The notes beneath the pieces are model-generated. The model made no database searches and was not told the origin of the DNA. It saw only the letters and a program-made list of their open reading frames with translations. From Terriglobales bacterium (GTDB lineage Bacteria; Acidobacteriota; Terriglobia; Terriglobales; Acidobacteriaceae), in contig JACPNP010000050.1 of NCBI GenBank assembly GCA_016185365.1, positions 1 to 41,722 of the forward strand: a stretch of DNA of 41,722 nt. Reading direction: 5' to 3'. This document shows positions 1-41,722 of the stretch, one piece after another; position 1 is the first letter of the stretch; every line of letters starts with the position of its first letter. The position numbers were made by a program, and so were the translations under genes.

Positions 1-2969
1 AAGGCCAGGGCGCGGTCCTCGTACTCCACGCGATAGCCGGCCTGGAGCAGGCTCATGGTGAGGTCGGCGTCCTCGGCGACGGTGTCACTGGGATAGCCGC
101 CGACCGCGCGCACGGCGCTTGTGCGCCACGCGCCGATGGCGCCGGGCACCACGCTGACCGCACCCATCGCGTTCAGCGCGCGCCGCTCGAAGTTCTGGCT
201 GGTGATGTACTCCAGCGCCTGCCAGCGGGTCCATACGTTCACCCGGTTGCCGACCTTGGCGTTGCCGGCGATGGCCCCGATGCGCGCATCCGCGAATTGC
301 GTCACCAGATAGGCGGCGGCGTCCGGGTGGATGACGGTGTCCGCGTCGATGGCGACGAAGATCTCTTCGGTCACGTGCCCGAGTCCGAAGTTGGCGGCGG
401 CGGCCTTGCCCCCATTGGGCTTGGTCAGGGCCGCGACCTTGCCGGCGGCGATCTCCGCGGCGAACTCGCGCCGGACAACTTCGAAGGTCTGGTCGGTGGA
501 GCCATCGTCGATCACGATGACACGCAGCCGCGGATACGTGGACGCCAGCGCGGCCCGCACCGTGTGGGCGATCACCTTCTCTTCGTTGAACGCCGGGACC
601 AGCACCGCAACTTCAGGCTGAAATCCCGGCGAAGCGGGCTGCTTTCCACGACGGCGGATGCGGTCCACCAATGCGCCGGTGCCGACGGTGAGCAGGCGGC
701 CGGTCATCAGGAAGTCGCCTACGAAGAAGACCAACGTGATGGCGAGGATGGCGAAGCGGAAGAGATCGAAGGCGATGCTGTCCACGATGGCCATGGCGCG
801 CTCGCCGGTGGTGATGGCGGGCATCACTTCGGCGCGGGTTTTGCCTAAAAGCGTGGAGACCGGCACCAGTTCGTAACCGTTGCGGCGCAGCGTATCGATG
901 ATGACGGGCAGCGCGGCCACGGTGCGCGCGCGGTCGCCGCCGCCATCGTGCATCAGCAAGATGCTGTGGGCCAGGCCGCGGCGCTTGTTGTCCGCGATCT
1001 GGGTAAGGATGTCATCGGCCATCTCCTGCGGCGAGCGCACCACGTCCTCGCGCCAGTCGTTGGTGTCGAGCTTGTTGCCCACGGTGATATAGCCACGCTC
1101 TTCCACGCGCTCCAGCGGACGGACCTCGTCGCCGGTATCGGGCTCCTGATCGATGGAGTACGGCGGGCGGAAGTAGACCGGTTTCACGCCCAGGCGCGCG
1201 GCCAGCAAACGCTCGGTGAGATTCAGTTCCAGATCCATGTAGCGCCGGCCGATGTTGGCGATGTTGGGATGGGTGAAGGTGTGATTGCCGAGCTCATGTC
1301 CTTCGTCAAACATGCGGCGGAGCACCGCGGGATCTTTCCCCGCCTGGATGCCGATGACGAAGAACGTCCCCTTCACGTTCTCCTGCTTGAGCACGTCAAG
1401 GACCTTCGGCGTCCACTTGGGATCGGGGCCATCATCGAAGGTGAGCGCGATCTGCTTGTCCGAGGCCCCATAGCGCGCGATCTGATACGGCATGGGCAAC
1501 TCGGTCATGGTCTCGCCGTCGAACATATTGGTGTCGGCGTCGAAGGATACGGTGCGCTCGCCGGGCTTGGGCCGGCCCATCACGCGCAGGACCTCCCCAT
1601 CGCCTTCATAGGCGATGTCCGGGCCGGCGGGCACGGCGCGCAGATGCTCGGCGGCCTGCGGGTTGTCGGGATCGTCCCAGATGGCCCAAAGGCTGCGGTC
1701 TTCGCCGCCCAGGCGCCACAACGCGAACCGGTTCACGCCCAGCGCATGGGCGGCGCGCATCTGATTGGCGGCGGTGACGGCGTCAAGCAGATAGACGTCG
1801 TGCCGCACGCTGTCATTCTCGATATAGGAAAAATGGGGACTCAGCGTGTCAGAGTCGAAGTCGACGGTCTCGTCGGATTCGCGGGCGTGCAGCCAGGCTT
1901 CCTGCACGGTGTTGGCGTCCACACGCGTGACCTTGCCTTTGTCCTTGCCGGGACCGAGCTGCGTGTACCAGTCATAGGCGTAATTGCCGATGGCGCACAT
2001 CACCTTTTCGCGGGGCACGACCTTCAGCGCATCGCTCAGATTGCGCGTGAACCACTCCTGCGCCGCCACCGGGCCGGGGCCGGTGTTCTGATTGTGCTGG
2101 TCGTAATTCATCAGGATGAGGCCGTCGAGGTCGGTTGCGAGCGCCGCGAAGTCAAAGTCCTTGTTCTCCGGCGGGACGTTGGTATAGAGCTTGAGGCCGC
2201 GGGGCGCGAAATCGCCCTTGAGTTCATGGATCAGCGCCAAAAGGCCGGGCTGCGCCGGGTAAGGGACTTCTTCAAAGTCAAGATTGATACCGGCGTAGTG
2301 GTCGGAATCCATCAACTGCATGATCTCGCGGCGGAAGCGCTGCCGCGCGGCGGGGTCCATGAGGAATGTGCCGACCTCGTCCACCCAGCGGTTCGAGGTG
2401 GGATCGAAGTTGCTGACCATGGGCATGACCAGCATGTCCTCATTCTCAGACTTGAGGAAGGACATGACTTTCTCATCCGGCGGAACGACCGCTCCGTTGG
2501 CGATCACCGCGTTCATCTGTCCGTTGGCGGGGTTGTAGCTCTGCAGATGGCCATCGGACGAGATGACGTGCAGCCACTCCGGAAAGAGGATGTCGATCTG
2601 GTTGTGATACTCCTTCAACGCGGCAAAGCTGGTGGCTTCCCAGACTACGTAAAACGCGGCCCGTACTCCTGGGCCAAGGCTGCCGGGACGGGTGGCGACG
2701 GACTGCCGCTTCTGCTTGCGCGCCTGGCGCTTTTTTTCATTGGCGGCCTGGCGCACGCTCTGGTGCCGCTGCTTCTCGTTCTCACGAATGGCGCGATAGG
2801 GTCGCGCCGGTTCCGGCAGCAGCAGGCTGGGCAGATTTCCGACGCGGACGACAGACACCACGAACAGCAGGACCACCAGCGTGATGAGCACACCGGTAGC
2901 GTCCAGCATCAGGCGCATGCGGCGCCAGCGCTTGCCTTCCGGGTCGAGAAAGATCTGCGGTGAGGACAT
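1..2969 (-). CDS. GH18-like / NodB deacetylase / GT2 glycosyltransferase fusion (3' end outside window)
   Basis: About 989 residues are visible; the C-terminus runs off the left edge. Seen in order: N-terminal TM segment (about 15-40); a YaaH/GH18-like (beta/alpha)8 domain (about 110-420) with the motif INLDFEE and later LILMNYDQ; a NodB/CE4 domain (about 505-700) with TFDDGPD, HTFTHP, FRPPY and LMHDGGG; two or so TM segments (about 725-765); a GT2 domain (from about 785) with LVPAFNEE, IDDGSTD, DAD and EDADLT. The QxxRW motif of processive synthases would lie beyond the edge. Known: GT2 proteins of this kind polymerise beta-linked amino sugars, NodB domains remove N-acetyl groups, and GH18-like domains bind or cut such chains. 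Inference: one inner-membrane protein that synthesises and edits an exported N-acetylglucosamine-type polysaccharide, comparable to PgaC plus PgaB. The ATG start at 2969 has no obvious ribosome site. It diverges from the next gene by 37 bp. Confidence 0.85.
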   Translation of the reverse strand, partial: MSSPQIFLDPEGKRWRRMRLMLDATGVLITLVVLLFVVSVVRVGNLPSLLLPEPARPYRAIRENEKQRHQSVRQAANEKKRQARKQKRQSVATRPGSLGPGVRAAFYVVWEATSFAALKEYHNQIDILFPEWLHVISSDGHLQSYNPANGQMNAVIANGAVVPPDEKVMSFLKSENEDMLVMPMVSNFDPTSNRWVDEVGTFLMDPAARQRFRREIMQLMDSDHYAGINLDFEEVPYPAQPGLLALIHELKGDFAPRGLKLYTNVPPENKDFDFAALATDLDGLILMNYDQHNQNTGPGPVAAQEWFTRNLSDALKVVPREKVMCAIGNYAYDWYTQLGPGKDKGKVTRVDANTVQEAWLHARESDETVDFDSDTLSPHFSYIENDSVRHDVYLLDAVTAANQMRAAHALGVNRFALWRLGGEDRSLWAIWDDPDNPQAAEHLRAVPAGPDIAYEGDGEVLRVMGRPKPGERTVSFDADTNMFDGETMTELPMPYQIARYGASDKQIALTFDDGPDPKWTPKVLDVLKQENVKGTFFVIGIQAGKDPAVLRRMFDEGHELGNHTFTHPNIANIGRRYMDLELNLTERLLAARLGVKPVYFRPPYSIDQEPDTGDEVRPLERVEERGYITVGNKLDTNDWREDVVRSPQEMADDILTQIADNKRRGLAHSILLMHDGGGDRARTVAALPVIIDTLRRNGYELVPVSTLLGKTRAEVMPAITTGERAMAIVDSIAFDLFRFAILAITLVFFVGDFLMTGRLLTVGTGALVDRIRRRGKQPASPGFQPEVAVLVPAFNEEKVIAHTVRAALASTYPRLRVIVIDDGSTDQTFEVVRREFAAEIAAGKVAALTKPNGGKAAAANFGLGHVTEEIFVAIDADTVIHPDAAAYLVTQFADARIGAIAGNAKVGNRVNVWTRWQALEYITSQNFERRALNAMGAVSVVPGAIGAWRTSAVRAVGGYPSDTVAEDADLTMSLLQAGYRVEYEDRALA

Positions 2970-3006
2970 GAAGGAGACGACCCACTCATCGTAGGATGTG
3001 GAAAGG

Positions 3007-4443
3007 ATGGGGTCAAACGGCGGGTGGCGAGAATTTTTGGCCACAGCTTTTCAGATAAACTTGGGCGTGCTTCGCCGATATCCGCGCATCTTCCTGTACG
3101 GCACGCTTGCGGCCATCTGCCTGCGCCTGGCGTTCATCGTTTACTTCAGCCGCATCATCTTCGATTCGCTGGTGTACTCCGACATTGCGCTGAACTGGCT
3201 GCATCACGGGGTATTCGGGTTGACCGAGAGAGGCGTGCCGGTCCCGACGTACATCCGGCTGCCGGGGTATCCGGCATTCCTGGCCGCGGTATTTGCCATC
3301 CGCGGACCGGGAAGTTTCCTGGCGGTATTCGTGATCCAACTCATTGCGGATGTGGGCACTTGTTTCGCCGTGGCCGGGACCGCGGAAGAGTTGGCAGGGG
3401 GAGCGCGGAACAGTAAAGCGGCGCCGGCGGCGTTTTTGGCGGCGGCGTTGTGTCCGTTCACGGCCAACTATGTGGCCCTGGCGCTGACGGAAACGTTTGC
3501 GATTTTTTTTGCGGCGCTGGCGATGCTGGCCGCAGTAAAGGCCATTCGCACAATGGAGGCGGGGCGAGTCGAAATACGGCAGTGGTCGGCGTGTGGGGCG
3601 GCGTTGGCGGCTGGGATCCTGCTGCGTCCGGATGGCGGGATCTTGTTGGGCGCGCTGGGGGTCTATCTGGGGTATCGGCTCGTTCCTGATCGGAATCGCA
3701 AGCAAGTCATTGCCGCCGGAGTGCTTACGGCAAGCATTGCGCTGGCGCCGTTGGTCCCGTGGACGACCCGCAACTGGCGCGTGTTCCACGAATTCCAGCC
3801 ACTAGCGCCGCGCTATGCCAACGCGCCCGGAGAATTCGTACCACGAGGATTCAACCGTTGGATGAAGACCTGGATCGTGGATTACGTCTCGGTGGAAGAG
3901 ATCTATTGGAACGTGCCGCCGGAGACTCCGGAGGAGTGGCCACAGGTCAGAGATCTTCCTTCACGGGCGTTTGATTCTGGGGCGGAACGCGCCGAAGTCG
4001 AGAAGTTGTTTGCACAGATCGATGAAGAGGGCGATGTCTCTCCGGCGACGGATGCGCGCTTCGCCGTACTGGCAGCGGCGCGGATCCAGCGGCATCCGAT
4101 GCGTTATTACGTGGCGCTTCCGGTGATGCGCATCCTGGACATGTGGCTGCGCCCGCGCACGGAGATGCTGCCGCTGGGGCAACGGTGGTGGGAGTTTGAA
4201 GATGTGCGGGAATCGGCGCTGTCGTTGGGATTTGTGGCGCTCAATCTTTTTCTTCTGATCGCGGCGGCGTATGGGATATGGAGTTTGCGAGGTGTGCCGG
4301 GAGTCGGGCTGTTGCTCGCGTATGTCGTGCTGCGATCTTTGTTTCTGGGGACATTGGAGAATCCGGAGCCGCGATACACGCTGGAGTGCTTCCCGGCTGT
4401 GCTGGCGCTGGCGGGGTGCGCGCTCCGAAGAGGTAAACATTAG
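3007..4443 (+). CDS. GT39/ArnT-like multi-TM glycosyltransferase
   Basis: About 478 residues and around ten hydrophobic segments. The first loop after TM1 carries DSLVYSDIALNWLHHG and then PTYIRLPGYPAFLA, the layout of the first periplasmic loop of PMT/ArnT/GT39 enzymes, where an acidic residue is catalytic. Known: these enzymes move a sugar from a polyprenyl-phosphate donor to a protein, lipid or glycan on the outer face of the membrane. Acceptor and sugar cannot be read from the sequence. The start is uncertain: ATG 3007 has AGGA ten bases upstream and is preferred over GTG 2998. It is divergent from the polysaccharide synthase fusion, which suggests a shared envelope-glycan theme. Confidence 0.75.
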   Translation: MGSNGGWREFLATAFQINLGVLRRYPRIFLYGTLAAICLRLAFIVYFSRIIFDSLVYSDIALNWLHHGVFGLTERGVPVPTYIRLPGYPAFLAAVFAIRGPGSFLAVFVIQLIADVGTCFAVAGTAEELAGGARNSKAAPAAFLAAALCPFTANYVALALTETFAIFFAALAMLAAVKAIRTMEAGRVEIRQWSACGAALAAGILLRPDGGILLGALGVYLGYRLVPDRNRKQVIAAGVLTASIALAPLVPWTTRNWRVFHEFQPLAPRYANAPGEFVPRGFNRWMKTWIVDYVSVEEIYWNVPPETPEEWPQVRDLPSRAFDSGAERAEVEKLFAQIDEEGDVSPATDARFAVLAAARIQRHPMRYYVALPVMRILDMWLRPRTEMLPLGQRWWEFEDVRESALSLGFVALNLFLLIAAAYGIWSLRGVPGVGLLLAYVVLRSLFLGTLENPEPRYTLECFPAVLALAGCALRRGKH

Positions 4444-4450
4444 TTCAGTC

Positions 4451-4532
4451 GTCCCTACGGGACTCTATTTGCTTCCACTTCCTACCCCGCGCTGAAGCGC
4501 GGGGCTAATGACATTCCGCCGCTACGCGGCGG
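4451..4532. repeat. Three-hairpin dispersed repeat, copy 1
   Basis: Three short palindromes in fixed order: GTCCC-TAC-GGGAC (4451-4463), CCCCGCGCTGAAGCGCGGGG (4485-4504) and CCGCCGC-TAC-GCGGCGG (4516-4532), joined by spacers that include GGGCTAATG. The same order and spacers, with compensatory stem changes, recur at 18931-19017. The first palindrome starts 8 bases after the stop of the preceding gene. Confidence 0.85.
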
Positions 4533-4620
4533 TGTGGAACCGTGCTTCCATGTGGTGTGGAACCTTGTTTCAATGTGGTGTGGAACCGTGCTTCAAGGTG
4601 TGGAACCGTGCTTCAACGAG
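4533..4620. repeat. Four tandem units of 20-23 bp
   Basis: Four head-to-tail copies of a unit based on TGTGGAACCGTGCTTCAA start at 4533, 4556, 4579 and 4599. Units two to four differ from the first by a few substitutions and a 3-base length change. No coding sense was found across them. Confidence 0.9.
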
Positions 4621-4666
4621 TGTTCCGGCAAGGCCAAACTTTGCCGACGAGTCGGAGATTCTGGTT

Positions 4667-4797
4667 CACTCTCGCCGCACAGACGGGGGCCCTACGACTC
4701 CGCTCAGGGCAGGCTTCTGTGCCACCCTTTTCACTCACCGGACAGCCGGGGGGCCCTTCGACTCCGCTCAGGGCAGGCTTCCGTGACACCCTGTTCC
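4667..4797. repeat. Two tandem copies of a ~65-bp unit
   Basis: Two adjacent units share the core CGACTCCGCTCAGGGCAGGC (at 4695 and 4760) and imperfect flanks on both sides. With the two preceding features this fills most of the 364-bp gap 4444-4807; no gene is seen in that gap. A related motif, TTCGACTGCGCTCAGCGC, occurs near 37140-37156. Confidence 0.85.
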
Positions 4798-4807
4798 TGT
4801 GACCGCC

Positions 4808-5028
4808 TACGGCCGGTCGCTCATGCGGAACTGGGTGCGGAAGTGTTCGGAGAGCAGGCTGATGGCGTCGCGGTTGGCGCGGGGCCCGGTCTTGGCCAGG
4901 TAGCTAATGGCGTGGGCGAGGAGCTGCTGGCCGGCGACGAAGCGGCTGTCACCCAAGTTGCGGCTCTTGCGTGACTTGGGATCGGGCAGCTTCGGGATGG
5001 TCAACAATTTGGACGTCTGTCGGGCCAT
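4808..5028 (-). CDS. Small conserved-type hypothetical protein, 73 aa
   Basis: 73 residues, basic at the N-terminus (SKLLTIPKLPDPKSRKSRN), then a helical stretch (FVAGQQLLAHAISYLAKTGPRANRDAISLLSEHFRTQF, described here as two amphipathic helices around residues 30-68). No signal peptide or TM segment. The start is supported by GGAGG four bases before the ATG. I do not recognise a family. It lies 62 bp after the LolA-like gene on the same strand and could be its last co-transcribed partner. Confidence 0.6.
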
Positions 5029-5090
5029 GCTGCCTCCGCGGGATGTGTATGCTACCGCCGAACCAGAGACGTGAGAAGCGGAATCCCGCC

Positions 5091-5900
5091 CTATTGCGGG
5101 CGGACGTATTTCGTCTTAGGCGTGGTCTTCAGCTTGAAGACCTCGTCTGAGATCTTTTCGTTCACCTTGATGTTGCGGTAGTACGCGTTGCGATAGTCGC
5201 CGGCGGGCTCGAAGAACTGCTGCTTCACGCTGATGTCGCGCGCGGTGTCCACCCATAGGACGATACGGCTGAATGTGTTCTTAAGTTTCGGCGACTTTGG
5301 GACCAACTCAAGCTTGGCGGCCTTGACACCTTCCACCGTCTCCATGCCCAGCAGCTTCACCTCATAGGACTTGGGAAGATCGTGGCCGCGTCCGCCGAAG
5401 CCCAGCACCAGAAAGCTCTCAACGTCAGCCTTGCGGTTGGCGGTGTCATACTCGGTCACCTGGTCGATACGCGGCTGGTAGAAGCGCACCTTGCCTTCGG
5501 TATAGACAAGGAACTTCTTGTCCGGCACCACGACCTCGGCGGCCATGTGCGTGTCTTTCTCGTGGCGGACGAAGTAGACCTTGCCCTTCTGCTCGTCGGT
5601 CTCATTGACCACAAGCTGGTACTGCTCCCAGACAAAATCGGCCTCGGCACTGCGGAAGTTGGCGGCGGAGGCGTCCATCTGGTCGAGCACGGCTTCGAGC
5701 GTGGCGGCGTTGTCCGGCACCGGCGCGGGCGCGGGAGGAGCGGCCGGCGCGGCCTCCGTGGTGGCGGGAGTACTCGCAGGGACCGCTGATTTTTTTGGCG
5801 CACTCTTGGCGCTCTTCTTTGTGCTGCTTTGCGCCGCGGCGGACAGCGAGATCATCGCTATGAACGCCGCCAGCGTCAGGATCGCGGATTTCCGTCTCAA
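5091..5900 (-). CDS. LolA-like periplasmic lipoprotein carrier family protein
   Basis: 269 residues. An N-terminal signal peptide (about 1-23, ending SLSAAAQS) is followed by a Lys/Ala/Pro-rich linker (24-65) and then a LolA-type beta-sheet domain (about 68-269) with features such as FRSAEADFVWEQYQ, FYQPRIDQVTEYD, and ISVKQQFFEPAGDYRNAYYRNIKVN. Known: LolA-fold proteins carry lipids or lipoproteins across the periplasm; many paralogues have unknown cargo. The long disordered linker is unusual for canonical LolA, so I call family only. TTG 5900 is the likely start because it opens directly onto the signal peptide and has a purine-rich GGGAAG just upstream. Confidence 0.75.
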   Translation of the reverse strand: MRRKSAILTLAAFIAMISLSAAAQSSTKKSAKSAPKKSAVPASTPATTEAAPAAPPAPAPVPDNAATLEAVLDQMDASAANFRSAEADFVWEQYQLVVNETDEQKGKVYFVRHEKDTHMAAEVVVPDKKFLVYTEGKVRFYQPRIDQVTEYDTANRKADVESFLVLGFGGRGHDLPKSYEVKLLGMETVEGVKAAKLELVPKSPKLKNTFSRIVLWVDTARDISVKQQFFEPAGDYRNAYYRNIKVNEKISDEVFKLKTTPKTKYVRPQ

Positions 5901-5910
5901 TTCGCTTCCC

Positions 5911-6279
5911 TTACCTTTGTGCCTTCACAAGATAGCCGGTGATGCTGCCCTTGGCATCCTTCACCGGCGTGATGTTCAGGATCTTCACTTCGCCCGAGAT
6001 GGGCTCGATCATGCGCAGCAGCGCAGCATCGAGCGCGGCGCCCTGCTTGTCGCCCACGGCGGCGGCATCGATCTGAAAGACCAGAGCGTCACCCTCGGCG
6101 GAATTAACGACCACACCGCTTGGATGCGGGAGACGCTCCGTGGGTTTGTCGCGGAAGTTGATGAATCGCGGCCCGACAAAGATGAACAGCAGGATGAGCG
6201 TGACCATCACGTCGTAATGCAGGCTGCCCCGGTCGTAGGTCCACCAGAAGTAGCCGCGAATGGTCTGCCAAATGTTCAA
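5911..6279 (-). CDS. Hypothetical one-TM membrane protein, 122 aa
   Basis: One TM segment (about residues 24-38, VMVTLILLFIFVGPRF) follows a short Trp-rich N-terminus (IWQTIRGYFWWTYDRG). The soluble part (about 45-122) ends in the motif KILNITPVKDAKGSITGY. No catalytic motif is visible and I do not recognise a named family. The start is TTG 6279; no in-frame ATG precedes the TM segment. It sits 10 bp upstream of the LolA-like gene and 54 bp after serS, so the three are probably co-transcribed. Confidence 0.6.
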   Translation of the reverse strand: MNIWQTIRGYFWWTYDRGSLHYDVMVTLILLFIFVGPRFINFRDKPTERLPHPSGVVVNSAEGDALVFQIDAAAVGDKQGAALDAALLRMIEPISGEVKILNITPVKDAKGSITGYLVKAQR

Positions 6280-6333
6280 GGATGGTTTCTCGTTCCTAGT
6301 CTCTCGTTTTCCGAGCCGAGCGACAATGCAAAA

Positions 6334-7623
6334 TTACTTTCTGGGCACGATGCGGTCTGTGCCCATGTATGGCCGCAGCGCCTCCGGGACCAACACGCTG
6401 CCATCGGCCTGTTGATAGTTCTCCAGGATCGCCAGCCAGGTGCGCCCGACCGCCAGGCCGCTGCCGTTGAGGGTGTGCACCAGTTCCGCCTTCTTGCCAC
6501 CTTCGCGTTTGAAGCGGATATTGGCACGGCGCGCCTGGAATGACTCGAAGTTCGAGCACGAGCTGATCTCACGGAAGAGCTGCTGCCCGGGCAGCCAGAC
6601 TTCGATGTCATAGGTCTTGGCGGAGCTGAAGCCCATGTCGCCGGTGCAAAGCGTGACCACGCGACAGTGCAGACCCAGCCGCTGCAAAATGTTCTCCGCA
6701 TCGTTCGTCAACTTCTCCAACTGGGCATAGGAATCCTCCGGGCGGCAGAACTTCACCAACTCCACCTTCTGGAACTGGTGCTGGCGGATGATGCCGCGCA
6801 CATCCTTGCCGTAGGACCCGGCCTCGCTGCGGAAGCAGGGCGTCCAAGCGGTGAGCGAAAGCGGCAGCCGTTTTTCTTCCAACGTCTCATCACGAAAAAG
6901 ATTGGTGACCGGCACTTCCGCGGTGGGGATCAAATACAGGTTCTGCTCGCCGTGCGGGACCTTGAACAGGTCGCTCTCGAACTTGGGCAACTGCCCGGTG
7001 CCGTACATGGAGTCGGCATTGACCAGGAACGGCGGCAGGACCTCGGTGTAGCCATGCTCGCGGGTGTGAACATCGAGCATGAAGTTGGCCAGCGCCCGCT
7101 CCAGCCGCGCACCCAGCTCCCAATAGACCGCGAAGCGCGCGCCGCTTAGCTTGGCCGCTCGCTCCAGATCGAGGATGCCGAGCTGCTCGCCCAACTCCCA
7201 GTGCGGCTTGGGCGCGAAAGTAAATTGCGGCGGCGCGCCCCAACGACGGACCTCGGCATTCTGTTCCGCGCTGTGCCCCACGGGAACTGAGTCGTGCGGG
7301 ATATTGGGGACGTTGATAAGGATGTTCTTCAACTGCGCATCGAAGTCCGCGGATTCTTTTTCCAACTGCTCGATCCGCTCGCGCATCTGCTTGGTCTGCT
7401 CGATCAGAGCGCCGGCGTCCTGGCCGGATTTCTTGAGCTTGGCCACGTCCTCGGACGCGCGGTTGCGCCGCGCCTTGAGCTGCTCGACCTCGGTGATGAC
7501 CTGGCGGCGGCGAGTGTCGACCGCCGTGAAGTCGCGCAGGATGGCGTCGGCATCCATGCCGCGCCGGCGCAGCTTCTCTGAGATGAGCGTGAGGTTGTCG
7601 CGCACGTAGCCGAGATCAAGCAT
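6334..7623 (-). CDS. serS: Seryl-tRNA synthetase
   Basis: 429 residues, the usual bacterial SerRS length. Charges tRNA-Ser (and tRNA-Sec) with serine in the cytoplasm. Seen: an N-terminal coiled-coil tRNA-binding arm (about 25-110); the [13 protein letters not shown] serine-site stretch; class II motif 2 ([20 protein letters not shown]); motif 3 ([16 protein letters not shown]). ATG 7623 is the natural start ([10 protein letters not shown]). A good sigma70-like promoter lies about 65-90 bp upstream. The role in making Ser-tRNA-Sec is worth noting because a candidate selenoprotein lies in this window. Confidence 0.98.
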
Positions 7624-7686
7624 GACCTTCTACTGTAAAGGATTCGGGTGATTGTGGGAAACGTTAAACGCACGGATGAACTCGGC

Positions 7687-7715
7687 TTCATACGCTCTAA
7701 AATATTCGTTATCAA
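7687..7715 (-). promoter_or_regulatory. Probable serS promoter
   Basis: On the minus strand TTGATA (7715-7710), a 17-base spacer, then TATGAA (7692-7687). A transcript would begin near 7680 and give a leader of about 57 nt. No T-box or other known leader element was recognised in it. Confidence 0.5.
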
Positions 7716-7729
7716 CAGGTTAGAGTGCC

Positions 7730-7830
7730 GTCCGCTGAAGCGGACTCAACAAACGACTCGCAATGTGCACCCGGCACTTACGTGCCAGGCTACAGAAGTG
7801 CCACCCTGCGGGCTCAAAATCACGAATCCC
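7730..7830. repeat. Hairpin-rich dispersed repeat in the serS/phosphatase gap
   Basis: GTCCGCTGAAGCGGAC (7730-7745), GGCAC-TTAC-GTGCC (7773-7786) and CCC-TGC-GGG (7804-7812) follow each other. The layout of a palindrome followed by GGCTA resembles the three-hairpin repeats at 4451 and 18935, so this may be a diverged member. The whole gap 7624-7926 holds no gene. Confidence 0.6.
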
Positions 7831-7926
7831 CAGGGGCCTTTCGACGCAATCCGACACGCGAAACTCTTCCCCTGATGCACAGTCGATTCATCACGGTTTC
7901 ACACGTGCAGCGGTACACTAATCAGG

Positions 7927-9627
7927 ATGACTCATATCCTCCGGCGTCGTCTGCTTCTTCCTCTGCTTCTCCTGCTCATCACGATCCAGGCGGTTGCATC
8001 CGCGAACAATGGCCGGCCCAAGCTCGTTGTGGTGATCGTGGTGGACCAGTTCCGCGGCGATTATCTGGAGCGGTATCGCGACCGGTTCGGCCCCGACGGA
8101 TTCCGCATGCTGATGGACCGGGGCGCATGGTTCACGGAGTGCTACTACGATTACGCCAACCTACACACCGCGCCGGGACACGCCACGCTGGGCACGGGGG
8201 CGTATACCAACGGACACGGCATCCTTGGGAACGACTGGTACGATCCGCAGCGCAAAGGCGTGTACTCCTCGGTGAAAGACGATGATGTGCGTGACGTAGC
8301 CAATACGCGCACCACTTCGAGCGCTTCGCCACGCAACCTACTGGCGTCAACATACGGCGATGAGGTCAAGCTGGCCACGGCGGGACGGTCCAGGGTCTAC
8401 GGTGTGGCCTTCAAAGACCGCAGCGCCATTTTGCCTTCGGGCCACTCGGCCGATGCCGCCTTCTGGATCGACAAGGACACCGGGGCCTGGATCACCTCGA
8501 CTTACTATCTGCCGGAGGGTAAGCTGCCGCCCTGGGCGCAGAAGTTCAACGAGGACAAGCGCGCCGAGAAGTATTGGGGCTTGAAGTTCACCGATGAAAA
8601 AGGCGAGGTCTTCCGCACCACCGACCGAGGACAGAAGGACCTGGACGGCTCAAACCTGGATTTCTACGACACGGTGGGACGTACGCCGTTCGCCAATGAG
8701 TACACGTTCGAGTTCGTGCGCGAACTGATCACCAGCGAGCAGCTCGGCCAACACGACACGACCGATGTACTGACGATCAGTCTCTCCGGATATGACATCC
8801 TGGGCCACAAGGTGGGCCCGGACTCGCCACAACTGGTCGCGGAGACGCTGGCGTTGGACAGGCAATTGAGCGAGTTTTTCGGATTTCTGGGGCGGCAGAT
8901 CGGCCTGGCGAATGTATGGGTCGCTCTCACGTCCGATCATGGCATTCCCCCGCAGCCGGAGATGGGGCAGTCGTTGCGCGTTCCCAGCCAGCGATTCAAT
9001 ATCACACAGCTGCGCAAGATGATGAACGCCGAGTTCAGCAAGCGCTATCCCAAGGCCACAGACAAGGAATTCATCAAGACCATCAAATGGCCGCAAGTAT
9101 TCCTCTCGCCGGACGCGTTCCAGGCCGCGGGCGTGGCCGAAGGCGAAGCTGAACGCGCCAGCGGAGAGATGGTCGTGGCGATGTATTCCGATTCTCTGAA
9201 AGCCGCCAAAGCGAGGCAGACACCGCAGACCATGATGCGCGGCTTCTATTCACGGACCATGCTGGAGGCGGGGCCGCCGAACGTCGCGGCGGACGATATG
9301 GCGCGAAAATTCGCGCACAGCTACTCACCCCACGGCGGCTGGTATGTGATGATGCTGCCGCCGCCGTTCCTGGTGACATTCAGCGAGGACCGCTGGCGGA
9401 ATGACGATGACCACGGCCTCGTCTACAGCTACGACGCGCACGTGCCGCTGCTTTTCTATGGACTCCCGTTCCAACCCGGCCTGTATCGCACCCATAGCGA
9501 GCCGGTGGACCTGGCGGTGACGCTCACATCACTGCTCGGCATCAATAAGCCGACGCACGCCGTGGGCCGGGTGCTGACCGAAGCGCTGCGCAAAGATGTG
9601 CCGCAAACCGGCGAGAGCAGCAAATAG
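7927..9627 (+). CDS. Alkaline phosphatase / type I phosphodiesterase (PafA-like), exported
   Basis: 566 residues with a signal peptide (about 1-25). The alkaline phosphatase superfamily metal site is visible: VVIVVDQFRGDY (first metal Asp), NLHTAPGHATLGTG (the first Thr fits the PafA nucleophile position), SGYDILGHKVGPDS (Asp and His), LTSDHG (Asp-His) and the late DDDHG. The flanking sequences GTGAYTNGHGILGNDWYD are close to Flavobacterium-type PafA. Known: PafA enzymes hydrolyse phosphomonoesters in the periplasm and are Thr-nucleophile, calcium-insensitive to phosphate inhibition compared with PhoA. Its stop abuts the start of pyrD with no spacer, so the two are translated from one message; the functional link is not obvious beyond phosphate/nucleotide salvage. 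Confidence 0.85.
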   Translation: MTHILRRRLLLPLLLLLITIQAVASANNGRPKLVVVIVVDQFRGDYLERYRDRFGPDGFRMLMDRGAWFTECYYDYANLHTAPGHATLGTGAYTNGHGILGNDWYDPQRKGVYSSVKDDDVRDVANTRTTSSASPRNLLASTYGDEVKLATAGRSRVYGVAFKDRSAILPSGHSADAAFWIDKDTGAWITSTYYLPEGKLPPWAQKFNEDKRAEKYWGLKFTDEKGEVFRTTDRGQKDLDGSNLDFYDTVGRTPFANEYTFEFVRELITSEQLGQHDTTDVLTISLSGYDILGHKVGPDSPQLVAETLALDRQLSEFFGFLGRQIGLANVWVALTSDHGIPPQPEMGQSLRVPSQRFNITQLRKMMNAEFSKRYPKATDKEFIKTIKWPQVFLSPDAFQAAGVAEGEAERASGEMVVAMYSDSLKAAKARQTPQTMMRGFYSRTMLEAGPPNVAADDMARKFAHSYSPHGGWYVMMLPPPFLVTFSEDRWRNDDDHGLVYSYDAHVPLLFYGLPFQPGLYRTHSEPVDLAVTLTSLLGINKPTHAVGRVLTEALRKDVPQTGESSK

Positions 9628-10620
9628 ATGAGCGACGTCAAAACCCAACCCGCACCGCCGACCACCACGCCAAGGACCCCTTCGAACGCTTCGGGGCCGG
9701 ACTTGAGCGTGGAGTTCTGCGGCATCCGCTTCAAGAATCCGGTGGTCGCGGCCAGCGGAACGTTCGGCTACGGCGTGGAGTTCGAGGACATCGTCTCCCT
9801 GGAAAAGCTTGGCGGATTCGTGGTGAAGGGCCTCTCACGCGAGCCCATGGCGGGCAATCCTCCGCCGCGGATGTTCGAGACTTCGGCCGGGATGCTGAAT
9901 GCGATCGGCCTGCAGAACATCGGCGCGCGGGCGTTCCTGGAGGAAAGGCTGCCGTTGCTGCGCAAGAAGCGGGACATCGTGTGCATCGCCAACGTGTTCG
10001 GCTATTCCACCCGCGACTATGAGGAGACCATCCAGATCCTCAATCAGGGCGAGGGTATCGCGGCCTATGAGTTGAACGTAAGCTGCCCGAACACGAAGCA
10101 TGGCGGGATCACGTTCGGCAGCGATCCAGTGCTGCTGCAGGAAGTGGTGTATTGCGCCAAGCAGGTGAGCCGGAAACCGCTCATCGTGAAGCTTTCCCCC
10201 AACGTGACCAGTATCCCCAAGATGGCGCGGGTGGCGGCGGAAGCCGGCGCGGACGCGCTCTCCCTGATCAACACGTTCGTGGCCATGGCCATTGACGCCA
10301 AGGCGCGCAAGCCGCGCATCTCCAACATCACGGCCGGGCTGAGCGGCCCGGCGATCAAGCCCATCGCGCTGCGCATGGTCTATGAAGCCGCGCATTCGGT
10401 GGACATCCCGGTGATCGGCATGGGCGGGATCGCGACCGGAGAGGATGTGATCGAGTTCCTGCTGGCCGGCGCGGCCGCTGTGCAGGTGGGGACCGCCAAC
10501 TACTTCGATCCCTGCGCCACGGAACGCATCGTGAATGACCTGGAAAAGTGGTGCATCGAGAACAAGGTGCGGCGGGTGACTGACCTGATCGGGGCGCTGG
10601 AAATCAGCAATGAGCCGTGA
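9628..10620 (+). CDS. pyrD: Dihydroorotate dehydrogenase, class 1B type
   Basis: 330 residues. Oxidises dihydroorotate to orotate in pyrimidine synthesis. Seen: FMN barrel with NPVVAASGTFGYG, the KGLSREP loop, the catalytic-base Cys in NVSCPNTKHGG (class 1 uses Cys rather than Ser), KLSPNV and the phosphate-binding GMGGIATGEDV. The N-terminal 27 residues are an Ala/Pro/Thr-rich extension before the conserved LSVEFCGIRFKNP. Class 1B enzymes normally pair with PyrK, an Fe-S/FAD partner; no pyrK is in the window. ATG 9628 follows the upstream stop directly. Confidence 0.93.
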   Translation: MSDVKTQPAPPTTTPRTPSNASGPDLSVEFCGIRFKNPVVAASGTFGYGVEFEDIVSLEKLGGFVVKGLSREPMAGNPPPRMFETSAGMLNAIGLQNIGARAFLEERLPLLRKKRDIVCIANVFGYSTRDYEETIQILNQGEGIAAYELNVSCPNTKHGGITFGSDPVLLQEVVYCAKQVSRKPLIVKLSPNVTSIPKMARVAAEAGADALSLINTFVAMAIDAKARKPRISNITAGLSGPAIKPIALRMVYEAAHSVDIPVIGMGGIATGEDVIEFLLAGAAAVQVGTANYFDPCATERIVNDLEKWCIENKVRRVTDLIGALEISNEP

Positions 10621-10714
10621 GCAGTGAGCATCGAGTGACGGACCGCCACATGCGAATCCACAGGTCGAGAGAGCTCGGAAGGCGGCTCGTACGGTAGACA
10701 AAACCTATCGAGTA

Positions 10715-11152
10715 CTATTCCGCGATCTTTGAGGAGAGGGTTTCCGGGATCTTGGACTTGATCTCGTCCGGCAAGCGGTCGTGCAGCTTGCGGGCCTGCT
10801 CTTTGGCCACTCCGGCCACCACCATCGGCACCGGGGTCGTGACTGCGACCACGATCCACATAAAGGCGGAAAAGGCGAAGCCGGCCAGCGCGGCGATCTC
10901 CATCAGCAGAGCGCGCGAGGGATTGAAGTGGCGTACGGCCAGGAACGCGGCCAGGAAAAGAACGGCCGAGCCGGTGGCGATGATCAGCAGGCTGAAATCA
11001 ATGATGCGGTGCAGGCGTTGCTTGCCGCGGCAGCGCGCGCAATCGGCGAAGTGGGCCTCATAGTCCTCGCGCATCTCGGCGGCCAGGCCGGAGATGTCAT
11101 AGCGCCATCCGGCCAGGATGTCACCCACCACTTTGTCTGTGCATTCTTTCAT
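10715..11152 (-). CDS. Putative zinc-finger (zf-HC2-like) membrane protein
   Basis: 145 residues. The N-terminus carries C4 and the cluster HFADCARC (His34, Cys38, Cys41), the His-x3-Cys-x2-Cys core of anti-sigma-type zinc fingers. Two TM segments follow (about 52-72 and 83-107), then a charged tail with KLHDRLPDEIKSKIPETL. Known: zf-HC2 proteins are often membrane anti-sigma factors, but no ECF sigma gene is adjacent and the tail after the second TM is short, so the role is open. Convergent with pyrD; the 94-bp gap between them has no clear terminator. Confidence 0.65.
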   Translation of the reverse strand: MKECTDKVVGDILAGWRYDISGLAAEMREDYEAHFADCARCRGKQRLHRIIDFSLLIIATGSAVLFLAAFLAVRHFNPSRALLMEIAALAGFAFSAFMWIVVAVTTPVPMVVAGVAKEQARKLHDRLPDEIKSKIPETLSSKIAE

Positions 11153-11244
11153 GCGGAAACGCGCAGGCGGGGACTTCGGTGCGTCCCACAGACTCCTATA
11201 CGCCCATTATAACGGCTTTGTTCGCGCTCTTTATTGGATGCGGG

Positions 11245-12063
11245 CTAGAGCCAGATGGGTTCCAGCGGTTCCGCCTGGCGGGCGGTGGTGAGCCGGTTGG
11301 CGTGCAGCAGGCTGCGCCGCGGGGCCAAGGCGCGTTCGGCCGAGGCGCGGGCCAGGTCGGGATGGTTGTTGTTCTCGGAAAGGTGGGCCAGCACGAGAAA
11401 GGCCGCGCCGCCGTCGTAATCGCTCTCCAGAAACTTCCCCAACTCTTCATTCGAGAGATGGCCCACGCGGGACATCACCCGCTGCTTCACCGACCAGGGA
11501 TACGGCCCGTTGCGCAGCATCTCCAGATCGTGGTTCGACTCGATCAGCAGCCCATCGCAGCCGCGCAGCGCGTGGCGCACGTTGGGCGGCAGGTAGCCGA
11601 GGTCGGTGCACACGCCCACGCGCACGCCCTCCACGGTAAACACGAAACCGACCGGGTCCGCGGCGTCGTGAGGGATGGTGAAAGGCTGCACGCTGATATC
11701 GCCGATGTGGAAGCGATGACCGGCGTGGAAGTGTTCCAGGCGTTCGACGTGAGCCGACTCAGGCCGCTCCTTGAACTGGGTGCGCCGCGACCATTTGTGC
11801 CAGTCGTGGTGCGTGGCCTCGGTCATGTAGACGGGCACCGCGAGCTTGCGCGCCAGCACGGCCAGTCCGCTTACATGGTCCGAGTGTTCGTGGGTGATGA
11901 CGATGGCGCTGATCTGCGCGGGGTCTTCGCCGGCCAGCGCCATGCGGCGCAGCGTCTCTTTGGCGGAAAGACCGGCGTCCACCAGAATTCGTGTGGAAGA
12001 GCTGGCGACGATGCTGCTGTTCCCTCTACTGCCGGAAGCGAGCACCGTGAGGCGGACGGCCAT
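11245..12063 (-). CDS. MBL-fold metallohydrolase, WalJ/YycJ-like
   Basis: 272 residues from ATG 12063. Seen: VLASGSRGNSSIV at the N-terminus, DAGLS, the metal motif THEHSDHVSG (HxHxDH), a later His in FTIPHDAADP and a distal ESNHD plus HLSNEE. This combination is characteristic of the YycJ/WalJ group, cytoplasmic nucleases/phosphodiesterase-like MBL proteins linked in Firmicutes to cell-wall control; here the WalRK system is not adjacent, so I call family only. A longer reading from 12159 adds 32 residues with no homology-like pattern and would overlap the upstream gene, so I prefer 12063. Confidence 0.85.
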   Translation of the reverse strand: MAVRLTVLASGSRGNSSIVASSSTRILVDAGLSAKETLRRMALAGEDPAQISAIVITHEHSDHVSGLAVLARKLAVPVYMTEATHHDWHKWSRRTQFKERPESAHVERLEHFHAGHRFHIGDISVQPFTIPHDAADPVGFVFTVEGVRVGVCTDLGYLPPNVRHALRGCDGLLIESNHDLEMLRNGPYPWSVKQRVMSRVGHLSNEELGKFLESDYDGGAAFLVLAHLSENNNHPDLARASAERALAPRRSLLHANRLTTARQAEPLEPIWL

Positions 12064-12085
12064 GGGGGAAGAATATCCGATAACA

Positions 12086-12661
12086 CTAAACTTCCGAAGT
12101 CCTTTTGGCGTCAGAACGTTTGGAAGGCACTTTGGCAATCCGCAATCGCAAAAGCCCAAGAGCTACTAGGCTAACCGCAAGCAAGTAAAGTTCCGACGAC
12201 TTCCGGACCCCGGTCGCAAGGATCGAGACAGTTGCAATGACGAGTAAAACACGATCAATGGTATCTGTTTTTGTTTTCTGGCCAGCGAAATCGCATGTAA
12301 GTATCAAGACAGCCGCCCAGAAACTCATCGCTAATCCGGCCTCCATTCTGGAAATAGGCACGTTGGGATTGTTCAATTGATGGCCTGAGAACAGCATTAT
12401 CGCCCCATTGAAGACGCCCCAAAACGCAAAGAATCCAGCAATCCACCTTTTCCACCGATGCCCGGTGAAGTACAAAGCGGCTATTCCACAACAAAGCAGA
12501 ACCAATGATCCCAACGTTCCGAATCTTGAAGGTTCACGACCAAGAAGTCCAATCAGCCCGCTAAGAACCATCCCGGCGAAAAGGATGCCAAGGAAAAAGT
12601 TGCCAACAAAACGAAATCCGCTCTTAACCTCAAGCTTTTCCTTGGCCGTAATCCAATTCAT
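12086..12661 (-). CDS. Hypothetical multi-TM membrane protein, 191 aa
   Basis: From ATG 12661. Five to six hydrophobic segments (roughly residues 20-40, 52-67, 72-95, 107-123, 137-153, 158-172) and a basic C-terminal tail. No motif recognised. Base composition is clearly more A+T-rich than the neighbours and codon choice is less GC-ending, which suggests recent acquisition or a fast-evolving lineage-specific gene. It lies 22 bp upstream of the MBL hydrolase start and could be co-transcribed with it. Confidence 0.6.
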   Translation of the reverse strand: MNWITAKEKLEVKSGFRFVGNFFLGILFAGMVLSGLIGLLGREPSRFGTLGSLVLLCCGIAALYFTGHRWKRWIAGFFAFWGVFNGAIMLFSGHQLNNPNVPISRMEAGLAMSFWAAVLILTCDFAGQKTKTDTIDRVLLVIATVSILATGVRKSSELYLLAVSLVALGLLRLRIAKVPSKRSDAKRTSEV

Positions 12662-12705
12662 GGGCAACAATTCCCGGCTTAGTATGTAAGGCCGTCTAAT
12701 TCAGA

Positions 12706-13554
12706 CTAATACTGATAAAACCCCCGGCCGCTCTTCTTGCCCAGCCAGCCGGCGTCCACCATCTTGATGAGCAACGGGCAGGGGCGATACTTGGGGTCGC
12801 CGAGACCGTCGTGGAGCACGCGCATGATATCCAGGCAGACATCGAGGCCGATGAAGTCCGCCAGCGTAAGCGGACCCATGGGATGGGCCATGCCCAGCTG
12901 GAAGACCTCATCCACGGCGGCCGGAGTGGCGATGCCCTCATGCACTGTGAAGATGGCTTCATTGATCAGCGGCATCAGCACGCGGTTGGAGACAAAGCCG
13001 GGCGCGTCATTCACCTCGACCGGGACTTTTTCCAGCTTCTCGCTCAGGGCCTTCACCGTGTCATAGGTCTCCTGGGACGTCGCCAGTCCGCGGATGACCT
13101 CCACCAGCTTCATCACCGGGACAGGGTTGAAGAAATGCATCCCGATGACCTGTGCCGGCCGCTTGGTCAGCGCGGCCAGCTTGGTGATGGAGATGGACGA
13201 AGTATTCGAGGCGAGGATGACTTCGGGACGGCAGATAGTGTCGAGGTCCTGCAGGACCTCGCGCTTGATCTCGAAGCGCTCGCTGGCGGCCTCGACCACC
13301 AGGTCGCAGGCGGCGAAATCCGCGCGGCGGGTGGTGGAGTTGATGCGGGCCAGGGAGGCGTCTTTGTCGGCGGCGGAGATCTTGCCCTTCTCGGCCTCGC
13401 GGCCAAGGTTCTTGGCGATGGTGGCCAGGCCGCGGTCGAGGAACTCCTGCTTGATGTCACACAGGATGACGTTGAAACCGCTTTTGGAAAAGACGTGGGC
13501 GATGCCGTTGCCCATGGTCCCGGCGCCAACGACGCCGACGGTCTTGATCTGCAT
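12706..13554 (-). CDS. 3-hydroxybutyryl-CoA dehydrogenase
   Basis: 282 residues. Interconverts acetoacetyl-CoA and 3-hydroxybutyryl-CoA with NAD(P)H in fatty-acid/butanoate metabolism. Seen: Rossmann motif [16 protein letters not shown] at the N-terminus, the catalytic-loop [36 protein letters not shown], and a C-terminal [13 protein letters not shown] with GFYQY at the end. ATG 13554 is chosen over an upstream start because AGGAG sits five bases before it and the Rossmann fold begins at once. It is a free-standing dehydrogenase with no fused hydratase domain. A DECR2-like reductase near 35.4 kb may serve the same pathway. Confidence 0.93.
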
Positions 13555-13630
13555 GATGGCTCCTGATGGTGGCAGTGAACTGAATAGTCTAGCAGCACCG
13601 TGGCGACTGGTTTGTGACTGAAAATACAAA

Positions 13631-13652
13631 CGGCACGACCGAAGCCGTGCCG
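13631..13652 (-). terminator. Rho-independent terminator after the FHA gene
   Basis: On the minus strand a 9-bp stem (CGGCACGGC with GTCGTGCCG, one G-U pair) closes a TTCG tetraloop, followed by TTTGTATTTT (13630-13621). It lies 20 bases after the FHA stop and ends the PP2C-FHA unit before the dehydrogenase. Confidence 0.85.
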
Positions 13653-13672
13653 CTTGCGAACCAATCCTCGCT

Positions 13673-14455
13673 CTAGTCCTGATAGCCGAACGTCATCTTG
13701 ATGCCGGCGACCTCGATGATGTCGCCCTCGTTGAGTTCCTTGCGGCCGGCGATCTCCTGGCCGTTGATCTTGACTTTGATCTTGGGCTCGGAGGAGGCGA
13801 TGTAGTACTTGGCGTCCTGTTTGCTGATGAGGGCCGCCATGCTGGGCGCAAAAAATCCCCGCAAGCGGATCGAAGCCATGTCGCTCTTGCCGATCACGCT
13901 CATCTTGCTGGCCAGCGTGTACTGTTTCTGGTCGGTCTTGCCCTCCATCACGGTGAGCATGCCCATGCGGTCTTTCGGAGGCGCAGGTGGTTCCAGGTGC
14001 TCCACCGGAGAAGGCTCGGCGGCGGTGCCGGTGCGGGGCGCGCCGGCAGCGGCCTGGGCCGCGGCCATCATCTCCTTGGCCTTCTTGGTGTCCAGCATCA
14101 TGGTGGCTTCCATCTTGGGCAGCGAGGGACCGGATTTTTCCGGGGCAGCCCCGGGCGCGCCCTCATGCCACTCATCCTTAAAGGCGAGGGTGTGCTTGCC
14201 GATCAGGACCACGTCATTGTCCTTCAGCGTCGCCTTGGAGATGCGCCGGTTGTTGAGGAACGTGCCGTTGAGGGAGTTATTGTCCTCAACGACAAAGTGG
14301 TCCTGGTCCCAGAACACCTTGGCATGGTGGCCGGACACGGCCAGATTGTCGATCTGGATGACGTTATCCGGCAGCCGTCCGATGGTGACCACACCCTGGG
14401 TCAGGGCGACTTCCTTGAGCACCGCCGCGTCGAACTTCAAGTAGAGCTTTGCCAC
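13673..14455 (-). CDS. FHA-domain protein with two FHA-like modules
   Basis: 260 residues. N-terminal FHA domain (about 20-95) with the phosphothreonine-binding hallmarks: GRLPDN, then SGHHAKV, then [11 protein letters not shown] Pro/Ala-rich middle (about 100-165) leads to a second, degenerate FHA-like fold (about 165-258) with [18 protein letters not shown] and KVKINGQEI. Known: FHA domains bind phospho-Thr made by Hanks-type kinases. Its start overlaps the end of the PP2C gene by 19 bases, so the two are translationally coupled. The kinase that should complete the set is the broken gene at 15358-15854. Confidence 0.88.
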
Positions 14456-15267
14456 CGATGATTACCTCCGAAGATGTTGAACATCTTTTTGTACCAGGGA
14501 AGCTGGACCGTCTTCACCAGCACGCAGGTGATGTTGTCATCGCCGCCATGCGCCTTGGCGGCATCGATCAGATCGTTACAGGCCTGTTCCAGGTCCGGCG
14601 CCTCCAGGATGATGCCCAGGATCCAGTCGTCTTTCACATGCTTGGTCAGTCCGTCCGAGCACAACAAAAGAACGTCGCCGGGGAGGACCACCAGGTCTTC
14701 CACATCGGGCTTCACTGAATCCTCCGAGCCCAGGGCACGGATGATGATGTTCTGCATCTCGGACTTCTCCGCCTGCTCCCTGGTGATCAGGCCGCGGCGG
14801 ACCTGCTCCATGACCAGAGAATGGTCATTGGTGAGCTGCTGGATCGAACCCTGGCGGACGAGATAGATACGGCTGTCACCCACGTGCGCGATGGAAAGAT
14901 AATTGCCCTGCACCATGGCGGCCACGATGGTGGAACCCATGCCGCGCTTTCCCTCGCTCTTGGTGCCGGTCTCATGGATGGCCTGGTTGGCCAGGTGGAT
15001 GGCGCTGGCCAGAGCGTTGGCGCGCACACTGACCCCTTCAAACGTATCGCCGACCACGGGGTAATGATGGTGCCGCGAGGCCTCACGGAAGTAGGTGAGT
15101 ACGGTGTCCACGCCGAGCTTGCTGGCGACCTCACCGGCTGCGGCGCCGCCCATGCCGTCGCAGACCACAAACAGGCCCAGACGGGTGTCATAGCCGAAGT
15201 TGTCTTCGTTGTTCTTGCGCACGCACCCGAGATCGGTCTGGCCGGCGGCCTGTACGGAGAGACTCAT
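14437..15267 (-). CDS. PP2C-family (PPM) protein Ser/Thr phosphatase
   Basis: 276 residues. Seen: the metal-site Asp motifs NNEDNFG, VCDGMGG, MGSTIVA, AHVGDSRIY, LLLCSDGLTKHV and GGDDNITC, all in the right order for a complete PPM domain (about 8-250). Known: such enzymes reverse phosphorylation by bacterial Hanks-type kinases in the cytoplasm with Mn2+/Mg2+. It overlaps the FHA gene downstream. Because the neighbouring kinase is broken, it must act on substrates of other kinases if it is still used. Confidence 0.95.
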   Translation of the reverse strand: MSLSVQAAGQTDLGCVRKNNEDNFGYDTRLGLFVVCDGMGGAAAGEVASKLGVDTVLTYFREASRHHHYPVVGDTFEGVSVRANALASAIHLANQAIHETGTKSEGKRGMGSTIVAAMVQGNYLSIAHVGDSRIYLVRQGSIQQLTNDHSLVMEQVRRGLITREQAEKSEMQNIIIRALGSEDSVKPDVEDLVVLPGDVLLLCSDGLTKHVKDDWILGIILEAPDLEQACNDLIDAAKAHGGDDNITCVLVKTVQLPWYKKMFNIFGGNHRWQSST

Positions 15268-15357
15268 GCGGAGTTGGCTATCTTTCCTTAGTTTCCTGCT
15301 TCTGTCCTGCCTACGCCACTACATTCCATCCAATACCAGTACCTACCGAGGCACTGG

Positions 15358-15854
15358 CTAGCCTTCGGCCGGGACCTTGATATTGCGCAGGTCGCGGGCC
15401 ATCTCGTTGCCCCGGGCATAGCGCTTGTCCGGGTCCTTTTCCAATGACTTGTCGACCACCGCCTGGATCTCGCCGGCAGGTCATGGCGGATGTTCAGGAT
15501 GCCCTGGATCACATTGGCGTGGATCATCACGCCGGGGATGTTGGTGCCGATGGGGGTGGTATGCTGGTCGCCGCCGCCTGTGGCCATCATGCCGATGAGC
15601 ACGATTTTGCCGGCAAAGACGTCATTCCGGACTTTTTTGTTGCGCACGTCCGAGAACTTGTAGCCGGTATTGTTTTCTTTTTTCACATAATCCACAAGCA
15701 GCCGGCCCCGGGGGGCGACCGGGATGTGCGCCTTGCCCAGCACCAGTTCGCCTTCGTTGTAGCGGAAATCGTTCGACTCCAGGCCGTAGTTCGCGCGGAG
15801 GACGGCGAAGGCGCCAATGGCCACGTCCAACCAGTGCAATTGGAATCTCTTCAT
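15358..15854 (-). pseudogene. CHASE2-Ser/Thr protein kinase, remnant with internal deletions
   Basis: Three pieces of one family are joined. (1) An N-terminus MKRFQLHWLDVAIG that leads into where TM1 should be. (2) About 110 residues of the C-terminal half of a CHASE2 sensor domain, including VDYVKKENNTGY, GKIVLIG and PGVMIHANVIQGIL. (3) After a change of frame near 15478-15484, the extreme C-terminus of a Hanks-type kinase, AVVDKSLEKDPDKRY and MARDLRNIKV, ending at the stop 15360-15358. The front half of CHASE2, the later TM segments and nearly the whole kinase domain are missing. Known: intact CHASE2-kinases are about 700-900 residues. Next to PP2C and FHA genes this is the wreck of a phospho-signalling operon, unless the joins are assembly errors. 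Confidence 0.75.
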
Positions 15855-16075
15855 AGGATGACCCGTGCCACGATGAAGGCGGGACCCTCCTGAGGTCCAC
15901 CGCGCACTTCGGCATTCTGATGCCGCTGCGCGGGATTGTACGTTTGGAACCGCCGGAAAAGCAAGAAAAATCAGGGGGTTACGGGTGGGGGATGGACTTT
16001 CAATCGGGGCCGGTCGGGAGCTTCTATGACCGGCCCAGAACAACGGGATCGACTTTAGTCAGGTCAGGATCTGTA

Positions 16076-16981
16076 TCAGGCCACGCGGGTCTCAAGCGCC
16101 GGCGCATCCACCACCTGCTCCGGGTTCACGGTGTGGAAGTCGCGGTGGGTCCAGGGATACGGGAAGCGTTGCAAGCGTTCGAAGGCGGCGGCCACATCAT
16201 CACGACGCAGCATCAGCAGTTCCGGCCGGGCCTCGAATTCGAACAACCAGGGCGAGAGTTCCTGCAGAACGTCATGCATGGGCGCATAGAAGACGTCCAC
16301 TTCCTTGCGGATGCGGAAGAGCCGGCTGCGGTCGGCGACCACCATGGCAAGGTCCGTGCGGGGCAGGACCTGGGGCACGTCAGGGACGAGGGTGACGGCG
16401 GTCCGCACTTCAGTGGCGCCTTTCCGGGCCATCAGGAACATGCGCGGGGCGAAGAACCCAGCCTTGGCCGAGTGCTCGGAAAACCTTGGGTAGGCCGACA
16501 TGTACTCCCAGAACACCCGGGTCTGCTCTTCCCGGGCCGTGTATTGGTCGGTCTGGAGCGGTGTGCGACTCAGCATCAGAGTGGCGTGCTGATGCGCCCG
16601 GGTCCAGACGCAGAGGAACCAATCCGCGGTAGCAAATTGCGGCTCGGAATCGCCCGCGCCCGGATCTACGGCCCATAGGTCGAAACGCTGCCCCAGGTCC
16701 ACAAGCAAGGGAGCCGCCTCCAGCCCGAAGTAAAAAGGCCGACGCGCATCCATCTGAAAGGCGAGGCCGGTGGAGCGAAGTCCTTCGGGCAACGCCGGAA
16801 CATTTGCGGGCAGCGCCATCGGCCCGATGGAGAACGCGACGCCTGTGTATTTATTCACATAGTGAAAGTTGTTTTGGCCTTCGCAGCGGAGAAGGGGGAA
16901 GCCCGCCGCCCAGGCCGCCAGCGCGTCCGCGGACATCGGCGCACCATGGATAGTCTGGCAGAAGTGGATATGGAACGTCAT
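16076..16981 (-). CDS. Hypothetical protein, about 301 aa
   Basis: From ATG 16981 (a longer reading from 17044 adds 21 residues). No signal peptide or TM segment. Notable stretches are MTFHIHFCQTIHGAP at the start, FHYVNKYTGVAFSIG, FYFGLEAAPLLVDLGQRFDL, TADWFLCVWTRAHQ and a C-terminal YPWTHRDFHTVNPEQ. It appears soluble and single-domain with many aromatic and His residues. I do not recognise the family. It begins 84 bp after atpC (22 bp for the longer start) on the same strand, so it may be read through from the ATP synthase operon; nothing indicates a role in ATP synthesis. The 220-bp gap 15855-16075 after it holds no gene. Confidence 0.65.
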   Translation of the reverse strand: MTFHIHFCQTIHGAPMSADALAAWAAGFPLLRCEGQNNFHYVNKYTGVAFSIGPMALPANVPALPEGLRSTGLAFQMDARRPFYFGLEAAPLLVDLGQRFDLWAVDPGAGDSEPQFATADWFLCVWTRAHQHATLMLSRTPLQTDQYTAREEQTRVFWEYMSAYPRFSEHSAKAGFFAPRMFLMARKGATEVRTAVTLVPDVPQVLPRTDLAMVVADRSRLFRIRKEVDVFYAPMHDVLQELSPWLFEFEARPELLMLRRDDVAAAFERLQRFPYPWTHRDFHTVNPEQVVDAPALETRVA

Positions 16982-17065
16982 ACCCGTATTGGAGCACTGG
17001 TAGAAACAAACGGGCCGCCCGGCGGGCGACCCATTGGTAACCATGAATCCAGATCGGGAATGTGT

Positions 17066-17476
17066 CTACTTTTGGGACTTGGAGGCGACCTCAAGGCGGG
17101 TGTTGGCTCGAAGCAGATCCAACTCCGCGGCCAGTTGCTCCTCGTTCGACCCGGTCTTGATGACCTGCTCGGCGCGTTCCTTGGCCTTGCGGGCGCGGTC
17201 CACGTCAATCTCCTCGGGGCGTTCGGCGGTCTCGGCCAGGATGGTGACCTTGTCCGGCAGCACTTCGACGAAGCCCCAGGCGCAGGCCAGGTGTTGCGGC
17301 TTGCCGGAGGCGTTGCGGAACATGATCTCGCCCACGGCCAGCTCGGAAATGAGGGGGGCGTGCCCTGGGAGGATGTCCATGTAGCCGTTCTTGCCGGGCA
17401 CACTGATCTCCACAGCGCTGTCGGAGAGGATCTTCCGCTCCGGGGTGACGATATCGAGTTGGAGAAACTCCGCCAT
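17066..17476 (-). CDS. atpC: ATP synthase F1 epsilon subunit
   Basis: 136 residues. Central-stalk subunit that couples and regulates F1. Seen: N-terminal beta-sandwich (LQLDIVTPERKILSD, VSVPGKNGYMDILPGHAPLISEL, as two stretches) and a C-terminal helical hairpin (about 88-136) beginning RARKAKERAEQVI. The C-terminal helices are of normal length, so inhibitory control is possible. Starts 3 bases after the atpD stop and is the last recognised subunit gene of the operon. Confidence 0.96.
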   Translation of the reverse strand: MAEFLQLDIVTPERKILSDSAVEISVPGKNGYMDILPGHAPLISELAVGEIMFRNASGKPQHLACAWGFVEVLPDKVTILAETAERPEEIDVDRARKAKERAEQVIKTGSNEEQLAAELDLLRANTRLEVASKSQK

Positions 17477-17479
17477 GGT

Positions 17480-18928
<1,449 letters not shown>

Positions 18929-18930
18929 TC

Positions 18931-19017
18931 AGTCGTCCCTGTGGGACTTCGTCCTTTTTCGACCTGCTACCCAGCGCTTAAGCGCTGGGCTAATGGCATT
19001 GCGTCGCTGCGCGACGC
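18931..19017. repeat. Three-hairpin dispersed repeat, copy 2, inside the ATP synthase operon
   Basis: GTCCC-TGT-GGGAC (18935-18947), CCCAGCGCTTAAGCGCTGGG (18970-18989) and GCGTCGC-TGC-GCGACGC (19001-19017) with spacers shared with copy 1 at 4451 (CAGTCGTCCCT, GGGCTAATG). It fills most of the atpG-atpD gap and would fold in the atp mRNA just before the atpD start. Confidence 0.85.
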
Positions 19018-19051
19018 GAGACACTGCATGGCTGCGCGACGCAAGTTGTTG

Positions 19052-20086
19052 TCACAAAGCGGCTGCTCCACTGACGATCTCGATGATCTCCTTTGTGATC
19101 TTCGCTTGCCGCGCACGGTTCATGACCAAAGTGAGCAAGTCGATCATGTCGCCGGCATTGTTGGTGGCGGAATCCATGGCCGTCATGCGGGCGGCGTGTT
19201 CCGCGGCCTCTGACTCCAGCATGGAGCGGTAGATCTGTACGCCCATATAGCGCGGCAGCAGCGCGTTGAACAGCTCAGTGGCGTCCTGCTCATAGATGTA
19301 ATCCACCGGACGGGTACCGAAGGCGGCCGCCGCGGTGTCGATCTCACTGGTATCGGCGGCGCGCACGCTGGCGCCGGCCACGCGGGCCGCTTCGAGGGCG
19401 CGTTTTTTTTGTTCTTCCGTCATGCCCTCGGCCATTCGGATATCGGTTTCACCGATCACGTCGATGGGCAGGATCTCATCCACGACAAGACGCTGCGACA
19501 CTACGCTTTTGAATTCGTTGTAGACCAGATAGACCGCGTCCACTGATTCCTCGGTGTAGCGGCGCACGACATCTTCGGAGACGGCCTGTGCGGCCTCGAA
19601 CTTCACCCGGTTCAGGATGCCCGCGTGCTCGCCGACGATCTGGATGGCGCCGGAGCGGCTGCCGTCTTCGCGCGGCCCGGAGTAGCGGCGGCGGAAGAAG
19701 TCGCGCCCCTTGCGGCCGACACAGACCAGATCGATGTTCTTGCCCGCCTTTTCGACAATAAAACGCTGCGCGGCCTTGATGATGTTGGAGTTGAATGCGC
19801 CGGCCAGGCCCTTTTCGCCGGTCACGATGATCAACAGGACGTTGTTCTCCGGCCTGCGGATGAGCAGCGGATTGCGCGTCTCTCCGGTGATGGGGTCCAC
19901 GACCTCGGCGCGCGCGGACAACGATTTGAGCACGTTGGTCAGCATCTGCGCATAGGGGCGCGCGGCCAGGGCGCGCTCCTGGGCGCGGCGCAGCTTGGCC
20001 GCGGAGACCATCTGCATGGCCTTGGTGATCTGCCGCGTGTTGCGCACCGACCGGATGCGGCGCTTGATGTCGAGAATGTTAGCCAT
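19052..20086 (-). CDS. atpG: ATP synthase F1 gamma subunit with a ~40-residue insertion
   Basis: 344 residues against about 285-300 usually. Seen: N-terminal helix MANILDIKRRIRSVRNTRQITKAM (described in part: RRIRSV, TKAMQMVSA), the fold motif VTGEKGLAGAFNSN, and C-terminal NNAGDMIDLLTL and ITKEIIEIVSGAAAL. An extra charged, Ala-rich segment lies at about 213-258, between LPIDVI and the conserved DYIYEQ; it has no Cys. Known: cyanobacterial and chloroplast gamma subunits carry a regulatory insertion in roughly this region, but those sequences are different. The rotor shaft helices are intact, so the protein should be functional. Confidence 0.96.
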   Translation of the reverse strand: MANILDIKRRIRSVRNTRQITKAMQMVSAAKLRRAQERALAARPYAQMLTNVLKSLSARAEVVDPITGETRNPLLIRRPENNVLLIIVTGEKGLAGAFNSNIIKAAQRFIVEKAGKNIDLVCVGRKGRDFFRRRYSGPREDGSRSGAIQIVGEHAGILNRVKFEAAQAVSEDVVRRYTEESVDAVYLVYNEFKSVVSQRLVVDEILPIDVIGETDIRMAEGMTEEQKKRALEAARVAGASVRAADTSEIDTAAAAFGTRPVDYIYEQDATELFNALLPRYMGVQIYRSMLESEAAEHAARMTAMDSATNNAGDMIDLLTLVMNRARQAKITKEIIEIVSGAAAL

Positions 20087-20087
20087 A

Positions 20088-20121
20088 ATCAGCTGTTAGC
20101 AATTAGCCGTTAGCCGCTAGC
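20088..20121. repeat. GTTAGC-type reiterated repeat
   Basis: Degenerate reiteration CAGCTGTTAGCAATTAGCC-GTTAGCCGCTAGCG just upstream of atpG. Similar TTAGTCGTTAG and inverted copies occur at 31762-31787 and 32284-32309. It forms no convincing terminator. Confidence 0.6.
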
Positions 20122-20200
20122 GAACAACAAAACCAGATTCAAAGCCAAATTCAAAATCTAATCTTAAAAACTCGATCCGATACCGAAGTCCGACTCGACC

Positions 20201-20410
20201 TCACTTCTTCTTACGGGTGCCCGATTTCTTGGCCGATGCCTTCGGCTTGGCGCCATTGCCGCCCACGCCGAACGTCAAGTTCTCATTGAGGAGGACCAGC
20301 TGCCGGGCCACTTCGAGCACGCCCAATGCAGTGGCCCAGGTGACTTTGTCCGCCGCCCGCGGCAATCGCCGGGTATCTTCGATCAATTCGTCGATCTGCT
20401 GGATCGTCAT
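20201..20410 (-). CDS. Small basic-tailed protein within the ATP synthase operon, 69 aa
   Basis: 69 residues: an N-terminal acidic helix (IQQIDELIEDTRRL), a middle hydrophobic-amphipathic helix (ATALGVLEVARQLVLL) and a Lys-rich tail (KASAKKSGTRKKK). No TM segment. It lies 24 bp after the atpA stop and 114 bp before atpG, in the direction of the operon, with GGAGG about seven bases before the ATG. I do not recognise a family. Placement suggests co-expression with F1; any role in assembly or regulation is speculation. Confidence 0.65.
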   Translation of the reverse strand: MTIQQIDELIEDTRRLPRAADKVTWATALGVLEVARQLVLLNENLTFGVGGNGAKPKASAKKSGTRKKK

Positions 20411-20434
20411 TTCGGCCTCCTCCCGCTGTGCGGG

Positions 20435-22100
<1,666 letters not shown>

Positions 22101-22128
22101 TACTACGAACCTTCGGTGGATCGAATGT

Positions 22129-22665
22129 CTACTCCGCCAGCTTCTCGCGCAGTTTCCGCAACTGACCGCGCACGGACCCGTCAAAGATGGTGCTGCCGAT
22201 GCGCACGGTGGCCCCGCCGAGGATGCCGGGGTCGCGCGCATACTGCGCCTGGATGATCTTGTTCGTGACCTGTTTCAGCTTTGCTTCCAGCAGGCCTCGC
22301 TCCTCGGCGCCCAACTCGCGCGCGCTGGCCACTTCCGCTTCGGCCACGCCCAGACGCTGGTTGATCTCCGCCTTGAGCTGCGCGGCGACCTCCGGCAGCA
22401 AACGGAGCCGGTGCTTGTCCACCAGGATGGCGATGAAGTTCCGCACCTGCTTGGATACACCTGCCTGGGCGACCAGCGCGTCGATCAGATTCAGTTTTTG
22501 CGCGATGGGAACGGCGGGATTGTCCATCAAGCTGCGCAACTCGGGGCTGGAGGCCACAATGGCGGCCATCCGCGCAACATCGGTCTGCGCCTGGACGGCA
22601 TCCAGCTTCAGGCCGAAGATGGCGTCCGCGAAGGCGCGGGCGTAGCGGGCAGTTACGGCGGCCAT
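22129..22665 (-). CDS. atpH: ATP synthase F1 delta (OSCP) subunit
   Basis: 178 residues. Links the top of F1 to the peripheral stalk. Seen: N-terminal helical bundle starting AAVTARYARAFADAIF, ending in a C-terminal DPGILGGATVRIGSTIFDG with the conserved GG..(V/I)RIG..(I/V)DGS signature and LRKLREKL. Canonical length. Starts 2 bases after the atpF stop; the gap to atpA contains the repeat element described above. Confidence 0.96.
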   Translation of the reverse strand: MAAVTARYARAFADAIFGLKLDAVQAQTDVARMAAIVASSPELRSLMDNPAVPIAQKLNLIDALVAQAGVSKQVRNFIAILVDKHRLRLLPEVAAQLKAEINQRLGVAEAEVASARELGAEERGLLEAKLKQVTNKIIQAQYARDPGILGGATVRIGSTIFDGSVRGQLRKLREKLAE

Positions 22666-22667
22666 GC

Positions 22668-23402
22668 TCAGTTCCCGCCTTTCCCGGCATTCAAGCCCTG
22701 GGCGAAGTCATTCACCAGCCGCTTGTCGGTCGCTTCATTCACCACGATCTGCTTCTCCGCCAACTGGATGGCAAGCATGGCGGCATATTGCTTGAGGTCG
22801 CGACGGGCATTGGCCGCGGCGGCGGCGATCTCCGCTTCCGCTGATGCCACGATCTTGCGCGTCTCTTCTTCCGCGGCGGCCTTCAAACGTACTTCTTCGG
22901 CTTGGGCGGATTGTTCGGCACCGGCGCGGATGGAGACGATCTCCTGATCGATCCGCGAGAGCCGCGATTCGATGTCCGTCAGGCGGGCGCCGGCCTCCGC
23001 GCTGGCCTGGCGCGCCTCTTCCAGGCTGCGCTGGATGGTTTCTTTCTTCGACCGGAACGAGGCGGGCACGATCTTCATCAGGACCTTGCCCAGCGCGCCG
23101 GCCAGGATGGCGAAGTTCAGCAGCGTGAACACCCAGTAGGCGGTGTTCACGTCCTTGATACCCAGGAATTCTCCGAACTTCTTGACGACGGAAGAATGCT
23201 TCATGGCCTCTTCCACGTCTTCTTCGCCGGCTTCCTTCTTTTCTTCGTGCCCGGCCGCATTGGCGCCTTCGGCGGACGGCGCGGTCGGCTGCGCCGTGGC
23301 TTCTTGGCCTGGTTGGGCAGGCTGGGCGTGTTCCTGCGCCACGACCGGGAGGATCGCGAACGAGAAGGCCAGGGCGAGGACCAGCAGGAGGCGGCGGACC
23401 AT
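22668..23402 (-). CDS. atpF: ATP synthase F0 b subunit with signal peptide
   Basis: 244 residues, against about 156-170 usually. Seen: a signal-peptide-like start (about 1-22, ending VVAQ), a Glu/Ala/Pro-rich soluble stretch (23-70, EEKKEAGEEDVEEAMK in part), a single TM (about 88-110, AYWVFTLLNFAILAGALGKVL) and a long coiled coil (about 118-235). Known: b forms the peripheral stalk. An N-terminal signal peptide plus acidic periplasmic domain is not part of the E. coli protein; I recall it in acidobacterial b subunits. ATG 23402 starts one base after the upstream b' stop. Confidence 0.9.
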   Translation of the reverse strand: MVRRLLLVLALAFSFAILPVVAQEHAQPAQPGQEATAQPTAPSAEGANAAGHEEKKEAGEEDVEEAMKHSSVVKKFGEFLGIKDVNTAYWVFTLLNFAILAGALGKVLMKIVPASFRSKKETIQRSLEEARQASAEAGARLTDIESRLSRIDQEIVSIRAGAEQSAQAEEVRLKAAAEEETRKIVASAEAEIAAAAANARRDLKQYAAMLAIQLAEKQIVVNEATDKRLVNDFAQGLNAGKGGN

Positions 23403-23403
23403 G

Positions 23404-23871
23404 CTATCGCCCTCCCGCGGCCGGCGTGCCCGAGCGCAGAACGGTCTGGATGATCTGCTGCGCCAGTTGCTCGACCTGCGCCTGAAGCCCGGACCTGGCG
23501 TCTGCCGTCTCTTTTTCAATCGCAACCCGGGCAGCTTTGACGCGTTCTTGCGCGGCGGCGCGAGTGGCGGCAATGGCGGCGGCGCGGACCTCGGCTTGCT
23601 GCTTCCGCAACGCATCTTGCTGCCGGAAGATAACAGCGCGGGCTTCACGCAACTTTTGCTCGTATTCAGAGGCCTTGGCATCGGCGGCGGCGATGTCCGC
23701 CTGGGCCTTGGCGATGGCGCCTTCGGTCCGCTGCCGGCGCTCCTCAAGGAGCCGGACCAACGGGCGATGGACAAGGAAGTTATAGGCGGCGCACAGCCCG
23801 AGGAAGATGATGATCGTCGGGACGGCGTTGAGCAGAAGTTCGCCTAAAGCTTTTGTGAGCGCTGGGTCCAT
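23404..23871 (-). CDS. ATP synthase F0 b' type subunit
   Basis: 155 residues: short N-terminal TM (about 10-30, LLLNAVPTIIIFLGLCAAY), then RPLVRLLEERRQRTEG and an uninterrupted amphipathic helix/coiled coil to the end (KASEYEQKLREARAVIFRQQ and following). This is the layout of a plain b/b' subunit. Together with the next gene it implies a b/b' heterodimeric stalk as in cyanobacteria and alphaproteobacteria. First gene of the operon; a TTGACA promoter lies about 46-75 bp upstream. Genes for a (atpB) and c (atpE) are not adjacent. Confidence 0.88.
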   Translation of the reverse strand: MDPALTKALGELLLNAVPTIIIFLGLCAAYNFLVHRPLVRLLEERRQRTEGAIAKAQADIAAADAKASEYEQKLREARAVIFRQQDALRKQQAEVRAAAIAATRAAAQERVKAARVAIEKETADARSGLQAQVEQLAQQIIQTVLRSGTPAAGGR

Positions 23872-23916
23872 GCCGGGGTATCTAGGTCCGAAGGGAAACT
23901 TGGGTGCGAACTATTC

Positions 23917-23946
23917 AATGTAACAGCGTCCGCCGGAGAGTGTCAA
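23917..23946 (-). promoter_or_regulatory. Probable promoter of the ATP synthase operon
   Basis: On the minus strand TTGACA (23946-23941), an 18-base spacer and TACATT (23922-23917). A transcript would start near 23910, about 40 nt before the first b-type gene. Confidence 0.65.
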
Positions 23947-24023
23947 CGAAATCGCGTGGAAAACCGCGCCGCTGCTGGCTGGAACCGCATTCGGCCCCGT
24001 CCCTGGAAGCGCGATTTCCGCGC

Positions 24024-24051
24024 TTGACACGGGTCCGGACGGGCGTAGAAT
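24024..24051 (+). promoter_or_regulatory. Strong sigma70-like promoter before the AraC gene
   Basis: TTGACA (24024-24029), a 16-base spacer and TAGAAT (24046-24051), close to consensus. A start near 24058 gives a 95-nt leader to the ATG at 24153. Confidence 0.7.
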
Positions 24052-24086
24052 CTAAGCATCACCTCCGATCCGTTTCAGGATCGAGT

Positions 24087-24142
24087 GGGCTTGCGGCCAA
24101 GGAATTGTCACCGCTTCTTGGCAACAAGCCCATTTAATTTTT
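24087..24142 (+). promoter_or_regulatory. Terminator-like stem-loop in the AraC leader (attenuator or small RNA end)
   Basis: GGGCTTG (24087-24093) pairs with CAAGCCC (24125-24131); inside it CCAAG (24097-24101) pairs with CTTGG (24117-24121). ATTTAATTTTT (24132-24142) follows. The 3' arm can instead pair with TGGGC just downstream (24142-24146), so two exclusive folds exist. The AraC ATG is 10 bases after the U-tract. A transcript ending here would be about 85 nt. Confidence 0.5.
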
Positions 24143-24152
24143 GGGCGGGCCC

Positions 24153-24989
24153 ATGCTCTACCAGGAATCCGCTCCGTGCGAGGCGCTGCGTCCGCTGGTG
24201 GAGTGCTATTGGCGGCTGGAGACGGGTACGGATCCCGCCCATACCCAGCGCATCCTGCCGGATGGCGCCTTGGAGATCATCCTCCATCTTTCCCGGCCAT
24301 TCACACGCCTTCATGGCGATGGCGTGTGTAAGGCACAGCCCGACTGCTTTGTGGCCGGCCAGTCCACGGAGCCATTTCTTGTCCGGACAACGCCCAAGGC
24401 CTCGGTGCTGGGCATCCGCTTGCGTCCGGAGGCGGCACGATGCGTGCTTGGTGTGCCGGCGACCGAATTGACCGGACGCACCACCGTGCTTCCGGATGTG
24501 ATGCCAAAAGCGCGCGCGCTGATCTCCCAGTTGGACCGTGATACCGGGCTTCAAGAGATCGAATCCTGGTTGATACAGACAGTCGCTGACCGGCGGCCGC
24601 CGGCGGCGTTATCCAATGCATGTCGACGGTTGCAAACCAGCCACGGCAACATCTCCATGGATGCGCTTGCGCGCCAATCCGGGCTGGCTCCCCGGCAGAT
24701 GCAAAGGTTGTTCCTGGAACACGTAGGTCTGTCACCCAAGATGCTGGCCCGCATCCACCGCTTCCAGAGCGTGTTCCAGGCGCTCGACAGGACGGAAGAT
24801 GCCGATTGGGCAGGGACGGCGCTGGCCTGCGGATACTCCGATCAATCGCATCTATTGCGCGACTTCCGGCAGTTTGCGGGCGAGCCCCCGACGCGGCTGC
24901 TGCGAGCCGGCTCCGACCTGGCCGAGATGTTCCTGCGCACTCGGCGCGTGTCGGATTTTTCCAAGACCGCGCTCGTGCCCGAGGCTTAG
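24153..24989 (+). CDS. AraC-family transcriptional regulator
   Basis: 278 residues. N-terminal sensor half (about 1-150) of the type with CEALRPLVECYWRLE and RILPDGALEIILHL (seen in the DUF6597-type AraC regulators), then the DNA-binding double helix-turn-helix (about 160-265): ISMDALARQSGLAPRQMQR and ALACGYSDQSHLLRDFRQF, ending GEPPTRLLR. The ligand is unknown. ATG 24153 is preferred over TTG 24141. The gene has its own near-consensus promoter and a structured leader. The downstream DUF6265 gene follows after 36 bp and is likely its target or co-transcribed partner. Confidence 0.88.
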   Translation: MLYQESAPCEALRPLVECYWRLETGTDPAHTQRILPDGALEIILHLSRPFTRLHGDGVCKAQPDCFVAGQSTEPFLVRTTPKASVLGIRLRPEAARCVLGVPATELTGRTTVLPDVMPKARALISQLDRDTGLQEIESWLIQTVADRRPPAALSNACRRLQTSHGNISMDALARQSGLAPRQMQRLFLEHVGLSPKMLARIHRFQSVFQALDRTEDADWAGTALACGYSDQSHLLRDFRQFAGEPPTRLLRAGSDLAEMFLRTRRVSDFSKTALVPEA

Positions 24990-25025
24990 AGTCGCCAGGA
25001 GTTCAGCCAGATCTCAGGAGCACGC

Positions 25026-25496
25026 ATGAAGACATTGTTCGCAACTCTGTTGTTCCTTTCCTTGCTCGTTGTTTTCGCGCAGGAAAAGCCCGCGCCGTCC
25101 GCGTCCGTCTCACAACTCGCGTGGATGAGCGGAAGCTGGAAGACCACGAACGGCCCGGCGGAGATCGAGGAACATTGGACCACGCCCGCCGGCAATATGA
25201 TGGTGGGCATGGGCCGCACGGTGGTGAAAGGAAACACCCGATACTTCGAGTATTTTCGGATCATCCAAAAACCCGACGGTATCTTTTATGTAGCCCAGCC
25301 CAAAGGCGCTCCGCCGACGGAGTTCAAACTGGTCAAGAGCGGCGAAAATGAAGTTGTGTTCGAGAACCTGGCGCACGACTTCCCCAAGCGCATCATGTAT
25401 CGCAAGGAAAGTGACGGGGGGCTGACGGCGCGTATCGAAGGCACACCGGAGCAGAAGAAGATGGAAGAGGAGTTCCGCTACCGGCCCATGAAGTGA
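25026..25496 (+). CDS. DUF6265-type secreted protein
   Basis: 156 residues with a signal peptide (about 1-18). The mature part has the lipocalin-like pattern of this family: LAWMSGSWKTTNGPAEIEEHW, GMGRTVVKGNTRYFEYFRI (as two stretches), FENLAHDFPKRIMYRK and a C-terminal EEEFRYRPM. Known: the WxxGxW start plus FENxxHDFPxR motif defines the family; the function is unknown. GGAG lies five bases before the ATG. It converges with hflX, leaving 8 bp between the stops. Confidence 0.8.
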   Translation: MKTLFATLLFLSLLVVFAQEKPAPSASVSQLAWMSGSWKTTNGPAEIEEHWTTPAGNMMVGMGRTVVKGNTRYFEYFRIIQKPDGIFYVAQPKGAPPTEFKLVKSGENEVVFENLAHDFPKRIMYRKESDGGLTARIEGTPEQKKMEEEFRYRPMK

Positions 25497-25504
25497 TCCC
25501 GCGC

Positions 25505-26863
25505 TCAGGGCTTGGCCGCAAATCGTTGCCATGTCCGCGCCAGCGATTCCGGCGCTACCACCTGCAGGTAGACGTTTCCGCCCCGGAACGCGCGCTTCAG
25601 GATGCGGGTGCGGGCCTCGAGCGCGGCCAGCACTTTGCCCTCGCTCTGGGGCACGCGCAATTTCACCGTGACCACGGGATCGGTGGCGAGCATGGAGTCG
25701 ATCTTGTTGAAAAGGTCATCGAGCCCTATGCTTTTTGCGGCCGAGACTTGCACGGCCGCATCACCGGCCGGCAAACCCCTCCGCTGCTCGGCTGAGAGTA
25801 AGTCCACCTTATTCAGGACCAGGAGTCGCGGTTTCTTGTCCGCGCCCAGTTCGGCCAGGACTTTTTCCACTTGCGCCTTCTGCTCTTCGGCAATGAAGTC
25901 GGGGACGGAAGCGTCCGCCACATGCAGCACCAGCGCCGCCCGCTCCACCTCTTCCAAAGTGGCGCGGAACGACGTGACCAAGCCATGGGGCAGGTTACGG
26001 ATGAATCCGACCGTGTCACTCAGCAGCGCCTTGCGCTTCGAAGGCAGTTCCACGCTGCGCAAAGTGGGGTCGAGGGTGGCGAACAGACGCGGGCTGGAAA
26101 GCACGCCGGCATGGGTGAGCGCGTTGAACAGCGTGGATTTGCCGGCATTGGTGTAGCCCACCAGGGCCACGGTCGCCACCGGCACGGATTCCCTTCTCTG
26201 GCGCTGCCGGGCGCGGTGGCGGCGCACCTCTTCCAGCTTTTCCTTCACGTGGCGGATGCGGCGGTAGATGCGCCTCCGGTCGGTCTCGAGTTTGGTCTCA
26301 CCCGGACCGCGGGTGCCGATGCCGCCGCCGAGCTGGCTCATGGAAACGCCGCGCCCGGTGAGCCGCGGCAACAGGTATTCCAGCTGGGCAAGCTCCACTT
26401 GCAACTGGCCTTCCCGGGTGCGCGCGTGCCGGGCAAAGATGTCGAGGATGAGCTGGGTGCGGTCGATGACCCGGCGCTTCAGGTCGTGCTCGATGTTGCG
26501 CTGCTGTGACGGGGTGAGGTCGTGGTCAAAGAGGATAACGTCGGCGCCGGCCGAGGCCGCGGCCCCGGCGATCTCCAGCAATTTGCCGCTGCCGACCAGG
26601 GTGGCCGGGTCCGGCTTGTCGCGGCGCTGCAGGAACTGGCCTACGACCTCCGCGCCCGCGCTGGTGGCCAGTTCGTTCAGTTCGGCGACGGAATCCTCCG
26701 CGCTGAAGACGGAGATCTCCTCTTCTTCGCGGGCGAGCTTGTCCGAGTCGGCGGCCGGGCGCGCGGCGCCGCGGGCCATCCGGGCCTGGCGCAGGTTGGC
26801 GCGGCGGCTGGAGCGCAACTCCAGCCCCACCAGAAAGGCGCGTTCCGGACGCTGCCCTTCCAC
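25505..26863 (-). CDS. hflX: Ribosome-dissociation GTPase HflX
   Basis: About 452 residues from GTG 26863. Rescues stalled ribosomes and splits 70S under stress. Seen: N-terminal HflX domain with [39 protein letters not shown] and [13 protein letters not shown]; glycine-rich linker [19 protein letters not shown] domain with [26 protein letters not shown] and NKVD. The start is uncertain: a longer frame continues upstream through hfq, but the first good start after the hfq stop is GTG 26863. It follows hfq by 26 bp, the same hfq-hflX pairing as in Proteobacteria. Confidence 0.93.
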
Positions 26864-26889
26864 TTCGAGTAAGGCGCGCCTGGGAATAG

Positions 26890-27171
26890 CTACGACTCCG
26901 TGCCCGTACTGGACGTGGCGGTGTCCGGCGACGTGGCCGAGACCGGCCCATGGTGCGCGGTACGGCCGAGCACCACGGTGGAGATGGCGTGCTTGAAGAT
27001 CAGCTGCTCCTGGTTCGCCGTCTCCAGCACGACCGAGTATTTGTCGAACGAGCGGATGCGCCCGGTGAGTTTTACGCCGCTCATCAGATAGATGGTGACG
27101 GGGGAACGGTCCTTGCGGGCCGCATTCAGAAAGGAATCCTGGATGTTCTGTGCCGGCTTCATCGTGTCCAT
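26890..27171 (-). CDS. hfq: RNA chaperone Hfq
   Basis: 93 residues. Hexameric Sm-like protein that pairs small RNAs with mRNAs. Seen: [19 protein letters not shown] with the proximal-face Gln near the start, the Sm1 core [19 protein letters not shown], and Sm2 with FKHAIST (YKHAIST in E. coli). A Ser/Thr-rich tail of about 20 residues follows. GGAG lies eight bases before ATG 27171. Its presence makes trans-acting small RNAs likely in this organism. Confidence 0.96.
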
Positions 27172-27313
27172 GCCGATCTCTCCTTCGGTCCGGACGTGCG
27201 CCGGACTCCTCCACGATACGACCCGGCGCCGGGTTTTTCAATGTCCGCTTCCTCCATTCACGGGATTTTCACGGTAGCCGGGACAAGAGGGTATACTCCC
27301 GCCGGAGGCCGCC

Positions 27314-28057
27314 ATGCTTATGCTCATCGCCGATCTAGACACGGTCACGTTGCTGCAATTCTTGTTGCGCTGGGTCCATTTCGTCGCGGGGATCACCTGG
27401 ATCGGGCTGCTGTATTTCTTCAATCTGGTCAATGTGCCCTTCCTCAAGGAGCTCGAGCCGGGCGTGAAAGCGAAGATCTTCTCCCCACTGATGAAGCGCG
27501 CGCTGTTTTGGTTCCGTTGGAGCGCGCTGGTCACAGTGCTGGCGGGACTGGCCTACTGGATGACCATCCTATCCGCCGATCTGCGCAATGCCCGGGCGGA
27601 CGGCAGCTATGGCACACCCAGCGGCATGATGGCCGCAGGCAGCTTCTTTTGGCTGTGGACCGCGGCCTGGGGCATCACCTTTCTTGCCGTGTGTATCGCC
27701 AAGCTGGATAAGCCCTGGGTGGTGGGAGTCGTGTATCTGGCGGCGGCCTGGGGCGCGAGCCACTTCTATGTGATGCTCAACAACCACGGCTGGGAAAGCA
27801 ACCGGTTGATCGCCATCGGGATAGGCGGGGGCATGGGCTGGATGATGATGCTGAACGTCTGGGGCGTGATCTGGCGCTTCAACAAGAAGATCATCCGCTG
27901 GACCGAGGACAGTGTTGCCAATGGCACGCCGATGCCTCCCGAGGCCGCCGCGCTGGCGCGTCAGGGCTTCCTGACCTCCCGGGCCAACTTCGCCCTGTCC
28001 TTCCCCATGTTGTTTTTTATGGCCGCGGCCAGCCACCTGCCGCTGTTCGGGAAATAG
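27314..28057 (+). CDS. PuuD-like (urate oxidase N-terminal type) membrane protein
   Basis: 247 residues, six to seven TM segments. Seen: LRWVHFVAGITWIGLLYFFNL, where the His and WIG are family-typical, then PLMKRALFWFRWSA, a later LLNNHG-type stretch (VMLNNHGWES) and MMLNVWGVIWRFNKK. Known: PuuD is a membrane urate hydroxylase with a C-terminal cytochrome c domain; this protein has only the membrane part, and many short relatives have no tested function. So urate oxidation is possible but unproven. GGAGG lies five bases before the ATG; TATACT at 27291-27296 is a likely -10. Divergent from hfq. Confidence 0.75.
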   Translation: MLMLIADLDTVTLLQFLLRWVHFVAGITWIGLLYFFNLVNVPFLKELEPGVKAKIFSPLMKRALFWFRWSALVTVLAGLAYWMTILSADLRNARADGSYGTPSGMMAAGSFFWLWTAAWGITFLAVCIAKLDKPWVVGVVYLAAAWGASHFYVMLNNHGWESNRLIAIGIGGGMGWMMMLNVWGVIWRFNKKIIRWTEDSVANGTPMPPEAAALARQGFLTSRANFALSFPMLFFMAAASHLPLFGK

Positions 28058-28208
28058 TAGATCAAATACTGCGGTTTCATTGGAGCGAATGAGAGCCCTC
28101 ACCTTCCGCTGATTGGATATCCAAAATCACACACCACCAACCTTTCTCCTTCAAAGCGAAAATTAAAATGTTAGAATCCTTGCCAAGGCACTCCCCCGCC
28201 GCAATTTC

Positions 28209-29444
28209 ATGCGCAAGACCGCCCCATCCAAACCCAAGCGGAGTGCCGCCAAGCGCGAACGTCCGCAACAAAAAGCGCCCAAAGCCGGCGCTCCCATCCC
28301 TATGCTCGATCTGGCGCGGCAATACCACTCGATCGAGAAAGAGATCGGCAAGTCCGTGCAAGCGGTCTGCGCCTCGCAACGATACGTGCTCGGGCCCGAA
28401 GTGCAGGCATTCGAGAACGAAGCGGCGGATTTTCTTGGGGCCAAGCACGCCGTGGGGTGCGCTTCCGGTACGGACGCGATCTGGCTGGCACTGGTGGCGG
28501 CCGGCGTGAGTCCGGGCGATGAAGTCATCACGTCTCCCTTCAGCTTTTTCGCCACGGTCAGCGCCATCATTCGCGCGGGCGCGCGTCCGGTGTTCGCCGA
28601 TGTCGACCCGGGCACGCTGAACCTTGATCCGGACGCGGTGAATGCGCGTATACGGCGCACGAATTCAGCGCGCATCCGCGGCCTCATGCCGGTCCATCTC
28701 TACGGGCAGTGCGCGGACATGACCCGCTTCGCCCATCTGGTGGATGAACACAAACTGGCCATGGTGGAGGACGCAGCCCAGGCCTTTGGCGCCACCTGGC
28801 GCGGCAAGTTTGCCGGCACCATGTCCATCGCCGGCGCGTTCAGCTTTTATCCCACCAAGAACCTCAGTTGTTACGGCGACGGGGGACTGGTCACGACCAA
28901 TGATGACGCGGTCGCCGACCACATGCGCCGGATGCGCAATCATGGCAGCCGGCAGCGCTATTACCACGAAGAAATCGGCTGGAACAGCCGCCTGGATTCG
29001 CTCCAGGCCGCGATCTTGCGCGTGAAACTGAAGCACATCGATGACTGGAACGCGGAGCGTCATGAGCGCGCCGTGGCCTACGACGTTTTGTTCAAGTCCG
29101 CGGGCCTGCTCTCGACGCGCAGCGCGAAAGACGGCGCGCGTCCGGTGGTCCGTCCTTTGGCCCGCAACAAGGACGCACACCACATCTTCCATCAATACGT
29201 GGTCCGCGTGGAACGGCGCGACGCGCTGCGCTCATTCCTCACCGAGCGCAAGATCGGCACGGAGATCTATTACCCGGTGCCGCTCCACCTGCAGCAATGC
29301 CTGGGATATTTGGGATACGGCGCGGGCGACTTGCCTGAATCGGAACTGGCCGCACAAGAGGTGCTGGCCCTGCCGATGTATCCGGAGATCACGCCGGAGG
29401 AGCAGGCGTCGGTGGTGGCGGCGATCGCCGAGTTCTACGCCTAA
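28209..29444 (+). CDS. DegT/DnrJ/EryC1-type sugar aminotransferase
   Basis: 411 residues. PLP-dependent transfer of an amino group to a keto-sugar nucleotide for envelope glycans. Seen: LDLARQYHSIEKEI, GCASGTDAIWLAL (phosphate site), DVDPGTLNLDP, VHLYGQCADM, EDAAQAFGA, the PLP Lys217 in SFYPTKNLSCYGDGG, and NSRLDSLQAAIL. A Lys-rich N-terminal extension of about 28 residues precedes the family start. The substrate is not decided by the sequence. A -10-like TAGAAT lies about 30 bp upstream. Stands alone; no other sugar-nucleotide genes are adjacent. Confidence 0.9.
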   Translation: MRKTAPSKPKRSAAKRERPQQKAPKAGAPIPMLDLARQYHSIEKEIGKSVQAVCASQRYVLGPEVQAFENEAADFLGAKHAVGCASGTDAIWLALVAAGVSPGDEVITSPFSFFATVSAIIRAGARPVFADVDPGTLNLDPDAVNARIRRTNSARIRGLMPVHLYGQCADMTRFAHLVDEHKLAMVEDAAQAFGATWRGKFAGTMSIAGAFSFYPTKNLSCYGDGGLVTTNDDAVADHMRRMRNHGSRQRYYHEEIGWNSRLDSLQAAILRVKLKHIDDWNAERHERAVAYDVLFKSAGLLSTRSAKDGARPVVRPLARNKDAHHIFHQYVVRVERRDALRSFLTERKIGTEIYYPVPLHLQQCLGYLGYGAGDLPESELAAQEVLALPMYPEITPEEQASVVAAIAEFYA

Positions 29445-29452
29445 CGCTTCCT

Positions 29453-30595
29453 CTATCGCTTCTTCGATTTTTTCCTGATCGTCTTCGGCGCAGCCAGATG
29501 CATGGCTTTCCGCGGTTTTTCTCCCGGCGCCAGCACACGCCGCACCATCACGCCATTCATCTTGTATCTGCGCTCTTCGATCTTTCCGTCGGCGGTCCGT
29601 GCGCGCACGCGGAAGACGGGCAGTGTGCCGTCTTTTCCGCCGAAGTCCTCCTTTGAGACCAGGACGGGCAGCTCACCGACCATGCGCTCGCGGAAGGCGG
29701 TCTCATACCGAGTGCGGCCCGGATTCCAGGTGAAAACGCGCACCTGATTGAAGTCATAGGGCAGGCCGTCCTTGGGCTCGGACATCAGCACGGCATACTG
29801 CGCCATTTTCTTTTCCGCACCGGGCTTTTCCGGCACTTCGCTCAATATGAACGCCGCCACGATACGCTGGCCTTCCGCGTACTGCGCGATCTCCAGCGGG
29901 ATGTCCACGTCCAGCATGCGGCCCAGCATCCATCCCACGTGCTTTTGCGGATCGCGTACCAGCCACCAGTCTTCCAGCGGATCAGCGGGGGCGGTAGAGG
30001 GCGCGGTCAAGGACGGCGCCGGGGGCGCGTCACTGTCTTCGTCTTTTTCCTTGTCTTTTTCTTCTTCGCGGGATGGGACTGACTTCTTGATGCCGGAGCG
30101 CGGCGTGCTGGCACGCTCGAGCAGTTCGATACGCGCACCCTCTTTCAACTGGAACAACCGTTCCGTGTTGCGGCCGGGCAGGACGTGCAGATTGACCACG
30201 CGCCGGGCCAGCGCTTCGGCCTGCACGGGCGATTTTTCGTGGAGTTTGGCCAGACGGGCGAAGGCATCGAACGTCTCTTGCGTGGCCAGATAGCGGACCT
30301 CCATCCAGCCTTCTTTGCCCTCGGATGTGCGCACGCGCGCAAACCGGCGGTTCTGACTGCGCTCCAACACCTGCACCCGTTCACCGTTGGCGACCAGTCC
30401 CACCTTGTTAAAGACCGTGGCCAGGCGATCGCGCAAAGACACAGTAGGCGCGATCACATAAGCATGTTCCGCGGTGGAGGATTCACTCTGGGAACGGCAG
30501 CCGGCAAGACAAAGCAGCGCCAGCCCGGTCAAAAATAACAATCGTCCTCTGGAAAGAGCCCAACGGAAGATCGGGAGTGCGCGCAGATTGGACAC
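29453..30595 (-). CDS. SH3-domain lipoprotein
   Basis: 380 residues from GTG 30595. N-terminal lipoprotein signal with lipobox LAGC near residue 33. Two bacterial SH3-like modules: one at about 45-105 (YVIAPTVSLRDRLATVFNKVG, KEGWMEVRYL) and one at about 130-240 (VVNLHVLPGRNTERLFQL, WWLVRDPQKHVGWMLGRML), split by an acidic/Pro-rich stretch (about 165-205). A C-terminal domain (245-365) has FTWNPGRTRYETAFRER and a basic tail. Likely anchored in the outer or inner membrane and binding cell-wall material. Function of the C-terminal domain is unknown. Convergent with the aminotransferase gene (8-bp gap). Confidence 0.75.
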   Translation of the reverse strand: MSNLRALPIFRWALSRGRLLFLTGLALLCLAGCRSQSESSTAEHAYVIAPTVSLRDRLATVFNKVGLVANGERVQVLERSQNRRFARVRTSEGKEGWMEVRYLATQETFDAFARLAKLHEKSPVQAEALARRVVNLHVLPGRNTERLFQLKEGARIELLERASTPRSGIKKSVPSREEEKDKEKDEDSDAPPAPSLTAPSTAPADPLEDWWLVRDPQKHVGWMLGRMLDVDIPLEIAQYAEGQRIVAAFILSEVPEKPGAEKKMAQYAVLMSEPKDGLPYDFNQVRVFTWNPGRTRYETAFRERMVGELPVLVSKEDFGGKDGTLPVFRVRARTADGKIEERRYKMNGVMVRRVLAPGEKPRKAMHLAAPKTIRKKSKKR

Positions 30596-30628
30596 GGGCC
30601 TTGGCGTAGATTCTAGCAGCCGCGTGAC

Positions 30629-31717
30629 TCAGTCCCCGAAACAGACGCCGATGGACTTGGCCATCCGCACCATGTCACCGTCCGGGTCCACGCCTTTCAT
30701 GCGGCCCACGGCCTCGGCGATGTCCACGCTCTGGATCTTGTTGCCGCGCAGGCAGACCATCCGTCCGAACTCGCCGCGCGCGATCAGCTCCACCGCGGCC
30801 ACGCCGAAGCGCGTGCTGAGGATACGATCAAAAGGCGAGGGTGAGCCGCCACGCTGGATGTGACCCAGCACGGTCACGCGCGTCTCCCGGCGCGCGCACA
30901 TGGCCACGGCGTCACCGATCACATAACCGGAACCCCCGCGGGGGACATCGCGTTTTTCTCTTCCGAAGATCTTTTCCGCTTTGTCCTGGGCTTTCACGCC
31001 TTCCGCCACCACGATGATGCTGAATTTCTTGCCCTGGCTTTCGCGCTGGTGGATGAATTCACAGACCCGCTCGATGGAGAAGGGGATCTCGGGGATGAGG
31101 ATCACATGGGCGGCGCCGGCGAGGCCGGCTTCGAGCGCGATCCATCCCGCATCGCGTCCCATGACCTCGACCACCATGATGCGGTGGTGCGATTCCGCGG
31201 TGGTGTGGATCTTGTCGATCGCATCGGTGGCGGTGTGCAGCGCGGTGTCGAACCCGAAGGTGATGTCCGTGGCGTCGAGGTCATTGTCGATGGTCTTGGG
31301 CACGCCCACCACCGGCATCCCTTTGCGGAACAGGTCGAGTCCGATCTTCTGCGAACCGTCTCCACCGATGACGATGACGCCATCGAGGCCAAGTTTTTTG
31401 GTATTGGCGACCACTTGGTCGGAGATGTCCTTCACCACCTCCACATCGTTCTCCATCACCTTGTAGCAGAAGGGATTGCCGCGATTGGTGGTGCCGAGGA
31501 TAGTGCCGCCGCGAGGCAGGATGCCGCTCACATCTTTCAGCGTGAGCGGGCGGATCTTCTTATCGGGGAAAATAATGCCATCGAACCCATCTTCGATGCC
31601 CACCACCTCCCAGCGATACTTGATGATCGCGCATTTAACCGCGGCGCGGATCACCGCGTTGAGCCCGGGACAGTCCCCGCCACCGGTACTGATGCCGATC
31701 TTCTTGATCTGGGCCAT
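30629..31717 (-). CDS. pfkA: 6-phosphofructokinase
   Basis: 362 residues from ATG 31717. Phosphorylates fructose-6-phosphate in glycolysis. Seen: GISTGGGDCPGLNAVIRA, LGTTNRGNPF, VIGGDGSQKIGLDLF, PKTIDNDLDATD (catalytic Asp), VEVMGRDAGWIAL, GHIQRGGSPSPFDR. The GGDGS motif has Gly at the position where PPi enzymes have Asp, which favours ATP; PKTIDND has Lys where E. coli PfkA has Gly. This mixed Gly/Lys pattern belongs to the long-chain group that includes both ATP and PPi users, so ATP dependence is likely but not certain. It is 33 bp upstream of the SH3 lipoprotein on the same strand. Confidence 0.93.
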   Translation of the reverse strand: MAQIKKIGISTGGGDCPGLNAVIRAAVKCAIIKYRWEVVGIEDGFDGIIFPDKKIRPLTLKDVSGILPRGGTILGTTNRGNPFCYKVMENDVEVVKDISDQVVANTKKLGLDGVIVIGGDGSQKIGLDLFRKGMPVVGVPKTIDNDLDATDITFGFDTALHTATDAIDKIHTTAESHHRIMVVEVMGRDAGWIALEAGLAGAAHVILIPEIPFSIERVCEFIHQRESQGKKFSIIVVAEGVKAQDKAEKIFGREKRDVPRGGSGYVIGDAVAMCARRETRVTVLGHIQRGGSPSPFDRILSTRFGVAAVELIARGEFGRMVCLRGNKIQSVDIAEAVGRMKGVDPDGDMVRMAKSIGVCFGD

Positions 31718-31761
31718 GGCACACATCACGTGATCTAGCTAGCCCGAGATTGTACCAGCCG

Positions 31762-32309
31762 TTAGTCGTTAGTCTGTAGCCGGTAGCAGTCAAAGCTACC
31801 CTTTCGGACTCGGTGCGTGTCCCATTGGGTTGGATGCGACAAAGGCGTATCATCCAGCGCGCATGTCGAACGGCGCACAGCGCCCAATGTGGAGGGACAC
31901 TGGTTCAGTCGTTTCAGGATCTTGTGGTTTGGCAGAAATCAATGAGCCTTGCTGAACAGGTCTACCGAGTGACGGAGACATTCCCGCGCAAAGAGATTTT
32001 CGGGCTCCAAAGCCAGTTACGACGAGCAGCGGTTTCCGTGCCAAGCAACGTTGCCGAAGGCAAAGGCCGATCATCGGACAAAGAATTTATCCTCTTCCTT
32101 TGCCACGCACGCGGTTCATTGAATGAGCTAAAGACCCAGATCTTGCTCTGTGGCAGGTTAGGACTACTGGCGAACGAAACGACTCAACAGGTCGTTGATC
32201 AAAGTGATGAGGTGGGCCGCGTCCTGAACGGACTTATCAATGCACTGGACAAATCGGCGCGAAAATGTTGAAGCTGGCTAAAGGCCACCGGCTACGGACT
32301 AGCGACTAC
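31762..32309. repeat. Imperfect 26-bp inverted repeats flanking the four-helix-bundle gene
   Basis: Left arm 31762-31787 reads TTAGTCGTTAGTCTGTAGCC then GGTAGC. The complement of 32284-32309 matches it at 22 of 26 positions. The right arm covers the end of the beta-propeller gene, including its stop codon. The pair encloses exactly one gene. The GTTAG-rich motif also occurs before atpG. Confidence 0.7.
31834..32271 (+). CDS. Four-helix-bundle (23S rRNA IVS-like, S23) protein
   Basis: Up to 145 residues; the family part is about 120. Seen: SFQDLVVWQKSMSLAEQVY, FPRKEIFGLQSQLRRAAVSV, SNVAEGKGR, LCHARGSLNEL(KTQI). These are the hallmarks of the small helical family first found in ORFs of 23S rRNA intervening sequences; function unknown, often pentameric. 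The start is uncertain: ATG 31834 is used here, but the family usually begins a few residues before F-x-D-L-x-V-W, and an in-frame CTG at 31900 has GGAGG four bases upstream. More A+T-rich than its neighbours and enclosed by inverted repeats. Confidence 0.8.
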   Translation: MRQRRIIQRACRTAHSAQCGGTLVQSFQDLVVWQKSMSLAEQVYRVTETFPRKEIFGLQSQLRRAAVSVPSNVAEGKGRSSDKEFILFLCHARGSLNELKTQILLCGRLGLLANETTQQVVDQSDEVGRVLNGLINALDKSARKC

Positions 32310-33424
32310 TTGAACGCGATCGCCGCGGGATTGGTGCCGGCTTGCGCGCTGCCGGCGCTGGTGAGGCGGCCCGGCGTGGCGGTGTCGATGGAGAAGATGG
32401 TCACACTGGGCGACCCGTTCAGATTCGTCACATACACGAATTTCGAGGTCGGATCGATGCGCACGTCCGAAGGCGTGCTTCCGGCGGTGAAGGGGCTGCC
32501 GCTGATCTCGGTCAAGGACCCATCGGACAAGATCGCGAACGCGGTCACATTGTTGCTGCCGCGGTTGGCGGTATAGATCCAGCGTCCGCCGCTGTCCGCG
32601 ATGATGGCCACCGGCGTATTGCCGGCGGCGTAAGGAGTGGCGCGCTGATTGGTCAGGTCGCCGGTGGAGGAATTGATCACATAGGCCTGCACCGCGTTCA
32701 CCCCATCGGCGGCATAGAGGAACCGGCCCTGGCCCTCCACGACCACAGCCTGCGGCTGCCCGCCGATCAAAGTGGGGACGTTGCGGACCAAGGTCAGGGC
32801 GCCGGTGGAAGAATTGATGGCGTACACGTCAATACCATCGGTATCCAACGCGGCGTAGAGAAACGCGCCACTGGGGTGCATCGCCAGGCCGAAGGGGAAT
32901 CCCGAAGTGATCTTCGATCCGGCCGGGATCGCAGTCAACTCCCCGGTGGTGGCGTTCACGGAAAACCCGGTGATGTTACCGGCCCCGGAGTTGGCAACAT
33001 AGAGGAATTTGCCATCCGGTGTGGCCACGATAGCGGTCGGCAGCACGCCGGAGTTGAAGGGCGAAGTACTCAAGAGAGTGAGGCCGCCCGAGGCGGCATC
33101 GATCGAGAATCCGGAGACCGTCCCGCCGTCATTCGCGGAATACAGGAATTTGCCGCCCACGGTCACCGACATCGCGGCCGGACCGTCGGTCACTGGGGAG
33201 GCGCCGGTGGAGGGACTGGCCACCGGACTCAGTGTGCCGGCGGTGGTGTCCATGCGAAAGACCGAGATGGTACCCGGCCCTGCGCCATTGAAATTGGCGA
33301 TATAAACGAACCGGTTGCTGGTTCCGCCACCACTGTCATCGCTGGCAGTGAAAAAGCTCCCACAGGAAGTCAGTAAGACCAGCATCAGCACTGCCAGCGA
33401 GATCTTTGCCGTCCGTAACATCAT
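32306..33424 (-). CDS. Lactonase-like seven-bladed beta-propeller lipoprotein
   Basis: 372 residues with a lipoprotein signal peptide (lipobox LTSC, Cys about 21). The mature protein is a series of about seven repeats of the YVTN/6-phosphogluconolactonase type: FVYIANFNG, FLYSANDGG, FLYVANSGA, FLYAALDTD, FLYAADGVN, WIYTANRGS, FVYVTNLNG. Known: such propellers include lactonases and surface binding proteins; the catalytic residues of Pgl-type lactonases cannot be confirmed here. Probably displayed on the outer membrane. No enzymatic partner nearby. Confidence 0.85.
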   Translation of the reverse strand: MMLRTAKISLAVLMLVLLTSCGSFFTASDDSGGGTSNRFVYIANFNGAGPGTISVFRMDTTAGTLSPVASPSTGASPVTDGPAAMSVTVGGKFLYSANDGGTVSGFSIDAASGGLTLLSTSPFNSGVLPTAIVATPDGKFLYVANSGAGNITGFSVNATTGELTAIPAGSKITSGFPFGLAMHPSGAFLYAALDTDGIDVYAINSSTGALTLVRNVPTLIGGQPQAVVVEGQGRFLYAADGVNAVQAYVINSSTGDLTNQRATPYAAGNTPVAIIADSGGRWIYTANRGSNNVTAFAILSDGSLTEISGSPFTAGSTPSDVRIDPTSKFVYVTNLNGSPSVTIFSIDTATPGRLTSAGSAQAGTNPAAIAFK

Positions 33425-33497
33425 TTGGATTCTAACAAGAACGTAAACACAGTGGCGGATTACAATACTCTCTCATTTTGATGCAGGGACGCTCCTC

Positions 33498-34031
33498 ATG
33501 ACCCGATCACTAAGCCGACTCCTGGCCGACCTTGCATTACCAGACACCGATGGGCGATCTCTGCGTCTCGGCTCCCTTTGGGAACCGGGCCCAGCGGTCC
33601 TGGTCTTGCTGCGGCACTATGGTTGAATCTTCTGCCGCGAGCATGTCGCGCAGTTGCGCGAACACGAAGCAGCCTTCCGGGCCAAAGGCGCGAGCCTGGC
33701 CGCCATCGGCATGGGCGACATGCATTACGCGCGCGTCTTTCGCGAGGAAACGGGCATCACATTTCCCTTGCTGGTCGACGACCAGCGGCTGGCCTACAAA
33801 GCGCTGGAGTTGAAGAAGGCGAACCTATTTCACCTCTTGCGCGGGGACAATGCCGAGGCCCGCAAGCGCGCCAAAGCAGGTGGGTTCCGCCAGCACAAGC
33901 TCGGCGAAAACCCGTTTCAGCTGGGCGGGAGTTTTGTCTTTGCCCGCGGCGGCGGAGTGCTTTATTCCCAAGTCAGCCAGACCTTTGGCGACAACGCGCT
34001 CATGTCCGACCTGCTGAAAGCTTTGTCCTGA
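33498..34031 (+). CDS. PRXL2/SelU-like peroxiredoxin-like protein, candidate selenoprotein (in-frame TGA at codon 43)
   Basis: 177 codons read through TGA 33624-33626. Before it: LPDTDGRSLRLGSLW then VLVLLRHYG; after it: IFCREHVAQLREHEAAF, LVDDQRLAYKALEL, and FQLGGSFVFARGGGVLY. This is a complete AhpC-TSA_2 (PRXL2/SelU/AAED1) thioredoxin fold. The family has (F/Y/P)GCxxCR at this point, so the TGA replaces the first Cys and gives G-U-I-F-C-R. Known: fish SelU is a selenocysteine form of the same family. A hairpin that fits a bacterial SECIS follows. Inference: UGA is read as selenocysteine and forms a Sec-Cys redox pair. If not, the gene is a nonsense mutant. ATG 33498 has AGGGA eight bases upstream. 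Confidence 0.75.
33644..33664 (+). promoter_or_regulatory. Candidate bacterial SECIS hairpin
   Basis: TCGCGC (33646-33651), loop AGTT (33652-33655), GCGCGA (33656-33661): a perfect 6-bp stem, extended by TG/CA across one bulged A. The loop begins 26 nt after the TGA and has G as its second base. Known bSECIS rules as I recall them: loop of 3-14 nt with G in the first two positions, 16-37 nt from UGA. A competing hairpin, CTG-C-CGCGA with TCGCG-CAG (33632-33653), has loop GCATG only 14 nt from the TGA. Confidence 0.6.
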
Positions 34032-34058
34032 TCCCTCGCCCGTTATACTTCTAGGACT

Positions 34059-35423
34059 ATGTTTCTTCGCCGCCTCCGACCATTCGTCCCAGTCCTGATC
34101 CTCTCTGTTTTCCTTGCGGCGGAAACGCCGTCGCGCCCGACGGCATCAGAGTCCAGCATCCATTTCTTCATGGAAGTCCTGGCTGCGGATGCCATGCAGG
34201 GGCGAGAGACCGGCACGGAATCCGAATTGCGCGCCGCTGAGTTCATCGCTTCCCAGTTGAAAGCGCACGGCATCAAGCCGGCGGGTGATCCTGCCAAGGA
34301 CGGCGGACGCAGTTACATCCAGAAAGCACCGCTCAACCGTAGAGCGCTCGACGCCGCCCCCGAACTTAAGGCCGCGGGCAAGATCTGGACCCACGGCAAA
34401 GATGTGTCATTCGTTTTCCTTGGCGAATCACAGTTCAAAGGGCCGTTGCAGCGCCTCAAGCCCGGCGACGCGGTCAAGCCGGGCGCCGTGGTACTGGTCA
34501 CACTGCAGGAAGGCGTCGAGGTCCGCGGGCAGATCCTGGGGCCGCTCCGGAATGGCGCCACCGCCGTGCTGGTGAACTGGGCGGAGCAGGTGCGCCAGGG
34601 ATACGAAGGCGCGGCCAAGGAATTGCCGGAGATACCGCTCGACCCCCAACCGTACAAATACGTCATCCTCGGAGCGGACGCGTCGAAACAATTTGCCGAC
34701 GTGCCGGAGGGCGCGGAAGTCTCATTCACGGGCAAGCTGAAAGAACTTCCTCCCGCATTTGTGAGCACGGTGATCGGCGTCCTGCCGGGTGAGACGGACG
34801 AAGCCATCCTGCTGGGCGCTCACCTCGACCATCTGGGCATCGCCACCGGCCGGCCGGGCGACAACATCTATAACGGCGCGGACGATGATGCCAGCGGTTG
34901 CGCCGCTGTGATGGAGCTGGCGCGCGTTCTGGGAGCGGGAAAAAAGCCTCTCCGAACGGTCTTTTTTGCGTTTTTTGGCGGCGAGGAGATCGGTGGCGTA
35001 GGCGCGGGATATTTCCTGCAATATCCGCCGCTCAATCTGGAGAAGATCGTTGCCGACATCGAATTCGAGATGATCGGCCGCCCGGACAACAAGGTCCCGG
35101 CCAAAACGCTCTGGCTCACCGGGTTTGACCGCTCCGACCTTGGCCCGGAACTCGCCAAGCATGGCGCGCGTTTGGTCGCTGACCCGCATCCGGACCAGAA
35201 CTTCTTTGCCAGGTCGGACAATTATCCGCTGGCCAAACGCGGCATCATCGCACACACCGTTTCCAGCTTCGGCCTGCACGCGCAGTATCACCAGCCGGAC
35301 GACGATATCGCGCACGTCGACTTCCAGCACATGACCACCGCCATCGGTTCCTTGATCGAGCCGATCCAATGGCTGGTGAACTCCGACTTCAAGCCGCAAT
35401 GGCTGCCGGGGAAGAAGCCGTGA
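34059..35423 (+). CDS. M28-family zinc aminopeptidase, exported
   Basis: 454 residues with a signal peptide (about 1-21). A PA-type insert domain (about 110-235) is followed by the M28 catalytic domain: GAHLDHLGI (first His and Asp), NGADDDASGCAAVMELA (bridging Asp), FFGGEEIGGVGAGYFL (catalytic Glu pair), EFEMIGRPD (Glu where many relatives have Asp), and the last His in LHAQYHQPDDDI. Known: two-zinc exopeptidases that release amino acids or short peptides outside the cytoplasm. A -10-like TATACT at 34044-34049 is so close to the ATG that the message may be leaderless. It follows the candidate selenoprotein by 27 bp. Confidence 0.9.
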   Translation: MFLRRLRPFVPVLILSVFLAAETPSRPTASESSIHFFMEVLAADAMQGRETGTESELRAAEFIASQLKAHGIKPAGDPAKDGGRSYIQKAPLNRRALDAAPELKAAGKIWTHGKDVSFVFLGESQFKGPLQRLKPGDAVKPGAVVLVTLQEGVEVRGQILGPLRNGATAVLVNWAEQVRQGYEGAAKELPEIPLDPQPYKYVILGADASKQFADVPEGAEVSFTGKLKELPPAFVSTVIGVLPGETDEAILLGAHLDHLGIATGRPGDNIYNGADDDASGCAAVMELARVLGAGKKPLRTVFFAFFGGEEIGGVGAGYFLQYPPLNLEKIVADIEFEMIGRPDNKVPAKTLWLTGFDRSDLGPELAKHGARLVADPHPDQNFFARSDNYPLAKRGIIAHTVSSFGLHAQYHQPDDDIAHVDFQHMTTAIGSLIEPIQWLVNSDFKPQWLPGKKP

Positions 35424-35426
35424 GTC

Positions 35427-36248
35427 TCATTTTTCCCCTCGAAGTCCGGCCGCGCTGGCCATCGTTCCCGCGCCCAACAGTGACTGGCCGCCGTCGCAGA
35501 CCAGGACCGCGCCGTGAATGAAACTTGCCGCCGGCGTGCATAGGAACAGCACCAGGTCGGCGATGTCTTGTTTTTGGCCCAGGCGTTTGAGCGGGACCCC
35601 TTGCACCACGCGCTCGCGCGCTTCCGGTGTGGGCGCCAGACGCTTCATACCTTCGGTCTCATCGATCGGACCGGGCACGACCGAGTTCACGCGCACGCCC
35701 GCCGGGCCCCATTCGATGGCCAGCGTCTTGGTGATCATGTCCACGCCCGCCTTGGCCGCGCACACATGGGCCTGATAGGCCATGGGGATGAACGCCTGGG
35801 GCGCGGAGATGTTCACAATGCTTGCTCCGGGCTTGCGCAGGTGCGTATAGGCCGCGCGGCAGGTGTTGAAGGTGCCGAGCACGTCGATATCCACCACCGC
35901 CTTGAACCCATTGGCGCTCATGCCCAGCGCGGGCGCGGGAAAATTGCCGGCGGCGCCGCAGATCACGATATCAATCTCGCCCCTAGCATCGCGGACCTGC
36001 TGGAACGCCGCCTCGACACGGGCGTAGTCACGCACGTCGGCGGACAGTCCCATAGCTGTTCCACCATCAGCAGCGATGCCGGCCACGGCGGCATCGAGCT
36101 TTTCCTGGCTGCGGCCAAGGAGGGCCACTTTCGCGCCGTGCCGCGCCAGCACCTGCGTGATCCCGAGATTGATACCGCTTCCGCCGCCGGTGATGACGGC
36201 GACCTTGCCCGTAAGCAGTGAATCGTGGAACACCGGGTATGTGGACAT
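35427..36248 (-). CDS. SDR oxidoreductase, 2,4-dienoyl-CoA reductase (DECR2)-like
   Basis: 273 residues from ATG 36248. NADPH-dependent Rossmann enzyme. Seen: GGGSGINLGITQVLARHGA, LSADVRDY, CGAAGNFPAPALGMS, IVNISAP, then HVCAAKAGVDMITKTLAIEW, VNSVVPGPI and VCDGGQSLLG. The usual YxxxK Tyr is His here (H-V-C-A-A-K), as in peroxisomal DECR2 and its bacterial relatives, which use a different catalytic set. Inference: reduction of 2,4-dienoyl-CoA in unsaturated fatty-acid degradation. A longer start at 36326 is rejected because the added residues run through a palindromic intergenic repeat. Confidence 0.85.
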   Translation of the reverse strand: MSTYPVFHDSLLTGKVAVITGGGSGINLGITQVLARHGAKVALLGRSQEKLDAAVAGIAADGGTAMGLSADVRDYARVEAAFQQVRDARGEIDIVICGAAGNFPAPALGMSANGFKAVVDIDVLGTFNTCRAAYTHLRKPGASIVNISAPQAFIPMAYQAHVCAAKAGVDMITKTLAIEWGPAGVRVNSVVPGPIDETEGMKRLAPTPEARERVVQGVPLKRLGQKQDIADLVLFLCTPAASFIHGAVLVCDGGQSLLGAGTMASAAGLRGEK

Positions 36249-36296
36249 GGGAACAGTGTATGCGGAGTAATGATGTTCGGGTACGAGGTGCGATTT

Positions 36297-36342
36297 GTGA
36301 TCTGTGATTTTCATTTTGCAATTCACAAATCACAGATCCGCA
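36297..36342. repeat. Nested AT-rich inverted repeat between phhA and the SDR gene
   Basis: GATCTGTGATTT pairs with AAATCACAGATC (12 bp), and an overlapping GATTTGTGA can pair instead with TCACAAATC. No T-run follows on the minus strand, so it is not a standard terminator for phhA. It fills most of the 100-bp gap. Confidence 0.7.
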
Positions 36343-36348
36343 ATTTTT

Positions 36349-37074
36349 CTAGAGTCTCTCCACCGCCTCGAATAACTCCTGATAGTTTTCGACCACGAAC
36401 AGACGCGGCTGGACGTGGTCGATCTCGAACTCCTGGCCCATCACGGCGTCGAGCGAGAACGGGATTCGCTCACAATGTTCGCTGAGCGCGTTGGCGCAAT
36501 CCGCGCCGGAAGAGATCAATCCGCTGCCGTAGACCTTCGTCTCGCCCCCTTCCCGGATAAGCCCGAACTCCACCGTGAACCAGAAAAGACGGGTCAGACG
36601 CCGGACCTCAGCCTCCTCGCGCGCCGCGGCGGCGACGGCACCGAAACGTTGCAGGAAATCGGCGAACACCGGATCGGCGTGCATGGGCACATGGCCGAAG
36701 ACATCATGAAAGATGTCGGGCTCAGGCAAGTAATCGAGCTGCTCCGGTGGACGCAACGTGACCGTGGTGGGAAACTCGCGGCGCGCGAGGCAGGCAAAAA
36801 ACTCAGGCGCGGGCAGATATCCCGTGACTGCGATCGCGCGCCACCCGGTGCGCGGCGCCAGGCGCGCATTCATCACCTCCAGCCGGGGCACGCGGTCCGG
36901 CTCCAGTCCGATGTTGCGCATTCCCTCCAGGAACACGCGGCTGCCCACGTGTTCCAGTTGCGCCATGCGCCGGCCGCAGAGCGTGCGCCAGACATCGTGG
37001 TCCGCCGGCGTGTAGGCCGCCCAGCACTGACTGATCATGAGTTGCGGTGGAAGAACGGTGTTTATCGTGTTCAT
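36349..37074 (-). CDS. phhA: Phenylalanine 4-monooxygenase
   Basis: 241 residues, the short bacterial catalytic-domain form without the ACT domain. Converts L-phenylalanine to L-tyrosine with O2, Fe(II) and a pterin. Seen: RTGWRAIAVTGYLP (pterin/substrate side), iron ligands in PDIFHDVFGHVPM (two His) and FWFTVEFGL (Glu), and a late YGSGLISSG. ATG 37074 is fixed by GGAG nine bases upstream; TTG 37089 is rejected. No phhB (pterin carbinolamine dehydratase) is adjacent. The leader (37088-37262) has a Tyr-rich peptide ORF and a terminator hairpin, so expression is probably set by tyrosine supply. Confidence 0.96.
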   Translation of the reverse strand: MNTINTVLPPQLMISQCWAAYTPADHDVWRTLCGRRMAQLEHVGSRVFLEGMRNIGLEPDRVPRLEVMNARLAPRTGWRAIAVTGYLPAPEFFACLARREFPTTVTLRPPEQLDYLPEPDIFHDVFGHVPMHADPVFADFLQRFGAVAAAAREEAEVRRLTRLFWFTVEFGLIREGGETKVYGSGLISSGADCANALSEHCERIPFSLDAVMGQEFEIDHVQPRLFVVENYQELFEAVERL

Positions 37075-37087
37075 AAGTTTTGTCTCC

Positions 37088-37121
37088 AAAAAGAGATCGG
37101 CCCGCGATCGCTCGCGGGCCG
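37088..37121 (-). terminator. Intrinsic terminator in the phhA leader (attenuator)
   Basis: On the minus strand a perfect 10-bp stem, CGGCCCGCGA with TCGCGGGCCG (37121-37098), closes a GCGA tetraloop and is followed by ATCTCTTTTT (37097-37088). The phhA ribosome site GGAG begins immediately after the T-run. A terminator placed between a promoter and its own gene can only be regulatory. Confidence 0.85.
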
Positions 37122-37149
37122 TTGGGATGATGGCTCTGTTCGACTGCGC

Positions 37150-37224
37150 TCAGCGCATAGGCCTCCACCCACGTCCCGCATCGGACGCGTAGTAGTAGGC
37201 GTAATAGCTGTGCATGAGATTCAT
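37150..37224 (-). CDS. Tyr-rich leader peptide of phhA, 24 aa
   Basis: ATG 37224 to TGA 37150. Residues 1-13 read MNLMHSYYAYYYA, so five of six consecutive codons (7-12) are Tyr (TAT, then TAC); the rest is SDAGRGWRPMR. The layout is that of classical leader peptides such as E. coli PheL, whose core is FFFAFFF. It is too short for ordinary gene calling. There is no strong ribosome site; the promoter's predicted start leaves only two or three bases before the ATG, so initiation may be leaderless. The stop codon sits in the loop of a small hairpin (TGCGC-TGA-GCGCA). Inference: ribosomes stalling at the Tyr codons when Tyr-tRNA is short prevent the downstream terminator from folding. Confidence 0.8.
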   Translation of the reverse strand: MNLMHSYYAYYYASDAGRGWRPMR

Positions 37225-37233
37225 TGTGATTTC

Positions 37234-37262
37234 AGAATGCCGTAAAAGGACGGTTTCGTCAA
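37234..37262 (-). promoter_or_regulatory. Candidate phhA promoter overlapping the DUF2203 stop
   Basis: On the minus strand TTGACG (37262-37257), exactly 17 bases, then CATTCT (37239-37234). The -35 is near consensus, the -10 matches at three of six. Start would be near 37227. Read-through from nadA-DUF2203 would give an alternative message carrying the same leader. Confidence 0.45.
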
Positions 37263-37714
37263 TTCGGGCGCTCCGGCCTTTTCCCTTTCTTCGGATCAAG
37301 GTCCAGTGATTCTATGGATTTGCGCCCGGCGTAACCTTCTTCCAACCCGTGCCAATGCTGCACGGCATGGCCTTCGCCGTACTTCCAGCACAACAAGACG
37401 GTCTCACCGTGGACCACGCAGGGGAAATCGAGCAACCCGATGTCCAGGTCCTTCACCTGCACGCCAGTGGAGTGGATCTCCTGGATCGAGTCCTTGATGG
37501 ACTGCAGGGCCTTCTCGCGTTCCGCGCGGCGCCGCGCCACTTGGACCACATTGACCAGCAGGCCGCCGGTCAGGAAGATCTTGTGGCTCAGCTCCTGCAA
37601 TTCCTTGTCGCAGCCTTCGATGGACTGCTTGCCGTCCATGGCGCGCTTCAGCAGCGACTCCAGGACCGGCAGCAGCATGTTGGCTTCTTCGAGTGTGAAC
37701 GTCTTGTCGCTCAT
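37259..37714 (-). CDS. DUF2203 family protein
   Basis: 151 residues. Seen: FTLEEANMLLPVLESLLKRA at the N-terminus, an amphipathic helical middle, then IHSTGVQVKDLDIGLLDFPC and VLLCWKYGEG..QHWHGLEEGYAGR, the conserved C-terminal pattern of DUF2203. Known: small cytoplasmic proteins of unknown function. It starts 7 bp after the nadA stop and is surely co-transcribed with it and under the same riboswitch-controlled message, although the riboswitch itself appears to act at the nadA ribosome site. Confidence 0.88.
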   Translation of the reverse strand: MSDKTFTLEEANMLLPVLESLLKRAMDGKQSIEGCDKELQELSHKIFLTGGLLVNVVQVARRRAEREKALQSIKDSIQEIHSTGVQVKDLDIGLLDFPCVVHGETVLLCWKYGEGHAVQHWHGLEEGYAGRKSIESLDLDPKKGKRPERPN

Positions 37715-37721
37715 CGGTCCC

Positions 37722-38849
37722 CTACGCCTGGATCTCCAGCATGCGCTCCAGTGCGACCCGCGCCCAGCGCTTCACTTCCACAGACACCTGGATGCGGTGC
37801 ACCACCTGGCCTTCCAACAGGTTCTCCAACGCCCAGCAAAGATGCTTCGGCGAGATGCGGAACATGGTGGTGCACAGGCACCCGGAATCATCCAGCGTGA
37901 TCACCATTTTACCCTGTTGCGCGGCCAGCTTTGCGGCGCGGTTCACCAGATGGATCTCCGTGCCCACGGCGAACTTCGTTCCCGTCGGCGCTTCGCGGAT
38001 GGTTTTCAGGATCTGTTCGGTCGAGCCGATCGAATCCGCCTTCCGGCAAACCTCCCAGCGGCACTCCGGATGGACCACCACGTGGATCCCCGGATACTGC
38101 GCGCGGACGTGGTCCACATGCTCGGGCAGAAAGCGCTGGTGGACGGAGCAATGCCCCTTCCACAGGATGACGCGCGCTTTCCGCAAACGCTCCGGGGTAT
38201 TGCCGCCCAGGATCTGGAACGGGTCCCACACCGCCATCTCTTCGAGCGGAATGCCCATGCGGAACGCGGTGTTGCGTCCGAGGTGCTGGTCGGGAAGAAA
38301 AAACACTTTCGGGGACCTTGCGAATCCCCACGCGAACGCGCCCTTCGCGTTCGAAGAGGTGCACACCAGTCCGCCACGCTCGCCGCAGAACGCTTTGATG
38401 GCCGCAGTGGAATTCATGTAAGTCATCGGCGTCATGCCGGCGCCGGCATCATCGGTCAGGCCAAGTCTCACCAGTTGGCGCCAGGCTTCTTCCACCTGGC
38501 CGATCTCCGCCATGTCCGCCATGGAGCAGCCGGCGTTAAGGTCAGGCAGGATGACTTGCTGACCCTCTCGTCCGAGCACATCCGCGCTTTCCGCCATGAA
38601 GTGCACGCCGCAAAAGACGATGAAATCCGCGGCGCTCTCTGCGCCGGCCTTGGCCAGTTTGTAACTGTCGCCGGTGATGCCGGCGAATCGGATGACCTCA
38701 TCACGCTGGTAATGGTGGCCGAGGATGAGCGTGGTCTTGCCCAGAGCTTCGCGGGCCGCGGCGATGCGCGCATCCATGGTGTGATCGGGCTGGGTGAGGT
38801 AATTCTCGAGCGGGCACGCGCCCGCCGGCAGGACGGCAGTGGACGACAT
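37722..38849 (-). CDS. nadA: Quinolinate synthase
   Basis: 375 residues from ATG 38849. Condenses iminoaspartate with dihydroxyacetone phosphate to quinolinate, first committed product of de novo NAD synthesis. Seen: LGHHYQRDEVI, DSYKLAK, FCGVHFMAESADVL (first cluster Cys), LPDLNAGCSMAD, MTYMNSTAAIKAF, VHPECRWEVC (second cluster Cys) and DSGCLCTTM (third), the three ligands of the [4Fe-4S] cluster that binds substrate. nadB and nadC are not adjacent. A two-domain NAD+-I riboswitch lies directly before the start. Confidence 0.97.
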   Translation of the reverse strand: MSSTAVLPAGACPLENYLTQPDHTMDARIAAAREALGKTTLILGHHYQRDEVIRFAGITGDSYKLAKAGAESAADFIVFCGVHFMAESADVLGREGQQVILPDLNAGCSMADMAEIGQVEEAWRQLVRLGLTDDAGAGMTPMTYMNSTAAIKAFCGERGGLVCTSSNAKGAFAWGFARSPKVFFLPDQHLGRNTAFRMGIPLEEMAVWDPFQILGGNTPERLRKARVILWKGHCSVHQRFLPEHVDHVRAQYPGIHVVVHPECRWEVCRKADSIGSTEQILKTIREAPTGTKFAVGTEIHLVNRAAKLAAQQGKMVITLDDSGCLCTTMFRISPKHLCWALENLLEGQVVHRIQVSVEVKRWARVALERMLEIQA

Positions 38850-38854
38850 ATCGG

Positions 38855-38980
38855 TTCCGCCTTCAGTCCCGCGCCTTCCAGTGCGAGACGGAGCTGTTGA
38901 AAGCTGCCGCCGGCTCCAGCGGATCCACTGCCTGTCCGGAAGTTCCGATCCAGGCCCGACCCACGGGGCTGTTGAAGCCA
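38855..38980 (-). promoter_or_regulatory. NAD+-I riboswitch (nadA motif), tandem two-domain
   Basis: On the minus strand domain 1 (38979-38912) begins GGCTTCAACAGCCCCGT, continues GGGTCGGGCC and closes with CCGCTGGAGCC. Domain 2 (38908-38873) repeats the plan: GCTTTCAACAGCTCCGTC ... CACTGGAAGGC. The P1 stems are GGCUUC with GGAGCC and GCUUUC with GAAGGC. Known: this motif is found upstream of nadA in Acidobacteria and domain 1 binds the ADP part of NAD+. Seen here: a second GAAGGC (38864-38859) is the ribosome site of nadA, so domain 2 GCUUUC can pair with either. Inference: NAD+ shuts nadA translation. Confidence 0.9.
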
Positions 38981-39320
38981 GCAGTCGTACTATTCGATGC
39001 GCTGCCACCGGAAAAGGCTTCGAACCGCGACCTTCACCGCAGCGGAGCTGTAGCGCACCGTAACATCATTATTCTAACGCGAAATCGCGGGGGCGTTCCT
39101 TGGTATAAAACGACTTTACCACCCGGCAAATCTTTGGATTTTTTCAGAAAACCCCATCCCACCCACGCCCATCTAAGTCTGGAACGCCCCCTCAGAACGA
39201 GCGGGGCCTGAACAGCGCGCACCTTTTGCCGATCGTCGCTTCTGTTTGAAACTTGTACTCCGGCTTCGGCCGATCTCCCCCTGTGGCAGGTCTCACTCTT
39301 GAAGAAGGAGGATCAAAAAG
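38981..39320. other. Intergenic region between nadA and the trehalose genes
   Basis: 340 bp with no gene seen. For nadA (minus) a possible start region is TAGAAT at 39076-39071; GGAAC about 17 bases before it and the palindrome CGCGA-AA-TCGCG (39078-39089) could instead suggest an ECF-type promoter. Either would give a nadA leader of about 215 nt, holding the riboswitch. For the plus strand no firm promoter was found; AAGAAGGAGGATC precedes the start at 39321 as a strong ribosome site. Confidence 0.4.
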
Positions 39321-40142
39321 ATGTCGAGCCTGTTCCCTGTGGATTATCACGCGGATGTCGCCGTGGCGGAGTTCTTCTCCCGCCTCGATCCCCACTATGC
39401 GCCGACGATGATCCTGGAATATGACGGGGTGTTAGCGCCCCGCGTCCCGGGTCACGGTCTTGCTCTGCCTTATCCTGAGATCCCCGCGGTGCTGGAACGA
39501 TTGCTTGATACCAGCACGCGCTTGATCTTGCTCTCCGGCCGTCGCGCCGCCGAGGTGGTCAGCCTGCTTGGTCTGCGTTTCCCCGTTGAAGTCTGGGGAT
39601 GCCACGGGATGGAACGTCTGGGCGCGGATGGACGGTACTCACTTTCCTCGGTCCCGGCCGGCGCGGCGCGGGTCATGCTCACAACGTTTGAAAAGATCGT
39701 GTCTCTGGGCCTTCAGGACCGCGTGCAATTGAAACCGGGCGCATTGTCCATCGATTGGCGCGGGCTGGATGCCCGCGAGGAGGAATCGCTTAAACAGATC
39801 GCGCTGGATGGCTGGCGCGCGGCGCCGGCCGGCGTGGAGATCGGCTTGCGCTGGCAAGCTGACGGCGGAGAATTGCGGATCGCTCATCCGAATGAGACCG
39901 ATGCCGTGCGCTCGATCTGCCGCCAGACCCCGATCGGAGCAAGGATCACCTATCTGGGCGGATACCAGTCGGAACAATCCCTGTTCCGGTTTGTAAAACA
40001 GCGCGGGATGTCCGTGATGGTCTGTCCGGAGTTTCGCGAAAGCGATGCCGACCTCTGGCTTACGGCGCCGCGCGGATTGAAGGAGTTCCTGCTGGACTGG
40101 TTACAGATGGCGGGAAATCCCGCACAACGGGCCTGCGCGTGA
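39321..40142 (+). CDS. Degenerate trehalose-6-phosphate phosphatase paralogue (probably inactive)
   Basis: 273 residues, full-length HAD/OtsB fold. Aligned by eye with the next gene: MILEYDGVLAP replaces MLDYDGTLAP, so the nucleophile Asp is Glu and the next-motif Thr is Val; LLSGRRAAEV and WGCHGMERLG are kept; KPGALSIDWRGLD is kept; LGGYQSEQSLF replaces LGDDVSDEDAF, so both Mg-binding Asp are lost. Fold residues are intact and there is no frameshift, so selection kept the protein. Inference: a pseudophosphatase with a binding or regulatory role. AAGGAGG eight bases before the ATG indicates strong translation. Confidence 0.85.
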   Translation: MSSLFPVDYHADVAVAEFFSRLDPHYAPTMILEYDGVLAPRVPGHGLALPYPEIPAVLERLLDTSTRLILLSGRRAAEVVSLLGLRFPVEVWGCHGMERLGADGRYSLSSVPAGAARVMLTTFEKIVSLGLQDRVQLKPGALSIDWRGLDAREEESLKQIALDGWRAAPAGVEIGLRWQADGGELRIAHPNETDAVRSICRQTPIGARITYLGGYQSEQSLFRFVKQRGMSVMVCPEFRESDADLWLTAPRGLKEFLLDWLQMAGNPAQRACA

Positions 40143-40320
40143 GCCACTTGTTCCGTTGACGAGCTGCAGGGAGCATTGAGCGGTTGCCCGAAAAGAGGCA
40201 ACCGCGACCCCGGCCCGCACTCGTCGCTGTTCGCAAGTTCTCCCATACAGATCGAACGTCGTCTGCAACACCGGGGCTTCGTTGCTTGATTGCTTACGGA
40301 AGCAGTCGAAAGGAGGAAGC

Positions 40321-41127
40321 ATGAGATCCCTGTACGCTGAATCCCTATTGGAGGAATTCTTCGCACGGTTCCGCACCGGGACGCCGTCTGTGCTGATGCT
40401 GGACTATGACGGCACATTGGCGCCGTTCCAGACCCATCCGGACGATGCCGGCCCCTACCACGGAGTCCCGGAGATGCTGGAATCCTTGATCGAGGCGGGG
40501 ACCCGGGTCGTTCTGGTCTCCGGCCGCCGCGCGCGAGAGGTCCGCACACTGCTCGGTCTGCGTCACGCCGTCGAAATATGGGGCTCGCACGGAGTGGAGC
40601 GCCTTCAGACCAATGGCAAATACTGGGTGGTGCCGCTTCCGCACGTGGCCCAGCAATGCATACGCGTCGCACTCGAGCAGGTGAAGTCCATGGGCTTGCA
40701 AGCCGCCGCCGAACAAAAACCGGGCAGCGTGGCGCTGCACTGGCGCGGACTGGATGCGTCCACTGCGGCGCAGGCGCGACACCTGGCCTTCGGCGAATGG
40801 AAGACCATCGCCATCCAGTGTGGCATGACCTTGCTTCTCTTCGACGGCGGCGTGGAGTTGCGGGTCACACACCCGAACAAAGGGGACGCGGTGCTGGCGG
40901 TCTGCCGGGAATCCGACCCCGAGACACTCCTCGCCTACCTCGGGGACGATGTCTCCGATGAGGACGCCTTCCGCGCCTTGCGCGGGCGCGGCCTGACCGT
41001 ACTGGTCCGCCAGGAATATTGCCTGTCCCAGGCGGAGATCTGGCTGAAGCCGCCGCAGGAACTCCACCAATTCCTGCGCACGTGGCTGACAGCTTCCGGA
41101 GGTGTCCCATGCAGCACGTCCCATTGA
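40321..41127 (+). CDS. otsB: Trehalose-6-phosphate phosphatase
   Basis: 268 residues. Removes phosphate from trehalose-6-phosphate. Seen: MLDYDGTLAPF (nucleophile and acid/base Asp), LVSGRRAREV, EIWGSHGVERL, KPGSVALHWRGLD, RVTHPNKGDAV and LGDDVSDEDAF, all HAD motifs intact. ATG 40321 has AAAGGAGGAAGC directly upstream, so a TTG 39 bases earlier is rejected. Its end overlaps the otsA start by 19 bases. A 178-bp gap, not obviously structured, separates it from the degenerate paralogue. Confidence 0.95.
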   Translation: MRSLYAESLLEEFFARFRTGTPSVLMLDYDGTLAPFQTHPDDAGPYHGVPEMLESLIEAGTRVVLVSGRRAREVRTLLGLRHAVEIWGSHGVERLQTNGKYWVVPLPHVAQQCIRVALEQVKSMGLQAAAEQKPGSVALHWRGLDASTAAQARHLAFGEWKTIAIQCGMTLLLFDGGVELRVTHPNKGDAVLAVCRESDPETLLAYLGDDVSDEDAFRALRGRGLTVLVRQEYCLSQAEIWLKPPQELHQFLRTWLTASGGVPCSTSH

Positions 41128-41722
41128 TCATGGCTTCGAATCGCCTTCCTTTTTCGCCCCGGCGAGAGGGCGTGGAGTGGAGACTTGTGCCCAGTTCCGG
41201 TGGTCTTGCCACCGCGTTGCGTTCGTTCTGCCAGCGGCACACCGGCGTGTGGGTGGGCTGGCCGGGCGTGAGACCGGACAACAAACTGAAAAGGCTTCTG
41301 AGCACGCCGGTCGAGAACTCCGGATTCCGTCTGTCGCCGGTTACGCTCACGGAAGACGAAAAACAAAAGTTTTACGGCGGATTCTCCAATGAAGTGATCT
41401 GGCCGCTGTTCCATGACCAGACCACGCGCTGCCGGTTCGACCCGGCGTACTGGCAGGTCTATCGCCGGGTGAATGACAAGTTCGCGGAGGCCATCGCCGC
41501 GGCGCTTACTCCGGGCAGCCTGGTCTGGGTCCACGATTATCACCTGATGCTGACGGCGCAGCAGCTCTACGTCCGCGGCCACGCAGGCCGCTTTGCCTAC
41601 TTTCATCACATCCCGTTCCCGGGGCCGGAGACCTTCGAAAAACTCCCGTGGCGGCGCGAGATCCTGGAAGGTCTGCTGGAATTCGAGCTGGTCGGGTTCC
41701 AGGCGCGGCGCGACAGGTCAAC
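41109..41722 (+). CDS. otsA: Trehalose-6-phosphate synthase, GT20 (3' end outside window)
   Basis: The first 204 codons are visible. Transfers glucose from a nucleotide-glucose donor to glucose-6-phosphate. Seen: IMASNRLPFSPRR, SSGGLATALRSF (glucose-6-phosphate/donor loop), VWVGWPGV, GGFSNEVIWPLFH, VWVHDYHLMLTAQQL, and HHIPFPGPETFEKLPWR followed by LVGFQ. The order matches OtsA. Overlaps otsB by 19 bases, so the two are translationally coupled. Trehalose protects against drying and osmotic stress. Confidence 0.95.
   Translation, partial: MQHVPLIMASNRLPFSPRREGVEWRLVPSSGGLATALRSFCQRHTGVWVGWPGVRPDNKLKRLLSTPVENSGFRLSPVTLTEDEKQKFYGGFSNEVIWPLFHDQTTRCRFDPAYWQVYRRVNDKFAEAIAAALTPGSLVWVHDYHLMLTAQQLYVRGHAGRFAYFHHIPFPGPETFEKLPWRREILEGLLEFELVGFQARRDRS

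Follow-up and report, generated by a model that had tools for sequence, protein, structure and literature searches.

A putative tyrosine-sensing leader-peptide attenuator upstream of phenylalanine hydroxylase genes in Acidobacteriota and Gemmatimonadota

We analysed a 41,722-nucleotide stretch of DNA from Terriglobales bacterium (assembly GCA_016185365.1, contig JACPNP010000050.1; hereafter the window) and conclude with high confidence, in the absence of any expression data, that a ribosome-mediated transcription attenuator sensing charged tyrosyl-tRNA controls phhA, and that PhhA supplies tyrosine. A tyrosine-sensing attenuator had been proposed at this place in an earlier note on the window, and the proposal largely holds on the sequence evidence, namely the conserved Tyr run, the co-varying strands and the missing TyrA. 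The features of the locus are collected in Table 1.

Table 1. Positions of the leader elements and of phhA in the window
Feature	Position	Strand	Basis or remark
-35 box TTGACG	37257..37262	-	sequence; TTGAC peak at the corresponding distance from ATG in 97 related leaders
-10 box CATTCT	37234..37239	-	sequence; spacing in related leaders
Leader ORF MNLMHSYYAYYYASDAGRGWRPMR, 24 codons	ATG 37224 to TGA 37150	-	homologous ORFs in L003, L004 and L005
Regulatory codons 7-12, TAT TAC GCC TAC TAC TAC (YYAYYY)	37189..37206	-	unique among the ORFs of the window
Strand 1, CGCGUCC, directly 3' of the Tyr run	37183..37189	-	consensus folding
Strand 2, UGCGGGACGU (UGCGGGaCGU), putative antiterminator 5' strand	37171..37180	-	conservation, covariation
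Strand 3, ACGGCCCGCG (ACGgCCCGCG), putative antiterminator 3' strand	37113..37122	-	conservation, covariation
Intrinsic terminator hairpin, 10-bp stem, loop GCGA	37098..37121	-	terminator scan; covariation in 17 sequences
U-rich tail of the terminator, AUCUCUUUUU	37088..37097	-	sequence; terminator scan
Ribosome site of phhA, GGAGA	37083-37087	-	ATG at 37074
phhA, phenylalanine 4-monooxygenase	36349..37074	-	NF008877, PF00351 (Biopterin_H); regulated gene

The -35 box shares bases with the stop codon of the DUF2203 gene (37259-37261), and a 17-nt spacer separates it from the -10 box, which lies 9 nt before the leader ATG. The near-consensus -35 box claimed in the earlier note is where it was said to be, but the promoter as a whole is only modest, with 8 of 12 matches to the consensus, and a consensus promoter scan with a threshold of 9/12 found none in 3 kb. 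The 5' untranslated region of the window leader is predicted to comprise a few nucleotides at most. In the ORF listing, the leader ORF is the 3' portion of a longer frame starting with TTG; its 24 codons and the YYAYYY sequence at codons 7-12 are present as described, and the run contains five Tyr codons and no codon for Phe or Trp. The perfect 10-bp GC-rich hairpin with a U-tract before the phhA ribosome site is likewise present; nine of its pairs are G-C and the tail reads ATCTCTTTTT. In 3 kb, six terminator-like sites were listed against 2.2 expected, and this hairpin has the most pairs among them. The presence of the ORF, of its codon run and of the terminator is thus a matter of observation. 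The product of phhA reached 289 bits against NF008877, exceeding the cut-off of 247, and E = 6.7e-45 against Biopterin_H (PF00351); against a second model, TIGR01267, it reached 235 bits, below the cut-off of 264.75. Family searches with the leader peptide gave no match.

Among the 528 short-ORF candidates in the window, the leader ORF alone has five (or even four) Tyr codons within six codons, and no ORF with at least four Tyr in six codons was found in 20 base-shuffled windows or among 1494 ORF candidates from 26 loci of the family without the leader. Judging from these comparisons, chance appears to explain the Tyr-rich ORF poorly, and the decisive point is its conservation in the three closest relatives. 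As a separate observation, GCGCTGAGCGCAGTCGAA, around the leader stop codon (37139-37156, minus strand), recurs at 4757-4774 and 4693-4710 (minus strand) in copies with 2 and 3 mismatches, where 0.05 matches were expected, and looks like a small dispersed repeat overlapping the end of the leader.

PhhA was detected in 50 of the 150 genomes of the family, and four of these 50 phhA loci have the leader, namely the window and L003, L004 and L005. The latter three belong to one neighbouring genus, are the closest relatives (PhhA 62-65% identical to that of the window) and carry MRFTATYAYYYYATRDTGRVWRRMR or a similar leader followed by a 13-14 bp terminator before phhA. The covariance model R1 has no full-length match up to E = 1 at the other 46 loci, and none of them showed a Tyr-run leader followed by a terminator: L271 has a long frame containing Tyr and no terminator, L268 and L021 have a hairpin resembling a terminator but lack such an ORF, and L012 has neither leader nor terminator. 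The leader could not show in L265, for which only 177 nt upstream of phhA were available. Named genomes yielded 552 phhA loci, of which the best 80 were examined; 15 of these had the leader, 14 by preset criteria (Tyr-rich ORF and terminator) and one, the two-Tyr leader of L062, by eye. Twelve of these leader loci carry the label Gemmatimonadota, and three are Acidobacteriales or Acidobacteriaceae MAGs; two of the 15 (L032 and L043) are the same records as L003 and L005. In the remaining 65 loci such an ORF is missing; three of them have a terminator-like hairpin and 62 do not, although a leader could not show in L101, for which no sequence upstream of phhA was available.

According to the earlier note, homologous leaders that kept the hairpin without a Tyr run would refute the proposal. 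The outcome favours the proposal: none of the three close relatives lacks the Tyr run, nor does any of the 24 Gemmatimonadota matches to R1 before phhA, of which 21 have at least three Tyr codons in nine and the other three have two. Note that R1 somewhat favours Tyr codons and that seven of the 24 (L147, L149, L151, L152, L159, L163 and L178) were training sequences of the model. In the phylum of the window, the leader before phhA in L113 reads TYAY, with two Tyr only.

The terminator and the putative antiterminator were evaluated in an alignment of 17 leaders, in which the antiterminator corresponds to columns 61-70 paired with columns 127-136. The antiterminator is paired in 88% of the cells, with four pairs changed on both sides, and slid versions reach at most 45%; among 500 shuffles, none was as high in cells paired or in covariation score, two were as high in pairs changed and 83 in pair types. 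The terminator is paired in 94% of the cells; both partners are changed in eight of its pairs, and slid versions do not exceed 47%. In a set of 90 leaders, 78 taken from the 106 retrieved model matches and 12 from elsewhere, the eight core pairs of the antiterminator are formed in 649 of 702 cells (92%), compared with 24-48% when slid and a shuffled mean of 88.8%, and none of 500 shuffles was as high; the two of the ten pairs outside the core count are formed in 62 of 89 and 57 of 87 cells. The shuffle tests leave the relatedness among the leaders in place. Strand 3 of the antiterminator overlaps the 5' arm of the terminator (37121-37112). Covarying stems had been named as a check of the proposal, and both the terminator and the second of the two antiterminator options then suggested, UGCGGG (37180-37175), do co-vary, the latter being part of the conserved strand UGCGGGaCGU. 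The option originally preferred, CGUGGGU (37173-37167), is not conserved, the relatives having CGUGUGU or CGUGUGC there, and is not supported as the antiterminator strand. In L040 (1477-1619), the terminator and antiterminator strands are both replaced by another sequence and by eye still pair, CCGGGAGC with GCUCCCGG.

RNAalifold indicated a third pairing, overlooked in the earlier scheme, between GCGaCCC just after the Tyr run and GGGaCGY of strand 2; in the window, strand 1 can pair with GGACGUG (37176-37170), as read by eye. This 1:2 pairing is formed in 93% of the cells (slid versions at most 48%) with little covariation, and 58 of 500 shuffles were as high in cells paired. Its mean fold energy is -8.4, compared with -6.1 when the upstream strand is shuffled, and 82 of 90 rows are more stable. 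A hairpin within strand 2 (CACG-GGA-CGUG) was considered as well; it is present in the leaders of Acidobacteriales and, by eye, absent in several of those of Gemmatimonadota, and was therefore dropped in favour of the 1:2 pairing. The predicted strand set of 1:2, 2:3 and 3:4 is complete, with 1:2 the least proven. When the window RNA was folded from strand 2 to the terminator loop, the antiterminator formed; with strand 2 hidden the terminator formed, as it did in the free full RNA. Sixty-five leaders could be measured (25 of the 90 rows were excluded, no frame being found); the last cognate codon starts 14 nt before strand 2 in 35 of them and 11-15 nt before it in 54, and by eye the last Tyr codon of the window starts 11 nt before strand 2. 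Such a spacing approximates the reach of a ribosome from its A site to its leading edge, and in these alignments it fits a stalled ribosome.

Alignment of the 97 leaders at their ATG showed a TTGAC peak between positions -36 and -32, TA...T between -12 and -7, and a Shine-Dalgarno-like motif in only 7. A promoter pair with at least 8 of 12 matches is present in 79 of the 97 leaders (4.8 on average and at most 13 in base shuffles). In 64 the -10 box lies 5-9 nt upstream of the ATG (0.8 on average and at most 4 in shuffles), at 6 or 7 nt in 51; the distance of 9 nt in the window is outside the common 6-7. These positions suggest that the leaders are probably leaderless and without a Shine-Dalgarno site, an inference for which no start site has been mapped. 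The leader ORF is as the earlier note described it; the probable leaderless start had been missed.

The locus would also be explained if the hairpin merely terminated transcription of the DUF2203 gene and the Tyr-rich ORF were a chance frame. The DUF2203 stop codon does lie just upstream, and terminators after genes are common. However, tblastn (E <= 1e-3) detected no relative of DUF2203 in 47 leader loci before phhA or other genes, where leader and hairpin persist. A chance frame would not be expected to stand 5-9 nt behind the -10 box of a promoter-like pair as often as observed above (64 of 97 against a shuffle mean of 0.8), or to contain a strand that co-varies with the hairpin, and a Tyr-rich ORF of this kind is unique in the window. 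We regard this explanation as very unlikely.

Under the attenuator reading, transcription would begin at the AUG of the leader ORF or a few nucleotides upstream, so that the first ribosome would load on an mRNA that is leaderless or nearly so. With ample Tyr-tRNA, the ribosome would clear the Tyr run, strand 2 would be covered or re-paired with strand 1, the 3:4 terminator would form and phhA would remain untranscribed. When Tyr-tRNA is scarce, the ribosome would stall at codons 7-12, cover strand 1 and free strand 2, which begins roughly one ribosome edge beyond the last Tyr codon; pairing of strands 2 and 3 would then block the terminator, and phhA would be made. Within this scheme, the conserved antiterminator is established by the comparison of the leaders, and stalling, Tyr-dependent read-through and translation of the leader itself are inferred, no transcript or ribosome-profiling data being available.

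Beyond the proposed attenuator on phhA, the same scaffold was found before other genes. R1 was run with Infernal's stricter filters on 347 genomes of the phylum of the window and 249 Gemmatimonadota genomes, and matched in 41 of the former (E <= 0.01; many to the terminator only) and 92 of the latter (E <= 0.001). We took the 105 Gemmatimonadota matches that span R1 and classed the downstream genes by tblastn against representatives of the set, and seven by eye. They comprised 45 DAHP synthase genes, 24 phhA, 20 hisG, six prephenate dehydratase genes, four chorismate mutase genes or TyrA fusions, one metK-like gene and five unknown, with L251 from the genome of the window as a sixth unknown in this classification; Pfam confirmed nine representatives (four DAHP synthases, one HisG, two prephenate dehydratases [PDT], one chorismate mutase and one chorismate mutase-TyrA). 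The best nine-codon windows contain 36% Tyr and 3% Phe before the 24 phhA genes, 36% Tyr and 16% Phe before the 45 DAHP synthase genes, 48% Phe and 4% Tyr before the six prephenate dehydratase genes, and 66% His before the 20 hisG genes. In Gemmatimonadota, the codon run matches the product of the downstream gene. The frame was picked by the richest Y/F/H/W window identically in all classes, so the differences between the classes were not made by the choice of frame.

The His-run leaders before hisG on the same scaffold are L210, L211, L214, L216, L218, L221, L222, L228, L231, L232, L234, L237 and L241-L248. Among the matches in the phylum of the window, those inspected were L112-L117, L119, L123, L126 and L251. 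Of these, L114 and L115 (genus g107) have an FYFYFYF leader before a prephenate dehydratase gene, confirmed with Pfam in L114, and L117 has an HYYYGSH leader before the ferredoxin-like domain of DAHP synthase. The 120-aa frame in L117 (1673-2032) matches that domain only, and the gene is either a broken frame or a split gene. The start of the leader is cut off in L116, and no leader ORF was seen at the R1 matches L119, L123 and L126. Weak R1 matches without such an ORF in L251 (genome of the window, contig 26) and L233 (before the metK-like gene) are probably due to chance.

In G089, one of the three leader-bearing relatives, a Phe/Tyr-rich leader ORF, MHRFAYFAFTYRYSFTGLAAEAERVHAHHKIS, precedes a chorismate mutase-PDT-DAHPS operon (L254, 2443-2541, minus strand). 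It has TTGACA/TATAGT upstream and, by eye, a hairpin of AGCCGCGAT and ATCGCGGCT before T; the terminator scan listed none there, and R1 gave 8.4 bits (E = 0.38).

These leaders bear on the question of whether the attenuator, if real, responds to slow translation in general or to aromatic amino acids at large, instead of tyrosine. The DAHP synthase leaders with the same scaffold mix Phe and Tyr, and the Phe-Tyr-Phe leader of Corynebacterium glutamicum aroF reportedly answers Phe and not Tyr (PMC11802643). Against such a broad signal, the run in the window has five Tyr codons without Phe or Trp, and the excess of Tyr over Phe before phhA is reversed in the pheA leaders. Moreover, G089 combines a mixed Phe/Tyr run on the operon with a run of Tyr alone on phhA, which favours Tyr specificity of the latter. 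We thus consider a broader signal improbable and retain the sensing of tyrosyl-tRNA.

The role of PhhA was examined through other enzymes of tyrosine metabolism. TyrA (PF02153) was found in 139 of the 150 genomes of the family at E <= 0.001 (136 above the cut-off), and in 44 of the 46 genomes that have phhA without the leader (42 at E < 1e-13). It was not found in the four leader-phhA genomes, G000 (that of the window), G022, G089 and G144, which are 89, 100, 83 and 84% complete, respectively, and the check for tyrA suggested in the earlier note thus turned out in its favour. Homogentisate dioxygenase (HgmA) was found in none of these four, compared with 36 of the 46 phhA genomes without the leader. 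Fisher tests gave P = 7e-5 for TyrA (3e-4 with the stricter TyrA count) and P = 0.004 for HgmA, although these values overstate independence because the four genomes represent two genera. With neither TyrA nor HgmA detectable in any of the four leader-phhA genomes, these bacteria probably obtain their tyrosine through PhhA, as far as can be inferred from gene content. Pterin dehydratase, needed by PhhA, was present in all 14 chosen genomes and chorismate synthase in all seven genomes. Prephenate dehydratase (PF00800) was found in G089, G018 and G043 and was not found in G000, G022 and G144, where chorismate synthase is present; the latter three may import phenylalanine or make it otherwise.

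PhhA could alternatively serve phenylalanine breakdown, with Tyr-tRNA control only averting an excess of tyrosine. Homogentisate dioxygenase is indeed common in the phhA genomes of the family that lack the leader (the 36 of 46 above), but it is missing along with TyrA from all four leader-phhA genomes, including G022, which is listed as 100% complete, and a shortage of the product is not expected to switch on a catabolic gene. Breakdown therefore seems unlikely to us; in the lineage of the window, PhhA would supply tyrosine and would not start phenylalanine breakdown, a physiological role inferred without growth data.

The situation in Gemmatimonadota is less uniform. Of 82 Gemmatimonadota genomes with phhA, 24 have an R1 match directly upstream of the gene; TyrA (E <= 1e-6) was found in 8 of these 24 and in 33 of the 58 without an adjacent match, whose loci were not individually inspected (P = 0.09). 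The difference is a trend only (P = 0.22 at E <= 1e-3 and P = 0.046 at 1e-13), and TyrA is present in 116 of 167 genomes without phhA. We used the count at E <= 1e-6 on the basis of the weak matches read by eye, among which L255 and L257-L260 resemble TyrA or chorismate mutase-TyrA and L262 resembles another dehydrogenase. PhhA is often not the sole tyrosine route in this phylum, because 8 of the 24 leader-phhA genomes have TyrA. The lack of detectable TyrA in the genome of the window and its relatives with the leader supports the view of PhhA as a regulated tyrosine supply, put forward in the earlier note, which is qualified by the frequent presence of TyrA in Gemmatimonadota and by the lack of growth data. 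The occurrence of the same switch before phhA and, elsewhere, before related genes suggests that PhhA is a tyrosine maker in some bacteria, and the leader argues, from regulation, that the bacterial enzyme can act anabolically, as a tyrosine synthase. Loss of phhA is predicted to cause tyrosine auxotrophy where TyrA is missing.

We reconstructed a tree of 107 PhhA proteins, omitting L003 and L005 (identical to L032 and L043) and L011 and L012, which failed the motif test. The 18 leader-bearing PhhA group with nine without the leader (Gemmatimonadota and one Bryobacterales MAG), in a fork of 26 supported at 88/88 with L049 alongside, and 24 PhhA of the family without the leader are separate from this group at 100/100 on a long branch. 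The tree suggests that phhA was transferred together with its leader between phyla; the direction and a single origin are unresolved, and singly the MAG contigs could be mis-binned. L033, labelled Bryobacterales, has a PhhA that nests among Gemmatimonadota, by transfer or as a mis-binned contig. A wider picture, in which Gemmatimonadota and some Acidobacteriota share one leaderless attenuator scaffold with a swapped codon run (Tyr, Phe or His), and in which transfer of phhA and its Tyr leader as one unit between the phyla let hydroxylation of phenylalanine replace the prephenate route to tyrosine under Tyr-tRNA control, appears to us evenly balanced between being right and wrong.

A described RNA element without a translated leader, such as a tRNA-binding T-box, would be a further possibility, and tyrosine genes are described as being under T-boxes in other bacteria, with no conserved RNA structure seen upstream of Tyr operons in Actinobacteria (PMC1262725). 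An Rfam scan of 2 kb at E up to 5 gave five chance-like matches, none within 37088-37262, no element reached the gathering score in eight related loci, and the codons of the leader frame change with the target gene. We find a T-box or other described element scarcely credible here and keep the translated leader.

Leader-peptide attenuators of the PheL, TrpL and HisL type are known in Proteobacteria, and a Tyr T-box stands upstream of Bacillus phhA. The phhA leader resembles the former in its run of cognate codons, its alternative 1:2, 2:3 and 3:4 pairings and its intrinsic terminator before the gene; it differs in having Tyr codons, a hydroxylase target, no Rfam match and probably no Shine-Dalgarno site. 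The Bacillus T-box likewise places phhA under the control of tRNA-Tyr charging, with PhhA as a tyrosine supplier, but acts by direct tRNA binding without a translated leader. The earlier note knew of no described Tyr-codon attenuator on a phenylalanine hydroxylase gene, and in the open-access literature we too found no leader dedicated to Tyr codons, no attenuator of phhA and no attenuators in Gemmatimonadota. Among other known systems, the aroR leader of C. glutamicum aroF (Phe-Tyr-Phe; Neshat et al. 2014; PMC11802643, PMC4046766) is similar in preceding a DAHP synthase gene and acting by ribosome-mediated attenuation, whereas its reported response is to Phe and not Tyr and it is not on phhA, the phhA leaders having Tyr runs. 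The trpL RNA of Sinorhizobium meliloti, which begins with the leader ATG (PMC7298713), and the uORFs rich in Cys for which a role as attenuating peptides has been proposed in mycobacteria (PMC4633059) share an ORF that lies at the 5' end of the mRNA or close to it, with the pathway amino acid in the peptide, and differ in having Trp or Cys instead of Tyr, in other phyla and before other genes. The mechanism is thus a known one, and, as far as the open-access literature shows, the specificity, the target and the phyla are new.
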